This document shows, piece after piece, positions 1-41,966 of a stretch of DNA of 41,966 bases. Each line of letters opens with the position of its first letter. The first letter of the stretch is position 1. The notes under the pieces were generated by a model. The model was not told where the DNA came from. It searched no databases and saw only the letters and a program-made list of their open reading frames with translations. The stretch comes from Methanobacteriota archaeon. Lineage in GTDB: Archaea > Thermoplasmatota > E2 > JACPAO01 > JAHWKR01. The stretch covers positions 1 to 41,966 of the forward strand of contig JAHWKR010000028.1 in NCBI GenBank assembly GCA_019347805.1, written 5' to 3'. Position numbers and translations under genes: made by a program.

Positions 1-19
1 GGAGGGGCTGCGCCCCTCC
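1..19. terminator. GC-rich perfect hairpin
   Basis: A perfect 8-bp stem (GGAGGGGC / GCCCCTCC) with a TGC loop is followed by C-rich sequence and GGGTTTT. It lies at the left edge, so the gene it would terminate is outside the window. The same core recurs at 5653-5683 behind the cytochrome b operon, so it may be a genomic terminator or dispersed element rather than chance. Confidence 0.4.
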
Positions 20-161
20 CCCCGGGTTTTGACGTGGAAAAGCTCACATGCCTGTGAACGCGCTCCCTCCACCCCTACAGATAAAAGACCCCGCCCCCTC
101 CAGCGCATCGTCCGGCCCCACGGACCGTCCAGTGGGCACCCGGTCGACCGAGTGAGGCCGA

Positions 162-1958
162 ATGGGATCCGCGCTCACCCAGCTCACGGTGGACGAGAAG
201 GTCCTGCTGCATCTTTCCCAGTTCATCTTCGACCCGGACGACCGCGAGGCGCCCCTCGAGGCGACGCAGGACGGCATCGCCGAGGCGGCCGGCATCAACG
301 CGACGCATGTCCCGCGTTCGGTCCAGAACCTGCGCAAGAAGGACCTCGTCGTCGAACACAAGCTCCAGGTGGCCGGCAGCGACCGCCGCCGAAAGGCGTA
401 CCGTCCGACCGAGGAAGGCTACCGCCGCGCGCACGAGATCAAGGACCGTCTGCTCGATGCCGAGGTGGTCGTGGTGGACGACACGGGGACGGTGCGGCGC
501 ACGACGCTGCGCGACCTGCATGGCAGCAACGTATCGACCGCCCAAGTGCTCGCCTCGGCGCTCGCCGCCGCACCCGTCCCGCTCCTCGATCTCTCCTCTG
601 GGCGCATCACGCCGAGCCCGTCGCCGCTCTCGGCGAGCCTCTACAACAAGGTCCCGCAGGTGTCCGACTTCGTCGGCCGCAAGAAAGAGCTGAAGCGGCT
701 GACGACCGCCCTCAAGGACCCTCAGGTGCGTCTCGTCGTCGTGACCGGCATCGCCGGCATCGGCAAGACCACGCTGGTCGCCAAGGCGCTCGAGAAGGTG
801 CGCCGCGTACCGACCTTCTGGTATCGATTGCATGAATGGGAGACACTCCGCAACCTCGGCTTCGTCATGGCCGAGTTCCTGTCGCGGCTCGACCGCAACG
901 GCCTCAAGGCGTACATGGAAGGGCAACTGGAGCATGATGTCGCGACCGCGTACGAGATCGTCCAGAAGGACCTGGAGGGGGTCGAGGCGGTCGTGGTGCT
1001 CGACGACTTCGACAAGGCGCCGCGCAGTTTCCTCGGACTCATCCGCTCCTTTCTGCCGCATCTCGACCGCTTCACCGGCATCACGTTCGTCGTCGTGACC
1101 CGCGCCGCCATCCCCTTCTTCTCCCAGACCGACCGGGTCGAGGGCCGTGTCGCCGAGATCGTCGTCGAGGGGCTCCCGGAGGAGGACGCCCGGCGGCTCG
1201 TCCCGAGCCGGCTCGACAAGGAGCGCGCCGCCGAGGTGTGCCGCATGACCGAAGGCCACCCGCTTCTCCTCAAACTCTTCGGCACCACCGAGGAGAGCGG
1301 CCCCGAGGAGGACGTCGAAGGGCGGTTCGTCCACAGCGAAGGCGTCCACCGGTTCCTCACCGAGGAGATCCTGTCCAGCCTGTCACAGTCCGAGCGCCGG
1401 GCGCTCGAGGCGGCAAGCGTCCACCGCGCCCCCATCCCACCTGAGGTGCTCTTCGTCGACACCGAGGTGGACCATGACGTCATCGACGCGCTCCGGCGCC
1501 GTCTTTTGCTGCGCTCCGTGGGCGGACGCTTCATCGAACTCGTCGATTTCGTGCGCGAGTTCGTCTACCAGCGGATGCGCCCCGAGGCGCGACGCGACGC
1601 CCACCTGGCGGCGAGCCGTGCCGTCGAGGACGCCGGGATGCCGTGGTCGGGCTGGATGGTCGCCCAACACCTCCTTGCCGCAGGCGAGGCGGAGCAGGCC
1701 GCGGACGTGCTTCTATCCCGCGCAGATCGCTATCTGGAGGCGGGCAAGACGGAGGAGCTCGCCAGCGTCCTCCGCGACCTGGACGGTGCGACCGGCATCG
1801 CGGACGGGACGCGGCGCCGTCTCGCCGAGCTCCGGGCGGTGGTCTATGAGCGCGCCGGCGACCCGCGGCGGGCCGCCGAGTGGCGACGGCGCGCAGGAGG
1901 GGAAGAGACGGACGTCGCGGTCGAGGACGCGACACCGGTGCGGCGGGGTCGGGCCTGA
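162..1958 (+). CDS. winged-helix / P-loop ATPase (STAND-like) regulator
   Basis: 598 residues. Residues about 10-95 look like a MarR/ArsR-type winged helix, with a helix-turn-helix followed by a basic wing. Residues about 165-450 form a P-loop ATPase: VGRKKEL at 171-177, Walker A GIAGIGKTT near 196-204, and a Walker B-like VVVLDDFD near residue 280. The C-terminal third is helical and alanine/arginine-rich, resembling the TPR-like sensor arm of STAND ATPases. This architecture suggests a signal-responsive transcription regulator whose ATPase acts as a switch; the ligand and targets are unknown. A TATA-like element (GATAAAAG, about 80-87) would give a leader of about 50 nt. The gene stands alone, about 150 nt before the respiratory operon, so a regulatory link is only possible. 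An AAA+ or Orc/Cdc6-like reading is less likely. Confidence 0.8.
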   Translation: MGSALTQLTVDEKVLLHLSQFIFDPDDREAPLEATQDGIAEAAGINATHVPRSVQNLRKKDLVVEHKLQVAGSDRRRKAYRPTEEGYRRAHEIKDRLLDAEVVVVDDTGTVRRTTLRDLHGSNVSTAQVLASALAAAPVPLLDLSSGRITPSPSPLSASLYNKVPQVSDFVGRKKELKRLTTALKDPQVRLVVVTGIAGIGKTTLVAKALEKVRRVPTFWYRLHEWETLRNLGFVMAEFLSRLDRNGLKAYMEGQLEHDVATAYEIVQKDLEGVEAVVVLDDFDKAPRSFLGLIRSFLPHLDRFTGITFVVVTRAAIPFFSQTDRVEGRVAEIVVEGLPEEDARRLVPSRLDKERAAEVCRMTEGHPLLLKLFGTTEESGPEEDVEGRFVHSEGVHRFLTEEILSSLSQSERRALEAASVHRAPIPPEVLFVDTEVDHDVIDALRRRLLLRSVGGRFIELVDFVREFVYQRMRPEARRDAHLAASRAVEDAGMPWSGWMVAQHLLAAGEAEQAADVLLSRADRYLEAGKTEELASVLRDLDGATGIADGTRRRLAELRAVVYERAGDPRRAAEWRRRAGGEETDVAVEDATPVRRGRA

Positions 1959-2057
1959 GCGGGGCCGGAGGTCCGTGACGCGTAGCCGATGACGGAACGG
2001 ACCCTTCCACGGGACGCTTCGCCGTGCCTTCCCATACCTGGATGCGCAACCGAACGC

Positions 2058-2066
2058 TTTTATAAG
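2058..2066 (+). promoter_or_regulatory. TATA box of the Rieske/cytochrome b operon
   Basis: The element CTTTTATAAGG is the only AT-rich stretch in this gap. It predicts a transcription start near 2088, about 20 nt before the GTG at 2108, and it rules against the in-frame TTG at 2075, which would lie upstream of the mRNA start. Confidence 0.6.
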
Positions 2067-2107
2067 GGACGGTTTTGGCGCCCACTGCCCAAGCCATCGC
2101 TTGTGGG

Positions 2108-2878
2108 GTGAATCCGCTGAAGGTCACGACCAAGTTCCTGGCGTCCGTCATCGCCCTCTGCGCCTTGTCCCTCGGTATCGCCGGGATCGGTGGATCGATG
2201 TCCACCGGAATGGACACCGCCATCGCCGCCCAACAGGAGGTCGACCTCGGCGCAGGTGCCACCTGCCACAGCGAACTGCCTTCGCCGGGCGTCCGTGCGA
2301 TCATGACCGGTGTCCCGGGCAACTACTCCAAGCCCGCCGAGATCGGCGGCGCCTACGAGGCGCAGACCCACACCCTCAACATCAGCATCGAAGGCGGCCC
2401 CGAGGCTTCCGAGGGCGGAGCTGTCGGCGGGTTCAACCTGGCCGTCTCCGCCGGGACCCTCGAGATCGTAGAGGGCGACAACACGGTCCAGATCACCGAC
2501 ATCGGTGAAGCGACCCACACCGCCGCCGGCAACAAGCAGCGTAACTGGACCGTCCTCTGGACCGCGCCCGACAGCCCGGACGAACCCGTCCGCTTCCGGC
2601 TCACCGTGAACGCCGTGAACGGCGACGGAGCGGCGACCGACGCCGACGAATGGGCCCGCCTCGTCATCTTCTCCGAAGGCGAATCGGGCGCTCCGGTCGG
2701 CGCCGCCGCGGAGCCGGTCCACATCGAGAGCCTCGGCGTCAACTGGCTCGCCTACTGGGTCGGCATCGCGAGCTTCGTCTTCCTCATCGTCGTGCTCTTC
2801 ATCTACTACTTCGTCTTCCGCTACTCCGAGACCGCGCACGCGACGGACCACCGTCAGCGCAAAGAGAAGAAGAAATAG
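2108..2878 (+). CDS. membrane-anchored Reeler-like (choice-of-anchor V type) protein
   Basis: 256 residues from the GTG chosen by the TATA position. There is an N-terminal signal or anchor helix (about residues 8-28), then an extracytoplasmic beta-rich domain with a single early cysteine (CHSELPSPG). The order GFNLAV...THTAAG...W.V.W.AP...V.F.L.VNAVNGDG is what I associate with the Reeler/choice-of-anchor V fold. A strong C-terminal transmembrane helix (about 217-240) and a basic cytoplasmic tail follow. It is the first gene of the operon carrying Rieske and cytochrome b, 14 nt before the next gene, so it is probably an accessory subunit on the outer face of the complex. Its biochemical role is unknown. 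The domain call rests on the spacing of the motifs and should be treated as moderate. Confidence 0.75.
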   Translation: MNPLKVTTKFLASVIALCALSLGIAGIGGSMSTGMDTAIAAQQEVDLGAGATCHSELPSPGVRAIMTGVPGNYSKPAEIGGAYEAQTHTLNISIEGGPEASEGGAVGGFNLAVSAGTLEIVEGDNTVQITDIGEATHTAAGNKQRNWTVLWTAPDSPDEPVRFRLTVNAVNGDGAATDADEWARLVIFSEGESGAPVGAAAEPVHIESLGVNWLAYWVGIASFVFLIVVLFIYYFVFRYSETAHATDHRQRKEKKK

Positions 2879-2892
2879 CGAGGGATGCTTGA

Positions 2893-3222
2893 ATGGCCAA
2901 GGAAATGGGCGACATCGTCCGCTGGGAACCCGCCTCACAGCCGAAGTGGGCGGCCGGCATCATTTTCGTCCTCATGATCGTCGTCCTCGTGAACTCGGTC
3001 CTCTTCGTGACAGGCCTCGCCCTCGGCTGGAACGACCCCGTGCACGGGTACTCCGACAACCCTGTGAGCCAAGAGGACCTCATGCTCTGGCTCTCCAACG
3101 CCTTCCTGGGCGTCGCGCTCATCATCTCGCTCTACCGCCGCTTCTTCACCGAGGACATCCTGGTGGTCAAGAAGCGGCACCCGAAGTACGAGGATTTCCT
3201 CGAGAAGTACGATATCGAATAA
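2893..3222 (+). CDS. small two-helix membrane protein of the bc operon
   Basis: 109 residues. Two transmembrane segments are visible (about residues 19-43 and 65-83), separated by a short polar loop and followed by a charged tail that includes YRRFFTEDILVVKKRHP. I do not recognise a family. It sits 14 nt after the Reeler-like gene and 10 nt before the Rieske gene, so co-transcription is near certain. A small structural subunit of the quinol-oxidising complex is the most economical reading. No heme- or metal-binding motif is visible: there are no cysteines and only two isolated histidines. Confidence 0.8.
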   Translation: MAKEMGDIVRWEPASQPKWAAGIIFVLMIVVLVNSVLFVTGLALGWNDPVHGYSDNPVSQEDLMLWLSNAFLGVALIISLYRRFFTEDILVVKKRHPKYEDFLEKYDIE

Positions 3223-3232
3223 GGATGGTCAC

Positions 3233-4075
3233 ATGGTCGACCCCAAGGACCTCGTCGAAGAGCCGCCCGAAGAAGAGGGCATCGACCGCCGCAGTTTCGT
3301 CAAGGGCTGCCTCGGCGCTGCCACCATCGGCGCCGTCGGTGCCGCGGGCTTCGGGCTGTTCAAGCAGGTCGCGGTCGTCAAGGAGACCACGACCCGGTTC
3401 ATCGAATATTTCGGCGCCAAGGTCCTCACCGGCAGTCCTGCCCCCCGCGGCCTGCCCTACATCCCCCTGGCACTGGACGAGGACGGCGAGACGATCATCG
3501 GCGTGCCCGAACACCTCGACTGGTACCGGTTCTGCGCCCATGAGCAGGCGCCCGGCCTCGCCAACGAGGGGTTCACGGACGACAACAAGCTCTACGTCAA
3601 CATCACCGAGGACAAGCTGCACGGCGCCACGCAGGACGTCATCGACCAATGGTGGTACCTCGACAAGCGCGACCAGCCCCTCAAGATGCGCGACTTCATC
3701 GGCCGTGACGTCGACACCGGTGCCCCGTTCCGCTGGCGCTCCGAGGGCCAACGCGGCAACGACATGGTGACCGGCATCATCCTGCTCCTCGACCGCGAGC
3801 GCGTCAAGGCCAAACCGGAGCTCGAGGAGTTCGCCATCATGGACGAGCGCCTCGGGGACGGGGTCCTCGTCGCGTTCAACTCGTTCTGCACGCATTTCTG
3901 TTGCGTCCCCGGCTACCACGAGGACACGACGGCCGAGAAGTATGACGCCTGGGACAAGATCTTCTGCACGTGCCACAACTCCCGGTACGACCCGTACGAG
4001 ATCGTGGACTACGACTTCACCCTCGTCCTCGGGACCGAGGCGGAGAAGGCCGGCGGCGGCGGTGGAGGCCACTAG
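3233..4075 (+). CDS. Rieske [2Fe-2S] protein of the cytochrome b complex
   Basis: 280 residues. A twin-arginine sequence (IDRRSFVKG, about 17-25) precedes one hydrophobic helix, so the protein is probably TAT-exported and N-terminally anchored. Cluster ligands are C219/H221 (CTHFCC) and C245/H248 (CTCH), with C224 and C247 as the expected disulfide. An extra cysteine, C223, occupies the position that is glycine in classical CTHLGC proteins. The protein would carry electrons from quinol bound at cytochrome b to a soluble acceptor, plausibly one of the cupredoxins encoded 2.4-4 kb downstream. The ATG at 3233 follows a purine-rich AAGGATGG and lies 10 nt after the previous stop. Two further Rieske paralogues lie at 34.4-36.0 kb; the one at 35209-36027 is the closer match. 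Confidence 0.93.
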   Translation: MVDPKDLVEEPPEEEGIDRRSFVKGCLGAATIGAVGAAGFGLFKQVAVVKETTTRFIEYFGAKVLTGSPAPRGLPYIPLALDEDGETIIGVPEHLDWYRFCAHEQAPGLANEGFTDDNKLYVNITEDKLHGATQDVIDQWWYLDKRDQPLKMRDFIGRDVDTGAPFRWRSEGQRGNDMVTGIILLLDRERVKAKPELEEFAIMDERLGDGVLVAFNSFCTHFCCVPGYHEDTTAEKYDAWDKIFCTCHNSRYDPYEIVDYDFTLVLGTEAEKAGGGGGGH

Positions 4076-4077
4076 GG

Positions 4078-4908
4078 ATGGCGAAACAGGGAGGTCCCCG
4101 GCCCGGCGCACGCGCCTACGACACCGCCCGCACCGGCAAGGGTCAGGCCACGGGCATGCAGAAGATGAACCTCCGACTGTGGGCCTGGCTCGAGGACCGG
4201 TTCCTCTTCCGCCAGTTCCGCCGCCACTACCAGGAGTTCATGCTGCGCATCAACATGCAGATGCCGGTGAGCCACACGGAGCGCTACAACCTGCGCGTCA
4301 TCTGGTACTGGTATCCCCTCTACACGCTCGGCTCACTGGCGCTCCTGTCCTTCGTGACGGCGACCATCTCCGGCATCCTCCTTGCGCTCTACTACGTCCC
4401 CTCCATCGCCGTGCGGACCCTGCCGCCGTACGGCGAACTCTCGACCGAGGCATGGTATTCGGTCGCGGTGACGATCACACAAGAGATCCCGTTCGGGTTC
4501 ATGTTGCGTCAACTGCACTTCTGGTCGGCCATGATCATGGTGGCCGCCGTGGTGCTGCATACCGTGCGCATCTACATGACGCAGAGCTACAAGAAACCGC
4601 GCGAGGTCAACTACTTCGTCGGCATCCTGCTCCTTGTGCTCACCCTCGGCCTCGGCTACACCGGCTATCTCCTGCCGTGGTCGCAACTCTCCTTCTGGGC
4701 GGGCCGCATCGGTCTCGAGATGGCCTTGGCCACACCCCTTGTCGGGGAATGGGCCGCGGCGCTCGTCTTCGGCGGCAGCGCGCTCGGCCAGGAGACGCTG
4801 ACCCGCATGCATGTCCTGCACGTCTTCGTCCTGCCGGTCATCACGTTCGGCGTGATGGTGATGCACATCATGATCGTGTGGATCCAGGGAGTGACCGAGC
4901 CCCACTAG
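4078..4908 (+). CDS. cytochrome b N-terminal half (b6 type)
   Basis: 276 residues starting at the ATG 2 nt after the Rieske stop. It has four transmembrane helices. The two heme pairs are H147/H161 (13 residues between) and H248/H263 (14 residues between). The 13/14 spacing is that of cytochrome b6 rather than the 13/13 spacing of bc1 cytochrome b. LPWSQLSFW matches the conserved PWDQxxxW region. There is no cysteine anywhere, so the covalent heme ci of chloroplast b6 is not expected. About 60 charged residues precede the first helix, longer than in typical b6. It forms the quinone-oxidising core together with the next gene, which supplies the C-terminal helices. Context and heme ligands make the assignment firm. 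Confidence 0.95.
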   Translation: MAKQGGPRPGARAYDTARTGKGQATGMQKMNLRLWAWLEDRFLFRQFRRHYQEFMLRINMQMPVSHTERYNLRVIWYWYPLYTLGSLALLSFVTATISGILLALYYVPSIAVRTLPPYGELSTEAWYSVAVTITQEIPFGFMLRQLHFWSAMIMVAAVVLHTVRIYMTQSYKKPREVNYFVGILLLVLTLGLGYTGYLLPWSQLSFWAGRIGLEMALATPLVGEWAAALVFGGSALGQETLTRMHVLHVFVLPVITFGVMVMHIMIVWIQGVTEPH

Positions 4909-4917
4909 GTGGAATCT

Positions 4918-5637
4918 ATGGCGACCACGAAAGAACTCATCCAGGCGTACATGGACGAGGTGGACCGCCTCGAGGAGGAAGCGCGCGCCAAGAAGCGCTT
5001 CCGTGCCGTCGAGGGCTTCCCCTACTGGCCGCACCAGTTCATGCGCGACTCCATCCTCGTGCTGGTCTTCCTCGCCGCCCTGGGCTACATCTCGGCGTTC
5101 ATCCCATACTATCTGGAGACACCGGCCAACCCGTCCGGCCAACCGCTCATCATCCTGCCCGACTGGTACCTGCTATGGTCCTACGGTCTCCTGAAGATCG
5201 CCGTCGACGTCACCATCTTCGGCACCGTCATCATGGAAGGGAAGCTCCTCGGTGTGCTCCTCAACGGCGTCGTCGTCGGCTTCATGGTGATCGTGCCCTT
5301 CATCGCGCGCGGTGCCGCCCGTCGTCCGGTCGAAGCGCCCGCCATGGCCGGCTACGGCGTCTTCGGGATGCTCCTCGGCATCACATTGTCGATCTATTCG
5401 GTCAACAACGTGTTCTACCAACAATGGGGCATATTGGCACAGGACTACTATGTCCAAGCGGGTCTGAACGAGATCTTCTACATCCTCCAGACCGACCTGT
5501 TGTCCATCCTGTCCCTCGTCGTCCCCATCCTCGGGGCGTTCGTCACCTACTACTTCCTGAAGTGGCGGCAGAACATCACGACCGGGCAGACCGGATACGA
5601 AAACAAGCTCTCGGCGAGCTACTACAAGATCCGGTGA
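4918..5637 (+). CDS. cytochrome b C-terminal half (subunit IV-like)
   Basis: 239 residues from the ATG at 4918, which has AGGTGG just upstream; an in-frame GTG at 4909 is less favoured. Several hydrophobic helices follow a charged N-terminus. PDWY at residues 81-84 is the PEWY-type motif of the quinol-oxidation (Qo) site, with Asp in place of Glu. In bc1 complexes this region is fused to the N-terminal half; here the split follows the b6/subunit IV arrangement. It is the last gene of the operon. A perfect 14-bp hairpin begins 16 nt after the stop. The PDWY variant should keep an acidic side chain at the Qo site, though I infer that from family knowledge. Confidence 0.92.
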   Translation: MATTKELIQAYMDEVDRLEEEARAKKRFRAVEGFPYWPHQFMRDSILVLVFLAALGYISAFIPYYLETPANPSGQPLIILPDWYLLWSYGLLKIAVDVTIFGTVIMEGKLLGVLLNGVVVGFMVIVPFIARGAARRPVEAPAMAGYGVFGMLLGITLSIYSVNNVFYQQWGILAQDYYVQAGLNEIFYILQTDLLSILSLVVPILGAFVTYYFLKWRQNITTGQTGYENKLSASYYKIR

Positions 5638-5652
5638 ACTCGGGGTGGGGGT

Positions 5653-5683
5653 CCGGGGGAGGGGCCGACGGCCCCTCCCCCGG
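5653..5683 (+). terminator. perfect 14-bp hairpin after the bc operon
   Basis: Left arm 5653-5666 and right arm 5670-5683 are perfect reverse complements (core GGGGAGGGGCC / GGCCCCTCCCC) with a 3-nt GAC loop. No T-tract follows, so it is not a classical intrinsic terminator. It may act as a 3' end stabiliser or as a repeat element sharing its core with the hairpin at 1-19. Confidence 0.55.
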
Positions 5684-5782
5684 TGATCCGCCACAGCTCG
5701 GGGCGCTGCCTTTTTGCACCATCCCCGGCTAGCCCGCCCCGTGCCCCGGGCCGAGACCCGCTCTGGCGACCGCGACGAGGCG

Positions 5783-6313
5783 ATGGAGCGGACACTGTCG
5801 ACCTATCACGAGCCGAGTTGGCGGGACGTCCGCCCGCAGACCTACAAGCGCATCAACCTGGTCTCGAGCATCCTCGGGACGGTGCTGTTCGCGTGGGGGC
5901 TCTGGGACACCTCGCACGCCGAGTTCTGGACGGGCATCCCGCTCCTCGTCATCGGACTCTTCCTGGGCTTGTGGACGGCGGCGCTGCGCATCGAGGGCGC
6001 CCCGGCGCCCCTCTACTCGATGAAGAAGAGCCCCGGTGTGGCCGGCGGGCAGGAGTCATGGATCCCGCAGGTGGTCCATTTCTACACGCGCAAGCGCTGC
6101 TCCATCTGCGACGAGGCGCGCATCCGGCTCGAAAACGACCTCGGAGACGCCCCGGTCACCATCGTGGACCATGACGTCGACGAGGACCCGGCGCTCGAGA
6201 AGCGCTACGGCGACCACGTGCCGGTGGCCGTGCACCAGGGACAGGAGCTCTTCGCGTTGAGTTATGATGCCGAGGCGGTGCGTTCGGTCGCCCGGCGTGC
6301 CCGTACCGGCTGA
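5783..6313 (+). CDS. membrane-anchored glutaredoxin-like thiol protein
   Basis: 176 residues from the ATG at 5783, which has GAGG 5 nt upstream; an in-frame TTG at 5714 is possible but adds an unconserved-looking tail. Two hydrophobic helices (about 24-42 and 50-68) are followed by a compact domain of about 80 residues starting VVHFYTRKRCSICDEA, with CSIC at 106-109. The later cis-proline region reads HVPVAV, as in glutaredoxin/DUF836-type thioredoxin folds. Likely role: thiol-disulfide exchange at the membrane, perhaps in maturation of the Rieske proteins, which carry a disulfide, or of the cupredoxins next door. That link is inferred from position only. Confidence 0.8.
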   Translation: MERTLSTYHEPSWRDVRPQTYKRINLVSSILGTVLFAWGLWDTSHAEFWTGIPLLVIGLFLGLWTAALRIEGAPAPLYSMKKSPGVAGGQESWIPQVVHFYTRKRCSICDEARIRLENDLGDAPVTIVDHDVDEDPALEKRYGDHVPVAVHQGQELFALSYDAEAVRSVARRARTG

Positions 6314-6383
6314 GCCGGAGACGGTCACCTGTCCATGGAGCGGGTCGGCCGTTCTTGTCGCGTCACCGCCTCCATCCATAATC

Positions 6384-6393
6384 GTCTTATAGG
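6384..6393 (+). promoter_or_regulatory. TATA-like element of cupredoxin 1
   Basis: GTCTTATAGG lies about 38 nt before the ATG at 6427 and predicts a start near 6413. The short leader GAGGGAAATCTCCC just before the ATG is partly self-complementary (GGGA/TCCC). Confidence 0.5.
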
Positions 6394-6426
6394 CCATCTT
6401 TTTCGCCCGAATGAGGGAAATCTCCC

Positions 6427-6909
6427 ATGCGCATCTCCTACATCACCGCCTTCGTCTGCTTCGCGGTCCTCCTCGTGGCCCCGACGGCCCTTGCCCAGGA
6501 CCCGATCGACTCCAAGAACATGGAGCCCGAGGCCACCTTCGAGCACACCTTCGACCAGGAAGGCACGTGGACCTACGTCTGCAAGTACCACGCCTCGACG
6601 ATGACCGGCGAGATCGTCATCGAGGAAGGCGCCGAGAACGACGGCAGCGTCGAGATCGGCATGACCACCCAGTCCGACGGCGATGTCGCCTGGTACTTCG
6701 TGCACGACGGCCGCGCCGAGCAGGACCTCACCGTGCGCATCACCCCCGGCACGACCGTGACCTGGGTCAACAACGACACCGTCGCCCACACGGTCACCGA
6801 GACCGAGCGCGACTTCGAGGGCGACGGTACGGCCGAAGGACCTGCACCGGGTCTCGGGCTCGTCCTCGTCATCGGCCTCGCGCTCATCGCGCTGCGCCGC
6901 CGCTTCTGA
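6427..6909 (+). CDS. secreted cupredoxin with permuted copper-ligand order (copy 1)
   Basis: 160 residues: signal peptide (1-23, ending ALAQ), extracellular domain, and a C-terminal PGL-hydrophobic-RRR tail (about 141-160) resembling an archaeosortase/PGF-CTERM-type anchor. Type 1 copper motifs are clear but inverted. The Cys-His-Met loop (YVCKYHASTM: C52, H55, M59), normally the last motif of plastocyanin/halocyanin domains, comes first. The N-terminal-type motif TPGTTVTWVNNDTVAHTVT, with H121, comes last. The domain therefore looks circularly permuted. Likely role: small blue-copper electron carrier, possibly accepting electrons from the Rieske/cytochrome b complex. A copy with the same order follows at 7039. 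A partial second domain is the alternative, but all four ligands are present exactly once. Confidence 0.85.
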   Translation: MRISYITAFVCFAVLLVAPTALAQDPIDSKNMEPEATFEHTFDQEGTWTYVCKYHASTMTGEIVIEEGAENDGSVEIGMTTQSDGDVAWYFVHDGRAEQDLTVRITPGTTVTWVNNDTVAHTVTETERDFEGDGTAEGPAPGLGLVLVIGLALIALRRRF

Positions 6910-6910
6910 G

Positions 6911-6966
6911 TTGCCTCTGTCCTTCCTTCTCCTCCCCCCTTCCTTCTGCGCCCACCTGTTTTCTTG
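6911..6966 (+). terminator. polypyrimidine tract after cupredoxin 1
   Basis: A run almost purely of C and T begins 2 nt after the stop (CCTTCCTTCTCCTCCC... then GTTTTCTTGG). U-rich tracts serve as archaeal termination signals, so this is a plausible terminator. No ORF is supported here. Confidence 0.4.
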
Positions 6967-7008
6967 GCATCCTCCGGTCCGTCTCGCGGCCCAGGGGTCA
7001 GCGACACG

Positions 7009-7019
7009 TTGATATATCC
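7009..7019 (+). promoter_or_regulatory. TATA box of cupredoxin 2
   Basis: TTGATATATCC is centred 25 nt before the ATG at 7039, the spacing expected for a leaderless archaeal transcript. It fixes the start codon against longer in-frame extensions. Confidence 0.7.
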
Positions 7020-7038
7020 TGGAAGCCGGGCTCTCTTC

Positions 7039-7521
7039 ATGCGCCTCGAGCGATGCCTCGCCATCCTGCTCCTTGTCGCCCTCGCCACCGTCCCGGCGGC
7101 GCTCGCCCACAGTGGAGATGACGACCATTCCCTCGATTCGCGCGACCTCGAGCGCGGATTCTCCTACAAGTACTGGTTCGAGGAGGCGGGGACGCTCGAA
7201 TACGCCTGCACCTACCATCCCGACGAGATGAGCGGGCGTTTCCTCATCCGCGAAGGCGCACCCTCCGACGGTGTCTTCGTCGACCTCCGGGACACACGCC
7301 TGGTGCACAACGACACCGCGATGCTCTTCCTCGAACTGGAGGTCGCCCCTGACGCCTATGTCGAGTTCGTCAACCACGACCAGGACGTGCACCGCATCGC
7401 CCAGACCCGCTTCACCCCGGTGGGGGCCGAAGAATCATCCTCCGCTTCGCTCCCCCTTGCCCTTGCGGCCGGCGTGCTCGGCCTGGTGCTTTTCCTCGGC
7501 CGCCGCCCCGGCGCCCCATGA
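7039..7521 (+). CDS. secreted cupredoxin with permuted copper-ligand order (copy 2)
   Basis: 160 residues, the same length and layout as copy 1: signal peptide (1-23, ending ALAH), then the Cys-His-Met loop first (YACTYHPDEM: C57, H60, M64), and the second histidine region last (VEFVNHDQDVHRIAQ, probable ligand H118). A C-terminal hydrophobic helix (about 137-154) ends with an RR-containing tail. Overall identity to copy 1 looks low outside the motifs, so the duplication is old or the partners differ. It has its own promoter and is probably leaderless. The histidine before the helix is in a less canonical context than in copy 1, so copper binding is likely but less certain. Confidence 0.8.
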   Translation: MRLERCLAILLLVALATVPAALAHSGDDDHSLDSRDLERGFSYKYWFEEAGTLEYACTYHPDEMSGRFLIREGAPSDGVFVDLRDTRLVHNDTAMLFLELEVAPDAYVEFVNHDQDVHRIAQTRFTPVGAEESSSASLPLALAAGVLGLVLFLGRRPGAP

Positions 7522-7549
7522 GGCAGGGGCCTTCGACGTGTCCCCCTCA

Positions 7550-7558
7550 ACTTTTAAG
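7550..7558 (+). promoter_or_regulatory. TATA-like element before 7588 gene
   Basis: ACTTTTAAG is centred about 33 nt before the GTG at 7588 and predicts a start near 7580, giving a very short leader. Confidence 0.5.
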
Positions 7559-7587
7559 AACGACCGCCTCCCATCTCCGTCCGTCCC

Positions 7588-8334
7588 GTGGTGTCCCTAC
7601 CCTTTTTCAAGCTCGACGAGAAACGCCTGTGGCAGGCCATCGGGATCGTCCTCGGCGTCTCGCTCGTCCTGATCTTCGCGGCCGTCCAATCGAGCTGGTG
7701 GACCGCCTCGTTCTACCCGGACAACACGCAGGAGGCGCGCGGCGAGTTCAGCTTCGACGGACGGGACCTGCAACTCTACCGCAACGGCGAGGAAGCCGCT
7801 TGTCCCCTGGTCGTGTGCGGCGAACGGCCCTACACCGACGGCAGCGCTCTCGGCACGGTGATGGACCGCACCGAGATGTTCGTGACGTTGGGGCTCATCG
7901 GCCTCGTCATCTATGTCGGCATGCTGCTCGGCCTCTACCACGGCAAGTTGCACAACACCCGCCTGGTCCTCGGCACCGGCTTCGCATCGCTCGCCGCGCT
8001 CCTGGTGGGCCTGTTCTGGTTCACCTTCACGGTCGGCGAAGCGGGCGTCCAGGAGGTCGAACGGGTCTTCGACGCCTACGCGGCACAAAGCGGCGGCGTC
8101 CCGCGCCCCGAGCCCAAGTTCTGGGGCACCCAGGACATCGCGGGCAACGAACTCGAGACGGCGCCCGGCCTCGGCTGGCTGTTCGCCATCCTCGGCGCCC
8201 TGAACCTCGCCCTCGGCACGGTCCTCCTCTACCATTTCCCCGAGGAGAGCGACGATACGGCCGGATACGCGGTCGAGGAAGAGACGGCGGAGACCTCATC
8301 GCCGGGCCGCCTGGCCGCCTCCCGTGATGGATAG
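7588..8334 (+). CDS. membrane protein with four helices, unknown function
   Basis: 248 residues; start GTG at 7588, with an adjacent GTG at 7591 equally possible. Predicted helices lie near residues 16-36, 95-115, 130-150 and 195-215. Between helices 1 and 2 is a polar, probably external loop with two cysteines (ACPLVVCGERPYTDG) that could form a disulfide; a second loop lies between helices 3 and 4. The cytoplasmic tail is acidic. I do not recognise a family. It follows the cupredoxin genes on the same strand but has its own TATA element, so membership in a respiratory module is only suggested by position. Confidence 0.75.
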   Translation: MVSLPFFKLDEKRLWQAIGIVLGVSLVLIFAAVQSSWWTASFYPDNTQEARGEFSFDGRDLQLYRNGEEAACPLVVCGERPYTDGSALGTVMDRTEMFVTLGLIGLVIYVGMLLGLYHGKLHNTRLVLGTGFASLAALLVGLFWFTFTVGEAGVQEVERVFDAYAAQSGGVPRPEPKFWGTQDIAGNELETAPGLGWLFAILGALNLALGTVLLYHFPEESDDTAGYAVEEETAETSSPGRLAASRDG

Positions 8335-8410
8335 AACCAGCGCGCCCTCACGGATCCGGGCGTGAAAAGAAGGACGGGAAGAGGGGGGAAGACCAGGATC
8401 GGGTCTCGGC

Positions 8411-8926
8411 TCAGACGCCGTACTCGATGGTGATGACGCCGTTCGTGCCGCTGCAGACAGCGCCGGTCGCGGGATCGACGTCGAAGGCACGCACGTAGAC
8501 CTTCATGATCGGCTTTGCCCCGTCGTCGACAAAGGGCAAGGTACCGCCAGCGGCACCACAGCCGTTGACGCGGTAGTCGCGGTCGCCGCACGAACCGGAG
8601 ACGCAGCCGTCGCCGTCGACGTCGACCGTGATCGTGATGGAAGGATCGACGGGCAGAACATCTGTCGCCGACATGAGGAAATCGGTCCCTTCGTAGCCTT
8701 CGTAGTCGATGCAGGGGCCGTTCCGCACCGTCCCGTGGAGCGCCTCGAGGGACTCTTGGTCGCAGACCAGGACGCCGAAGCCGAAGATGCCCCGGATGAC
8801 GAAGCTCGACGGCATGTCATAGGGGTGACTCTCATTGACGGTCGCGGTCGCAGGGCCGCCGGAGAGAAGCCCGGTGAGACCGAGGACGGAGAGGAGAAGG
8901 ATGGCGTTACGGATTGCGCTAGACAT
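8411..8926 (-). CDS. small secreted protein of a three-member paralogous family (copy A)
   Basis: 171 residues with a signal peptide of about 29 residues (ending ATATV). The mature part has a calcium-loop-like DVDGDGCVSG and ends with the family signature GAVCSGTNGVITIEYGV. The two genes at 14992-16208 share the tail pattern GAVC-x(3)-x-G-(E/V)-x-T and an internal GCG segment, so the three are diverged paralogues. Six or more cysteines in a secreted protein suggest disulfide bonding. Function is unknown. A TATA element at 8964-8972 on this strand and AGGTGG ahead of the ATG support the start. Convergent with the preceding plus-strand gene. Confidence 0.75.
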   Translation of the reverse strand: MSSAIRNAILLLSVLGLTGLLSGGPATATVNESHPYDMPSSFVIRGIFGFGVLVCDQESLEALHGTVRNGPCIDYEGYEGTDFLMSATDVLPVDPSITITVDVDGDGCVSGSCGDRDYRVNGCGAAGGTLPFVDDGAKPIMKVYVRAFDVDPATGAVCSGTNGVITIEYGV

Positions 8927-8963
8927 TGAGGACCACCTAAGTTAGGGTTCCCGAAAAAGCTCG

Positions 8964-8972
8964 ACTATATCA
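8964..8972 (-). promoter_or_regulatory. TATA box for 8926 gene
   Basis: TGATATAGT on the minus strand is centred about 42 nt from the ATG at 8926. The predicted 17-nt leader contains AGGTGG, a plausible ribosome-binding site. Confidence 0.55.
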
Positions 8973-9096
8973 GTTTTTTGACCCCCTTCTCGACATTTCA
9001 ACCGAGAGGCCCCGCCGTGGCGGGCATCTACAACGAAGAGGCGCCGAACAAGACCCGCTTTCGAAGTGCTTAATCCCGCACATCCCGGTCTTTGGG

Positions 9097-9531
9097 GTGT
9101 CGGCGACCCCGACGGTGACCCCCATGAAGGCTCCTACCTCCGCACCCCACAAGACCTCGCGCTCCGACACCGCCCGCAACTGGCTCGTCGCCGCCCGCGT
9201 CCCCGGCATCACATTCGCCCTCGCCGCGTTGCTCCTTCCGACCGCCGCCGCCGGAGCCCTCGCCCCCGGGACGCTGGACACCGCCCTCGTGGACCTACCC
9301 GTCCCCGATGAGGCCGGGGCCCCCGCCGACACAATCCCCTCTGGAGCGGCCGAAGACGAGGCCTCGGCCGCGCCTCCGGCCGCCTCCACCGCCTACCAAC
9401 GCGCGACCGGCCACATGCCCTTCACCACCGGACAGAAGCTCACTCCCGAAGAGATCGCCTGGTTCCAGGCCGAGGCAGAAGAACTGCGTGCCCAGGGTGT
9501 ACTCCGCGGCCACGCCGTGTGGAGCCATTGA
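9097..9531 (+). CDS. small exported protein, unknown
   Basis: 144 residues from the GTG at 9097, placed by a TATA-like GCTTAATCC centred 25 nt upstream; in-frame GTG 9115 and ATG 9124 are alternatives. A hydrophobic segment (about residues 34-54, ending AAAGALA) is a signal or anchor. A proline/alanine-rich linker follows, then a short helical region with FTTGQKLTPEEIAWFQAEAEELRAQG. I recognise no family. G/C-ended codons throughout and the promoter spacing favour a real gene, but it is small and the composition is simple. Confidence 0.5.
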   Translation: MSATPTVTPMKAPTSAPHKTSRSDTARNWLVAARVPGITFALAALLLPTAAAGALAPGTLDTALVDLPVPDEAGAPADTIPSGAAEDEASAAPPAASTAYQRATGHMPFTTGQKLTPEEIAWFQAEAEELRAQGVLRGHAVWSH

Positions 9532-9659
9532 GGCCGCCCGGCGCCCATTCCGCGCCTTCCCGTCCACCCCGCTCCGCACACCGCCTCCACCCCTACCTTA
9601 TCCACCTCGCCAACTTTTTAACGGGACCCCCGTTTGGACGCCCCGCCCCCCAGAAGAGA

Positions 9660-9668
9660 CTTTTATAC
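9660..9668 (+). promoter_or_regulatory. TATA box of the FAD oxidoreductase
   Basis: CTTTTATAC is centred 37 nt before the ATG at 9701 and predicts a leader of about 12 nt. It argues against longer in-frame starts upstream. A second AT-rich stretch (ACTTTTTAACG, about 9612-9622) could be an alternative promoter. Confidence 0.55.
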
Positions 9669-9700
9669 TCTTCCGTTGGGCCGGCGCTCGAGGGTCCGTC

Positions 9701-12700
9701 ATGCGGCTATACCATGATGACAAGGTGAAACTGAAAGAGATGTTCGGGCACCGGGTCCGCTTCGACGCAGCGGAAGCGCGCCTCTACAGCCAGGACATCT
9801 CCAACCCGCCCGCGCCCATCAAGATGATGCTGAAGACCACCCCACAGGCCGTCGTCTTCCCGAAGAATCCGGACGAAGTGGTCGACCTCGTACGGTTCGC
9901 CAACGACCGTGGTGTCCCGCTTGTTCCCCGCGGCGGCGGAACGGCCGGCTACGGCGGTGCCATGCCGGTGCGCGGCGGCATCGTCATCGACATGTCCGAG
10001 ATGTCCGAGACGCTCCAGCTCTCCGGCGACGGCAACGCCGCCCGCATCGGCGCCGGCATGACATTCCTCGACGCCGAGGTCCGCCTCAAGGCGCACGGCA
10101 AGGCGCTCCGCATCATGCCCACCTCCGCCCCCGTCGCCACGATCGGCGGCTGGGTCGCCCAAGGCGGCGCCGGTCTCGGCTCCAACCGCTACGGCTGGAC
10201 CGCTGACGTCGTCGAGGCCGTCACCCTCGTCCTTCCGAGCGGCGAGGTGCGCAGCTTCAGCGGCGCCGAACTCGACGTCGTCCTCGACATGGAGGGCATC
10301 ACCGGCATCATCACCGACGTCACCCTCAAGGTGCGCGACGACACCCCGCTCGTGCCGCTCCTTGCCACCTATCCCGACGTCGTCAAGCTGCAGGAGGGCG
10401 TCGTCCGCCTGCGCCGCGCGCTCCCCCTCTGGACCCTCCTCGTCCACAACCCCGAGTTCAACGCCCTGCGCCAGGAGACGACCGGACAGAAGACCATCCC
10501 GAAAGGCCAGTTCAGCGTCGTCATGGCCATCGAGAAGGACCAGTTCGACGCAAGCGGCGGCCGCAAGGAGGTCGAAGCCATCGTCAAGGACAGCGGCGGC
10601 AACCTCCTCGACGACAAGAAGGCGCAGGGCGAATGGGACCTGCGTTTCGCGCTCTTCCGCGGCAAACGCCTCGGCCCGAGCATGATCCCCGGCGAGGCCG
10701 TCGTCCCCACCGAGCGCATCGGTGAATCGGCCGCGCGCATCAAGAAAGCGGTCAAGGCGGACCCGTTGTCGATGGAAGGCATCGTCTGCGGCAGGGAGAC
10801 CATCTGGTTCTGCTACGCCCTCGACGACGAGCGCCGCAAGGAGCATCCCGCCGCGTTCGGCGCCGCCGTCGCCGTGCTCGATGCCGCGAAATCGGTCGGC
10901 GGCCGCTCGCTCGGCACCGGCGTCTACCTCTCCACCGAAGCGGGCCGCATCTTCAGCGAGGACCGCATCGCGCTCGTCAAGGAGTTCAAGAACGCCGTCG
11001 ACGAACACGGCATCATGAACCCGGGCAAGGTGTTCGGAGCCTCCGTCCGCTTCCAACCCAGCTGGGCCCCCGGGCCCTCCGTGGCGCAACTCATCGCCCC
11101 CGGCAATCCGATGCTGAAGATGGTCCACGGCAGTTCCTTCGTGCGCTACCAACGCCCGGAAGAATCGCGCAATGCCGCAAAACGCGCCCTCGCCGTGGCC
11201 CTCGGCAAGGCGACCGGTGGCGATTTCGGCGCCAAATGGGGCTGGGACCTCGTCGCCGCCGACGTCGACAAGAACATCCGCTGGTCCACCGCGTCGGCAC
11301 GCGCGTTCAAGGCGCTCTCCTCGAGCCCCGCCGGCTGGGTGCTCTGGGCCAAGGACTACGCCGTCCACGGCAGACCGTTCACCCCCCACATGTGGGCCAT
11401 GCTGAACGGCGAAGGCCTCGCCACCGGCGCCGACCTTGCGAGCGAGATGGGCATCCCCTACTCGCAGATCTTCCTCGACCTCAAACAACACCTCCACGGC
11501 CAGGGCTTCCGGCCGCTTCCTGCGCAACGGCGCATCCTCGCCGAGCTCGAGAAGACCGGCAACCAGTACGGCGAACCGAACGAGCAGCGCGCCGAATGGG
11601 CCGAAGCCTACGACCTCCCGGCAAAAGGCGACGTCCTCCTCTTCCTCGACGACCTGGTGTCGTTCCGCCGCCCCGCGAGCGCCGCCAACGCCGTCGAGAT
11701 CCTCAAGCGGGCCGGCATCCAGCCCGCCTACCTCGGCAAGGAAGAACGCAGCTCGGGCGCGGTCGCCCTGCACATGGGCCGCCGCGACGACGCCATCGCG
11801 CTCGCCAAGCACAACATCGAGGCCATCAAGAAGACCGGCGCCAAGGAAGTGGTGGTCCCCGACGTCTACGCCTACCACGTCCTCAAGAACGACTATCCCG
11901 GCTTCGCCCAGGAACTCGGCCTCGACTGGAAGGTCAAGGTCTACCATCTCGTGGAATACACCGCCAAGCTCATCGACGACGGCAAGCTCGAAAAAGGCGG
12001 CGCGGTCAACGCCAAAGTGACCATCCACGATGCTCCTGTCCTGAGCGCGAACGGCATCGACCCCGCCACCGTGCGCAAGACCCTCGAATGGATCCCCGGG
12101 ATCACCCTCGTCGAGATGCCCCACCACGGCGAACGCTCCTACGACCTTGGCCTTTCCGGCGGCGTCCCCGAGGCCTATCCCGAGATCCCCGACACCGTCG
12201 CCCGCCAGCGCGTCGCCGAGGCCCGTGGCGTCGAGGCGGAATGGATCATGAGCCCCTGTCCCGCCAGCGAACTGCTCCTGCAGCGCACGAGCGAACGGCT
12301 CGCCAGCGAGGAAGACCACGAAGGCCGCCCCTCCCTCGGCGCCTTCGACGACAAGGTTCAAGAAGGAGAGACGGGAACCGAGGCCCCGCGAGCCACCGAA
12401 GAGGTGGCCGAGGAGGACGACTCCGTGAGCGAACAAGAGACCGTCCAGGCAGACAGCCAGAAGAAGAGCACCGGCTCTGACGCCCCCGCCATGGTGGTCG
12501 GCGTGACCGACTTCGCGGGCCTCGTCATGGCGAGCCTGCGCAGCACGGCGGCGCCCGAGATCGAGACCGTCGCCCCCGCACCGGTCGAGCCCGGTGTCGA
12601 GACCGAGACGGCCGCCCCCGTGGCGGCGGCACCGACCTCCGCCGAGGTCGCCTACGTGCACGTGCCGGATTGCATCGCATGCCACGCCTGCGAAGAGGAA

Positions 12701-12856
12701 TGCCCCTCGGACGCCATCGCGGTCGAGGACCACTCCGTCATCGACCCCGACATCTGCAACGCCTGCAACGCCTGCGTCCCGGTGTGCCCGACGAACTGCA
12801 TCTCGCTGCAACCGCGGAGCGGCTACATGCAGCTCGAGTTCGCCATCACCAAGTAG
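9701..12856 (+). CDS. FAD oxidoreductase (GlcD-like) fused to cysteine-less HdrB/GlcF-like domain and 2x[4Fe-4S] ferredoxin
   Basis: 1051 residues. Residues about 45-215 are a PCMH-type FAD domain (VPRGGGTAGYGG; GGWVAQGGAGLGSNRYG). A GlcD/lactate-dehydrogenase-like C-terminal cap ends at GIMNPGKVFG (about 437). Residues about 600-870 align by eye with the HdrB/GlcF CCG domain, but its cysteines are replaced: EERSSGA for EERCCG, VPDVYAYHVLKNDYP for xCPxCYHxxKxDYP, and DLGLSGG for CCGxGGG. The usual CxxCxxC segment before this domain is also missing. An acidic linker (about 880-980) leads to a two-cluster ferredoxin, CIACHACEEECP (from C990) and CNACNACVPVCP (from C1019). Likely role: flavin-dependent oxidation of a 2-hydroxyacid-type substrate, passing electrons to the ferredoxin; substrate unknown. 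No signal peptide, so cytoplasmic. Confidence 0.88.
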   Translation: MRLYHDDKVKLKEMFGHRVRFDAAEARLYSQDISNPPAPIKMMLKTTPQAVVFPKNPDEVVDLVRFANDRGVPLVPRGGGTAGYGGAMPVRGGIVIDMSEMSETLQLSGDGNAARIGAGMTFLDAEVRLKAHGKALRIMPTSAPVATIGGWVAQGGAGLGSNRYGWTADVVEAVTLVLPSGEVRSFSGAELDVVLDMEGITGIITDVTLKVRDDTPLVPLLATYPDVVKLQEGVVRLRRALPLWTLLVHNPEFNALRQETTGQKTIPKGQFSVVMAIEKDQFDASGGRKEVEAIVKDSGGNLLDDKKAQGEWDLRFALFRGKRLGPSMIPGEAVVPTERIGESAARIKKAVKADPLSMEGIVCGRETIWFCYALDDERRKEHPAAFGAAVAVLDAAKSVGGRSLGTGVYLSTEAGRIFSEDRIALVKEFKNAVDEHGIMNPGKVFGASVRFQPSWAPGPSVAQLIAPGNPMLKMVHGSSFVRYQRPEESRNAAKRALAVALGKATGGDFGAKWGWDLVAADVDKNIRWSTASARAFKALSSSPAGWVLWAKDYAVHGRPFTPHMWAMLNGEGLATGADLASEMGIPYSQIFLDLKQHLHGQGFRPLPAQRRILAELEKTGNQYGEPNEQRAEWAEAYDLPAKGDVLLFLDDLVSFRRPASAANAVEILKRAGIQPAYLGKEERSSGAVALHMGRRDDAIALAKHNIEAIKKTGAKEVVVPDVYAYHVLKNDYPGFAQELGLDWKVKVYHLVEYTAKLIDDGKLEKGGAVNAKVTIHDAPVLSANGIDPATVRKTLEWIPGITLVEMPHHGERSYDLGLSGGVPEAYPEIPDTVARQRVAEARGVEAEWIMSPCPASELLLQRTSERLASEEDHEGRPSLGAFDDKVQEGETGTEAPRATEEVAEEDDSVSEQETVQADSQKKSTGSDAPAMVVGVTDFAGLVMASLRSTAAPEIETVAPAPVEPGVETETAAPVAAAPTSAEVAYVHVPDCIACHACEEECPSDAIAVEDHSVIDPDICNACNACVPVCPTNCISLQPRSGYMQLEFAITK

Positions 12857-12889
12857 TGCGTCCTCGTCGCGTCCTCTTCCCCCTCTCCC
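12857..12889. terminator. pyrimidine-rich convergent gap
   Basis: This 33-nt space between convergent genes is almost all C and T on the plus strand (CCTCTTCCCCCTCTCCC). It is a plausible termination region for the plus-strand gene; nothing else is seen. Confidence 0.3.
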
Positions 12890-14554
12890 TCATTTCTCCT
12901 TGCCTTTCGGGTCGTCCGGGTCGAAGCCTTCCGGGTACGGCTTGATCGGCCGCCCCTCCGGCGTCAGGTGGTCCCAGTACGGCTGCAGGATGTGCCAAGC
13001 GCCATGGACGTGCGCGCCGTGGCTGTCGATGCCACGGGACAGGTTGCCGAAGTAGAGCGCCTCGACGCGCACCGTGTAATCGACGGCCGGTCCCTGGAGG
13101 AGCGTCAGGTCGAGCACCAGCTCGTCGTCGACCCAATCCTCGAGCGGTCCCTTCCATACCGGGATGCCGGCTGTCTCGATGACGAGCGGGCTCGTGCCCT
13201 CGATGCTCTTCTTGAGGTATCCCGACGCTGCATCGAGACGCAGGAGGGTGAGGTCGTCGTCCTCCTCGAGCCCGAGCGGGTCATCGAACTCGACCACGAT
13301 GCGATAGCCTCCCAGGTTCCAGACGCCGTCGGTCAGGTCCTCGGGGAAGAACAGGTCGAGCGACTCGCGGTCGGGATCGAGGGGCAGCGCCGACCCGGCC
13401 GTGCTCATGAAAAGAGAACCGGTGCGGGCCTCCTTCCGCACGTCGACCGCCTCGGCGGCAGGATACGGGACGAACATCGTCACCCAGGTCGTGGCATAGG
13501 AATCGAGCCCGTCGCGCACCATCAAGCCCACATCGAACACACCACCGGTGTCGAACCGTTTCCATGTCGCGTCCTTGCGGCTTTTCACCCCTTCCTCGAA
13601 GTCCCACGTCCATTCGACGACCGGCACCTGGGTGCCCTTCTGGTCGTACATGTTGCCGTGGCTCTCGCGCCCGTCGAAGAGATAGGGCGTACCGAGCGCC
13701 AAGGCCGACTTGTGCAGGTGCAAGAAGTTCGGTCGATAGACCTCTTCACCCCACGGGTCGATGACCTCGAGATAAGGCGTCGGACGCGCCAACACGTCCG
13801 GAAGGACCTGCGGCCGGTCGCCATGGACACGCCTGTTGGCCGGGTTGTTCTCGTGCGAGAAGGTCTGCTGTCCCACCTTGGCATCGTTGATGTAGATCGA
13901 CACGCCATAATAGAACGTCCGATGCTCGAAGACGTCCCGCCCCTTGACGATGAGCGACTTGCGGATGTCCAGCTCGACATAGAGGTCGACCACCATGCCG
14001 TGCGCGATGGCATGGCGCGCGAGGACCATTCCATGTTGGGTCGCCTCGAACGGCTTCTTCGGCACGTCCACCTCGATCCTCTCGGCGGTGTAGACCGGCT
14101 CACCGTCGACGTTGCCGACGACACGGCGGCGCACAAGCTCGGCCGTCGTCGTGCTCAGTTCGAAGCCCTCCCAGCGCTCCTCTTTCGCGCTCCGGTACTC
14201 GGCCACCTGGACCGCCTTCTTCTCGCGTTCGAGGTATTGCAGGTCGATCGTCTTCCCACCTTGGTCGATCTCCACCATCTGCGTCCCGAGCTGGTCACGC
14301 ACCTGCTTGACAGGTCCCAAGGTGATGTTGTAGTGGATGAAATCCTCCGGCAAGCCCCCGGGCTTGGTGGCGACGAAGTAGCGCACGACACCCTGCACCT
14401 CAGCCTCGGGTCCGAGCGGACGGGTCTTCATCCACTCCGGTCCGATACAGCCGGACAGCGACACGGCAGACAGCAGGACGCACAGGAAGACGACCCGCGC
14501 GAGCGCACGCGCCCGGGACGTCGTATGGACCCTGCGTACGAAGCGTGCGCTCAT
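12890..14554 (-). CDS. large secreted lipoprotein with PKD-like domain
   Basis: 554 residues from the ATG at 14554. A longer in-frame ATG at 14587 overlaps the TATA element, so it would not be in the mRNA. The signal sequence has a twin-R basic start and lipobox LSGC (C36). A polar, beta-rich ectodomain follows. The stretch WTWDFEEG...GVFDVGLMVRDGLDSYATTWVTMFVP (about residues 315-365) looks like a PKD/Ig-like domain. There is no catalytic motif I can recognise and no C-terminal helix, so anchoring would be by lipid. Convergent with the FAD oxidoreductase. Role at the cell surface is unknown. Confidence 0.78.
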   Translation of the reverse strand: MSARFVRRVHTTSRARALARVVFLCVLLSAVSLSGCIGPEWMKTRPLGPEAEVQGVVRYFVATKPGGLPEDFIHYNITLGPVKQVRDQLGTQMVEIDQGGKTIDLQYLEREKKAVQVAEYRSAKEERWEGFELSTTTAELVRRRVVGNVDGEPVYTAERIEVDVPKKPFEATQHGMVLARHAIAHGMVVDLYVELDIRKSLIVKGRDVFEHRTFYYGVSIYINDAKVGQQTFSHENNPANRRVHGDRPQVLPDVLARPTPYLEVIDPWGEEVYRPNFLHLHKSALALGTPYLFDGRESHGNMYDQKGTQVPVVEWTWDFEEGVKSRKDATWKRFDTGGVFDVGLMVRDGLDSYATTWVTMFVPYPAAEAVDVRKEARTGSLFMSTAGSALPLDPDRESLDLFFPEDLTDGVWNLGGYRIVVEFDDPLGLEEDDDLTLLRLDAASGYLKKSIEGTSPLVIETAGIPVWKGPLEDWVDDELVLDLTLLQGPAVDYTVRVEALYFGNLSRGIDSHGAHVHGAWHILQPYWDHLTPEGRPIKPYPEGFDPDDPKGKEK

Positions 14555-14584
14555 TCTGACCCGTGGCTGCGAGAGGAATCTGGT

Positions 14585-14594
14585 CATAAATAGG
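14585..14594 (-). promoter_or_regulatory. TATA box of the PKD-like lipoprotein
   Basis: CCTATTTATG on the minus strand overlaps the upstream ATG at 14587 and lies about 35 nt before the ATG at 14554, which decides the start in favour of 14554. Confidence 0.55.
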
Positions 14595-14758
14595 TTGTCT
14601 CAGAAGCGGGACCGGTGCGGAAAGGCGAGCCCTTCCGCTCCAACAGAGGTGGAGACGAACAAACAGCCATTATGGCGAACAAACGCACCTTGTCTCGAAA
14701 AGCGGTTGTTGTACGGGGCGAACGAGGTCTTCTGCGGTCGTGGACGGCCCGAGCGGCA

Positions 14759-14767
14759 GGCTTATCC
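14759..14767 (+). promoter_or_regulatory. TATA-like element of the 67-residue membrane protein
   Basis: GGCTTATCC is centred about 29 nt before the ATG at 14792, consistent with a nearly leaderless transcript. Confidence 0.45.
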
Positions 14768-14791
14768 TTCGCCGTCCGACTCGACCCCACC

Positions 14792-14995
14792 ATGGCCTCG
14801 GCCGAGACCTTCGTCCTCGTCGCCCTCATCGCGTCCGCCGTCGCGCTGTCGGCCAACGTCCTCTTGTGGATCCCCATCGTAGGCAAGGTGTTCTACCTGG
14901 TCGGGAAGATCCTCCGGGTGGTCGGGTTCATCATCGGACTCATCGACATCTGGGCCATCCTCGCCTGGTACGGCCTTGCCCCCGTGCCGTTCTAG
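14792..14995 (+). CDS. 67-residue two-helix membrane protein
   Basis: 67 residues, almost entirely hydrophobic: helix 1 about 7-29 and helix 2 about 39-61, with a short basic turn (GKVFYLVGKILRVV) between. I recognise no family. The start rests on the TATA-like element about 29 nt upstream. An open frame extends further upstream (to 14615), but that part has a basic, low-complexity translation and lies ahead of the predicted mRNA start. The stop codon overlaps by 4 nt the 3' end of the convergent gene on the other strand. Confidence 0.6.
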   Translation: MASAETFVLVALIASAVALSANVLLWIPIVGKVFYLVGKILRVVGFIIGLIDIWAILAWYGLAPVPF

Positions 14996-15567
14996 TCACT
15001 GCCCAGGAACGTGATCTCGCCCTTCGACGCCAGGCAGACCGCGCCCGAATCCATCTCGTGATGGAACGCGTAGACCCAGACCTGGATGGCCGACGGCGGG
15101 ACCGGCTCCGGGAACGTCAACGAGACCGACCCGCAGCCCTCCGCATGCGGCCGCACAACGTCGATCGGGGACGAGCACGGTCCGTAAAACGTGTCGCAAG
15201 CCACCATGAACGGCCTCTCGCCCAGGGTATCGGTGGCGGTGATCGTCCAGGTCCGATGCTCATGGCCGTCCGCCTCGGCGACCGCATGATAGACACCGAC
15301 GCGGACCACGCCGTCCTCCTCGGGATCGACGGCGCGACAACCGGTCGTCGCGCCGGTGGTGAGCGTGTCGTCGACAGCATCGATGCCCGTCGTCCCGCCC
15401 CACTCGTGCCACTCGGGCGCGCATGGACGCGTCGAGACGGCGCCCGTCCCCTTCATCACGCCGCTCGGCAGGTCGTACTCGAAGGCCGTCGAATGGCCCT
15501 GAACGGCGGGTATTGCGACGAGCGTCCAGACAAGGACGACCACGGCGGATCTGTCTCGGGTGTTCAA
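14992..15567 (-). CDS. small secreted protein of the three-member paralogous family (copy B)
   Basis: 191 residues; signal peptide about 1-24 (ending VQGH). The mature part shares with copy C the run CxxxWxxWxGTTG...TTGCR(A/T)VDP, an internal GCGS/GCGA segment followed by beta-strand-like sequence with VWVY/VFVY, and the tail SGAVC-x-ASKGEITFLGSD. Eight cysteines suggest disulfides. No enzymatic motif is seen. Its ATG overlaps the stop of copy C (ATGA at 15564-15567), so the two are co-translated and arose by tandem duplication. Function unknown; surface adhesion or binding is possible but unsupported. Confidence 0.78.
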   Translation of the reverse strand: MNTRDRSAVVVLVWTLVAIPAVQGHSTAFEYDLPSGVMKGTGAVSTRPCAPEWHEWGGTTGIDAVDDTLTTGATTGCRAVDPEEDGVVRVGVYHAVAEADGHEHRTWTITATDTLGERPFMVACDTFYGPCSSPIDVVRPHAEGCGSVSLTFPEPVPPSAIQVWVYAFHHEMDSGAVCLASKGEITFLGSD

Positions 15568-16208
15568 TCAGAGCCCACCATCGTCACTTCACCGGTCGTA
15601 CCCGCACACACCGCGCCGGTCGACTGATCGAGATGGGTCATGTAGACGAAGACGGTGATCTCGTCCGCCGTCACCGGCACCGGCGAGGTGATCGAGAGAG
15701 CACCGCAGCCCGCGGCGCGCGGGTCCTCGATGTCGTCGTTGTCGTCCCTGCTGCCTTCCGGTCCGTCGCCGCACCAGTTGTCAGAGTCGTCGCGGCCGTC
15801 CTGGTATTCGGTGATGATGCACACCAGGATGTACGGTTGCGTGGGGAGCGTGTCGTCGGCATACACCATCCATTGGCTATGGGCATGACCCGTACCGTCA
15901 TTCGAGGGCGACCCGAGACGGATGCCCTCGCCGCTCGGGTCCACGGTCCGGCACCCGGTCGTCATTCCGAACGAAAGCGCGCCGTCCACGGGTTCGGCGC
16001 CAGTCGTCCCGCTCCAATCCTCCCAGGCCGTGGAGCAGACGGCGGCCGCGAAAGCTGGCGTACCGGGTGCGGCGCCGCTCGGCCCATGGTACGTCTTCGT
16101 CACCGTGTGCGCGAAGGCCACCGGCGACGCCATCAACAGCACGATCATCGCGAGCACGCATCCCTTCCTGCAAAGTCTCGTCCACTTTTCGTCCATCGGG
16201 AACACCAC
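15564..16208 (-). CDS. small secreted protein of the three-member paralogous family (copy C)
   Basis: 214 residues; signal peptide about 1-34 (ending AFAH), with an alternative ATG at 16196 that shortens the n-region. It shares with copy B the CSTAWEDWSGTTG and TTGCRTVDP blocks and the tail TGAVCAGTTGEVTMVGSD, and carries an acidic insertion (about residues 132-160) rich in aspartate with two extra cysteines. First gene of a two-gene operon with copy B. A minus-strand TATA-like CAAAAATAGC (16247-16256) lies about 43 nt upstream. Function unknown. Confidence 0.78.
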   Translation of the reverse strand: MVFPMDEKWTRLCRKGCVLAMIVLLMASPVAFAHTVTKTYHGPSGAAPGTPAFAAAVCSTAWEDWSGTTGAEPVDGALSFGMTTGCRTVDPSGEGIRLGSPSNDGTGHAHSQWMVYADDTLPTQPYILVCIITEYQDGRDDSDNWCGDGPEGSRDDNDDIEDPRAAGCGALSITSPVPVTADEITVFVYMTHLDQSTGAVCAGTTGEVTMVGSD

Positions 16209-16246
16209 CCGGTCGATCGCCGGGTCGTGGCGCCACAGGGCGTATC

Positions 16247-16256
16247 GCTATTTTTG
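16247..16256 (-). promoter_or_regulatory. TATA-like element of the copy C/B operon
   Basis: CAAAAATAGC on the minus strand predicts a start near 16226 and an 18-nt leader before the ATG at 16208. Confidence 0.45.
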
Positions 16257-16510
16257 CCTTGCCGTCAAAAACGGGCATGAACACGCTTTCCGCTGGGTGG
16301 ACCTCATCACCATTCCCTCGGCGGAAAATCGTCTCCGAGAAATAGCCGCCCCGACGCTGCGCCAGCGACAGGAAGAACCCGCGATGGCGTTCCCACCAGA
16401 GTGAGAAGAAGCACCGCCGTCAGAGTGACGGCCATCTTGTCGGCTTCCGGCGACACGTCGGTGGCCTACCGCTGATCGGGCGCCGATGGGGCTGTCCGGG
16501 TGAGACCGGT
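16257..16510. other. intergenic gap between divergent operons
   Basis: No convincing gene is seen. It contains a short inverted repeat, CCGTCA-GAG-TGACGG (16417-16431). Open frames here have inconsistent third-position bias and no promoter-start pairing. Confidence 0.4.
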
Positions 16511-16543
16511 GGACCCTGGCACAAAGGTTATCCGCCAGGGTCC
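16511..16543 (+). promoter_or_regulatory. 10-bp inverted repeat enclosing the promoter of the aquaporin-arsC operon
   Basis: GGACCCTGGC (16511-16520) and GCCAGGGTCC (16534-16543) are perfect reverse complements separated by 13 nt. The spacer and inner flank hold a TATA-like GGTTATCC (16526-16533), centred 28 nt before the ATG at 16558. A dimeric repressor bound here would cover the core promoter, so the repeat is probably a DNA operator rather than an RNA hairpin. The regulator is not encoded next to it. Confidence 0.6.
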
Positions 16544-16557
16544 TGAGCGCGTTCCGG

Positions 16558-17262
16558 ATGTGGCGACCACTCCTCGCCGAAGCGCTCGGCACGTTCCTCC
16601 TTGTTGCGGTCGGCTGCGGCGCCATCCTTACCGACGCCACCTCCCCCCTCGGCCCCCTCGGTGTCCCGCTCGCCTTCGGACTCGCTGTCGGCCTTGGGGT
16701 CCTGGCCTTCGCCCCTGTCTCCCAGGCCCACTTCAACCCCGCGGTGACCCTCGCCTTCGCAAGCGGCGGCCACTTCCCCTGGCGCGCCGTCCCCACCTAC
16801 CTCGCCGCGCAGGCGCTTGGAGGGATCGTCGCCGCCTGGGCGCTGCTACACACCCTCGGCACGCCACTTGACCCGACGATGACCCGCTTCGTCCCCGGCC
16901 TGCCTCTCTTGGCTGGTCTCGCCATCGAAGCGCTCCTGACGTTCGTCCTCATGACCACGATCCTCGTCGTCGCGACCGATCCCCGCGTCGGTGCCCTTCC
17001 GGCCGGAGTGGCCATCGGCGCGGCGGTGTTCCTCGGGGCGCTCGTCGGCGGCCCCCTCACCGGTGGCAGCATGAATCCCGCCCGCAGCCTCGCACCCGCC
17101 ATGGTAGACGGCGACCTCGGTGGACTCTGGCGCTTCTTCCTCGGACCGACCCTCGGCGCCCTCGGCGCCGTCTTCCTCCACCGCACCCTCAGGCGGCCGC
17201 TCCCGTTGGACGATGAGGTGACGGTGCCGAGCGGTGGCGACCCCGCGGAGGTGCCGGCATGA
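16558..17262 (+). CDS. aquaporin / MIP-family channel (AqpS-like by context)
   Basis: 234 residues with six hydrophobic helices and the two MIP half-helix motifs: HFNPAVT (NPA at 60-62) and GGSMNPARS (NPA at 173-175, followed by the conserved R176). The length is typical of aquaporins. Its stop overlaps the start of an arsenate reductase by 4 nt (ATGA at 17259-17262). Known precedent: in Sinorhizobium meliloti the channel AqpS next to arsC lets arsenite, produced by ArsC, leave down its gradient. The same role is inferred here. A plain water or glycerol channel cannot be excluded. The start ATG fits a leaderless transcript from the promoter inside the inverted repeat. Confidence 0.93.
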   Translation: MWRPLLAEALGTFLLVAVGCGAILTDATSPLGPLGVPLAFGLAVGLGVLAFAPVSQAHFNPAVTLAFASGGHFPWRAVPTYLAAQALGGIVAAWALLHTLGTPLDPTMTRFVPGLPLLAGLAIEALLTFVLMTTILVVATDPRVGALPAGVAIGAAVFLGALVGGPLTGGSMNPARSLAPAMVDGDLGGLWRFFLGPTLGALGAVFLHRTLRRPLPLDDEVTVPSGGDPAEVPA

Positions 17263-17705
17263 CACGCCGCTATCTCTTCCTCTGCATCGGCAACTCCTGT
17301 CGCAGCCAGATGGCCGAAGGCTTCGCCCGCCACTACACCGAGGTGCATGACCTGGACATCGAGGTGCGAAGCGGCGGCACCGTCCCGAGCGGTCGCGTCG
17401 ACCCCGATGCCATCCGCGTCATGGCCGAACGCGGCATCGACATCATCGACCAGACGAGCGGACCCATGGACCTCGGCTTCGCCGAAGAGGCCGACCGAAT
17501 CCTCACCATGGGCTGCAGCGCAGAAGAGGCATGTCCCGCGCGGCTTTTCACCAAGATCGAGGATTGGGGCCTCGAAGACCCCGTCGGAAAAGACCTCGAC
17601 ACGTTCCGCCGCGTGCGCGACGAGATCGAAGGCCACGTCCGGACGCTCCTCGGGATCACCACGAGCGGCCCGTTCCGGGCGGAGCGCGACGCCCCGACAG
17701 CCTAG
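17259..17705 (+). CDS. arsC: arsenate reductase, low-molecular-weight phosphatase family
   Basis: 148 residues. The N-terminal P-loop CIGNSCRS (C9, C14, R15) is the CX5R site of the low-molecular-weight tyrosine phosphatase fold. A second cysteine pair, C86 and C92 (MGCSAEEACP), sits where thioredoxin-coupled ArsC has its resolving cysteines, and DWGLEDPVGKD supplies the expected DP motif with the catalytic aspartate. Together these favour arsenate reductase over a plain tyrosine phosphatase. It reduces arsenate to arsenite via an intramolecular disulfide relay, regenerated by thioredoxin. Translationally coupled to the aquaporin gene. No arsR is adjacent. Confidence 0.88.
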   Translation: MTRRYLFLCIGNSCRSQMAEGFARHYTEVHDLDIEVRSGGTVPSGRVDPDAIRVMAERGIDIIDQTSGPMDLGFAEEADRILTMGCSAEEACPARLFTKIEDWGLEDPVGKDLDTFRRVRDEIEGHVRTLLGITTSGPFRAERDAPTA

Positions 17706-17740
17706 GTGCGCGCCTCGACCGACCTCGCCGGCGCGGAAAA

Positions 17741-17787
17741 CCTTAACAGGCTTCATCCCTGGAGGATGACCCGGCACCCTGTGCCGG
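17741..17787 (+). promoter_or_regulatory. TATA-like element and leader hairpin of mrp
   Basis: CCTTAACAGG (17741-17750) predicts a start near 17770. Immediately after lies a perfect 7-bp hairpin, CCGGCAC-CCT-GTGCCGG (17771-17787), so the roughly 30-nt leader would begin with a stem-loop. It could stabilise the mRNA 5' end or be an operator. Confidence 0.4.
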
Positions 17788-17799
17788 AGCGACCTCTGC

Positions 17800-18792
17800 A
17801 TGAGCGACACCGACGCCAAGAAGACGGCCCCTGACGGCGCACCCTCCGGACCCCCGAGCCCCGGCAGCGGCGGCAACCCCCCTGCCGGGAAAGGCCAAGG
17901 CGGCCCACCCATGCAGGGCGGCCGCGTCATGGACCCGCGCATCCAGCAGCAACAGGCCCTTGTCGCCTCCCGCCTCAAGGACATCAAGCATGTGCTCATC
18001 GTCATGTCCGGAAAAGGCGGCGTCGGAAAATCGACCGTCGCCTCCGGCCTCGCCGTCCGGCTCTCCGAGCGCGGCAAGAAGGTCGGCATCCTCGATATGG
18101 ACCTCACCGGTCCCGACCTGCCCAAGTTCCTCGGCCGCGCCGACGCCAAGGTCACCAACTCCGAACGCGGTGGTATGGCCCCCGTCAAGGTCAACGACAA
18201 CCTCGTCCTGATGAGCCTCGCCTACCTCATCCCGGACGAAAAAAGCTCCGTCGTCTGGCGCGGCCCGATGAAGATGGGCGCCATCCGCCAGATGCTCACC
18301 GACGTCGACTGGGGCAAACTCGACTACCTCGTCATCGACCTTCCGCCCGGCACCTCCGACGAACCGCTCTCGGTCGCCCAGAGCATCCCCGACGCCGACG
18401 GCTGCATCCTCGTCACCACGCCCCACAGCGTCTCCATCCTCGACGTCATGAAGAGCATCGACTTCGGGCGCAAGCTCGGTATGCACATGCTCGGCCTCGT
18501 CGAGAACATGAGCGGCCTTGAATGCCCTCACTGCCACGAAGGGATCGACCTGTTCGGAAAAGGTCTCGGCAAGGAGCTGGCCGAAGAGTTCGAGGTGCCG
18601 TTTTTGGGCGCCGTCGCCATCGACCCCGACGCCGCCTCGGACGGCGGACGCGCCAGCGTCCCCGCGGTGTTGCGCGACGGCTCGAAGGCGGCCAAGGAGT
18701 TCGACGCGGTGGTCGACCGCGTCGAGGAAGAGGTCGGCAAGCGCCCGCCACGAAAAGCGCCAAAAGGCCTCGGACTGCCGATGGCGCGCTGA
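17800..18792 (+). CDS. Mrp/NBP35-family Fe-S cluster carrier ATPase
   Basis: 330 residues. A glycine/proline-rich, flexible N-terminal tail (about 1-45) is followed by a deviant Walker A GKGGVGKST (71-79), DMDLTGPDLPKFLG, the DLPPGTSDE motif, and CPHC (C242, C245), the bridging cluster ligands of the Mrp dimer. The family assembles and transfers [4Fe-4S] clusters to apoproteins in the cytoplasm. Several Fe-S proteins are encoded in the window (the ferredoxin fusion; Rieske proteins use [2Fe-2S]). Length and motifs are complete. The stop codon abuts the stop of the convergent lipoprotein gene (shared palindrome TGATCA), leaving no intergenic space. Confidence 0.93.
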   Translation: MSDTDAKKTAPDGAPSGPPSPGSGGNPPAGKGQGGPPMQGGRVMDPRIQQQQALVASRLKDIKHVLIVMSGKGGVGKSTVASGLAVRLSERGKKVGILDMDLTGPDLPKFLGRADAKVTNSERGGMAPVKVNDNLVLMSLAYLIPDEKSSVVWRGPMKMGAIRQMLTDVDWGKLDYLVIDLPPGTSDEPLSVAQSIPDADGCILVTTPHSVSILDVMKSIDFGRKLGMHMLGLVENMSGLECPHCHEGIDLFGKGLGKELAEEFEVPFLGAVAIDPDAASDGGRASVPAVLRDGSKAAKEFDAVVDRVEEEVGKRPPRKAPKGLGLPMAR

Positions 18793-20115
18793 TCACGCCG
18801 CGACGAGCGACAGGACCGACAAGGTGCCCTGGCCGGGCAGCCAGAGGTCGGGACCTTCCACCCCGGGCATCACGACGACAGGCCCGTCGAGGGCCGGCAG
18901 GCCCGCCTCGGCGAGGATGTCGCCTTTTCCGTTCAAGATGAGCACCTGTGCCGCACCGTCCTCCGCGGTCGCCTCGACGAGCCATTCGTCGACACCGTCC
19001 GCGTCGACATCAAGTGGCCGTACCTGGAGCCGTTTCCCGGCGTCGAGGTCGAGCGAGTTGTTCGCCACCTCGGTGCCGTTCTCACGCAGGAAGCGCACGC
19101 CCGAGCCGTCCGTTCCCGACCATGCCGCCATGAGCAGTGGTCCGTCAGGACCGGCACCCGCGGCGACGCGGTGGGGCCCTGCGGGAAGGTCGACGTCCCA
19201 GTAGAGCGCGCCCCGGTCGTCCATGGCGACCAGGCCGTTCCGTCCACCGACGACCGTCACCTTCGCCGTCGTGGTCATGTCCTGGGCGTCCTCCGGGAGC
19301 AAGTGCACCCGGTCGCCGGACCATGTGATCATGTAGAGCGCTGCGGAGGTCCCGACGAGCAGCCACGGCCCGTCCGGCTGGTCCCGGTGCTCGAGCTCGC
19401 GCAACACGCCGCCGAGGGAGAACCACCAGAAGACATCCGGGTCACCGAAGCCCCGGGGCACGAACGAGGAGACCGCTCCTTCACTGGTGAAGCGGCCGGA
19501 GAGCGCGGTGATGCGCACGTTCCGTCCTTCGTCCGTCTTGTGCGCGAGGAAGAGGTCGTCGGTACCGTCCTTGTCGACGTCGCCCGTGGAGAGCGCGACC
19601 GGTCGGCTGCTGCGCATCACCTTCCGTTCGACGAGTTCGCCGGTCTCGGCGTCGAGCAACGACACGACCGCCATCGGCGTCTCGCGTCGGCCCGATTCGG
19701 CGGCGTCACCCAGCAGCTGGCCGAGACGACTCTCGCTCGCCACCGCCTCCACCAACGAGGCATGGGAGAAGACCGCGACGCGCGGTCCCGAGGAGGAGGA
19801 GACATGCGCGATGTCGACCGGGGCGCCCATGACCCGAGCGACCCATGCGGTCGAACGGTCAGAGGGGTCGACCGCCACGATGCGGCCGTCCTGGTCGGCC
19901 AGAAAGACGCCGGTCGTGCTGCCGAAGGGACCTTTGGTCATGGCGACGATGGCGCCGATCGGGGTCTCGACCCGCACCGGAGAGGCGAGGGCGACATTGG
20001 CATCATTCGATGCGTCGTTCACATGACCGCCGCGCCCTTCCTCTCCTGTACAACCGGAGAGGACCGGCACGACGAGGACGAGGGTCATTAGGATGAATCG
20101 GCCTGCCCCGGACAT
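18793..20115 (-). CDS. surface lipoprotein with FG-GAP/beta-propeller-like repeats
   Basis: 440 residues from the ATG at 20115, chosen because a TATA element (20137-20144) is centred 25 nt upstream; longer in-frame starts would lie above the mRNA start. Lipobox VLSGC gives a lipidated N-terminus. Repeated strands of about 40-60 residues (GVFLADQDGRIVAVD; GLVAMDDRGALYWDVD) suggest a beta-propeller. The calcium-type loops DVDKDGTDD and DVDADGVDE match FG-GAP/VCBS repeats. Role at the surface is unknown; ligand binding is typical for the fold. It is convergent with mrp. Confidence 0.8.
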   Translation of the reverse strand: MSGAGRFILMTLVLVVPVLSGCTGEEGRGGHVNDASNDANVALASPVRVETPIGAIVAMTKGPFGSTTGVFLADQDGRIVAVDPSDRSTAWVARVMGAPVDIAHVSSSSGPRVAVFSHASLVEAVASESRLGQLLGDAAESGRRETPMAVVSLLDAETGELVERKVMRSSRPVALSTGDVDKDGTDDLFLAHKTDEGRNVRITALSGRFTSEGAVSSFVPRGFGDPDVFWWFSLGGVLRELEHRDQPDGPWLLVGTSAALYMITWSGDRVHLLPEDAQDMTTTAKVTVVGGRNGLVAMDDRGALYWDVDLPAGPHRVAAGAGPDGPLLMAAWSGTDGSGVRFLRENGTEVANNSLDLDAGKRLQVRPLDVDADGVDEWLVEATAEDGAAQVLILNGKGDILAEAGLPALDGPVVVMPGVEGPDLWLPGQGTLSVLSLVAA

Positions 20116-20136
20116 CGGGAGCCCGAACGGCATGCC

Positions 20137-20144
20137 CGTATATG
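20137..20144 (-). promoter_or_regulatory. TATA box of the propeller lipoprotein
   Basis: CATATACG on the minus strand is centred 25 nt before the ATG at 20115, giving a leaderless transcript and fixing that start. Confidence 0.65.
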
Positions 20145-20324
20145 TCGCTTCTTGGCATGACCGTGGGGGAAGGGTGGTCGCTGCGCTCCTTCGGGTATTG
20201 GCACGAACGAGGGGGATATTTGGGGACGGCGACGGCGGGGCCACCCGGCCTGATCCGCTGGTTTCGTGGGTCTACCAGGAGGGCGAGTCGACAAGTGGAG
20301 CCAGGACTATATCCCGTTGACCGG

Positions 20325-20429
20325 CTAAAAAAGACATCTGGGTCATGTCGGGGGCCGACCACGCCTGCCCGCCCGATGCGGACAGGCATGGTGGGACCCG
20401 AGGTGACCAGGGCCGGGCGCGTGTCGCGC
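20325..20429 (-). terminator. hairpins plus T6 tract after the actin-like operon
   Basis: Reading the minus strand from the stop at 20430: a perfect hairpin GGCGCG-ACA-CGCGCC comes first, then a longer stem (about CCATGCCTG / CAGGCGTGG), then GATGTCTTTTTTAG. The T6 run at the end fits an archaeal U-tract terminator. The remaining 20145-20324 carries AT-rich TATA-like patches but no supported gene. Confidence 0.5.
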
Positions 20430-21419
20430 CTAGTCCTCGTCACCCTCTTCCGTGCGCGCCGCGACGAGCGAGCCGCGCGCGACGGAGAACATGGGGTTGC
20501 GCGCCTGCCGGACGCTCTTGATCTTGAACGGCAGGTCGGCGGCCTTGAGCCGCTTCTCCAGGTGCTTCTTCAGCCCCTTCGGCTGCGAGGAGCCGCCGGT
20601 CACGACGACCGGGATCTCGAGGTCCTCCTGCACGTCCTTGCGGGAGACCTCCTTGGAGATGTTCTTCGCGATGTACTCCAAGAGGTTGTCGTAGTAGATG
20701 GCGAGCGCGCTCTCGACCTCGTCCATCTCCTGGTCGAAGTCCATCACGAAGTCGCGCTCCTTGCGCGTCGTCACACGGTCGCGCGGCACACCGGTCGCCT
20801 CGGCGACCTGCGTGTCGATCCAGTCGCCGCCACGGGCGACGGAGAACTGCATGACCGGCACCGCGTAGTAGGCGAGGCAGACGTTGGTCATGCCCGCGCC
20901 CATGGAGATGCCCATCCCGGTGAACTTGTCGTCCGCGAGCTCCGAGTAGACGACCGACATGCCCTCGTTGATGGCGTGCGGCTCGTAGCCCTTGGCAGAC
21001 AGGATCGCCTCGATGGTCTTCTGGTGGTACAACGTGTCGAGATTGGCGTCGATGGGCTTGGCCGGACACGAGAAGAAGACCTTCTCGTTGTCGTGGCTCT
21101 TGCGACCCACGACCTTCTCGATGATGAGCTTCATCATCGGGATGGCGGACTTCTCCTTGCGCGACAGGATGCCCGCGGACATCGGCCGGCGCGTCTCCGC
21201 GTTGAAGATGTTCGCGAAGGTGAGGGCGTCCTCACCGACGATGAACACCCTGTCGCCCTTCTTGATGTAGAGCACGTCGCTCCGCGACAGCATCTTCTCC
21301 GCCATCTCGGAGTATTCGATCTCCACGAACTGGTTGCGTTGCTGGACATGGACGATCTTGTCGCCACTTCTCTTGGCGCTGATGATCGTCATCGTGCCGA
21401 CGTCGAGGCCTTTCGCCAT
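20430..21419 (-). CDS. actin-like ATPase (MreB/ParM superfamily)
   Basis: 329 residues. ASKHA-fold landmarks are in order: phosphate-1 loop GLDVGTMTI (4-12), phosphate-2 loop [11 protein letters not shown] (170-180), and adenosine motif [13 protein letters not shown] (271-283). The length fits the bacterial/archaeal actin class and is too short for Hsp70. There is no membrane segment or amphipathic N-terminus. It follows, after 19 nt and an AGGAG ribosome-binding site, a four-helix membrane protein that could tether its filaments. I believe the subfamily is a conserved but little-studied actin relative rather than true MreB; the acidic tail (TEEGDED) is typical of a soluble protein. Likely role: filament-forming ATPase for shape, division or DNA partition; which one is unknown. 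Confidence 0.85.
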
Positions 21420-21438
21420 GTTTTTCTCTCCTGGTCAC

Positions 21439-22443
21439 TCACTCTGAGCGGTCCGGACGTTGCCGCCGGCCCGTCCCGGACGACCCTTCCTCGGGTCCGC
21501 CTGGGGCGGCGGGGTCAGTGCCCGGCCCTCTCTTTTCTGGTTTTCTCTTTCCGGATTGGGGCGCGACGGTCTTGCCGGGCCCCGTGAACAGTGCGACGAG
21601 CCAGCGCTTGAAACGATACCACCAGGAGCGCTCGAGCTCCTCTTGCCGGGCCCGCTTGAGCGCCACCAAGGCGTCCACCGCACGCTGGGTGTCGTCTTCC
21701 GACGCCTTGCCCTTGCCTTCCCGCCCCCGCAATCGCATGAGTTCCGTGTAGGCGAATTCGCTCGCCTCGTCGACGGGGGTCTCGGTGACCTTGCCGGCGC
21801 TGCCGCGGACGTAGGATCCAGGGCCGAAACCGGCCTTGATCTTGACGCGATGCTCGATCTTCGAGCTCTCCGAGACGCCGCCCCAGGTGAGGTTCTGGCG
21901 CCCCACCTCACGCTCGATGTCACGAAGGATCTCCTCCATCGTGACCGGCCGGTCCGAATCCGTGTAGATATCGTCCAACTCGTGGCCGGGCAGGGTGGCG
22001 TGTCTGGAGACGAAATTGACGACGAGCGCCAAAGCGGTGGTCGTGACCAGGATCATGAGACCCAACGTATAGAGCCCGATGACATCGGTCGAACGGTCGA
22101 CACCTCGCGTCCGCCAGTCGTCCGGATAGAACTCGATGAACTGGAACACCGCGACGATGCAGACGATTGCCCCCGCCGTCGCCGCAAGATGCACCGGCGT
22201 CCGCGCCGGCAGCGTCAGTTCTATGCCGAAGAAGATGAGCACCAATCCGAGCGACGACAGGATGGTACCGAACTCGATGCGCGCCTCCAAAGCCGGGATG
22301 AGCGGCTCGGAGAAGATCGCCACGAGGATGCCCGAAAGCCCCATCACGAAGCCGGCGAAGAACAGCATGAAGCCTACATAGAGCTGGACGTCCGACTGCG
22401 TGCCGGCGATATGCTTCCGGTAGAAATCAAGGAAGCGTCCCAT
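21439..22443 (-). CDS. four-helix membrane protein with long cytoplasmic tail (DUF7139-like)
   Basis: 334 residues. Four transmembrane helices lie in residues about 20-165 (helix 3 ends with EFYPDDW). A cytoplasmic region follows with a probable structured part (about 175-250) and a basic/proline tail. The layout and YPDDW motif recall haloarchaeal DUF7139 proteins, from memory and unverified. First gene of a two-gene operon with the actin-like ATPase, so it is a candidate membrane anchor or regulator for it. A minus-strand TATA element (22475-22483) lies about 36 nt upstream. Confidence 0.8.
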   Translation of the reverse strand: MGRFLDFYRKHIAGTQSDVQLYVGFMLFFAGFVMGLSGILVAIFSEPLIPALEARIEFGTILSSLGLVLIFFGIELTLPARTPVHLAATAGAIVCIVAVFQFIEFYPDDWRTRGVDRSTDVIGLYTLGLMILVTTTALALVVNFVSRHATLPGHELDDIYTDSDRPVTMEEILRDIEREVGRQNLTWGGVSESSKIEHRVKIKAGFGPGSYVRGSAGKVTETPVDEASEFAYTELMRLRGREGKGKASEDDTQRAVDALVALKRARQEELERSWWYRFKRWLVALFTGPGKTVAPQSGKRKPEKRGPGTDPAAPGGPEEGSSGTGRRQRPDRSE

Positions 22444-22474
22444 GAGGGGCCAGGGCGGGATGTGTCCCAGGAGG

Positions 22475-22483
22475 TACTAATAG
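22475..22483 (-). promoter_or_regulatory. TATA-like element of the membrane protein/actin-like operon
   Basis: CTATTAGTA on the minus strand predicts a start near 22454 and an 11-nt leader. Confidence 0.5.
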
Positions 22484-22554
22484 AGGGGGGCTACCGGAAC
22501 CGATAGTGACGGGCGGGTCCTGTCACATCGTCAAAGTGCGGCCTTCCGGAAACC

Positions 22555-22563
22555 GCATATACC
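22555..22563 (+). promoter_or_regulatory. TATA box of the 73-residue protein
   Basis: GCATATACC is centred about 29 nt before the ATG at 22588, consistent with a nearly leaderless transcript. Confidence 0.55.
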
Positions 22564-22587
22564 GACATACGCGGTCGAGGCCACGGG

Positions 22588-22809
22588 ATGAAGATGGCCG
22601 CGACGACCAGCACTCAGAAGAAAACGCGCGATGGCAAACAAGTGCTGTCACGTCACAATTTCGTGCTCACCTGCGACAACCTCGTCCAGATCTTCACCGC
22701 CGACCGCTGGCAGGACATCCCCAAGGAGGTCGAACGGCTCCTCTCCTGGGGACACAACCCCGACGCCATCGAGATCGCCCTTCTCGACGCCGACGACCCG
22801 TTCGGATAG
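22588..22809 (+). CDS. 73-residue soluble protein, unknown
   Basis: 73 residues. A short basic, low-complexity start (about 1-18) precedes a compact amphipathic segment reading like a small alpha/beta fold: FVLTCDNLVQIFTADRWQDIPKEVERLLSWGHNPDAIEIALLD. One cysteine, no metal motif. I recognise no family. TATA spacing and codon use support the gene. It sits 59 nt upstream of hel308 on the same strand and could be co-transcribed with it, though hel308 has a weak element of its own. Confidence 0.6.
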   Translation: MKMAATTSTQKKTRDGKQVLSRHNFVLTCDNLVQIFTADRWQDIPKEVERLLSWGHNPDAIEIALLDADDPFG

Positions 22810-22868
22810 TCGCTGGTCGCGAAGTACCGGGCCATACGCTTTTGTGACGCCGCCCACTCCGCGGGCCC

Positions 22869-25466
22869 ATGGCGTCCCCCGGGCCGAAGAACCGCAAGCG
22901 AGCGGACGCCACAAGTGACGACCTCGGCGGCTTCGTACCCGCGAGCGAGTACACCCCGCCACGAGACCGCAAGGAGGACGCCTCCCCACCCGCGCCCGGC
23001 CGGACACGCGACCCCGGCACCGCGAAGGCGAAGCGCAAGAGCCCCGTCAAGGCGGTTGGCGACAAGCGCAAGAAAGGCGGGACACGTAAGGCGAGCGAGG
23101 AGGGATCTGCGGCCGCTCCGCTCCACGATACGGGACCCCCTGAGACCCCGCCCGCCCCCGAGACCGTGCCGTTTCCGGACACCCTCGACCGCCGCGTCCG
23201 CCACGCCATCGAGAGCGAAGGCATCAAGAGCCTCTACCCCCCACAGAAAGAGGCGCTCGAGGCGACCCTGGAAGGACACAACCTTCTCGTCGCCATCCCG
23301 ACCGCGAGCGGCAAATCACTTATCGCGCACGCCACCGTCCTCCACACCCTCCTGACCCGCGGCGGCAAGGCGCTCTACATCGTCCCCCTGCGCGCGCTCG
23401 CGAGCGAGAAACACGAAGAACTGCGCGCGCTCACCGCCGCGATCGGCGAACCGTCCTTGCGTGTCGGGATCGCGACAGGCGACCTGGACGAGGCCGACCC
23501 CCACCTCGCCCGATACGACATCGTCGTCACCACCTCCGAAAAAGCCGACAGCCTGATGCGCCACCGCGCGGGATGGCTACAAAGCCTCAACTGCGTCGTC
23601 GCCGACGAGGTCCACCTCCTTGGCGACCGCATGCGCGGCCCCACCCTCGAGGTCATCCTGGCACGTCTCAAGGCCCTCAACCCCGAGGCGCAGATCGTCG
23701 CCCTCTCCGCCACCGTCGGCAACGCCCGCGCCATCGCCGACTGGCTCGGCGCACGGCTCGTGACAAGCACCTGGCGCCCCGTGCAGCTCAAGGAAGGGGT
23801 CTTCCACGGTGGCACCATCCTGTTCTCCGACAACACCGTTCGCAGTGTCCCCGCCGGCGGCGACACCGTCGAACGGCTCGCCCTCCAGACGCTCGCCGAA
23901 GGCGGCCAAGCGCTCGTCTTCGTCAACACCCGACGCTCCACCGAAGCGGTCGCCCTCCGTCTCGCCAAAGCGATCCGGCCGCTTCTTGGCGAAGCCGACA
24001 CCAAAGTCCTCGCCGAGGCGGCCACACGCATCCGCTCCGAAGATGGCGAGACCACCATGCTGGGTGCCAAACTCGCCGACGCCATCGAACGCGGCGCCGC
24101 CTTCCACAACGCCGGGCTCTCGTCCAAGCAACGCAGCACCGTCGAGGCGCTTTTTCGCGCCCGCCACATCAAGACCATCGTCGCGACCCCCACCCTCGCC
24201 GCCGGTGTCAACCTCCCCGCCCGACGCGTCATCGTGCGCGACACCAACCGCTTCGAGGCCAACATGGGCAACGTCCCCCTACCGGTCCTGGAAGTGAAAC
24301 AGATGACCGGACGCGCCGGCCGCCCCCGCTACGACCCATGGGGCGAAGCCGTGCTCCTCGCCACAAGCGCCGAAAGACGCGACCAACTCGTCGCCACCTA
24401 CCTCTTGGGAGAACCAGAGGACATCACCTCCCGCCTCGGCGTCCCCGCCGCACTGCGCATCCACCTCCTTGCTGGTATCGCCATCGGCCTCACCACGAGC
24501 GAAGAGGAGATCGCGTCGTTCATCGACAGCACCTTCCTCGCACGCGACCCGAGCCACGGCGGTCGCTGGGTCATCCAGGAACAGGTCGACGACGTCTTGA
24601 CGTTTCTCCTCGACGAAGGCTTCATCGAAGAGGACGGCACCCGATACCGCGCCACCCTTTTCGGCAAACGCACGAGCGACCTCTACATCGACCCCGAGAG
24701 CGCCCTCATCCTGCGCGAAGGCCTTCACAACGCCGGCGACCGCACCGAAGCCGAAGCGCTCGCCGTCTACGCCCTCGTCGCCGCCACCCCCGACGTGCAA
24801 CCGCTCTGGTTGCGCAAGGCCGACGACTGGATCGAGGCCAAGGCGGCCGAACTGGAAGGCATGTTCCTGCGACCCCCGCCCGCCGCGGCACGCGACCACG
24901 AGTTCTTCCTCGCCGAACTCAAGACCGCGCTCCTCCTCCAGGACTGGACCGACGAGACGCCCCTCGACCGTATGGAAGTGAAATACGGCCTTGGGCCGGG
25001 GGACATCCACAACCGCGTCCACATCGCCGAATGGCTCCTCTATGCATTGGAAGAGTTCGCCCGCATGGAACAGAAGCCCATCGCGGGACAGGTGAAACGG
25101 TTGAAACGCCGCGTCCACCACGGTGTCCGCGAAGACCTCCTCGCCATCATCGACCTGCAAGGCGTCGGCCGCAAACGCGCGCGCGCCCTCGCCGCCGCCG
25201 GCTACGGCTCCCTCGCCCGGCTCAAGAAAGCCCCCGTTGAACGGCTCGTCCGCATCCCTGGATTCGGCCCGCGTATCGTGCAACGCCTGCTCCGGCAACT
25301 CGACCGCGAAGCCGACCTCGGCACCCTCAAGAAAGCCGAACGCGCCGCCGAAGCGGAAGCGGAAGACGGCAAGGAGACGCCGAGCGAGGAACCTGCCGAG
25401 CCGCGCTCCGGCGCGACCCAGACCCGGCTCAGCCACTACCCGGAGGCGCGCGATGACGACACGTGA
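22869..25466 (+). CDS. hel308: Hel308 superfamily 2 DNA helicase
   Basis: 865 residues. Helicase motifs in order: Q-like YPPQKEAL (about 123-130), Walker A IPTASGKS (143-150), DEVH box (246-249), SAT (LSATVG), TLAAGVNLPARRVI, and QMTGRAGRPRYD (near 478-489). A Ski2/Hel308-type winged-helix and ratchet region follows, and a helix-hairpin-helix pair near 760-800 (LQGVGRKRARAL; IPGFGPRIVQRLL). Hel308 unwinds lagging-strand-type forks in 3'-5' direction and acts in replication restart. About 100 extra residues at the N-terminus are basic and proline-rich, and about 45 at the C-terminus are charged, so the protein exceeds the usual 700-odd residues. It overlaps the Cgi121 gene by 14 nt; this neighbourhood is, to my knowledge, common in euryarchaea. 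Confidence 0.93.
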   Translation: MASPGPKNRKRADATSDDLGGFVPASEYTPPRDRKEDASPPAPGRTRDPGTAKAKRKSPVKAVGDKRKKGGTRKASEEGSAAAPLHDTGPPETPPAPETVPFPDTLDRRVRHAIESEGIKSLYPPQKEALEATLEGHNLLVAIPTASGKSLIAHATVLHTLLTRGGKALYIVPLRALASEKHEELRALTAAIGEPSLRVGIATGDLDEADPHLARYDIVVTTSEKADSLMRHRAGWLQSLNCVVADEVHLLGDRMRGPTLEVILARLKALNPEAQIVALSATVGNARAIADWLGARLVTSTWRPVQLKEGVFHGGTILFSDNTVRSVPAGGDTVERLALQTLAEGGQALVFVNTRRSTEAVALRLAKAIRPLLGEADTKVLAEAATRIRSEDGETTMLGAKLADAIERGAAFHNAGLSSKQRSTVEALFRARHIKTIVATPTLAAGVNLPARRVIVRDTNRFEANMGNVPLPVLEVKQMTGRAGRPRYDPWGEAVLLATSAERRDQLVATYLLGEPEDITSRLGVPAALRIHLLAGIAIGLTTSEEEIASFIDSTFLARDPSHGGRWVIQEQVDDVLTFLLDEGFIEEDGTRYRATLFGKRTSDLYIDPESALILREGLHNAGDRTEAEALAVYALVAATPDVQPLWLRKADDWIEAKAAELEGMFLRPPPAAARDHEFFLAELKTALLLQDWTDETPLDRMEVKYGLGPGDIHNRVHIAEWLLYALEEFARMEQKPIAGQVKRLKRRVHHGVREDLLAIIDLQGVGRKRARALAAAGYGSLARLKKAPVERLVRIPGFGPRIVQRLLRQLDREADLGTLKKAERAAEAEAEDGKETPSEEPAEPRSGATQTRLSHYPEARDDDT

Positions 25467-25989
25467 CGAATGGGGTCCCCGTGACGCCACGCCACTTGTC
25501 GTCCTGGTGCCCCGGCCCCCCGAGGACGCCCGCGACGTGGTCGCCGCCGTCCGCACCATGTCCGACCGTCTCGACGTCCCCCTCCAAGCGCTCCGCGCCG
25601 ACCGCGTCGTCTCGCCGCACCACCTCCTCATGGCGGCGACACACGCCGAACGGGCACGCAGGGCCGGCCGCGCACGCGCCAACGACCCCACCGTCGAGTT
25701 CCTCCTCTACGCCGCCTGCGACCGACAGATCCAGGGCGCCCTCGCCCGCCTCGGCATCCCGCCCGGTGGTTCCGTCGCCGCGCTCCTCGTCCCCCTCGGC
25801 TCCACGACAGCCGAAGCGCTGGACGCCGCGGTGCGCGCGGCAGGGTTCGAGCCGAGCGGGTGGCGGCCCGATCCGAACGCCACCGATTGGTGGCGCACCC
25901 ACCTCGGGTTGCCCCGGGACGCCGGTCCCCGACAGACGGAAGACGCCCTCCTCGGCGCCATGGCGGCCCTTGCCGTCGCCAAACAATGA
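25453..25989 (+). CDS. KEOPS complex subunit Cgi121
   Basis: 178 residues from the ATG at 25453. The core DRVVSPHHLLMAATHAERA...EFLLYAACDRQIQGALARLGI matches Cgi121, which binds the tRNA CCA tail and stimulates the KEOPS complex that makes threonylcarbamoyl-adenosine at tRNA position 37. The C-terminal third (about 130-178) is an extension relative to short archaeal members. Start choice: ATG overlapping the end of hel308 by 14 nt, so translation is coupled. The tRNA-Arg gene follows 77 nt downstream. Confidence 0.82.
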   Translation: MTTRDEWGPRDATPLVVLVPRPPEDARDVVAAVRTMSDRLDVPLQALRADRVVSPHHLLMAATHAERARRAGRARANDPTVEFLLYAACDRQIQGALARLGIPPGGSVAALLVPLGSTTAEALDAAVRAAGFEPSGWRPDPNATDWWRTHLGLPRDAGPRQTEDALLGAMAALAVAKQ

Positions 25990-26028
25990 GCCGTCGAGAC
26001 ACGGCATACGCCCCGCTCCATCGATTCG

Positions 26029-26037
26029 CATAAATAC
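26029..26037 (+). promoter_or_regulatory. TATA box of tRNA-Arg
   Basis: CATAAATAC is centred about 34 nt before the tRNA 5' end, predicting an 8-nt leader removed by RNase P. Confidence 0.65.
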
Positions 26038-26066
26038 AGGGGGTCGATTGGGCGGCCGCTCCCAGT

Positions 26067-26140
26067 GCCCGGATGGGGTAGTTTGGATATCCTAGGAGCT
26101 TGCGGAGCTTTTGACCCGTGTTCGAATCACGGTCCGGGCG
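26067..26140 (+). tRNA. tRNA-Arg (GCG anticodon)
   Basis: Acceptor arms GCCCGGA (26067-26073) and TCCGGGC (26133-26139) pair perfectly. The T arm CCGTG/CACGG (26116-26120, 26128-26132) encloses TTCGAAT. The D arm has TAGTTTGGATA with the conserved GG and A21. The anticodon stem GGAGC/GCTTT (26095-26099, 26107-26111) with two G-U pairs gives loop TTGCGGA, with U33 and anticodon GCG. Discriminator base 26140 is G, as expected for archaeal tRNA-Arg. CCA is not encoded. The alternative folding giving anticodon TGC leaves two mismatches in the stem and was rejected. Confidence 0.85.
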
Positions 26141-26151
26141 CTTCTTCCCCC

Positions 26152-26185
26152 ACGCCACCCCGGTGGCGTCTTCTCTTCCCTTGTT
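26152..26185 (+). terminator. hairpin and T/C-rich tract after tRNA-Arg
   Basis: ACGCCACC (26152-26159) and GGTGGCGT (26162-26169) are perfect reverse complements, with the innermost pair probably open. TCTTCTCTTCCCTTGTTTT follows, as expected for tRNA transcript termination. Confidence 0.5.
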
Positions 26186-26269
26186 TTCATCACGCGACTT
26201 GTGCGCGTACCATCCCTTTGAGGGAACACGCGCACACCAGCGTCGCGGCTCGACCATCAGCGATGAAAA
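26184..26269. repeat. 86-nt nested inverted repeat
   Basis: Four pairs of perfect arms nest around one centre: TTTTCATC/GATGAAAA (26184-26191, 26262-26269), CGCGAC/GTCGCG (26193-26198, 26242-26247), GTGCGCGT/ACGCGCAC (26201-26208, 26228-26235) and TCCCT/AGGGA (26213-26217, 26221-26225) with a TTG loop. That is 27 base pairs with small internal loops. It lies between convergent tRNA-Arg and aIF1A genes. It may be a bidirectional terminator, a structured non-coding RNA, or a protein-binding site. Confidence 0.65.
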
Positions 26270-26285
26270 GAATCGGATCGGTCGA

Positions 26286-26762
26286 CTAGTAGATGTCGAT
26301 CGACTTCGGCACCATGTTGCGCTTGGACAGATGGATCGCCTGCGTCCGCGTGTAACGGAACAGGATGTCGCACTTGTCGTCCTGGAAATCCCAAGGCTTG
26401 AGCACCAATAGGTCCCCGGTGCGGATCCACATGCGGCGCTTCATCTTGCCCGGGATACGACCCAGGCGCGAGCGGCCGTCCTCGCAATTGACCTTGATGC
26501 GCGAGCCACCGACGAGCTGGTCGGCGATGCCGTACATCTCGCGGTTGCGGTGGTCCGGCGTCCGGATGCGGAAGAACTCGCTCGGGTCGAGCTCCTCACG
26601 GTCGCGACCTCCGCGACCCTGTCCCCGTGGGATCGGCTTCGCCTTCGAGGTCGGCTTCTCGGGCGTACCTTCCGAAGACTCCTCGGACTCATCCTCGTCC
26701 TCCTCCTCGTCGGGATCGTGCTCGTCGAGCTCTTCCTCATCGGTCGAAGTGTCTCTAGCCAA
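26286..26762 (-). CDS. translation initiation factor aIF1A with acidic N-terminal extension
   Basis: 158 residues from a TTG start. Residues about 72-158 form the S1/OB-fold core: MYGIADQLVGGSRIKVNCEDGRSRLGRIPGKMKRRMWIRTGDLLVLKPWDFQ is split here only by family-typical loops. aIF1A binds the A-site region of the small ribosomal subunit and promotes scanning-independent start selection with aIF1 and aIF2. Most archaeal homologues are about 95-110 residues; here about 35 N-terminal residues are nearly all Asp/Glu/Ser, followed by a Lys/Arg/Gly stretch. TTG is chosen because no in-frame ATG or GTG precedes the core and the TATA element is about 35 nt upstream. The gene is not next to rio1 here, although these factors often cluster in archaea. 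Confidence 0.92.
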   Translation of the reverse strand: MARDTSTDEEELDEHDPDEEEDEDESEESSEGTPEKPTSKAKPIPRGQGRGGRDREELDPSEFFRIRTPDHRNREMYGIADQLVGGSRIKVNCEDGRSRLGRIPGKMKRRMWIRTGDLLVLKPWDFQDDKCDILFRYTRTQAIHLSKRNMVPKSIDIY

Positions 26763-26792
26763 AGGGACCTGTTGCCGGCGAAGCGCGCTTGT

Positions 26793-26802
26793 CCTTTATA
26801 GG
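26793..26802 (-). promoter_or_regulatory. TATA box of aIF1A
   Basis: CCTATAAAGG on the minus strand predicts a start near 26772, 10 nt before the TTG start codon. Confidence 0.6.
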
Positions 26803-26835
26803 TTGTGCCGGACGTCAGGTGGACACAGGTCCGTC

Positions 26836-27294
26836 TCACTCCCCGGAACCGCCACGCTCGTTGGCGACCATTCCGGCCTCCTCGAGCGTCTTCGGCGGGG
26901 CGAGTCCCTTCAGGTCGCGTGTCGGCAGCTTGCTGTAGAGGTAGCGCTCCAGTTCGAGCGGCACCACATGCTCCATCTTGCAGGCCCACTCGTGGGCGTC
27001 GACCTTCTCCATGCCGAGCACCTGCATGAGGAACTCCTGCACGACACGATGGCGACGCAGAAGGTGGTAGGCGTGGCGTTCCCCCTTCTCCGTCAAGGTG
27101 ACGCCCTGGTAGGGCTTGTAGACGATGTAACCCATCTGTTCCAGACGCTGGTTCATCTCCGTCACCGAGGGCGGGGAGAGCTTCAGGTGCTTGGCGATCT
27201 CACCCGTTTTGGCGATGCCCTTCTTGAGCGTCAGACGGTAGATCGTCTCCAGGTACTCCTCCATGTTCTCGGAGAGTTCCTCGAGTTCGGCCAC
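26836..27294 (-). CDS. DtxR/MntR-family metal-dependent repressor
   Basis: 152 residues from a GTG at 27294. An upstream in-frame GTG at 27315 touches the TATA box, while 27294 is exactly 25 nt from it. The winged helix is clear: MEEYLETIYRLTLKKGIAKT, IAKHLKLSPPSVTEM, then MGYIVYKPYQGVTLTEKG. The dimerisation/metal region HRVVQEFLMQVLGMEKVDAHEWACKMEH carries a Cys, His and Glu set typical of the DtxR primary site. No SH3-like third domain is present. Likely represses metal uptake genes with Fe2+ or Mn2+; no transporter is adjacent. Divergent from the DUF92 gene about 100 nt away. Confidence 0.9.
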   Translation of the reverse strand: MAELEELSENMEEYLETIYRLTLKKGIAKTGEIAKHLKLSPPSVTEMNQRLEQMGYIVYKPYQGVTLTEKGERHAYHLLRRHRVVQEFLMQVLGMEKVDAHEWACKMEHVVPLELERYLYSKLPTRDLKGLAPPKTLEEAGMVANERGGSGE

Positions 27295-27315
27295 GGCCCG
27301 GCCTAGACGGCGCAC

Positions 27316-27323
27316 CTATATCC
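27316..27323 (-). promoter_or_regulatory. TATA box of the DtxR-family gene
   Basis: GGATATAG on the minus strand, centred 25 nt before the GTG at 27294, predicts a leaderless mRNA and resolves the start. Confidence 0.65.
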
Positions 27324-27390
27324 CGGTTGCGCGCGGACATACAGGAAGGTCATATGGGGGGACGGCTTCGGCCCGCCCCGGAGGCCCGGG

Positions 27391-28128
27391 ATGACCCCCT
27401 TCACAACAGAGACGCTGGGCATCGTCGCTGTCCTCATCCTGGCCATCGGGGCCGAACGGCTCGGCGTCCTGGACCTCGCCGGAAGCCTCCTCGCCGGATT
27501 CTTCGGCGTCGTCATCCTCATCGCCACCGACATCGGCTGGTTCATCCTCCTAGTCGTCTTCACCGCGACGAGCTTCCTCGCCACGCGCATCGGCTACGAC
27601 AAGAAACGCCAACGCCACATGCACGAACCGCGCGGCGGCCGCCGTGGCTGGAAGAACGTCCTCGCCAACGGCCTCACCGCCACCGTCGTCGCCGCGGCCG
27701 GATTCTGGGTCGCCCCCGAACGACTCGCACTGCCGTTCGCCGTGGCCGTCGCGGCCGCCGCGGCGGACACCTTCGCCAGCGAACTCGGCGGCCTCGCCGA
27801 CGAGGCGGTGCTCATCACCGACCCGACCCGGCGCGTCCCACCCGGGACGAACGGCGGCGTCTCGGTGCCCGGCTTCGCCGCCTCCGCGCTCGGCGCCGGC
27901 CTTGTCGCCGGCGTCGCCCACCTCTTGATCCCGCTCGACTGGGACCACGTCACGCTCGTCGTCCTCCTCGGCCTCTCCGGCAGTATCATCGACTCCTTCC
28001 TCGGCGCCACATGGGAAGGCGATCCCGGCCGAAGGCAAGGCCCCTTGACCAAGAACGACGTCAATTTCATCGCCATCACCATCCCCGCGTTCGTGGTGCT
28101 GTTCCTCAGCCTCATGGGATGGACCTGA
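27391..28128 (+). CDS. DUF92/TIGR00297 membrane protein (VTE6-like)
   Basis: 245 residues, about six hydrophobic helices. Signature segments: ATRIGYDKKR, ADTFASELGGLA, RVPPGTNGGVSVPG and GSIIDSFLGATWE, all diagnostic of the DUF92/TMEM19 family. The plant member VTE6 phosphorylates phytyl phosphate; archaeal members are uncharacterised to my knowledge. It lies 80 nt upstream of a polyprenyl diphosphate synthase on the same strand, which makes an isoprenyl-phosphate kinase role attractive but unproven. A TATA-like TCATATGG (27349-27356) lies about 38 nt upstream. Confidence 0.88.
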   Translation: MTPFTTETLGIVAVLILAIGAERLGVLDLAGSLLAGFFGVVILIATDIGWFILLVVFTATSFLATRIGYDKKRQRHMHEPRGGRRGWKNVLANGLTATVVAAAGFWVAPERLALPFAVAVAAAAADTFASELGGLADEAVLITDPTRRVPPGTNGGVSVPGFAASALGAGLVAGVAHLLIPLDWDHVTLVVLLGLSGSIIDSFLGATWEGDPGRRQGPLTKNDVNFIAITIPAFVVLFLSLMGWT

Positions 28129-28177
28129 CGGGCGCCCATCCACACCCCTTCCCTGTCAGTCCCGCCCCCCAAAAGGC

Positions 28178-28185
28178 TTGAATAG
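28178..28185 (+). promoter_or_regulatory. TATA-like element of the prenyl synthase gene
   Basis: CTTGAATA lies about 28 nt before the ATG at 28209. GAGG just before the ATG could also serve as a ribosome-binding site. Confidence 0.4.
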
Positions 28186-28208
28186 CGCACCCCCGTGGCC
28201 GAACGAGG

Positions 28209-29177
28209 ATGCTCCAGACCTTCGGGCTCGGCACCGAGATGGAACAGGTCGAGGTGCGCCTGCGGCGTTCTGTCGCCTCCGACGAGCCGCTGCTGACCGA
28301 GATGGCGCTCTACGTCATCGAGTCTGGCGGCAAACGGGTGCGTCCCCTCGCCGCGGTGCTGAGTTATCGCGCGGTCGGCGGCCGCGACGCGCGCCTTGAC
28401 GACGTCCTCGAGATGGCCGCGGGCCTGGAACTCATCCATTCGGCGACGCTCGTCCACGATGACATCAACGACGACGCCCGCACACGCCGCGGTCGCGACT
28501 CGCTCTGGCGCCGCTACGGCCGCGCCCCCGCCATCGTCACAGGCGACTTCCTCTTCACCAAAGGCTTCCACATCTCGGGCCGTTTCGACAACAGCATCGT
28601 CGATTGGACCGGCGACGCCTGCCGCATGCTGGCCGAGGGCGAAGTCCTGCAATCGCGTTATCAGAACGACCCCTCCCTCTCGGTCGAAGATTACCTCGTC
28701 CTCATCGAGCGCAAGACCGCCTCCATCATCCAGACCGGCATCCGCATCGGCGCCTACCTCGGCGGCGCCGATCCCGCCACCGTCGAACGGCTCGGCCGGT
28801 TCGGTCTCCAGCTCGGACTCGCGTTCCAGATCGTCGACGACATCCTCGATGTGGTCGGCGACGGCGACCGCACCGGCAAACGCCCCGGCATCGACATCCA
28901 GGACGGCAGCCCGACCATCCCCCTGCTCCTCGCCATCCGTCGCGGCGGACCCGATGCGGAGCGGCTCGCCGACATATTGCGCGACACGGCGCGGACCGAG
29001 GCCGACATCGACGAAGCGCTCCGCATCGTCCGCGCCTCCGGCGCCGTCGAGGAGGCCGACGCAATGGCGCGCGCCCATGGCACCGCCGCCCGACGCGAGA
29101 TCGTCGCCCTCGACGGACAGGTCGATCATGAACGCCTCCTGACGCTCGTCGACCTCGTCCTCGAGCGCGACTTCTGA
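28209..29177 (+). CDS. trans-polyprenyl diphosphate synthase
   Basis: 322 residues, all-helical. The first aspartate-rich motif is DDIND (84-88, followed by DARTRRGR) and the second is DDILD (210-214); GGKRVRP (40-46) binds isopentenyl diphosphate. The residues just before the first motif (HSATLVHDD) are small, with Ala in the fifth upstream position. That pattern is seen in long-chain enzymes of the IspB/HepT type more than in geranylgeranyl diphosphate synthases with a bulky residue there. With a UbiE/MenG-like gene 6 nt downstream, quinone side-chain synthesis is the favoured role. Archaeal membrane-lipid C20 synthesis is the alternative. Confidence 0.92.
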   Translation: MLQTFGLGTEMEQVEVRLRRSVASDEPLLTEMALYVIESGGKRVRPLAAVLSYRAVGGRDARLDDVLEMAAGLELIHSATLVHDDINDDARTRRGRDSLWRRYGRAPAIVTGDFLFTKGFHISGRFDNSIVDWTGDACRMLAEGEVLQSRYQNDPSLSVEDYLVLIERKTASIIQTGIRIGAYLGGADPATVERLGRFGLQLGLAFQIVDDILDVVGDGDRTGKRPGIDIQDGSPTIPLLLAIRRGGPDAERLADILRDTARTEADIDEALRIVRASGAVEEADAMARAHGTAARREIVALDGQVDHERLLTLVDLVLERDF

Positions 29178-29183
29178 GGTCCC

Positions 29184-29903
29184 ATGACGCCGTCCGATGC
29201 AAGGTCGATGGACCCGGCCGACTGGAAGGCCCTCGAAGAATGCCTCACCACGATCATCCCCACCTACGAGCGGGTCAACCGCGCTATGAGCCTCGGACAG
29301 GTCGGACGCTGGCGCCGCGCGGTCCAACGCCATGTCGCTCCGGGGGAGACCGTAGTGGAGCTCGGCTCCGGGCCCGGCCAGTTCGCCGCCGGGCTCCCCT
29401 ATGCGCGGGTCCTCCTCGTCGACCCGCTCGTTCCGATGCAACAGGCCGCACGGGCCCGCCTAGACGGACAGGACGCCGCTTTCGTGGTGGCGACCGGAGA
29501 GCATGTGCCCTTCCGCTCCGGGATCGCCGACCATGTCGTCTGCGCCTTCAGTTTCCGTGACTTCCTCGACAAGCGTGCCGGCCTCGCCGAGATGCACCGC
29601 CTTCTCCGCCCCGGTGGCCGCTTCTGGGTCCTCGACGTCCACAAAGCGGAACGGGGCCCGCTCAAGCCCCTCGTACACTTCCACGTCCACCGCGTCGTCC
29701 CGCCCCTTGCACGCCTCATCACACCGCGCGCCGTCCGCCGCCGTTGGACCGACGACCCCTACGCCGCCTTCGCCCGTACCTACGACGCCTTCGGCACTCC
29801 CGGCACCTACCGCGAGATGGCGGAATCGGTCGGCTTCACCGAGGTCTCCCACCGCCTCCTCAGCCTTGGCGGCGCCATGCTGCTCTCCGGCCGCAAAGGG
29901 TGA
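29184..29903 (+). CDS. UbiE/MenG-type quinone C-methyltransferase
   Basis: 239 residues. YERVNRAMSLGQVGRWR (28-44) is the N-terminal UbiE signature. SAM motif I is VVELGSGPGQF (57-67), later motifs include VLLVDPL and FSFRDFLDKRAGLAEMHRLLRPGGRFWVLD, the last being post-motif III of the family. It should methylate demethylmenaquinone or a similar prenylated ring in the membrane-associated pathway. The gene lies 6 nt after the polyprenyl synthase, with GAGGT just before the ATG, so the pair is one operon. Quinone made here would serve the Rieske/cytochrome b complex at 2-5.6 kb. The exact quinone cannot be told. Confidence 0.88.
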   Translation: MTPSDARSMDPADWKALEECLTTIIPTYERVNRAMSLGQVGRWRRAVQRHVAPGETVVELGSGPGQFAAGLPYARVLLVDPLVPMQQAARARLDGQDAAFVVATGEHVPFRSGIADHVVCAFSFRDFLDKRAGLAEMHRLLRPGGRFWVLDVHKAERGPLKPLVHFHVHRVVPPLARLITPRAVRRRWTDDPYAAFARTYDAFGTPGTYREMAESVGFTEVSHRLLSLGGAMLLSGRKG

Positions 29904-29912
29904 CCGCCGACG

Positions 29913-29920
29913 CCTTTATT
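29913..29920 (+). promoter_or_regulatory. TATA box of secreted pair, copy 1
   Basis: CCTTTATT is centred about 28 nt before the ATG at 29945, supporting a leaderless start and rejecting longer in-frame starts. Confidence 0.55.
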
Positions 29921-29944
29921 GCACCGCGCCACCACCCCGTGTCC

Positions 29945-30892
29945 ATGGCCTTGTCCCGGCCGCCCGTCCGGCTCACGGTCCTCATCGGCGTCGCCCCGCT
30001 CCTTCTGCTCCTCGCGGCCCCCGCCATGGCGGACCACGACTGGGGCCATCGCTATATGGTGGTCGGCCGCGTCGTCGACAACGAAGGCGGACCGGTCGCC
30101 GGCATGCCGGTCCGTGTCGTCTACGGCACCGAACGGCCGGACGATCCCTACATCACCGTCACCACCTCCTGCCATGGTCTCTTCTACACGCAGAAGATCG
30201 CCCTCGACATCGACCGTTCCGCCGGCTGGTGGCGTTCGACCGATTGGGGCGACGGCACAGGCCGGATCCACCTGCACACCTCAGAGGTCCGGGCGGACGA
30301 CCAGATCATGATCCTCGTCGACCCCGAACGGGAACGGGCACGGCTCGACATCCCGTACGACCATGGAACCCAGCGCTCGGACGTCCTCATCTGGCTCGAC
30401 CAGGACCCTGTCCTGGACCAGGAGTGCGTCGAGGCACCCGACCCGAAGGGGACCTACCTCGTCGGCGGTCGCGTTCAGCGGCTCGTCGACGGCGGTCGGG
30501 AAGACCTCCATGCACGGGACGGCCTGGAAGTGGTCGTCACCCTCGACACCAAGGACGGAGCGCTCGAAGAGACCGTCCCCGTGAACGCGCTCGGCGATTA
30601 TTTCGCCTTCTTCCACGGCGTCACCGTATCCGATGGCGCCTTGGTGCGCTCGGAGGTCGAAGGCGCGGTCGCAGCGGGCCCCGCTGACTTGGACGCGCGC
30701 ATGACGCCGCTCCATGTTCTCCTCGACGCCACCGACGCCGAGAGCGGGCCAGGCACACTGCATCAGAACGAGCGCCCGGCGCCCGCAGGGGATCGGGATT
30801 GGGCCGGACGCTCGATACCCGCAGGAGGACAGGTCCTGACGCTCCTCGCCCTTGTCCTCGGCATCGTCCTGCACCGACGACGGTCGCGGTGA
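29945..30892 (+). CDS. secreted C-terminally anchored protein, tandem pair copy 1
   Basis: 315 residues. Signal peptide about 1-29 (ending AMADHDW). The mature N-terminus shares DHDWGHRYMV-x-GRV-x-D-x-EG-x-P with copy 2, then DDPYITVTTSCHGLFYT. It is beta-rich, like a bacterial Ig/carboxypeptidase-regulatory fold. A second similar block (YLVGGRVQRL...DGLEVVVTLDT...NALGDYFAFFHGVTVSDGALV) suggests two Ig-like domains. A C-terminal helix (about 294-309) and RRRSR tail anchor it. No catalytic motif. Function unknown. Confidence 0.78.
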   Translation: MALSRPPVRLTVLIGVAPLLLLLAAPAMADHDWGHRYMVVGRVVDNEGGPVAGMPVRVVYGTERPDDPYITVTTSCHGLFYTQKIALDIDRSAGWWRSTDWGDGTGRIHLHTSEVRADDQIMILVDPERERARLDIPYDHGTQRSDVLIWLDQDPVLDQECVEAPDPKGTYLVGGRVQRLVDGGREDLHARDGLEVVVTLDTKDGALEETVPVNALGDYFAFFHGVTVSDGALVRSEVEGAVAAGPADLDARMTPLHVLLDATDAESGPGTLHQNERPAPAGDRDWAGRSIPAGGQVLTLLALVLGIVLHRRRSR

Positions 30893-30938
30893 CAGACTCT
30901 GTCACGTTCGACGGCAAAGGGTGACGCGACCGGTCATC

Positions 30939-30947
30939 TTTTTAAGG
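30939..30947 (+). promoter_or_regulatory. TATA box of secreted pair, copy 2
   Basis: TTTTTAAGG is centred about 29 nt before the ATG at 30972. Confidence 0.55.
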
Positions 30948-30971
30948 AAAGCTCCGCAGTACGGCATTGAC

Positions 30972-31928
30972 ATGGTCCGGACGACGACGGTGGCCGTCGC
31001 CACGCTTCTCGCACTCATGGTTTTCCTGCCGATCCCGCTCGCATCGGCCGACCACGACTGGGGCCACCGCTACATGGTCTACGGACGCGTCATCGACTCC
31101 GAGGGCGAACCCGCACAGCATATCGCCGTGCGTGTCCTCGTCGAGACCAACAAACCGCAGGACCCCTACATCACGGTCACCACCGACTGCAAGGGTCTCT
31201 ACTACACTTTGAAGGACCAGACCGACACCCAAGGCTCCTACGGGCAGGCGCTCGACTGGGGCACGACACGCAACAAGATGCACATCCACATGCAGGACTA
31301 CGTGCGCGACGGCAAGTACCACGTCATGGTCCTGAACAACACCGGAGAACTCTTCTCCGGCGCCTGGGCCTACGACCCCGACCGCCAACGCAGTGACCGC
31401 AACGTCCAGCTCACCCAAGACCTCGAACCGTCCGAGCGCTGCGCCGAGGACGACTCCGACTGGACCCAGACCTACGTCGTCTCCGGCCGCATCCAGACGG
31501 AAGCCGGCGCCGAAGGCCGCTCCCCCCGACACGATGCGATGACCGTCGAACAGCTCGACGAGCGCCACGAGGTCACCGTCACGATCACCACCCCCGACGG
31601 TCCGAAGACGCTCACGGTCGCCACCAACGAGATCGGCGACTATTTCGCCATCTTCGACAACGTCACCGTCACCAAGGACAGCCGCATCACGATGCAGTAC
31701 CAGGACGTCGAGAAGACGTCCGGTCCCGACATGACGTTCCGCGTGACCCACCTCCACGCCTTCGTCGAGGAACCGCTCATCTCGCAGACCACGCTCATCG
31801 TCCTCGGCAGCGTCGCCGGGCTCATCGTGGTCGGCGGGGGCGCCTATTGGGCCTTCGGCCGCGTCAAGGAATCGGCCGAACTGAAGAAGGCCCTCGAAGG
31901 CACGACGCGCAAGCGCGCGCGCCGCTAG
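30972..31928 (+). CDS. secreted C-terminally anchored protein, tandem pair copy 2
   Basis: 318 residues. Signal peptide about 1-26 (ending ASADHDW). It shares with copy 1 the block DHDWGHRYMV-x-GRV and the later DPYITVTTDCKGLYYT, as well as the two-block layout (YVVSGRIQTEAG...EVTVTITTPDGPK...NEIGDYFAIFDNVTV). A C-terminal helix (about 272-295) is followed by a longer, basic cytoplasmic tail (KKALEGTTRKRARR). The pair arose by tandem duplication, and each copy has its own TATA box. Function unknown; a cell-surface structural or sensing role is possible. The stop TAG shares three bases with the convergent TiaS stop. Confidence 0.8.
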   Translation: MVRTTTVAVATLLALMVFLPIPLASADHDWGHRYMVYGRVIDSEGEPAQHIAVRVLVETNKPQDPYITVTTDCKGLYYTLKDQTDTQGSYGQALDWGTTRNKMHIHMQDYVRDGKYHVMVLNNTGELFSGAWAYDPDRQRSDRNVQLTQDLEPSERCAEDDSDWTQTYVVSGRIQTEAGAEGRSPRHDAMTVEQLDERHEVTVTITTPDGPKTLTVATNEIGDYFAIFDNVTVTKDSRITMQYQDVEKTSGPDMTFRVTHLHAFVEEPLISQTTLIVLGSVAGLIVVGGGAYWAFGRVKESAELKKALEGTTRKRARR

Positions 31929-33370
31929 GCCAAGAGGACCGGCCCATCCGACAGGACCGGCGCGACGGGGAGCCCCGCTTTCTCTCCAGCGAGCGGCCGC
32001 GCTGCCGGCAGCCCCTCCAGGGGGGGCAGAAGATGACCACGGACATGGTCCGGGACCTGATAGAGCGAGCCCAGGATGAGGACGCTTTCGCGCACTCCGA
32101 CGACCGTCGCGTCCGCCCGCTCGCCGCACGGCCTGCAGCGGTAGCCCGCGCCATGGCCCGCGCTTTTCATCGCCCGCCCACAGACAGGACAGCGCGGGTT
32201 CGGCATGCTGCGCGTGCGGGGCACGAGCGTAAGCGGCCGGAACGCCTCGAGCCGGAGCGTCGTGGCGTCCCTCCCGGTGCGCGCGAGCACCTCGAGCCGG
32301 TCCCCCGGCATCGTGCGGTCCAGGACATCCCGGAGCCCCTTGGTCGGCTCGAACGCCGCAAGGAGAAGTGATGCTCCGTCCGTCTCCGCGCGGACGAAAA
32401 GATGCCCGCCGGCACGCCGCTCGGGATGTGCGGTCACGGTCACACCGGTGCGGACGACGGACCATGGCGTCGGCTGGTCCGATGCGTGTGCCGCGTGGTC
32501 CCCGGTCGCCTGGTTCGTCCGGAAAAGAAGACCGCCATGGCGACCATCATCGAGCGCCGTGACCTTGTCGAGGATGGTGTGCGGGTCGGTCCCGCGCAGG
32601 CCGTAAAGCACCGGGCAGGGCGTGCGTGGCACCATGCGCAGTCGTCCGGTCGCAGCGTCACGGTCGTCGAACGCACGCCGTGTGGCAAGAAGGCCCTCCA
32701 CCACCTCTCTTGAGAGGTCCCGCCCGGGTCGGCGGTCAGCATCGTCGCGATAAGCGATCCATTCCCAGGTGTACCGTGTCATCGGCCAAGCGGCCGCCGC
32801 GAGGGCGCCGATCTCCCCCCGCCCCGGGCGCTCCGTGAGCCGGAGGGTGCCTTCCGGTGCCGCCCGCCACGCCGAATCGGGCGTGATGACGGTGGCGACC
32901 GCCGCGTGGTAGAGCGACACGTCCGGAGCATGGGGAAGCAGGACGGCGCCCGGTTGCGGGTCTGCGTCGCCTTCGGCCGGCTCCGGCAAGAGATCGGCGA
33001 CGATCTCCTTCAGCGCCTCTACAGCCGAGTCCGGGACCTCGTCGCCACTGGGGCGGCCGAGGCCGAGGAGCGTGTCGCCGTCATGGCCGATCTGTTGCCC
33101 ATCCTTCCCGGCGCGCTCGCCGACGGGCAGCACGACAGCGCCGTTGCCGCGCGTCTTCCACGGCACCGCCGGGCAGAGCCGCACAAGGCGGGGCACGTCG
33201 ATGAGCCCCCAACCAGACAAGGCCCCACCGGCGCGCTCGATGACCGTCGCCAAGGCAAGACCCGTCCGGGTCGTGCACCCACCTTCGCGGGTGTCCGTGT
33301 CGTCGACGGCGAGAAGAGGCACCAAAGCGGATGACGGCCTCCGACGGGAAAACCTGCCGGCACCGGACAC
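31925..33370 (-). CDS. tiaS: tRNA-Ile2 agmatidine synthetase TiaS
   Basis: 481 residues from a GTG start, placed by the TATA element about 29 nt upstream. DDTD (23-26) in VDDTDTREGGCTTRTG is the nucleotide-binding/catalytic TCKD-type motif. The middle carries FDDRDAATGR and RGTDPHTI, then an OB-fold region, and a zinc ribbon near residue 405 (CPVCG...CRPCG). TiaS converts C34 of tRNA-Ile(CAU) to agmatidine using ATP and agmatine, so that AUA is read as isoleucine; it is an archaea-specific enzyme. The protein is longer than many homologues (about 420), mainly by alanine/proline-rich loops. Divergent from rio1 with one AT-rich element between. Confidence 0.88.
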   Translation of the reverse strand: MSGAGRFSRRRPSSALVPLLAVDDTDTREGGCTTRTGLALATVIERAGGALSGWGLIDVPRLVRLCPAVPWKTRGNGAVVLPVGERAGKDGQQIGHDGDTLLGLGRPSGDEVPDSAVEALKEIVADLLPEPAEGDADPQPGAVLLPHAPDVSLYHAAVATVITPDSAWRAAPEGTLRLTERPGRGEIGALAAAAWPMTRYTWEWIAYRDDADRRPGRDLSREVVEGLLATRRAFDDRDAATGRLRMVPRTPCPVLYGLRGTDPHTILDKVTALDDGRHGGLLFRTNQATGDHAAHASDQPTPWSVVRTGVTVTAHPERRAGGHLFVRAETDGASLLLAAFEPTKGLRDVLDRTMPGDRLEVLARTGRDATTLRLEAFRPLTLVPRTRSMPNPRCPVCGRAMKSAGHGAGYRCRPCGERADATVVGVRESVLILGSLYQVPDHVRGHLLPPLEGLPAARPLAGEKAGLPVAPVLSDGPVLLA

Positions 33371-33395
33371 CGGAGACCGTATCCGCCACCGCGAC

Positions 33396-33403
33396 CCTTA
33401 ACC
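33396..33403. promoter_or_regulatory. single bidirectional TATA element between tiaS and rio1
   Basis: CCTTAACC is the only AT-rich core in the 57-nt gap. It lies about 29 nt from the GTG of rio1 (plus strand) and about 29 nt from the GTG of tiaS (minus strand). Its palindromic TTAA core could be read in both directions, giving two leaderless transcripts. Confidence 0.5.
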
Positions 33404-33427
33404 GTCCGGCCCCCTAACCACCGTCCC

Positions 33428-34411
33428 GTGGGTCGCCCCAAGGCAGCACGCAAACGCAAGGACGGACCTCCGGTCCGCGTCCCCGCACCGACACCCATCG
33501 AGGACACCGAAGGGGTCGACCTTGAGGACGACGGCGACCACCTGCAGGCGATGGAAGCAGGCGACCCCGACCTCGGCCTCGGCGCCGACACCCCGGGCCG
33601 CCGCACCAAGGACGAGCGCTGGTACAAGACGATCGAGGCGCAGATCGAGCGGCTGCCGCGCTCCGCCGGCATCGACAGGCGCACCATGGACGAGGTGTTC
33701 GACCGCAAGACCCTCATGACGCTCTACAAGTTCATCTCGAACGGCGTCATCCAACAACTCGAATATCCTGTTTCGACAGGCAAGGAAGCGAACGTCTTCA
33801 CCGCCACCACGCCCGAAGAGACCTGGATCTGCATCAAGATCTTCCGCACCTCGAACGCCACGTTCCACGACGTGCTGCAATACATCCAGGGCGACCCGCG
33901 CTTCCAAGGCATCAAGAAAGAGAAACGTGGCCTCATCGCCGCGTGGACCCAGAAAGAGTACCGAAACCTCGGACGCGCCATCGACGTCGGTGTGCGCGTC
34001 CCGGAACCCATCGCCAATTTCGACAACGTGCTCCTCATGGAGTTCATCGGCGACGAGACCGGCCCCGCCCCTCGTCTCAAGGACGTCGTGGTGGACGACC
34101 CCGAGCGCGTCGCGGAAGAGATCCTCGACGACTACCGGTCGCTCTTCACCAAGGCGCGCCTCGTGCACGCCGACCTTTCCGAATACAACATCCTCTGGCA
34201 CCAGGACAAGCACGTCATCATCGACGTCGGCCAAGCGGTGCTCCTCGAACATCCGATGGCCGAGGAGTTCTTCGAGCGCGACGTCCAGAACATGTCGCGC
34301 TTCATGACCAAGATGGGTGCCCCCCGTGACGTGGCGACCGTCCGGCGGCACGTCCTCGGCGACGCTGAGCATTTCGGCGCCCTCCTGTCGCGAAACCGGG
34401 ATAACGAGTGA
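33428..34411 (+). CDS. rio1: RIO1-family atypical protein kinase
   Basis: 327 residues. An unusually long charged N-terminus (about 1-85) precedes the RIO domain: nucleotide loop STGKEANVF (116-124), lysine K137 in CIKIFR, hinge region LLMEFIG, catalytic loop LVHADLSEYNIL (245-256), and metal-binding D266 in IIDVGQAV. RIO1 acts in maturation of the small ribosomal subunit. Start GTG at 33428 fits the shared TATA element. It overlaps the following Rieske gene by one base (TGATG), so a ribosome-biogenesis kinase is coupled to a redox protein gene. Confidence 0.93.
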   Translation: MGRPKAARKRKDGPPVRVPAPTPIEDTEGVDLEDDGDHLQAMEAGDPDLGLGADTPGRRTKDERWYKTIEAQIERLPRSAGIDRRTMDEVFDRKTLMTLYKFISNGVIQQLEYPVSTGKEANVFTATTPEETWICIKIFRTSNATFHDVLQYIQGDPRFQGIKKEKRGLIAAWTQKEYRNLGRAIDVGVRVPEPIANFDNVLLMEFIGDETGPAPRLKDVVVDDPERVAEEILDDYRSLFTKARLVHADLSEYNILWHQDKHVIIDVGQAVLLEHPMAEEFFERDVQNMSRFMTKMGAPRDVATVRRHVLGDAEHFGALLSRNRDNE

Positions 34412-35157
34412 TGTACTGGCGCCCCCGCATGGGCGACGACGGCACCGACCGGCGGACATTCCTCAAGCAGGCCCTCGCAGGCGGCGTATGCGCGGCCGCG
34501 GCGATGTCCGGCTGCATGCGTCTGGCGACCGAGAAGGGGGGTCGCGTCGAATATCTCGGCGCTCGGGTCATCCCCGGCAGTCCCACCGACCATGGTGTCC
34601 CGGTCCTCCTTGTCGCCGTCGACGACGATGGATATGTCATCGGGCGGCCGCCGACAGAAGGCGCCCACCTCTATTGCGCCCAGAAGGACGCCGACCTCGG
34701 AGCCCGTCTCTTCGAAGACCCGGGAGACGAACGACTCCGCTACGACCTCAGTGGAGAGAAGCTCGCCGCCCATGGTGCCGAGACTTTCTGGTACAGCGAG
34801 CACAACGGAGAGCCCGTGCACGTCGATCATTTCGCCGACCGGCCGCTCCTGACCGGCGCCTCCGTACGCTGGCGCGGTGGACCGGAGGGCCAAGACGGGG
34901 CGACGCTCATCCTCCTCAAGCTCGACCCGGACAAGATCGAGGGCGCCGGCCCGGCGCAGATCTTCGCAAACGACCACGGCCTCGTCGCCTTCTCCGACCT
35001 CTGCACCCACTTCTGCTGCCGCGCCGGCTGGCACGAGGACGAGATCGCCCGCACGTACGACGCCTGGGACACCATCTTCTGCACCTGCCACAGCGCCCGG
35101 TTCGACCCACAGAGGGTGGAAAGGTACACCGTCAATGGGCGAGACGACCGTCCATGA
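34411..35157 (+). CDS. Rieske-type [2Fe-2S] protein (paralogue 2)
   Basis: 248 residues from the ATG at 34411 (alternative ATG at 34429). TDRRTFLKQ (12-20) is a twin-arginine motif, and the hydrophobic stretch ends in MSGC (C35), which could be a lipidation site. Ligands are C198/H200 (CTHFCC) and C224/H227 (CTCH), with the same extra cysteine as the other two copies. It is shorter and more diverged than the bc-operon Rieske. No cytochrome b gene is near, so its partner is unknown: it may serve another complex or act as an alternative subunit. Confidence 0.9.
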   Translation: MYWRPRMGDDGTDRRTFLKQALAGGVCAAAAMSGCMRLATEKGGRVEYLGARVIPGSPTDHGVPVLLVAVDDDGYVIGRPPTEGAHLYCAQKDADLGARLFEDPGDERLRYDLSGEKLAAHGAETFWYSEHNGEPVHVDHFADRPLLTGASVRWRGGPEGQDGATLILLKLDPDKIEGAGPAQIFANDHGLVAFSDLCTHFCCRAGWHEDEIARTYDAWDTIFCTCHSARFDPQRVERYTVNGRDDRP

Positions 35158-35208
35158 GCCGTTCCCGTTCTTGAGAATCGGCCCCACCCTTGAACAGGGG
35201 CCGCTTCC

Positions 35209-36027
35209 ATGGCCGTCCCAATGGCTGGCAAAGACGGATCCGAGGACGCGCTCGTGGTGCCAGGTGGAACTGATCCAGATGGCATCGACCGCCGCCGCTT
35301 CGTCAAGACCTGCATGGGCGCCGCCGCCCTCGGTGTCGGCGGGGCCGCAGGCTTCGGGATGTTCAAGCAGGTCGCCGACCTCGGTGACTACATCGTCCGC
35401 CGCGTCGACTATTGGGGCGCAAGCCGCAGCCTGAAAAGTCCCGCTCCCCGGGGGCTCGCGCTCATCCCGGTGCGGGTCGACGCCGACGGCTTCGTCGCGG
35501 GGGTCCCCGAGCATCTGGACTGGTATCGTTACTGTGGCCACGAACTCTCCCCTGCCCTCTCCGACGTGGGCCACACCGAAGACGACGTCTTCCGCTATTC
35601 CGTCTCGGCCGACAAGCTGCATGAGCTTGAAGCGCCCGCCGAGGTCTACTGGTACCTCGACCGGCTCGACCGGCCGGTCCATGTCGACCACTTCCGCGAC
35701 AAGCCATACGGCACCGGCGCCTCGGTACGCTGGCGCAGCGAAGGACTCCGCGGCGACGACGTCGTCACCGCCTTGGTCCTCAAACTCGACCCGGACGAGA
35801 TCGCCTTCGACGACCTCGACGCCTACATGGAACCCGAACACCACCTCATCGCCTTCATCACCTATTGTACGCACTTCTGCTGCGTCCCGGGATACCAGGA
35901 AGCGCCCGAAGCACGAAAGAAAGGACAATGGGACAAGATCTTCTGCACCTGTCACGGCTCGGTCTTCGACCCCACCGACATCACACGCTACAGTTTCGAC
36001 CTTCGACTGCCCCGCGACGCCGTCTGA
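35209..36027 (+). CDS. Rieske-type [2Fe-2S] protein (paralogue 3)
   Basis: 272 residues; ATG at 35209, with ATG 35221 also possible. Twin-arginine motif IDRRRFVKT (26-34), then one hydrophobic helix. Ligands C220/H222 (CTHFCC) and C246/H249 (CTCH). It resembles the bc-operon copy closely in layout: AGFGxFKQV after the helix, SPAPRGL, VPEHLDWYR, and VPGYxE after the first ligand motif. It is likely a gene duplicate of that copy and may replace it under other conditions. It begins 51 nt after paralogue 2 with only a weak AT element upstream, so the two are probably co-transcribed with rio1. Confidence 0.92.
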   Translation: MAVPMAGKDGSEDALVVPGGTDPDGIDRRRFVKTCMGAAALGVGGAAGFGMFKQVADLGDYIVRRVDYWGASRSLKSPAPRGLALIPVRVDADGFVAGVPEHLDWYRYCGHELSPALSDVGHTEDDVFRYSVSADKLHELEAPAEVYWYLDRLDRPVHVDHFRDKPYGTGASVRWRSEGLRGDDVVTALVLKLDPDEIAFDDLDAYMEPEHHLIAFITYCTHFCCVPGYQEAPEARKKGQWDKIFCTCHGSVFDPTDITRYSFDLRLPRDAV

Positions 36028-36103
36028 CCCCCTGCCGACCACCTTCCGGCCGTCGTGGCCCGAACGGCCGACCCCGCCACCACGGCATCACCCCGGACCC
36101 AGA

Positions 36104-36113
36104 ACCTTTAAGG
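36104..36113 (+). promoter_or_regulatory. TATA box of the KH-domain gene
   Basis: ACCTTTAAGG predicts a start near 36135, which excludes the in-frame TTG at 36124 and supports the ATG at 36142. Confidence 0.6.
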
Positions 36114-36141
36114 TCTCGCCACCTTGGAAAAGAGCGTCGCG

Positions 36142-36681
36142 ATGAAACACGTCAAGATCCCGAAGGACCGGGTCGGAGTCCTCATCGGTCCGGACGGCAA
36201 GACGAAGGGCCACATCGAGCGTCGCCTCGGCGTCCGGCTCCTCATCGACTCCGAAGAAGGCGAAGTGGAGGTCGACGACCGCACGAGCGAGGACCCCCTC
36301 GCGCAGATCAAGGCCGAGAACGTCGTGCGCGCCATCGGCCGCGGCTTCTCCCCCCAGAACGCCGCCAAGCTCTACTCCGACGACTACTATCTCGAGCTGT
36401 TGGACATCCATGAGTTCACCGGCAAGAACAAGGACCATGTCCGACGCGTCACCGGCCGCCTCGTCGGCACCGGTGGCAAGACCCGGAAGCTCATCGAGGA
36501 CCTCACCGGCTGCAAGATCAGCATCTACGGCCACACGGTCGCCATCATCGGCGAGATCGACGGCCTCGCCATCGCCAAGGAGGCATGCAGCATGATCCTC
36601 TCCGGCTCCGAGCACGCCTCCGTCTACCGCTACCTCGAGAACAAGCGCCGCGAACAGCGGCTCGCCGAGTTCGGGTTCTGA
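36142..36681 (+). CDS. archaeal KH-domain RNA-binding protein (Dim2/Pno1-like)
   Basis: 179 residues. Two KH domains: the first, VKIPKDRVGVLIGPDGKTKGHIERRLGV, begins at residue 4 with the GxxG loop GPDG; the second carries RLVGTGGKTRKLIEDLTGC with GTGG. The tail YRYLENKRREQRLAEFGF is typical of the archaeal family. Homologues bind the 3' end of small-subunit rRNA during maturation and work with RIO1; rio1 lies 1.7 kb upstream with two Rieske genes between. Own TATA box. Convergent with the GPN GTPase. Confidence 0.92.
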   Translation: MKHVKIPKDRVGVLIGPDGKTKGHIERRLGVRLLIDSEEGEVEVDDRTSEDPLAQIKAENVVRAIGRGFSPQNAAKLYSDDYYLELLDIHEFTGKNKDHVRRVTGRLVGTGGKTRKLIEDLTGCKISIYGHTVAIIGEIDGLAIAKEACSMILSGSEHASVYRYLENKRREQRLAEFGF

Positions 36682-36716
36682 GACCGCTGGAACGGCAAAC
36701 GGACCGAAACCGACAC

Positions 36717-37493
36717 CTAGTCGGACAACAGGTCCTCGCTGGCGAAGAACGACGATTGGACCGCGGCGTTCAGGTCGTCGAAGCCCTCGCCCGATTGTGA
36801 CGAAACGTGGATGAGCCCTGGATACCCACCAAGGGTGGCGAGGGCACGCACCAGTTCGACGCTGAGTTGCTGGTGCATCGACGGCGTCTCCGCGATGACC
36901 GCATCCTCCAACGCGTCCGCGTCATGGGACCACGACGTGATGAGGTCGAGGTCCTCCATCGAGAGGACGTCCGCCTTCGACAGGACGGGGGCGAGCGGCA
37001 CCTGCAACCGGAACTGCGTCGTCGCACCCAGCATGAGCTGGGAGGCGAAACCGCTCGCGGTGCGCGCCAGGAACGGGTCGAGCAGATAGGCGACCATGCT
37101 GCGCTCCGGGTTCAGGTGCTGCACGACGAAGCGACCCGATTCGCGGAAGACGAAGAGCTCCACCTGGCCCGGCGTGTCGACGATGACATAGTCGGAGCGG
37201 AACGTGCCGAGTTCTTCCTGCACCTCGGTGAGGTTCAACGCCACCATGTCGGCGGCCGCCACCTGCGCCCCGTTCGGACCGAGCCCGTGCTCTTCCATGA
37301 CCTCGCTGATCTTGATCCAGTCCCGGATGTCGACATCCGGCGTGTAGGGCAACCGTTCGGCGCCCGGGTCGAGGTTGAGCGTGATGACATCCAGACCGCG
37401 CTGCTTGAGCGCCCGGTCATAGGCCGCGGTGAGTGTCGATTTGCCGGCACCCGCCGTGCCGACGACATAACAATAGAGGTTCTCCTTGCTCAT
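36717..37493 (-). CDS. GPN-loop GTPase
   Basis: 258 residues from the ATG at 37493. P-loop GTAGAGKST (12-20), the diagnostic GPN loop (72-74, in GLGPNGAQ), switch region DTPGQVE, and a nucleotide-specificity segment VLSKADVL. GPN GTPases form dimers; eukaryotic members help assemble RNA polymerases, while the archaeal role is less clear. Start overlaps the purD stop by 4 nt (ATGA), so the two genes are translationally coupled. Longer in-frame starts would run into purD and have poor composition. Confidence 0.92.
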   Translation of the reverse strand: MSKENLYCYVVGTAGAGKSTLTAAYDRALKQRGLDVITLNLDPGAERLPYTPDVDIRDWIKISEVMEEHGLGPNGAQVAAADMVALNLTEVQEELGTFRSDYVIVDTPGQVELFVFRESGRFVVQHLNPERSMVAYLLDPFLARTASGFASQLMLGATTQFRLQVPLAPVLSKADVLSMEDLDLITSWSHDADALEDAVIAETPSMHQQLSVELVRALATLGGYPGLIHVSSQSGEGFDDLNAAVQSSFFASEDLLSD

Positions 37494-38860
37494 GGTCCCA
37501 GTCCCTTGGTGGTCTCGAGCGTGCGCGAGCGCAAATGTCGCATGTGCTCGATGCGACGTTGGATGAGCTCCTTGGTCCCGATGTCGTGCCGCACATGGAC
37601 GCGGTCCGCCTGGATCGCCTTCAGGCCTGCCTCGCAACGCTCGTTCGCCTCCGAGAGCGTATCGCCCTTGGCGAAGACGGCGAGGGCGCGCGATGTCGTC
37701 GTGACGACGTGGTCCTCCTTCGCATCGACCGCGGCATAGAAGACCGTGCAGCGCGATTCGCGCACCGCCGCATCGTCGATGCGGATCGGCACACCCACCG
37801 CGGGAGCACCCTGGCCGTAGCCTTCGGGGACGACGTACTTGACGACCGTGGCCGCCTCCTCAAAATCGGCGGACGCCGTTCCGAGGTCGCCCGCCGCCAT
37901 GCCCTGGCAGAGCGCGAGATAGTCCGACACGAGAAGGCTGAGGACGTTCATCGCCTCCGGGTCACCGAAGCGCGCGTTCACTTCGATGACCTTTGGACCG
38001 TCCGCGGTGACCATGAACTGGCCATAGATGGGCCCCTGGTACGGATGGCCCTCCGCGGCGAGCGCATCGACGATGGCCTGGAGGATCTCCACTGCGGCGT
38101 CATACTCTCCCGCGGTCAAGAACGGCAGCAATCCGTCGCTCTGGCTGTAGGCACCCATCCCGCCGGTGTTCGGTCCCTCGTCGTCCGGCAAGAGTCTTTT
38201 GTGGTCCTGGACGGCCGGCATCTCCAGGATGCGCTTGCCGTCGGTGAACGCCATCAACGTGAACTCTTCGCCCTCGAGCCGCTCCTCGACGACGACGCGG
38301 GCGGAGCCGCCGATGCCCTTCGAGAGGACCTCGTCGACGTACGCCATCGCCCCCGCGGTGTCCTGGAAATGGTCGCGGAAGACCTTGACCCCCTTGCCCC
38401 CGGTCAAGCCGACCGGTTTGACGGCGACACGGGCGTCATGCGCGTTGATCCACTGTCGCGCTTCGTCAGGATCGGAGAACGTGCCGTACGCGACACGCCC
38501 CGGCAACGCACGCCGCGCCATCAGTTCGCGCATCCACGCCTTGTCGGTCTCGATCCGAGCAGAGCCCTTCGACGGCGCCGCGACCGGGAACCCGGCATCG
38601 CGCAAGGCGTCGGAGAGGCCCGCCTCGAGCGGCGCCTCCGGCCCGATGAGGACAAGGTCGACATTGGCGTCACGCGCATAGGTGACGACCGCCTCGACAT
38701 CGGTCTCCTTGACGATCATGTGGTCCTCACAGAGCGCGAGGATCCCTGGGTTGGCGTTCGACAGAGCGGCGACGAGCTTCGGTTCACCGGGTGAACGGGC
38801 GAGCGCCATCGCCATGGCGTGCTCACGCGCCCCACCCCCGACGAGCAGGACCTTGGTCAT
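37490..38860 (-). CDS. purD: phosphoribosylamine-glycine ligase (GAR synthetase)
   Basis: 456 residues from the ATG at 38860, which has GGTGTGGAG directly upstream; a GTG two codons earlier is possible. KVLLVGGGAREHAMAMAL is the N-terminal signature, followed by the ATP-grasp region (VAVKPVGLTGGKGVKVF; VVEERLEGEEFTLMAF; DHKRLLPDDEGPNTGGMGAYS) and VIEVNARFGDPE. It catalyses the second step of purine synthesis: phosphoribosylamine plus glycine plus ATP to GAR. Full length, no lesions. No other pur gene is near. Operon with the GPN GTPase. Confidence 0.95.
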   Translation of the reverse strand: MTKVLLVGGGAREHAMAMALARSPGEPKLVAALSNANPGILALCEDHMIVKETDVEAVVTYARDANVDLVLIGPEAPLEAGLSDALRDAGFPVAAPSKGSARIETDKAWMRELMARRALPGRVAYGTFSDPDEARQWINAHDARVAVKPVGLTGGKGVKVFRDHFQDTAGAMAYVDEVLSKGIGGSARVVVEERLEGEEFTLMAFTDGKRILEMPAVQDHKRLLPDDEGPNTGGMGAYSQSDGLLPFLTAGEYDAAVEILQAIVDALAAEGHPYQGPIYGQFMVTADGPKVIEVNARFGDPEAMNVLSLLVSDYLALCQGMAAGDLGTASADFEEAATVVKYVVPEGYGQGAPAVGVPIRIDDAAVRESRCTVFYAAVDAKEDHVVTTTSRALAVFAKGDTLSEANERCEAGLKAIQADRVHVRHDIGTKELIQRRIEHMRHLRSRTLETTKGLGP

Positions 38861-39206
38861 CTCCACACCTCTGATACCAAAAGGAAGACCGCACCCGACA
38901 CCGTCAGGTCACGCCGCCCTTGGGCAGGGTCGTCATCCATGGACGCTCCCCTCCAGAGGATGGCCCGGGACGACGTTTTCCGCGCAGACGGCCGACCGGA
39001 TGGGGGTCGCGCCGCCCGATGGGACGGTCATCCTCTTGCGGGAGAGGCTCCGGTATGAAAGCGTTTGCCTCCGGAAGGGTGGCCCCGCACATGTCCGCCA
39101 TGGTCCGCCACCGCAAGGGCGGCGGGGACTTGACGCGTCCGCCTTGGCATCCGTCGTCGACCACTCGAACGGGTCATATCCGTGTCTCTGCCGCTGAGGT
39201 AACCCC
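38861..39206. other. about 350-nt intergenic gap
   Basis: No gene is supported with confidence. A minus-strand frame (38904-39164, GTG start) has a TATA-like GGATATGAC upstream, but the predicted mRNA start falls inside the frame and third positions are less G/C-biased than in real genes. An internal ATG (39099) would give about 64 arginine/proline-rich residues. It could be a purD leader or a small unknown gene. Confidence 0.35.
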
Positions 39207-39214
39207 TGAATAGG
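39207..39214 (+). promoter_or_regulatory. TATA-like element of the TIGR02587 operon
   Basis: TGAATAGG is centred about 24 nt before the GTG at 39234, consistent with a leaderless transcript. Confidence 0.45.
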
Positions 39215-39233
39215 CTGTCAGCGATGGAAGAAC

Positions 39234-40052
39234 GTGTCTTTCCGGCGTGAACTGAAGGACCTCGGCCGAGGTGTCGCAGGTGCCCTCGTCTTCGGAACGC
39301 CCTTCCTGCTCACCATGGAGACCTGGTGGCTCGGCTGGACCTTGCCGCCTTGGTTGCTTCTTTCCACCGCCTTCGGCGCCGTGCTCCTCGTCACCGCCCT
39401 CGCATGGTTCGCAGGATTCCGGAAGAGCGAGGAGAAGGGCGGACCCCAGACGGTGCTGCACTGGGTGAGCGAGACGTCCGAGATCATTCTCGAGAGCCTC
39501 CTCGCCGCGTACATCGTCCTCTCGCTCTACGGCGTCGTTGACTGGGGCCAGCCATGGCTCGTGGTCGCGCGCATCGGTCTTGTCGAGGTGGTCGCCCTCG
39601 CCCTCGGAGCGGCGGTGGCCAACAAGATCCTCGCCAGCAGCGAGGACGGCGCGGAGGCCCGGCCTTTTCCTGAAAAAGTGGCGCTCTTCGCACTTGGAGC
39701 CCTGTTCTTCATCCTGCACATCGCGACCACGGACGAGATGGACCTGCTCGCAGCGCATGCCGGATGGGTGCGCCTCGGCGCGGTCCTCCTGGTCAGCGTC
39801 CTGATGGCGCACCTGGTCCTGTTCGAACTCGAGTTCCGTGGCCAGAAGGGAAGGGCCGGAGACCGGAGCCATCTCTATCTTTGGGGGGAAGGCTTCCTGG
39901 TCCTCTTCATCGCCCTCTTGGTGTCGTTCCTCACCCTCGCGGGTCTGGGACAGTTCCTCGACCAACCGCACGAGGTATGGCTGCAGATGACCATCGTCCT
40001 GGCGCTCCCGGCAACGATCGGCGCGAGCGCCGCACGGGTGGTGGTCGGATGA
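39234..40052 (+). CDS. TIGR02587-family (DUF2391) integral membrane protein
   Basis: 272 residues with about seven hydrophobic helices. The N-terminal block GRGVAGALVFGTPFLLTMETWWLGW is the recognisable family signature, split in the middle by a charged loop (RKSEEKGGPQ) and SETSEIILESLLAAY. Function unknown in any organism, to my knowledge. It overlaps the next gene by 4 nt (ATGA at 40049-40052); TIGR02587 and TIGR02588 genes are typically paired, which supports both calls. GTG start supported by the TATA-like element. Confidence 0.85.
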   Translation: MSFRRELKDLGRGVAGALVFGTPFLLTMETWWLGWTLPPWLLLSTAFGAVLLVTALAWFAGFRKSEEKGGPQTVLHWVSETSEIILESLLAAYIVLSLYGVVDWGQPWLVVARIGLVEVVALALGAAVANKILASSEDGAEARPFPEKVALFALGALFFILHIATTDEMDLLAAHAGWVRLGAVLLVSVLMAHLVLFELEFRGQKGRAGDRSHLYLWGEGFLVLFIALLVSFLTLAGLGQFLDQPHEVWLQMTIVLALPATIGASAARVVVG

Positions 40053-40441
40053 CGAAGAAGCGCGGAGACCTGAAGCGTAAGGACGACCGCGAAGGCCCCT
40101 CTGTCGCCGAGATCGCCTCGGTCATCGTGAGCGTCGTGGTGACGATCTCGTTGTTCGGCTATGTCATCGTGATGGCGGTCCTGGCGCCGGACGGTCCTGA
40201 TCTCGTCGTGGAACAGACCTCCGTCATCACGAAGGGGGACACGGTCGAGGTGCATGTACTCCTCACCAATAAGGGCGGCGTCGGCGTGCGCAGTGCCGAG
40301 GTCGAGATCCCCTGCGACGACCCGCCCCCCAGCGTGACGTTCGAGAACGTGCCGGCGAGCGGGAGACGCAAGGCGGTGCTCTCCTGCCCCGCCGACGCCG
40401 AGGACCTCCAACCGGAGATCAGCACCTGGGTCAAGATGTGA
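40049..40441 (+). CDS. TIGR02588-family protein
   Basis: 130 residues. A basic N-terminus (about 1-20), one transmembrane helix (about 25-46), then an external beta-sandwich-like domain (VVEQTSVITKGDTVEVHVLLTNKG is the start of the conserved region) with two cysteines (IPCDD and VLSCPAD) that may form a disulfide. It would be a single-pass partner of the seven-helix protein encoded just before it. Function unknown. Confidence 0.85.
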   Translation: MTKKRGDLKRKDDREGPSVAEIASVIVSVVVTISLFGYVIVMAVLAPDGPDLVVEQTSVITKGDTVEVHVLLTNKGGVGVRSAEVEIPCDDPPPSVTFENVPASGRRKAVLSCPADAEDLQPEISTWVKM

Positions 40442-40471
40442 GCATGCCGCGGCCACAACCGGGATGAGCCG

Positions 40472-41011
40472 GTGTCCGGTCGAGACATCGTGGCCTTCCC
40501 GGATTGGCTCACCTCCACGCAATGGCTGACGGTCCCCCTCTCAGCGGTGGGCATCTACTTCGCGGTCATCCTGTTCCATCGCCTGAACGGCCTGCGCAGC
40601 TTCTCCACGATGTCGGCGTTCGACTTCGTCATGACCGTCGCCATCGGCAGCCTCGTCGCGACGACGATCCTCAGTCCCCGCCCAGCCCTCATGGAGGGTG
40701 TACTCGGGCTCACCGCCTTGTTCCTCCTGCAATCGCTCATCGCCCTCGGCCGCTCCGCGGGCAAAGCGTTCGAACGGATCGTCGACAACGAACCCCTCCT
40801 GCTGATGCGCAAGGGGGAGGTGTTCGAGAAGAACCTCCAGAAGGCGCGGGTCACCCGTGACGACCTGCGCGTCAAGCTGCGCGAAAACGGCATCCTCCGC
40901 TATCGCGACGTCGAGGCCGTCATCATGGAGACCACCGGCATCATCTCCGTCATCAAACGCCAAGAAGGCGTCGAGATGGACGACGACCTGTTGCAGAGCG
41001 TGCGGACCTGA
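40472..41011 (+). CDS. DUF421 (YetF/YdfR-like) membrane protein
   Basis: 179 residues from the GTG at 40472. Three hydrophobic helices occupy about residues 18-95 (LNGLRSFSTMSAFDFVMTVAIGSLVATTIL is the family core, shown here only as landmarks). A cytoplasmic domain follows with LLLMRKGEVFEKNLQKARVT and the DUF421 signature LRENGILRYRDVEAVIMETTGIISVI. In Bacillus YetF-type proteins this domain oligomerises; the molecular role is not settled. It is 30 nt after the TIGR02588 gene, so it is probably the third gene of that operon. Confidence 0.88.
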   Translation: MSGRDIVAFPDWLTSTQWLTVPLSAVGIYFAVILFHRLNGLRSFSTMSAFDFVMTVAIGSLVATTILSPRPALMEGVLGLTALFLLQSLIALGRSAGKAFERIVDNEPLLLMRKGEVFEKNLQKARVTRDDLRVKLRENGILRYRDVEAVIMETTGIISVIKRQEGVEMDDDLLQSVRT

Positions 41012-41025
41012 ACGGATTGAGGGGC

Positions 41026-41966
41026 CTAGCCGACCCTGGGCTGGCGTGTCGTCGTCCCGTCCGGCAATTCGTAAAGATCGCGCCGGATCCGCGGCACCAT
41101 GGCCGCCTCCACCGCAGCGCGCGTGAGACGGCCCCGGTCCCACCGCCCTTCGGTCAACCAGCCGATGGCGCCTTGGGTGCGGCCGATGCGCGCTTCACCA
41201 GAAAGCGGCACGAGCGCCTCTTCGACCGTCTGTCCGCCCGCGAGGACCGGCTCCATGATCGCGCGCGGGTAACAGAACCCGGGCCCATGGCCATGGCTCT
41301 CGTAGCCCGTCCGGTCGACGATCACACAGTGCTGCACGTCCATCCAGAGCGTCGTCGCGATGTCCTCGAACAGACCCGCTTCGATGCCGACCCCGTATTC
41401 GGCACCCGGACGGTCCGCCGATGGCGCCTCGTCGACCGCGAGCGCATTCCTCGCTCGCCCCTCGGCACCCTGGACGGTATCGACGCCGTAAGGTTGCTCC
41501 GTGATGCCGCTCTCGACATCGGTGGCACGCACCTCCAGAGCCACCCCCGGAAGCCATTCTCCGAACACGCTCTCCACGGCCGCGACCTTGACCGGGTTCT
41601 GCGAACCGACGCGCACAACGAGCGGCACGAGCCTGCGTCCATCGCGGTCGATGAGCCCCCGCCGCACACGGGTGGCATTCACAGGCAGGAGGTCCTGACC
41701 GAGGACGAACGGGACCACCTCGACCCGGAGCGGCGAAAGGCCTTTCTCCTTTCGTACACGGTTGATCTCGGCCGCCGTATGCGTCGTCTCGACGCTCGTC
41801 ACGATGGCGTCATAGTCGCCGGATACGCTCGGACCGTAGGCGTCCTCGAGCGGCCGCATGCGCAACCGGTCGGACCAGCCCATCTTCTCCACGAACCGCC
41901 TGACCGCCGCCTCCCGGTCCGCATAGGGTGCGACGGTCCGTTCCCGCTTCTTGTTCGCGAAGCGGT
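41026..41966 (-). CDS. phosphopantetheine adenylyltransferase / inosine-xanthosine triphosphatase fusion, 5' end outside window
   Basis: About 313 residues are visible; the frame stays open to the right edge, so the N-terminus is missing. Residues encoded from the edge to about 41660 read like archaeal CoaD: RFANKKRERTVAPYADR, then PLEDAYGPSVSGDYDAIVTSVET and VVPFVLGQDLLPVNATRVRRG (ISSTxIR-like). From about 41640 down is a DUF84/YjjX-type non-canonical NTP phosphatase: VRVGSQNPVKVAAVESVF, TEQPYGVDTVQGAEGRARNA, YGVGIEAGL, and TQGAIGWLTEGRWDR. CoaD makes dephospho-CoA; the phosphatase removes ITP/XTP. Both halves look complete at the visible motifs. The N-terminal HxGH motif must lie beyond the edge. 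Confidence 0.88.
   Translation of the reverse strand, partial: RFANKKRERTVAPYADREAAVRRFVEKMGWSDRLRMRPLEDAYGPSVSGDYDAIVTSVETTHTAAEINRVRKEKGLSPLRVEVVPFVLGQDLLPVNATRVRRGLIDRDGRRLVPLVVRVGSQNPVKVAAVESVFGEWLPGVALEVRATDVESGITEQPYGVDTVQGAEGRARNALAVDEAPSADRPGAEYGVGIEAGLFEDIATTLWMDVQHCVIVDRTGYESHGHGPGFCYPRAIMEPVLAGGQTVEEALVPLSGEARIGRTQGAIGWLTEGRWDRGRLTRAAVEAAMVPRIRRDLYELPDGTTTRQPRVG

Follow-up and report, generated by a model that had tools for sequence, protein, structure and literature searches.

Tandem archaeal genes encode plastocyanin-type cupredoxins with their two halves in reversed order

The window analysed here (41,966 nucleotides, contig JAHWKR010000028.1, from an archaeon of the phylum Thermoplasmatota) carries two small cupredoxin genes downstream of genes for a Rieske/cytochrome b (bc) complex. 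All of the genes in this paragraph lie on the plus strand. The Rieske iron-sulfur protein, the probable electron donor side (3233..4075; PF00355, 1.4e-4, over the cut-off), is followed by the N-terminal part of cytochrome b (3970..4908; PF00033, 2.3e-36), for which the start codon is uncertain and the listed reading frame overlaps the Rieske gene, and by the C-terminal part (4909..5637; PF00032, 1.5e-7). A membrane-anchored glutaredoxin-like protein (5714..6313; PF05768, 4.1e-10) is encoded between the bc genes and the first cupredoxin gene, P1 (6427..6909, 160 aa), which was assigned from the open reading frame list, swapped matches to PF00127 and 1bxu, and an AlphaFold2 model. The second gene, P2 (7039..7521, 160 aa counted from the ATG at 7039), was assigned from an AlphaFold2 model and its identity to P1. 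By eye, each ATG is preceded by its own TATA-like box (TTATAG near 6385 for P1, TATATA near 7011 for P2), so the two genes may be separate transcription units. Their GC values at the three codon positions are those usual for genes in this genome. Upstream of the Rieske gene lie genes for a Reeler-like secreted protein (2075-2878; below the cut-off) and a DUF7318 membrane protein (2893-3222), which may belong to the archaeal bc complex as additional components.

P1 and P2 each consist of one domain of about 100 residues between an N-terminal and a C-terminal hydrophobic segment. P1 begins with a predicted signal peptide (residues 1-23, ending ALA; 6427..6495), based on a hydrophobic segment at residues 1-24 and a cleavage site read from the sequence. 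The first half of its domain is the one that normally comes second, with strands 6-7, the Cys52-x2-His55-x3-Met59 loop and strand 8 (6511..6624; C-half model, 61 bits). The normally first half follows, with strands 1-2-3, His121 (codon 6787-6789) and strand 4 (6649..6810; N-half model, 58 bits). Hydropathy places a C-terminal anchor at residues 138-160 (6838..6906), where the hydrophobic segment is followed by basic residues (an Arg-Arg-Arg tail). P2 has the same layout: a predicted signal peptide (residues 1-23, 7039..7107; hydrophobic segment 1-25), a first half with Cys57-x2-His60-x3-Met64 (7129..7254; C-half model, 54 bits), a second half with His118 at 7390-7392 and His113 also nearby (7267..7410; N-half model, 49 bits, a score that leans in favour of P2 since the model was trained partly on it) and a C-terminal anchor by hydropathy (residues 135-155, 7441..7503). 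The half models include permuted members, which biases their scores on those members, and we therefore take the order of the halves, not the score, as the result. Along the chain, the ligands run C52, H55, M59 and then H121 in P1, and C57, H60, M64 and then H118, with H113 close by, in P2. The first-pass annotation of this DNA had described this ligand order at these residues, with H118 as a probable ligand, between a signal peptide and a C-terminal anchor, and each of these features was found in place.

Several lines of sequence evidence show that both genes encode a plastocyanin-type cupredoxin with its halves in reversed order. PF00127 (Copper-bind) matches P1 in two separate stretches (E 8.2e-8, 33 bits against a cut-off of 21.2). 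In a single-sequence search of the PDB, the cyanobacterial plastocyanin 1bxu matched P1 at 1.7e-7 in two swapped pieces, residues 32-66 of P1 aligning with 56-91 of the 1bxu chain and residues 99-124 with 17-42. A profile of the permuted family gave the same exchange against amicyanin, with query positions 6-42 on chain positions 69-105 and 47-86 on 16-55. Among the 60 PDB chains listed, the best stretch was always the early part of the profile, and in the shorter single-domain chains it fell late, as in the normal order.

We then scored every rotation of each protein against a profile of 13 normal-order cupredoxins. In the native order, one half only scores against this profile (33-48 bits). 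Rotating P1 at the expected junction raised its score from 42.1 to 73.8 bits, with the whole domain matched, and five homologues described below reached whole-domain scores of 61.6 (L009), 73.1 (L012), 69.2 (L071), 73.1 (L072) and 73.0 bits (L073) after rotation. The gain for P2 was small (32.6 to 38.1 bits). The half-domain models found one C match followed by one N match in each of P1 and P2, and no additional half-domain in open frames of at least 90 aa on either strand within about 1.5 kb on each side of the pair. Together, the exchange of halves relative to solved cupredoxins, the effect of rotation at the junction and independent homologues elsewhere in the Thermoplasmatota support the initial proposal of a circular permutation with each half present once per protein. 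On this evidence, P1 is very probably a circularly permuted cupredoxin.

P2 falls below P1 on every measure used. Its own PF00127 match is weak (E 0.11, 13.4 bits, under the cut-off), so its family assignment relies mainly on its 31-32% identity to P1, and its late half is far more diverged. P2, or perhaps the whole family, might be a degenerate leftover that has lost copper binding; the long branch of P2 in the domain tree (1.85), its odd composition there, its weak Pfam match and weak model, and the loss of Met or Cys in some family members all fit this reading. However, P2 retains four ligands, a signal peptide and an anchor at this level of identity to P1, and P1 and three other stand-alone members have complete ligands. 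GC content at codon positions also looks coding. We consider degeneration very unlikely.

The predicted strand pattern of P1 fits a rotated cupredoxin. For AlphaFold2, mature P1 was aligned with P2 and with trimmed halves of normal cupredoxins, each entered as its own row, which left P1 and P2 as the only rows linking both halves. Several mixed alignments placed strands wrongly (A4-A9), and the prediction used A11/A12 only. The best of five P1 models was an all-beta domain (pLDDT 83.8, pTM 0.73; remaining models, pLDDT 62-78) with strands at mature-chain positions 14-19, 23-28, 37-42, 51-58, 64-70, 77-82, 86-92 and 101-106. These map to plastocyanin strands in the order S6 S7 [C,H,M] S8 S1 S2 S3 [H] S4. 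Structure prediction had been proposed as a check for both proteins, and its outcome was divided: P1 gave a confident all-beta model with rotated strand order, and P2 a weaker one (pLDDT 68, pTM 0.58). A Foldseek search, in which alignments follow chain order, gave no PDB match at E<=0.001; this is expected of a permuted chain and proves nothing.

A reversed order could also be accommodated if the halves paired across chains, either in a domain-swapped homodimer or with the His half of P1 joining the Cys-His-Met half of P2, to rebuild sites of the normal order. Two permuted genes in tandem would suit such pairing, and the short linker (5-12 residues between half-model matches in most members, 19 in P1) could serve as a hinge. 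Against this, P1 alone yields a confident single-domain model, and the termini of plastocyanin share one end of the barrel, so that a short linker can close it. As far as our searches show, other genomes have one stand-alone permuted gene each, which means that P1-P2 pairing is not the general case. Cross-chain pairing is, in our view, quite unlikely. For the same reason, that homologues occur as single genes, the idea that P1 and P2 are a split protein of the normal type is unsupported.

To find relatives, we searched 390 Thermoplasmatota genomes with a profile and then established the order of the halves with one model for the N-half and another for the C-half. Counts given here for Thermoplasmatota, and for Thermoproteota and Chloroflexota below, refer to the strong matches listed and are lower bounds. 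The C-then-N order occurs in at least nine of the 390 sampled genomes, so the suggested search for homologues of the same order was fruitful. The domain is stand-alone in six genomes (including the source) and embedded in four, with one genome having both. Stand-alone proteins with a signal peptide and anchor are P1 and P2 (G000), L009 (G002), L012 (G176, Candidatus Thalassarchaeum betae), L071 (G390), L072 (G100) and L073 (G228); L012 and L071 are from marine Poseidoniia. In these genes the signal peptide lies directly before the Cys-His-Met half, and in no homologue of the swapped type was a normal first half found to precede the loop. No relatives were found among viral contigs. Pfam and NCBIfam register the permuted proteins as partial matches only.

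All four ligands are retained in P1, P2, L009, L072 and L073. In L012 (8001-8213) and L071 the loop is longer and Phe takes the place of the axial Met (CTPHPPHEGFPDFTG), as in some high-potential type-1 sites.

The embedded copies are L042 (G002), L087 (G092), L088 (G121), and L092 and L127 (both G118); in L088 the Cys ligand is replaced by Ser. Their hosts are long proteins, most of which have PKD-type domains and a lipoprotein-like start, and one embedded copy clearly interrupts a PKD domain. Pfam reports PKD and partial cupredoxin matches on L042 and L075/L087. PKD-type hosts in four Thermoplasmatota genomes represent a second architecture for the permuted domain. L042 (979-2232, plus strand), L087 (802-2355, minus-strand coordinates), L088, L092 and L127 are large proteins of secreted or lipoprotein-like type, and in most of them the permuted cupredoxin lies within or adjacent to PKD-type domains. 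The C-terminal tail is rich in His in L087, L088 and L092, and rich in Met in L127.

Since the permuted profile also matches tandem cupredoxins, every listed member was tested for half order. In a control of 250 Thermoproteota genomes, 18 of the 18 full-span loci listed were tandems in NCNC or longer order, and in 301 Chloroflexota genomes nearly all listed matches were tandem cupredoxins. These Thermoproteota matches, most of those from Chloroflexota, and L124 (G118), L110 and L111 were discarded by half order as tandem cupredoxins read in the wrong register. A Woesearchaeota match (L013) looked full-length and proved to have the normal order with degraded ligands. One Chloroflexota protein (L152 in G946, 40-1797, plus strand) has Kelch repeats and ends in a C-half and an N-half, in that order, with the Cys ligand missing; this pair may be a permuted cupredoxin domain of independent origin that binds no copper.

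The full-span matches to tandem proteins, among them the 18 Thermoproteota loci and L124, raise the question of whether P1 and P2 reflect an error of assembly or frame, or are one half of an ordinary tandem protein. However, both genes are intact, with the Cys half preceded by a signal peptide and the His half followed by an anchor, and no surplus half was found in nearby open frames on either strand. The same order in at least nine genomes, on differently organised contigs, refutes this reading, to which we give virtually no weight. The first-pass annotation, citing two differently diverged copies in a row, had likewise argued against a sequencing or frame artefact.

P1 and P2 resemble plastocyanin and amicyanin (PF00127; 1bxu, 1aac) in having both halves, a predicted all-beta domain and export. 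Ligand spacing is amicyanin-like, C-x2-H-x2-M in L009, L072 and L073 and C-x2-H-x3-M in P1 and P2. Unlike plastocyanin and amicyanin, P1 and P2 have swapped halves, a C-terminal membrane anchor and new termini between strands 4 and 6. Haloarchaeal halocyanin (TIGR03102) is likewise archaeal and membrane-tethered, with a copper site of the electron-carrier type, and is the best NCBIfam match for P2 and second-best for P1. However, both matches are partial and below the halocyanin threshold (31.7 bits for P1 and 18.4 for P2, against a cut-off of 93.8), and P1 and P2 differ from halocyanin in lacking an N-terminal lipid-attachment Cys as well as in half order. In the tandem multi-cupredoxins of Nitrososphaerales and Chloroflexota, an internal C-half precedes an N-half, which explains their matches to the permuted profile, but they read NCNC with every barrel in normal order.

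Azurin has reportedly been circularly permuted by engineering with its type-1 site kept, showing that a cupredoxin tolerates permutation; that protein is man-made and is said to be opened at a different point from P1 and P2. No natural permuted cupredoxin was described in the literature we searched, a weak negative as subscription journals lie mostly outside it, and this agrees with the earlier remark that no such family is well described. In the cupredoxins, a textbook fold, the ligands follow a fixed order in sequence, and family models and motif searches assume that order. A natural permuted family would provide evolved test cases for how chain order affects folding, metal loading and redox potential. 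It would also represent an electron carrier or copper handler that has been overlooked in archaea, including the abundant marine Poseidoniia.

The likeliest route to the permutation would be tandem duplication of a gene encoding a signal peptide, cupredoxin and anchor. The source genome also has small cupredoxins of normal order, of which L006 (contig C11) has this signal-peptide-plus-anchor layout and could represent the ancestral type. If copy one then lost its first half and copy two its second, the trimmed product would have signal peptide, C-half, N-half and anchor. No duplication intermediate was seen among the proteins examined. In the resulting protein, a linker, short in most members, would connect the old C-terminus (end of strand 8) with the old N-terminus (start of strand 1). 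The new chain ends would lie in the irregular region that separates strands 4 and 6. The position of the new termini may have made insertion into the PKD domain possible. In a domain tree based on few columns, constraining the Thermoplasmatota permuted domains to one clade was not rejected (p-AU 0.565); because these short domains offer too few columns, the tree neither shows nor rejects a single origin.

With bc genes beside P1 and P2, oxidase genes near homologues and a parallel in Candidatus Angelarchaeales, electron carrier is the best-supported role. In the Angelarchaeales, of the same phylum, 23 of 30 complex III loci have a gene for a small blue copper protein next to the Rieske gene; this protein has been posited as the complex III acceptor, a proposed replacement for cytochrome c (PMC9038741). 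The matching passages of that paper, which place these proteins beside Rieske/cytochrome b, make no mention of a permuted order. The source genome has two COX1 genes (haem-copper oxidases) elsewhere than in the window. Among the homologues, L012 of Candidatus Thalassarchaeum betae is directly upstream of a CoxII-like cupredoxin and COX1 gene, and L009 is 1.3 kb from COX2/COX1. We judge that P1 and P2 are probably natural permuted type-1 copper proteins, most likely acting as anchored carriers from the bc complex to a haem-copper oxidase. Each protein would be exported and fold as one barrel, binding a predicted type-1 copper through His121, Cys52, His55 and Met59 (P1 numbering), while the C-terminal helix would tether it outside the membrane. 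Electrons would pass from the adjoining Rieske/cytochrome b complex to the oxidase, the protein replacing cytochrome c. The broader account, of a functional permuted type-1 family with a single Thermoplasmatota origin that serves as a bc-to-oxidase carrier and was also inserted into a PKD domain, is put forward tentatively, and as a whole we think it somewhat doubtful.

The main rival, owing to CopC/CopD neighbours, is that the same permuted fold handles copper, binding Cu in the extracytoplasmic space and passing it on either to CopC/CopD or to the CuA site in cytochrome oxidase. L072 immediately adjoins a CopC-CopD fusion gene and L009 is about 2 kb from another, the two homologues near cytochrome oxidase genes lie where CuA assembly factors are often encoded, and the His-rich or Met-rich tails of embedded relatives also fit. 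However, the copies in the window adjoin the bc complex, not copCD or coxAB, and P1, P2, L009, L072 and L073 have all four ligands (His, Cys, His and Met) that type-1 electron carriers use; dedicated Cu chaperones usually have Met/His or Cys-Cys motifs. Copper handling is, on balance, unlikely, and we prefer the electron carrier role.

Winged-helix regulators of a similar, haloarchaeal-like type (L079, 5526-6280, minus strand; L080, 12129-12872, plus strand) were seen near the permuted gene and CopC-CopD in two genomes of different classes, and a copper-responsive cluster is possible. Within the window, another Rieske-like protein, whose start (DRRRFVKTCMGAAALG) is TAT-like, is encoded at 35209-36027 (plus strand); it resembles the 3233-4075 product by eye, and no cytochrome b is obvious next to it. 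Secreted proteins that look alike are encoded by two neighbouring genes (14992-15567 and 15564-16208, both minus strand), each with a TTGCR motif, and a third protein near P2 (8411-8926, minus strand) is possibly similar to this pair.
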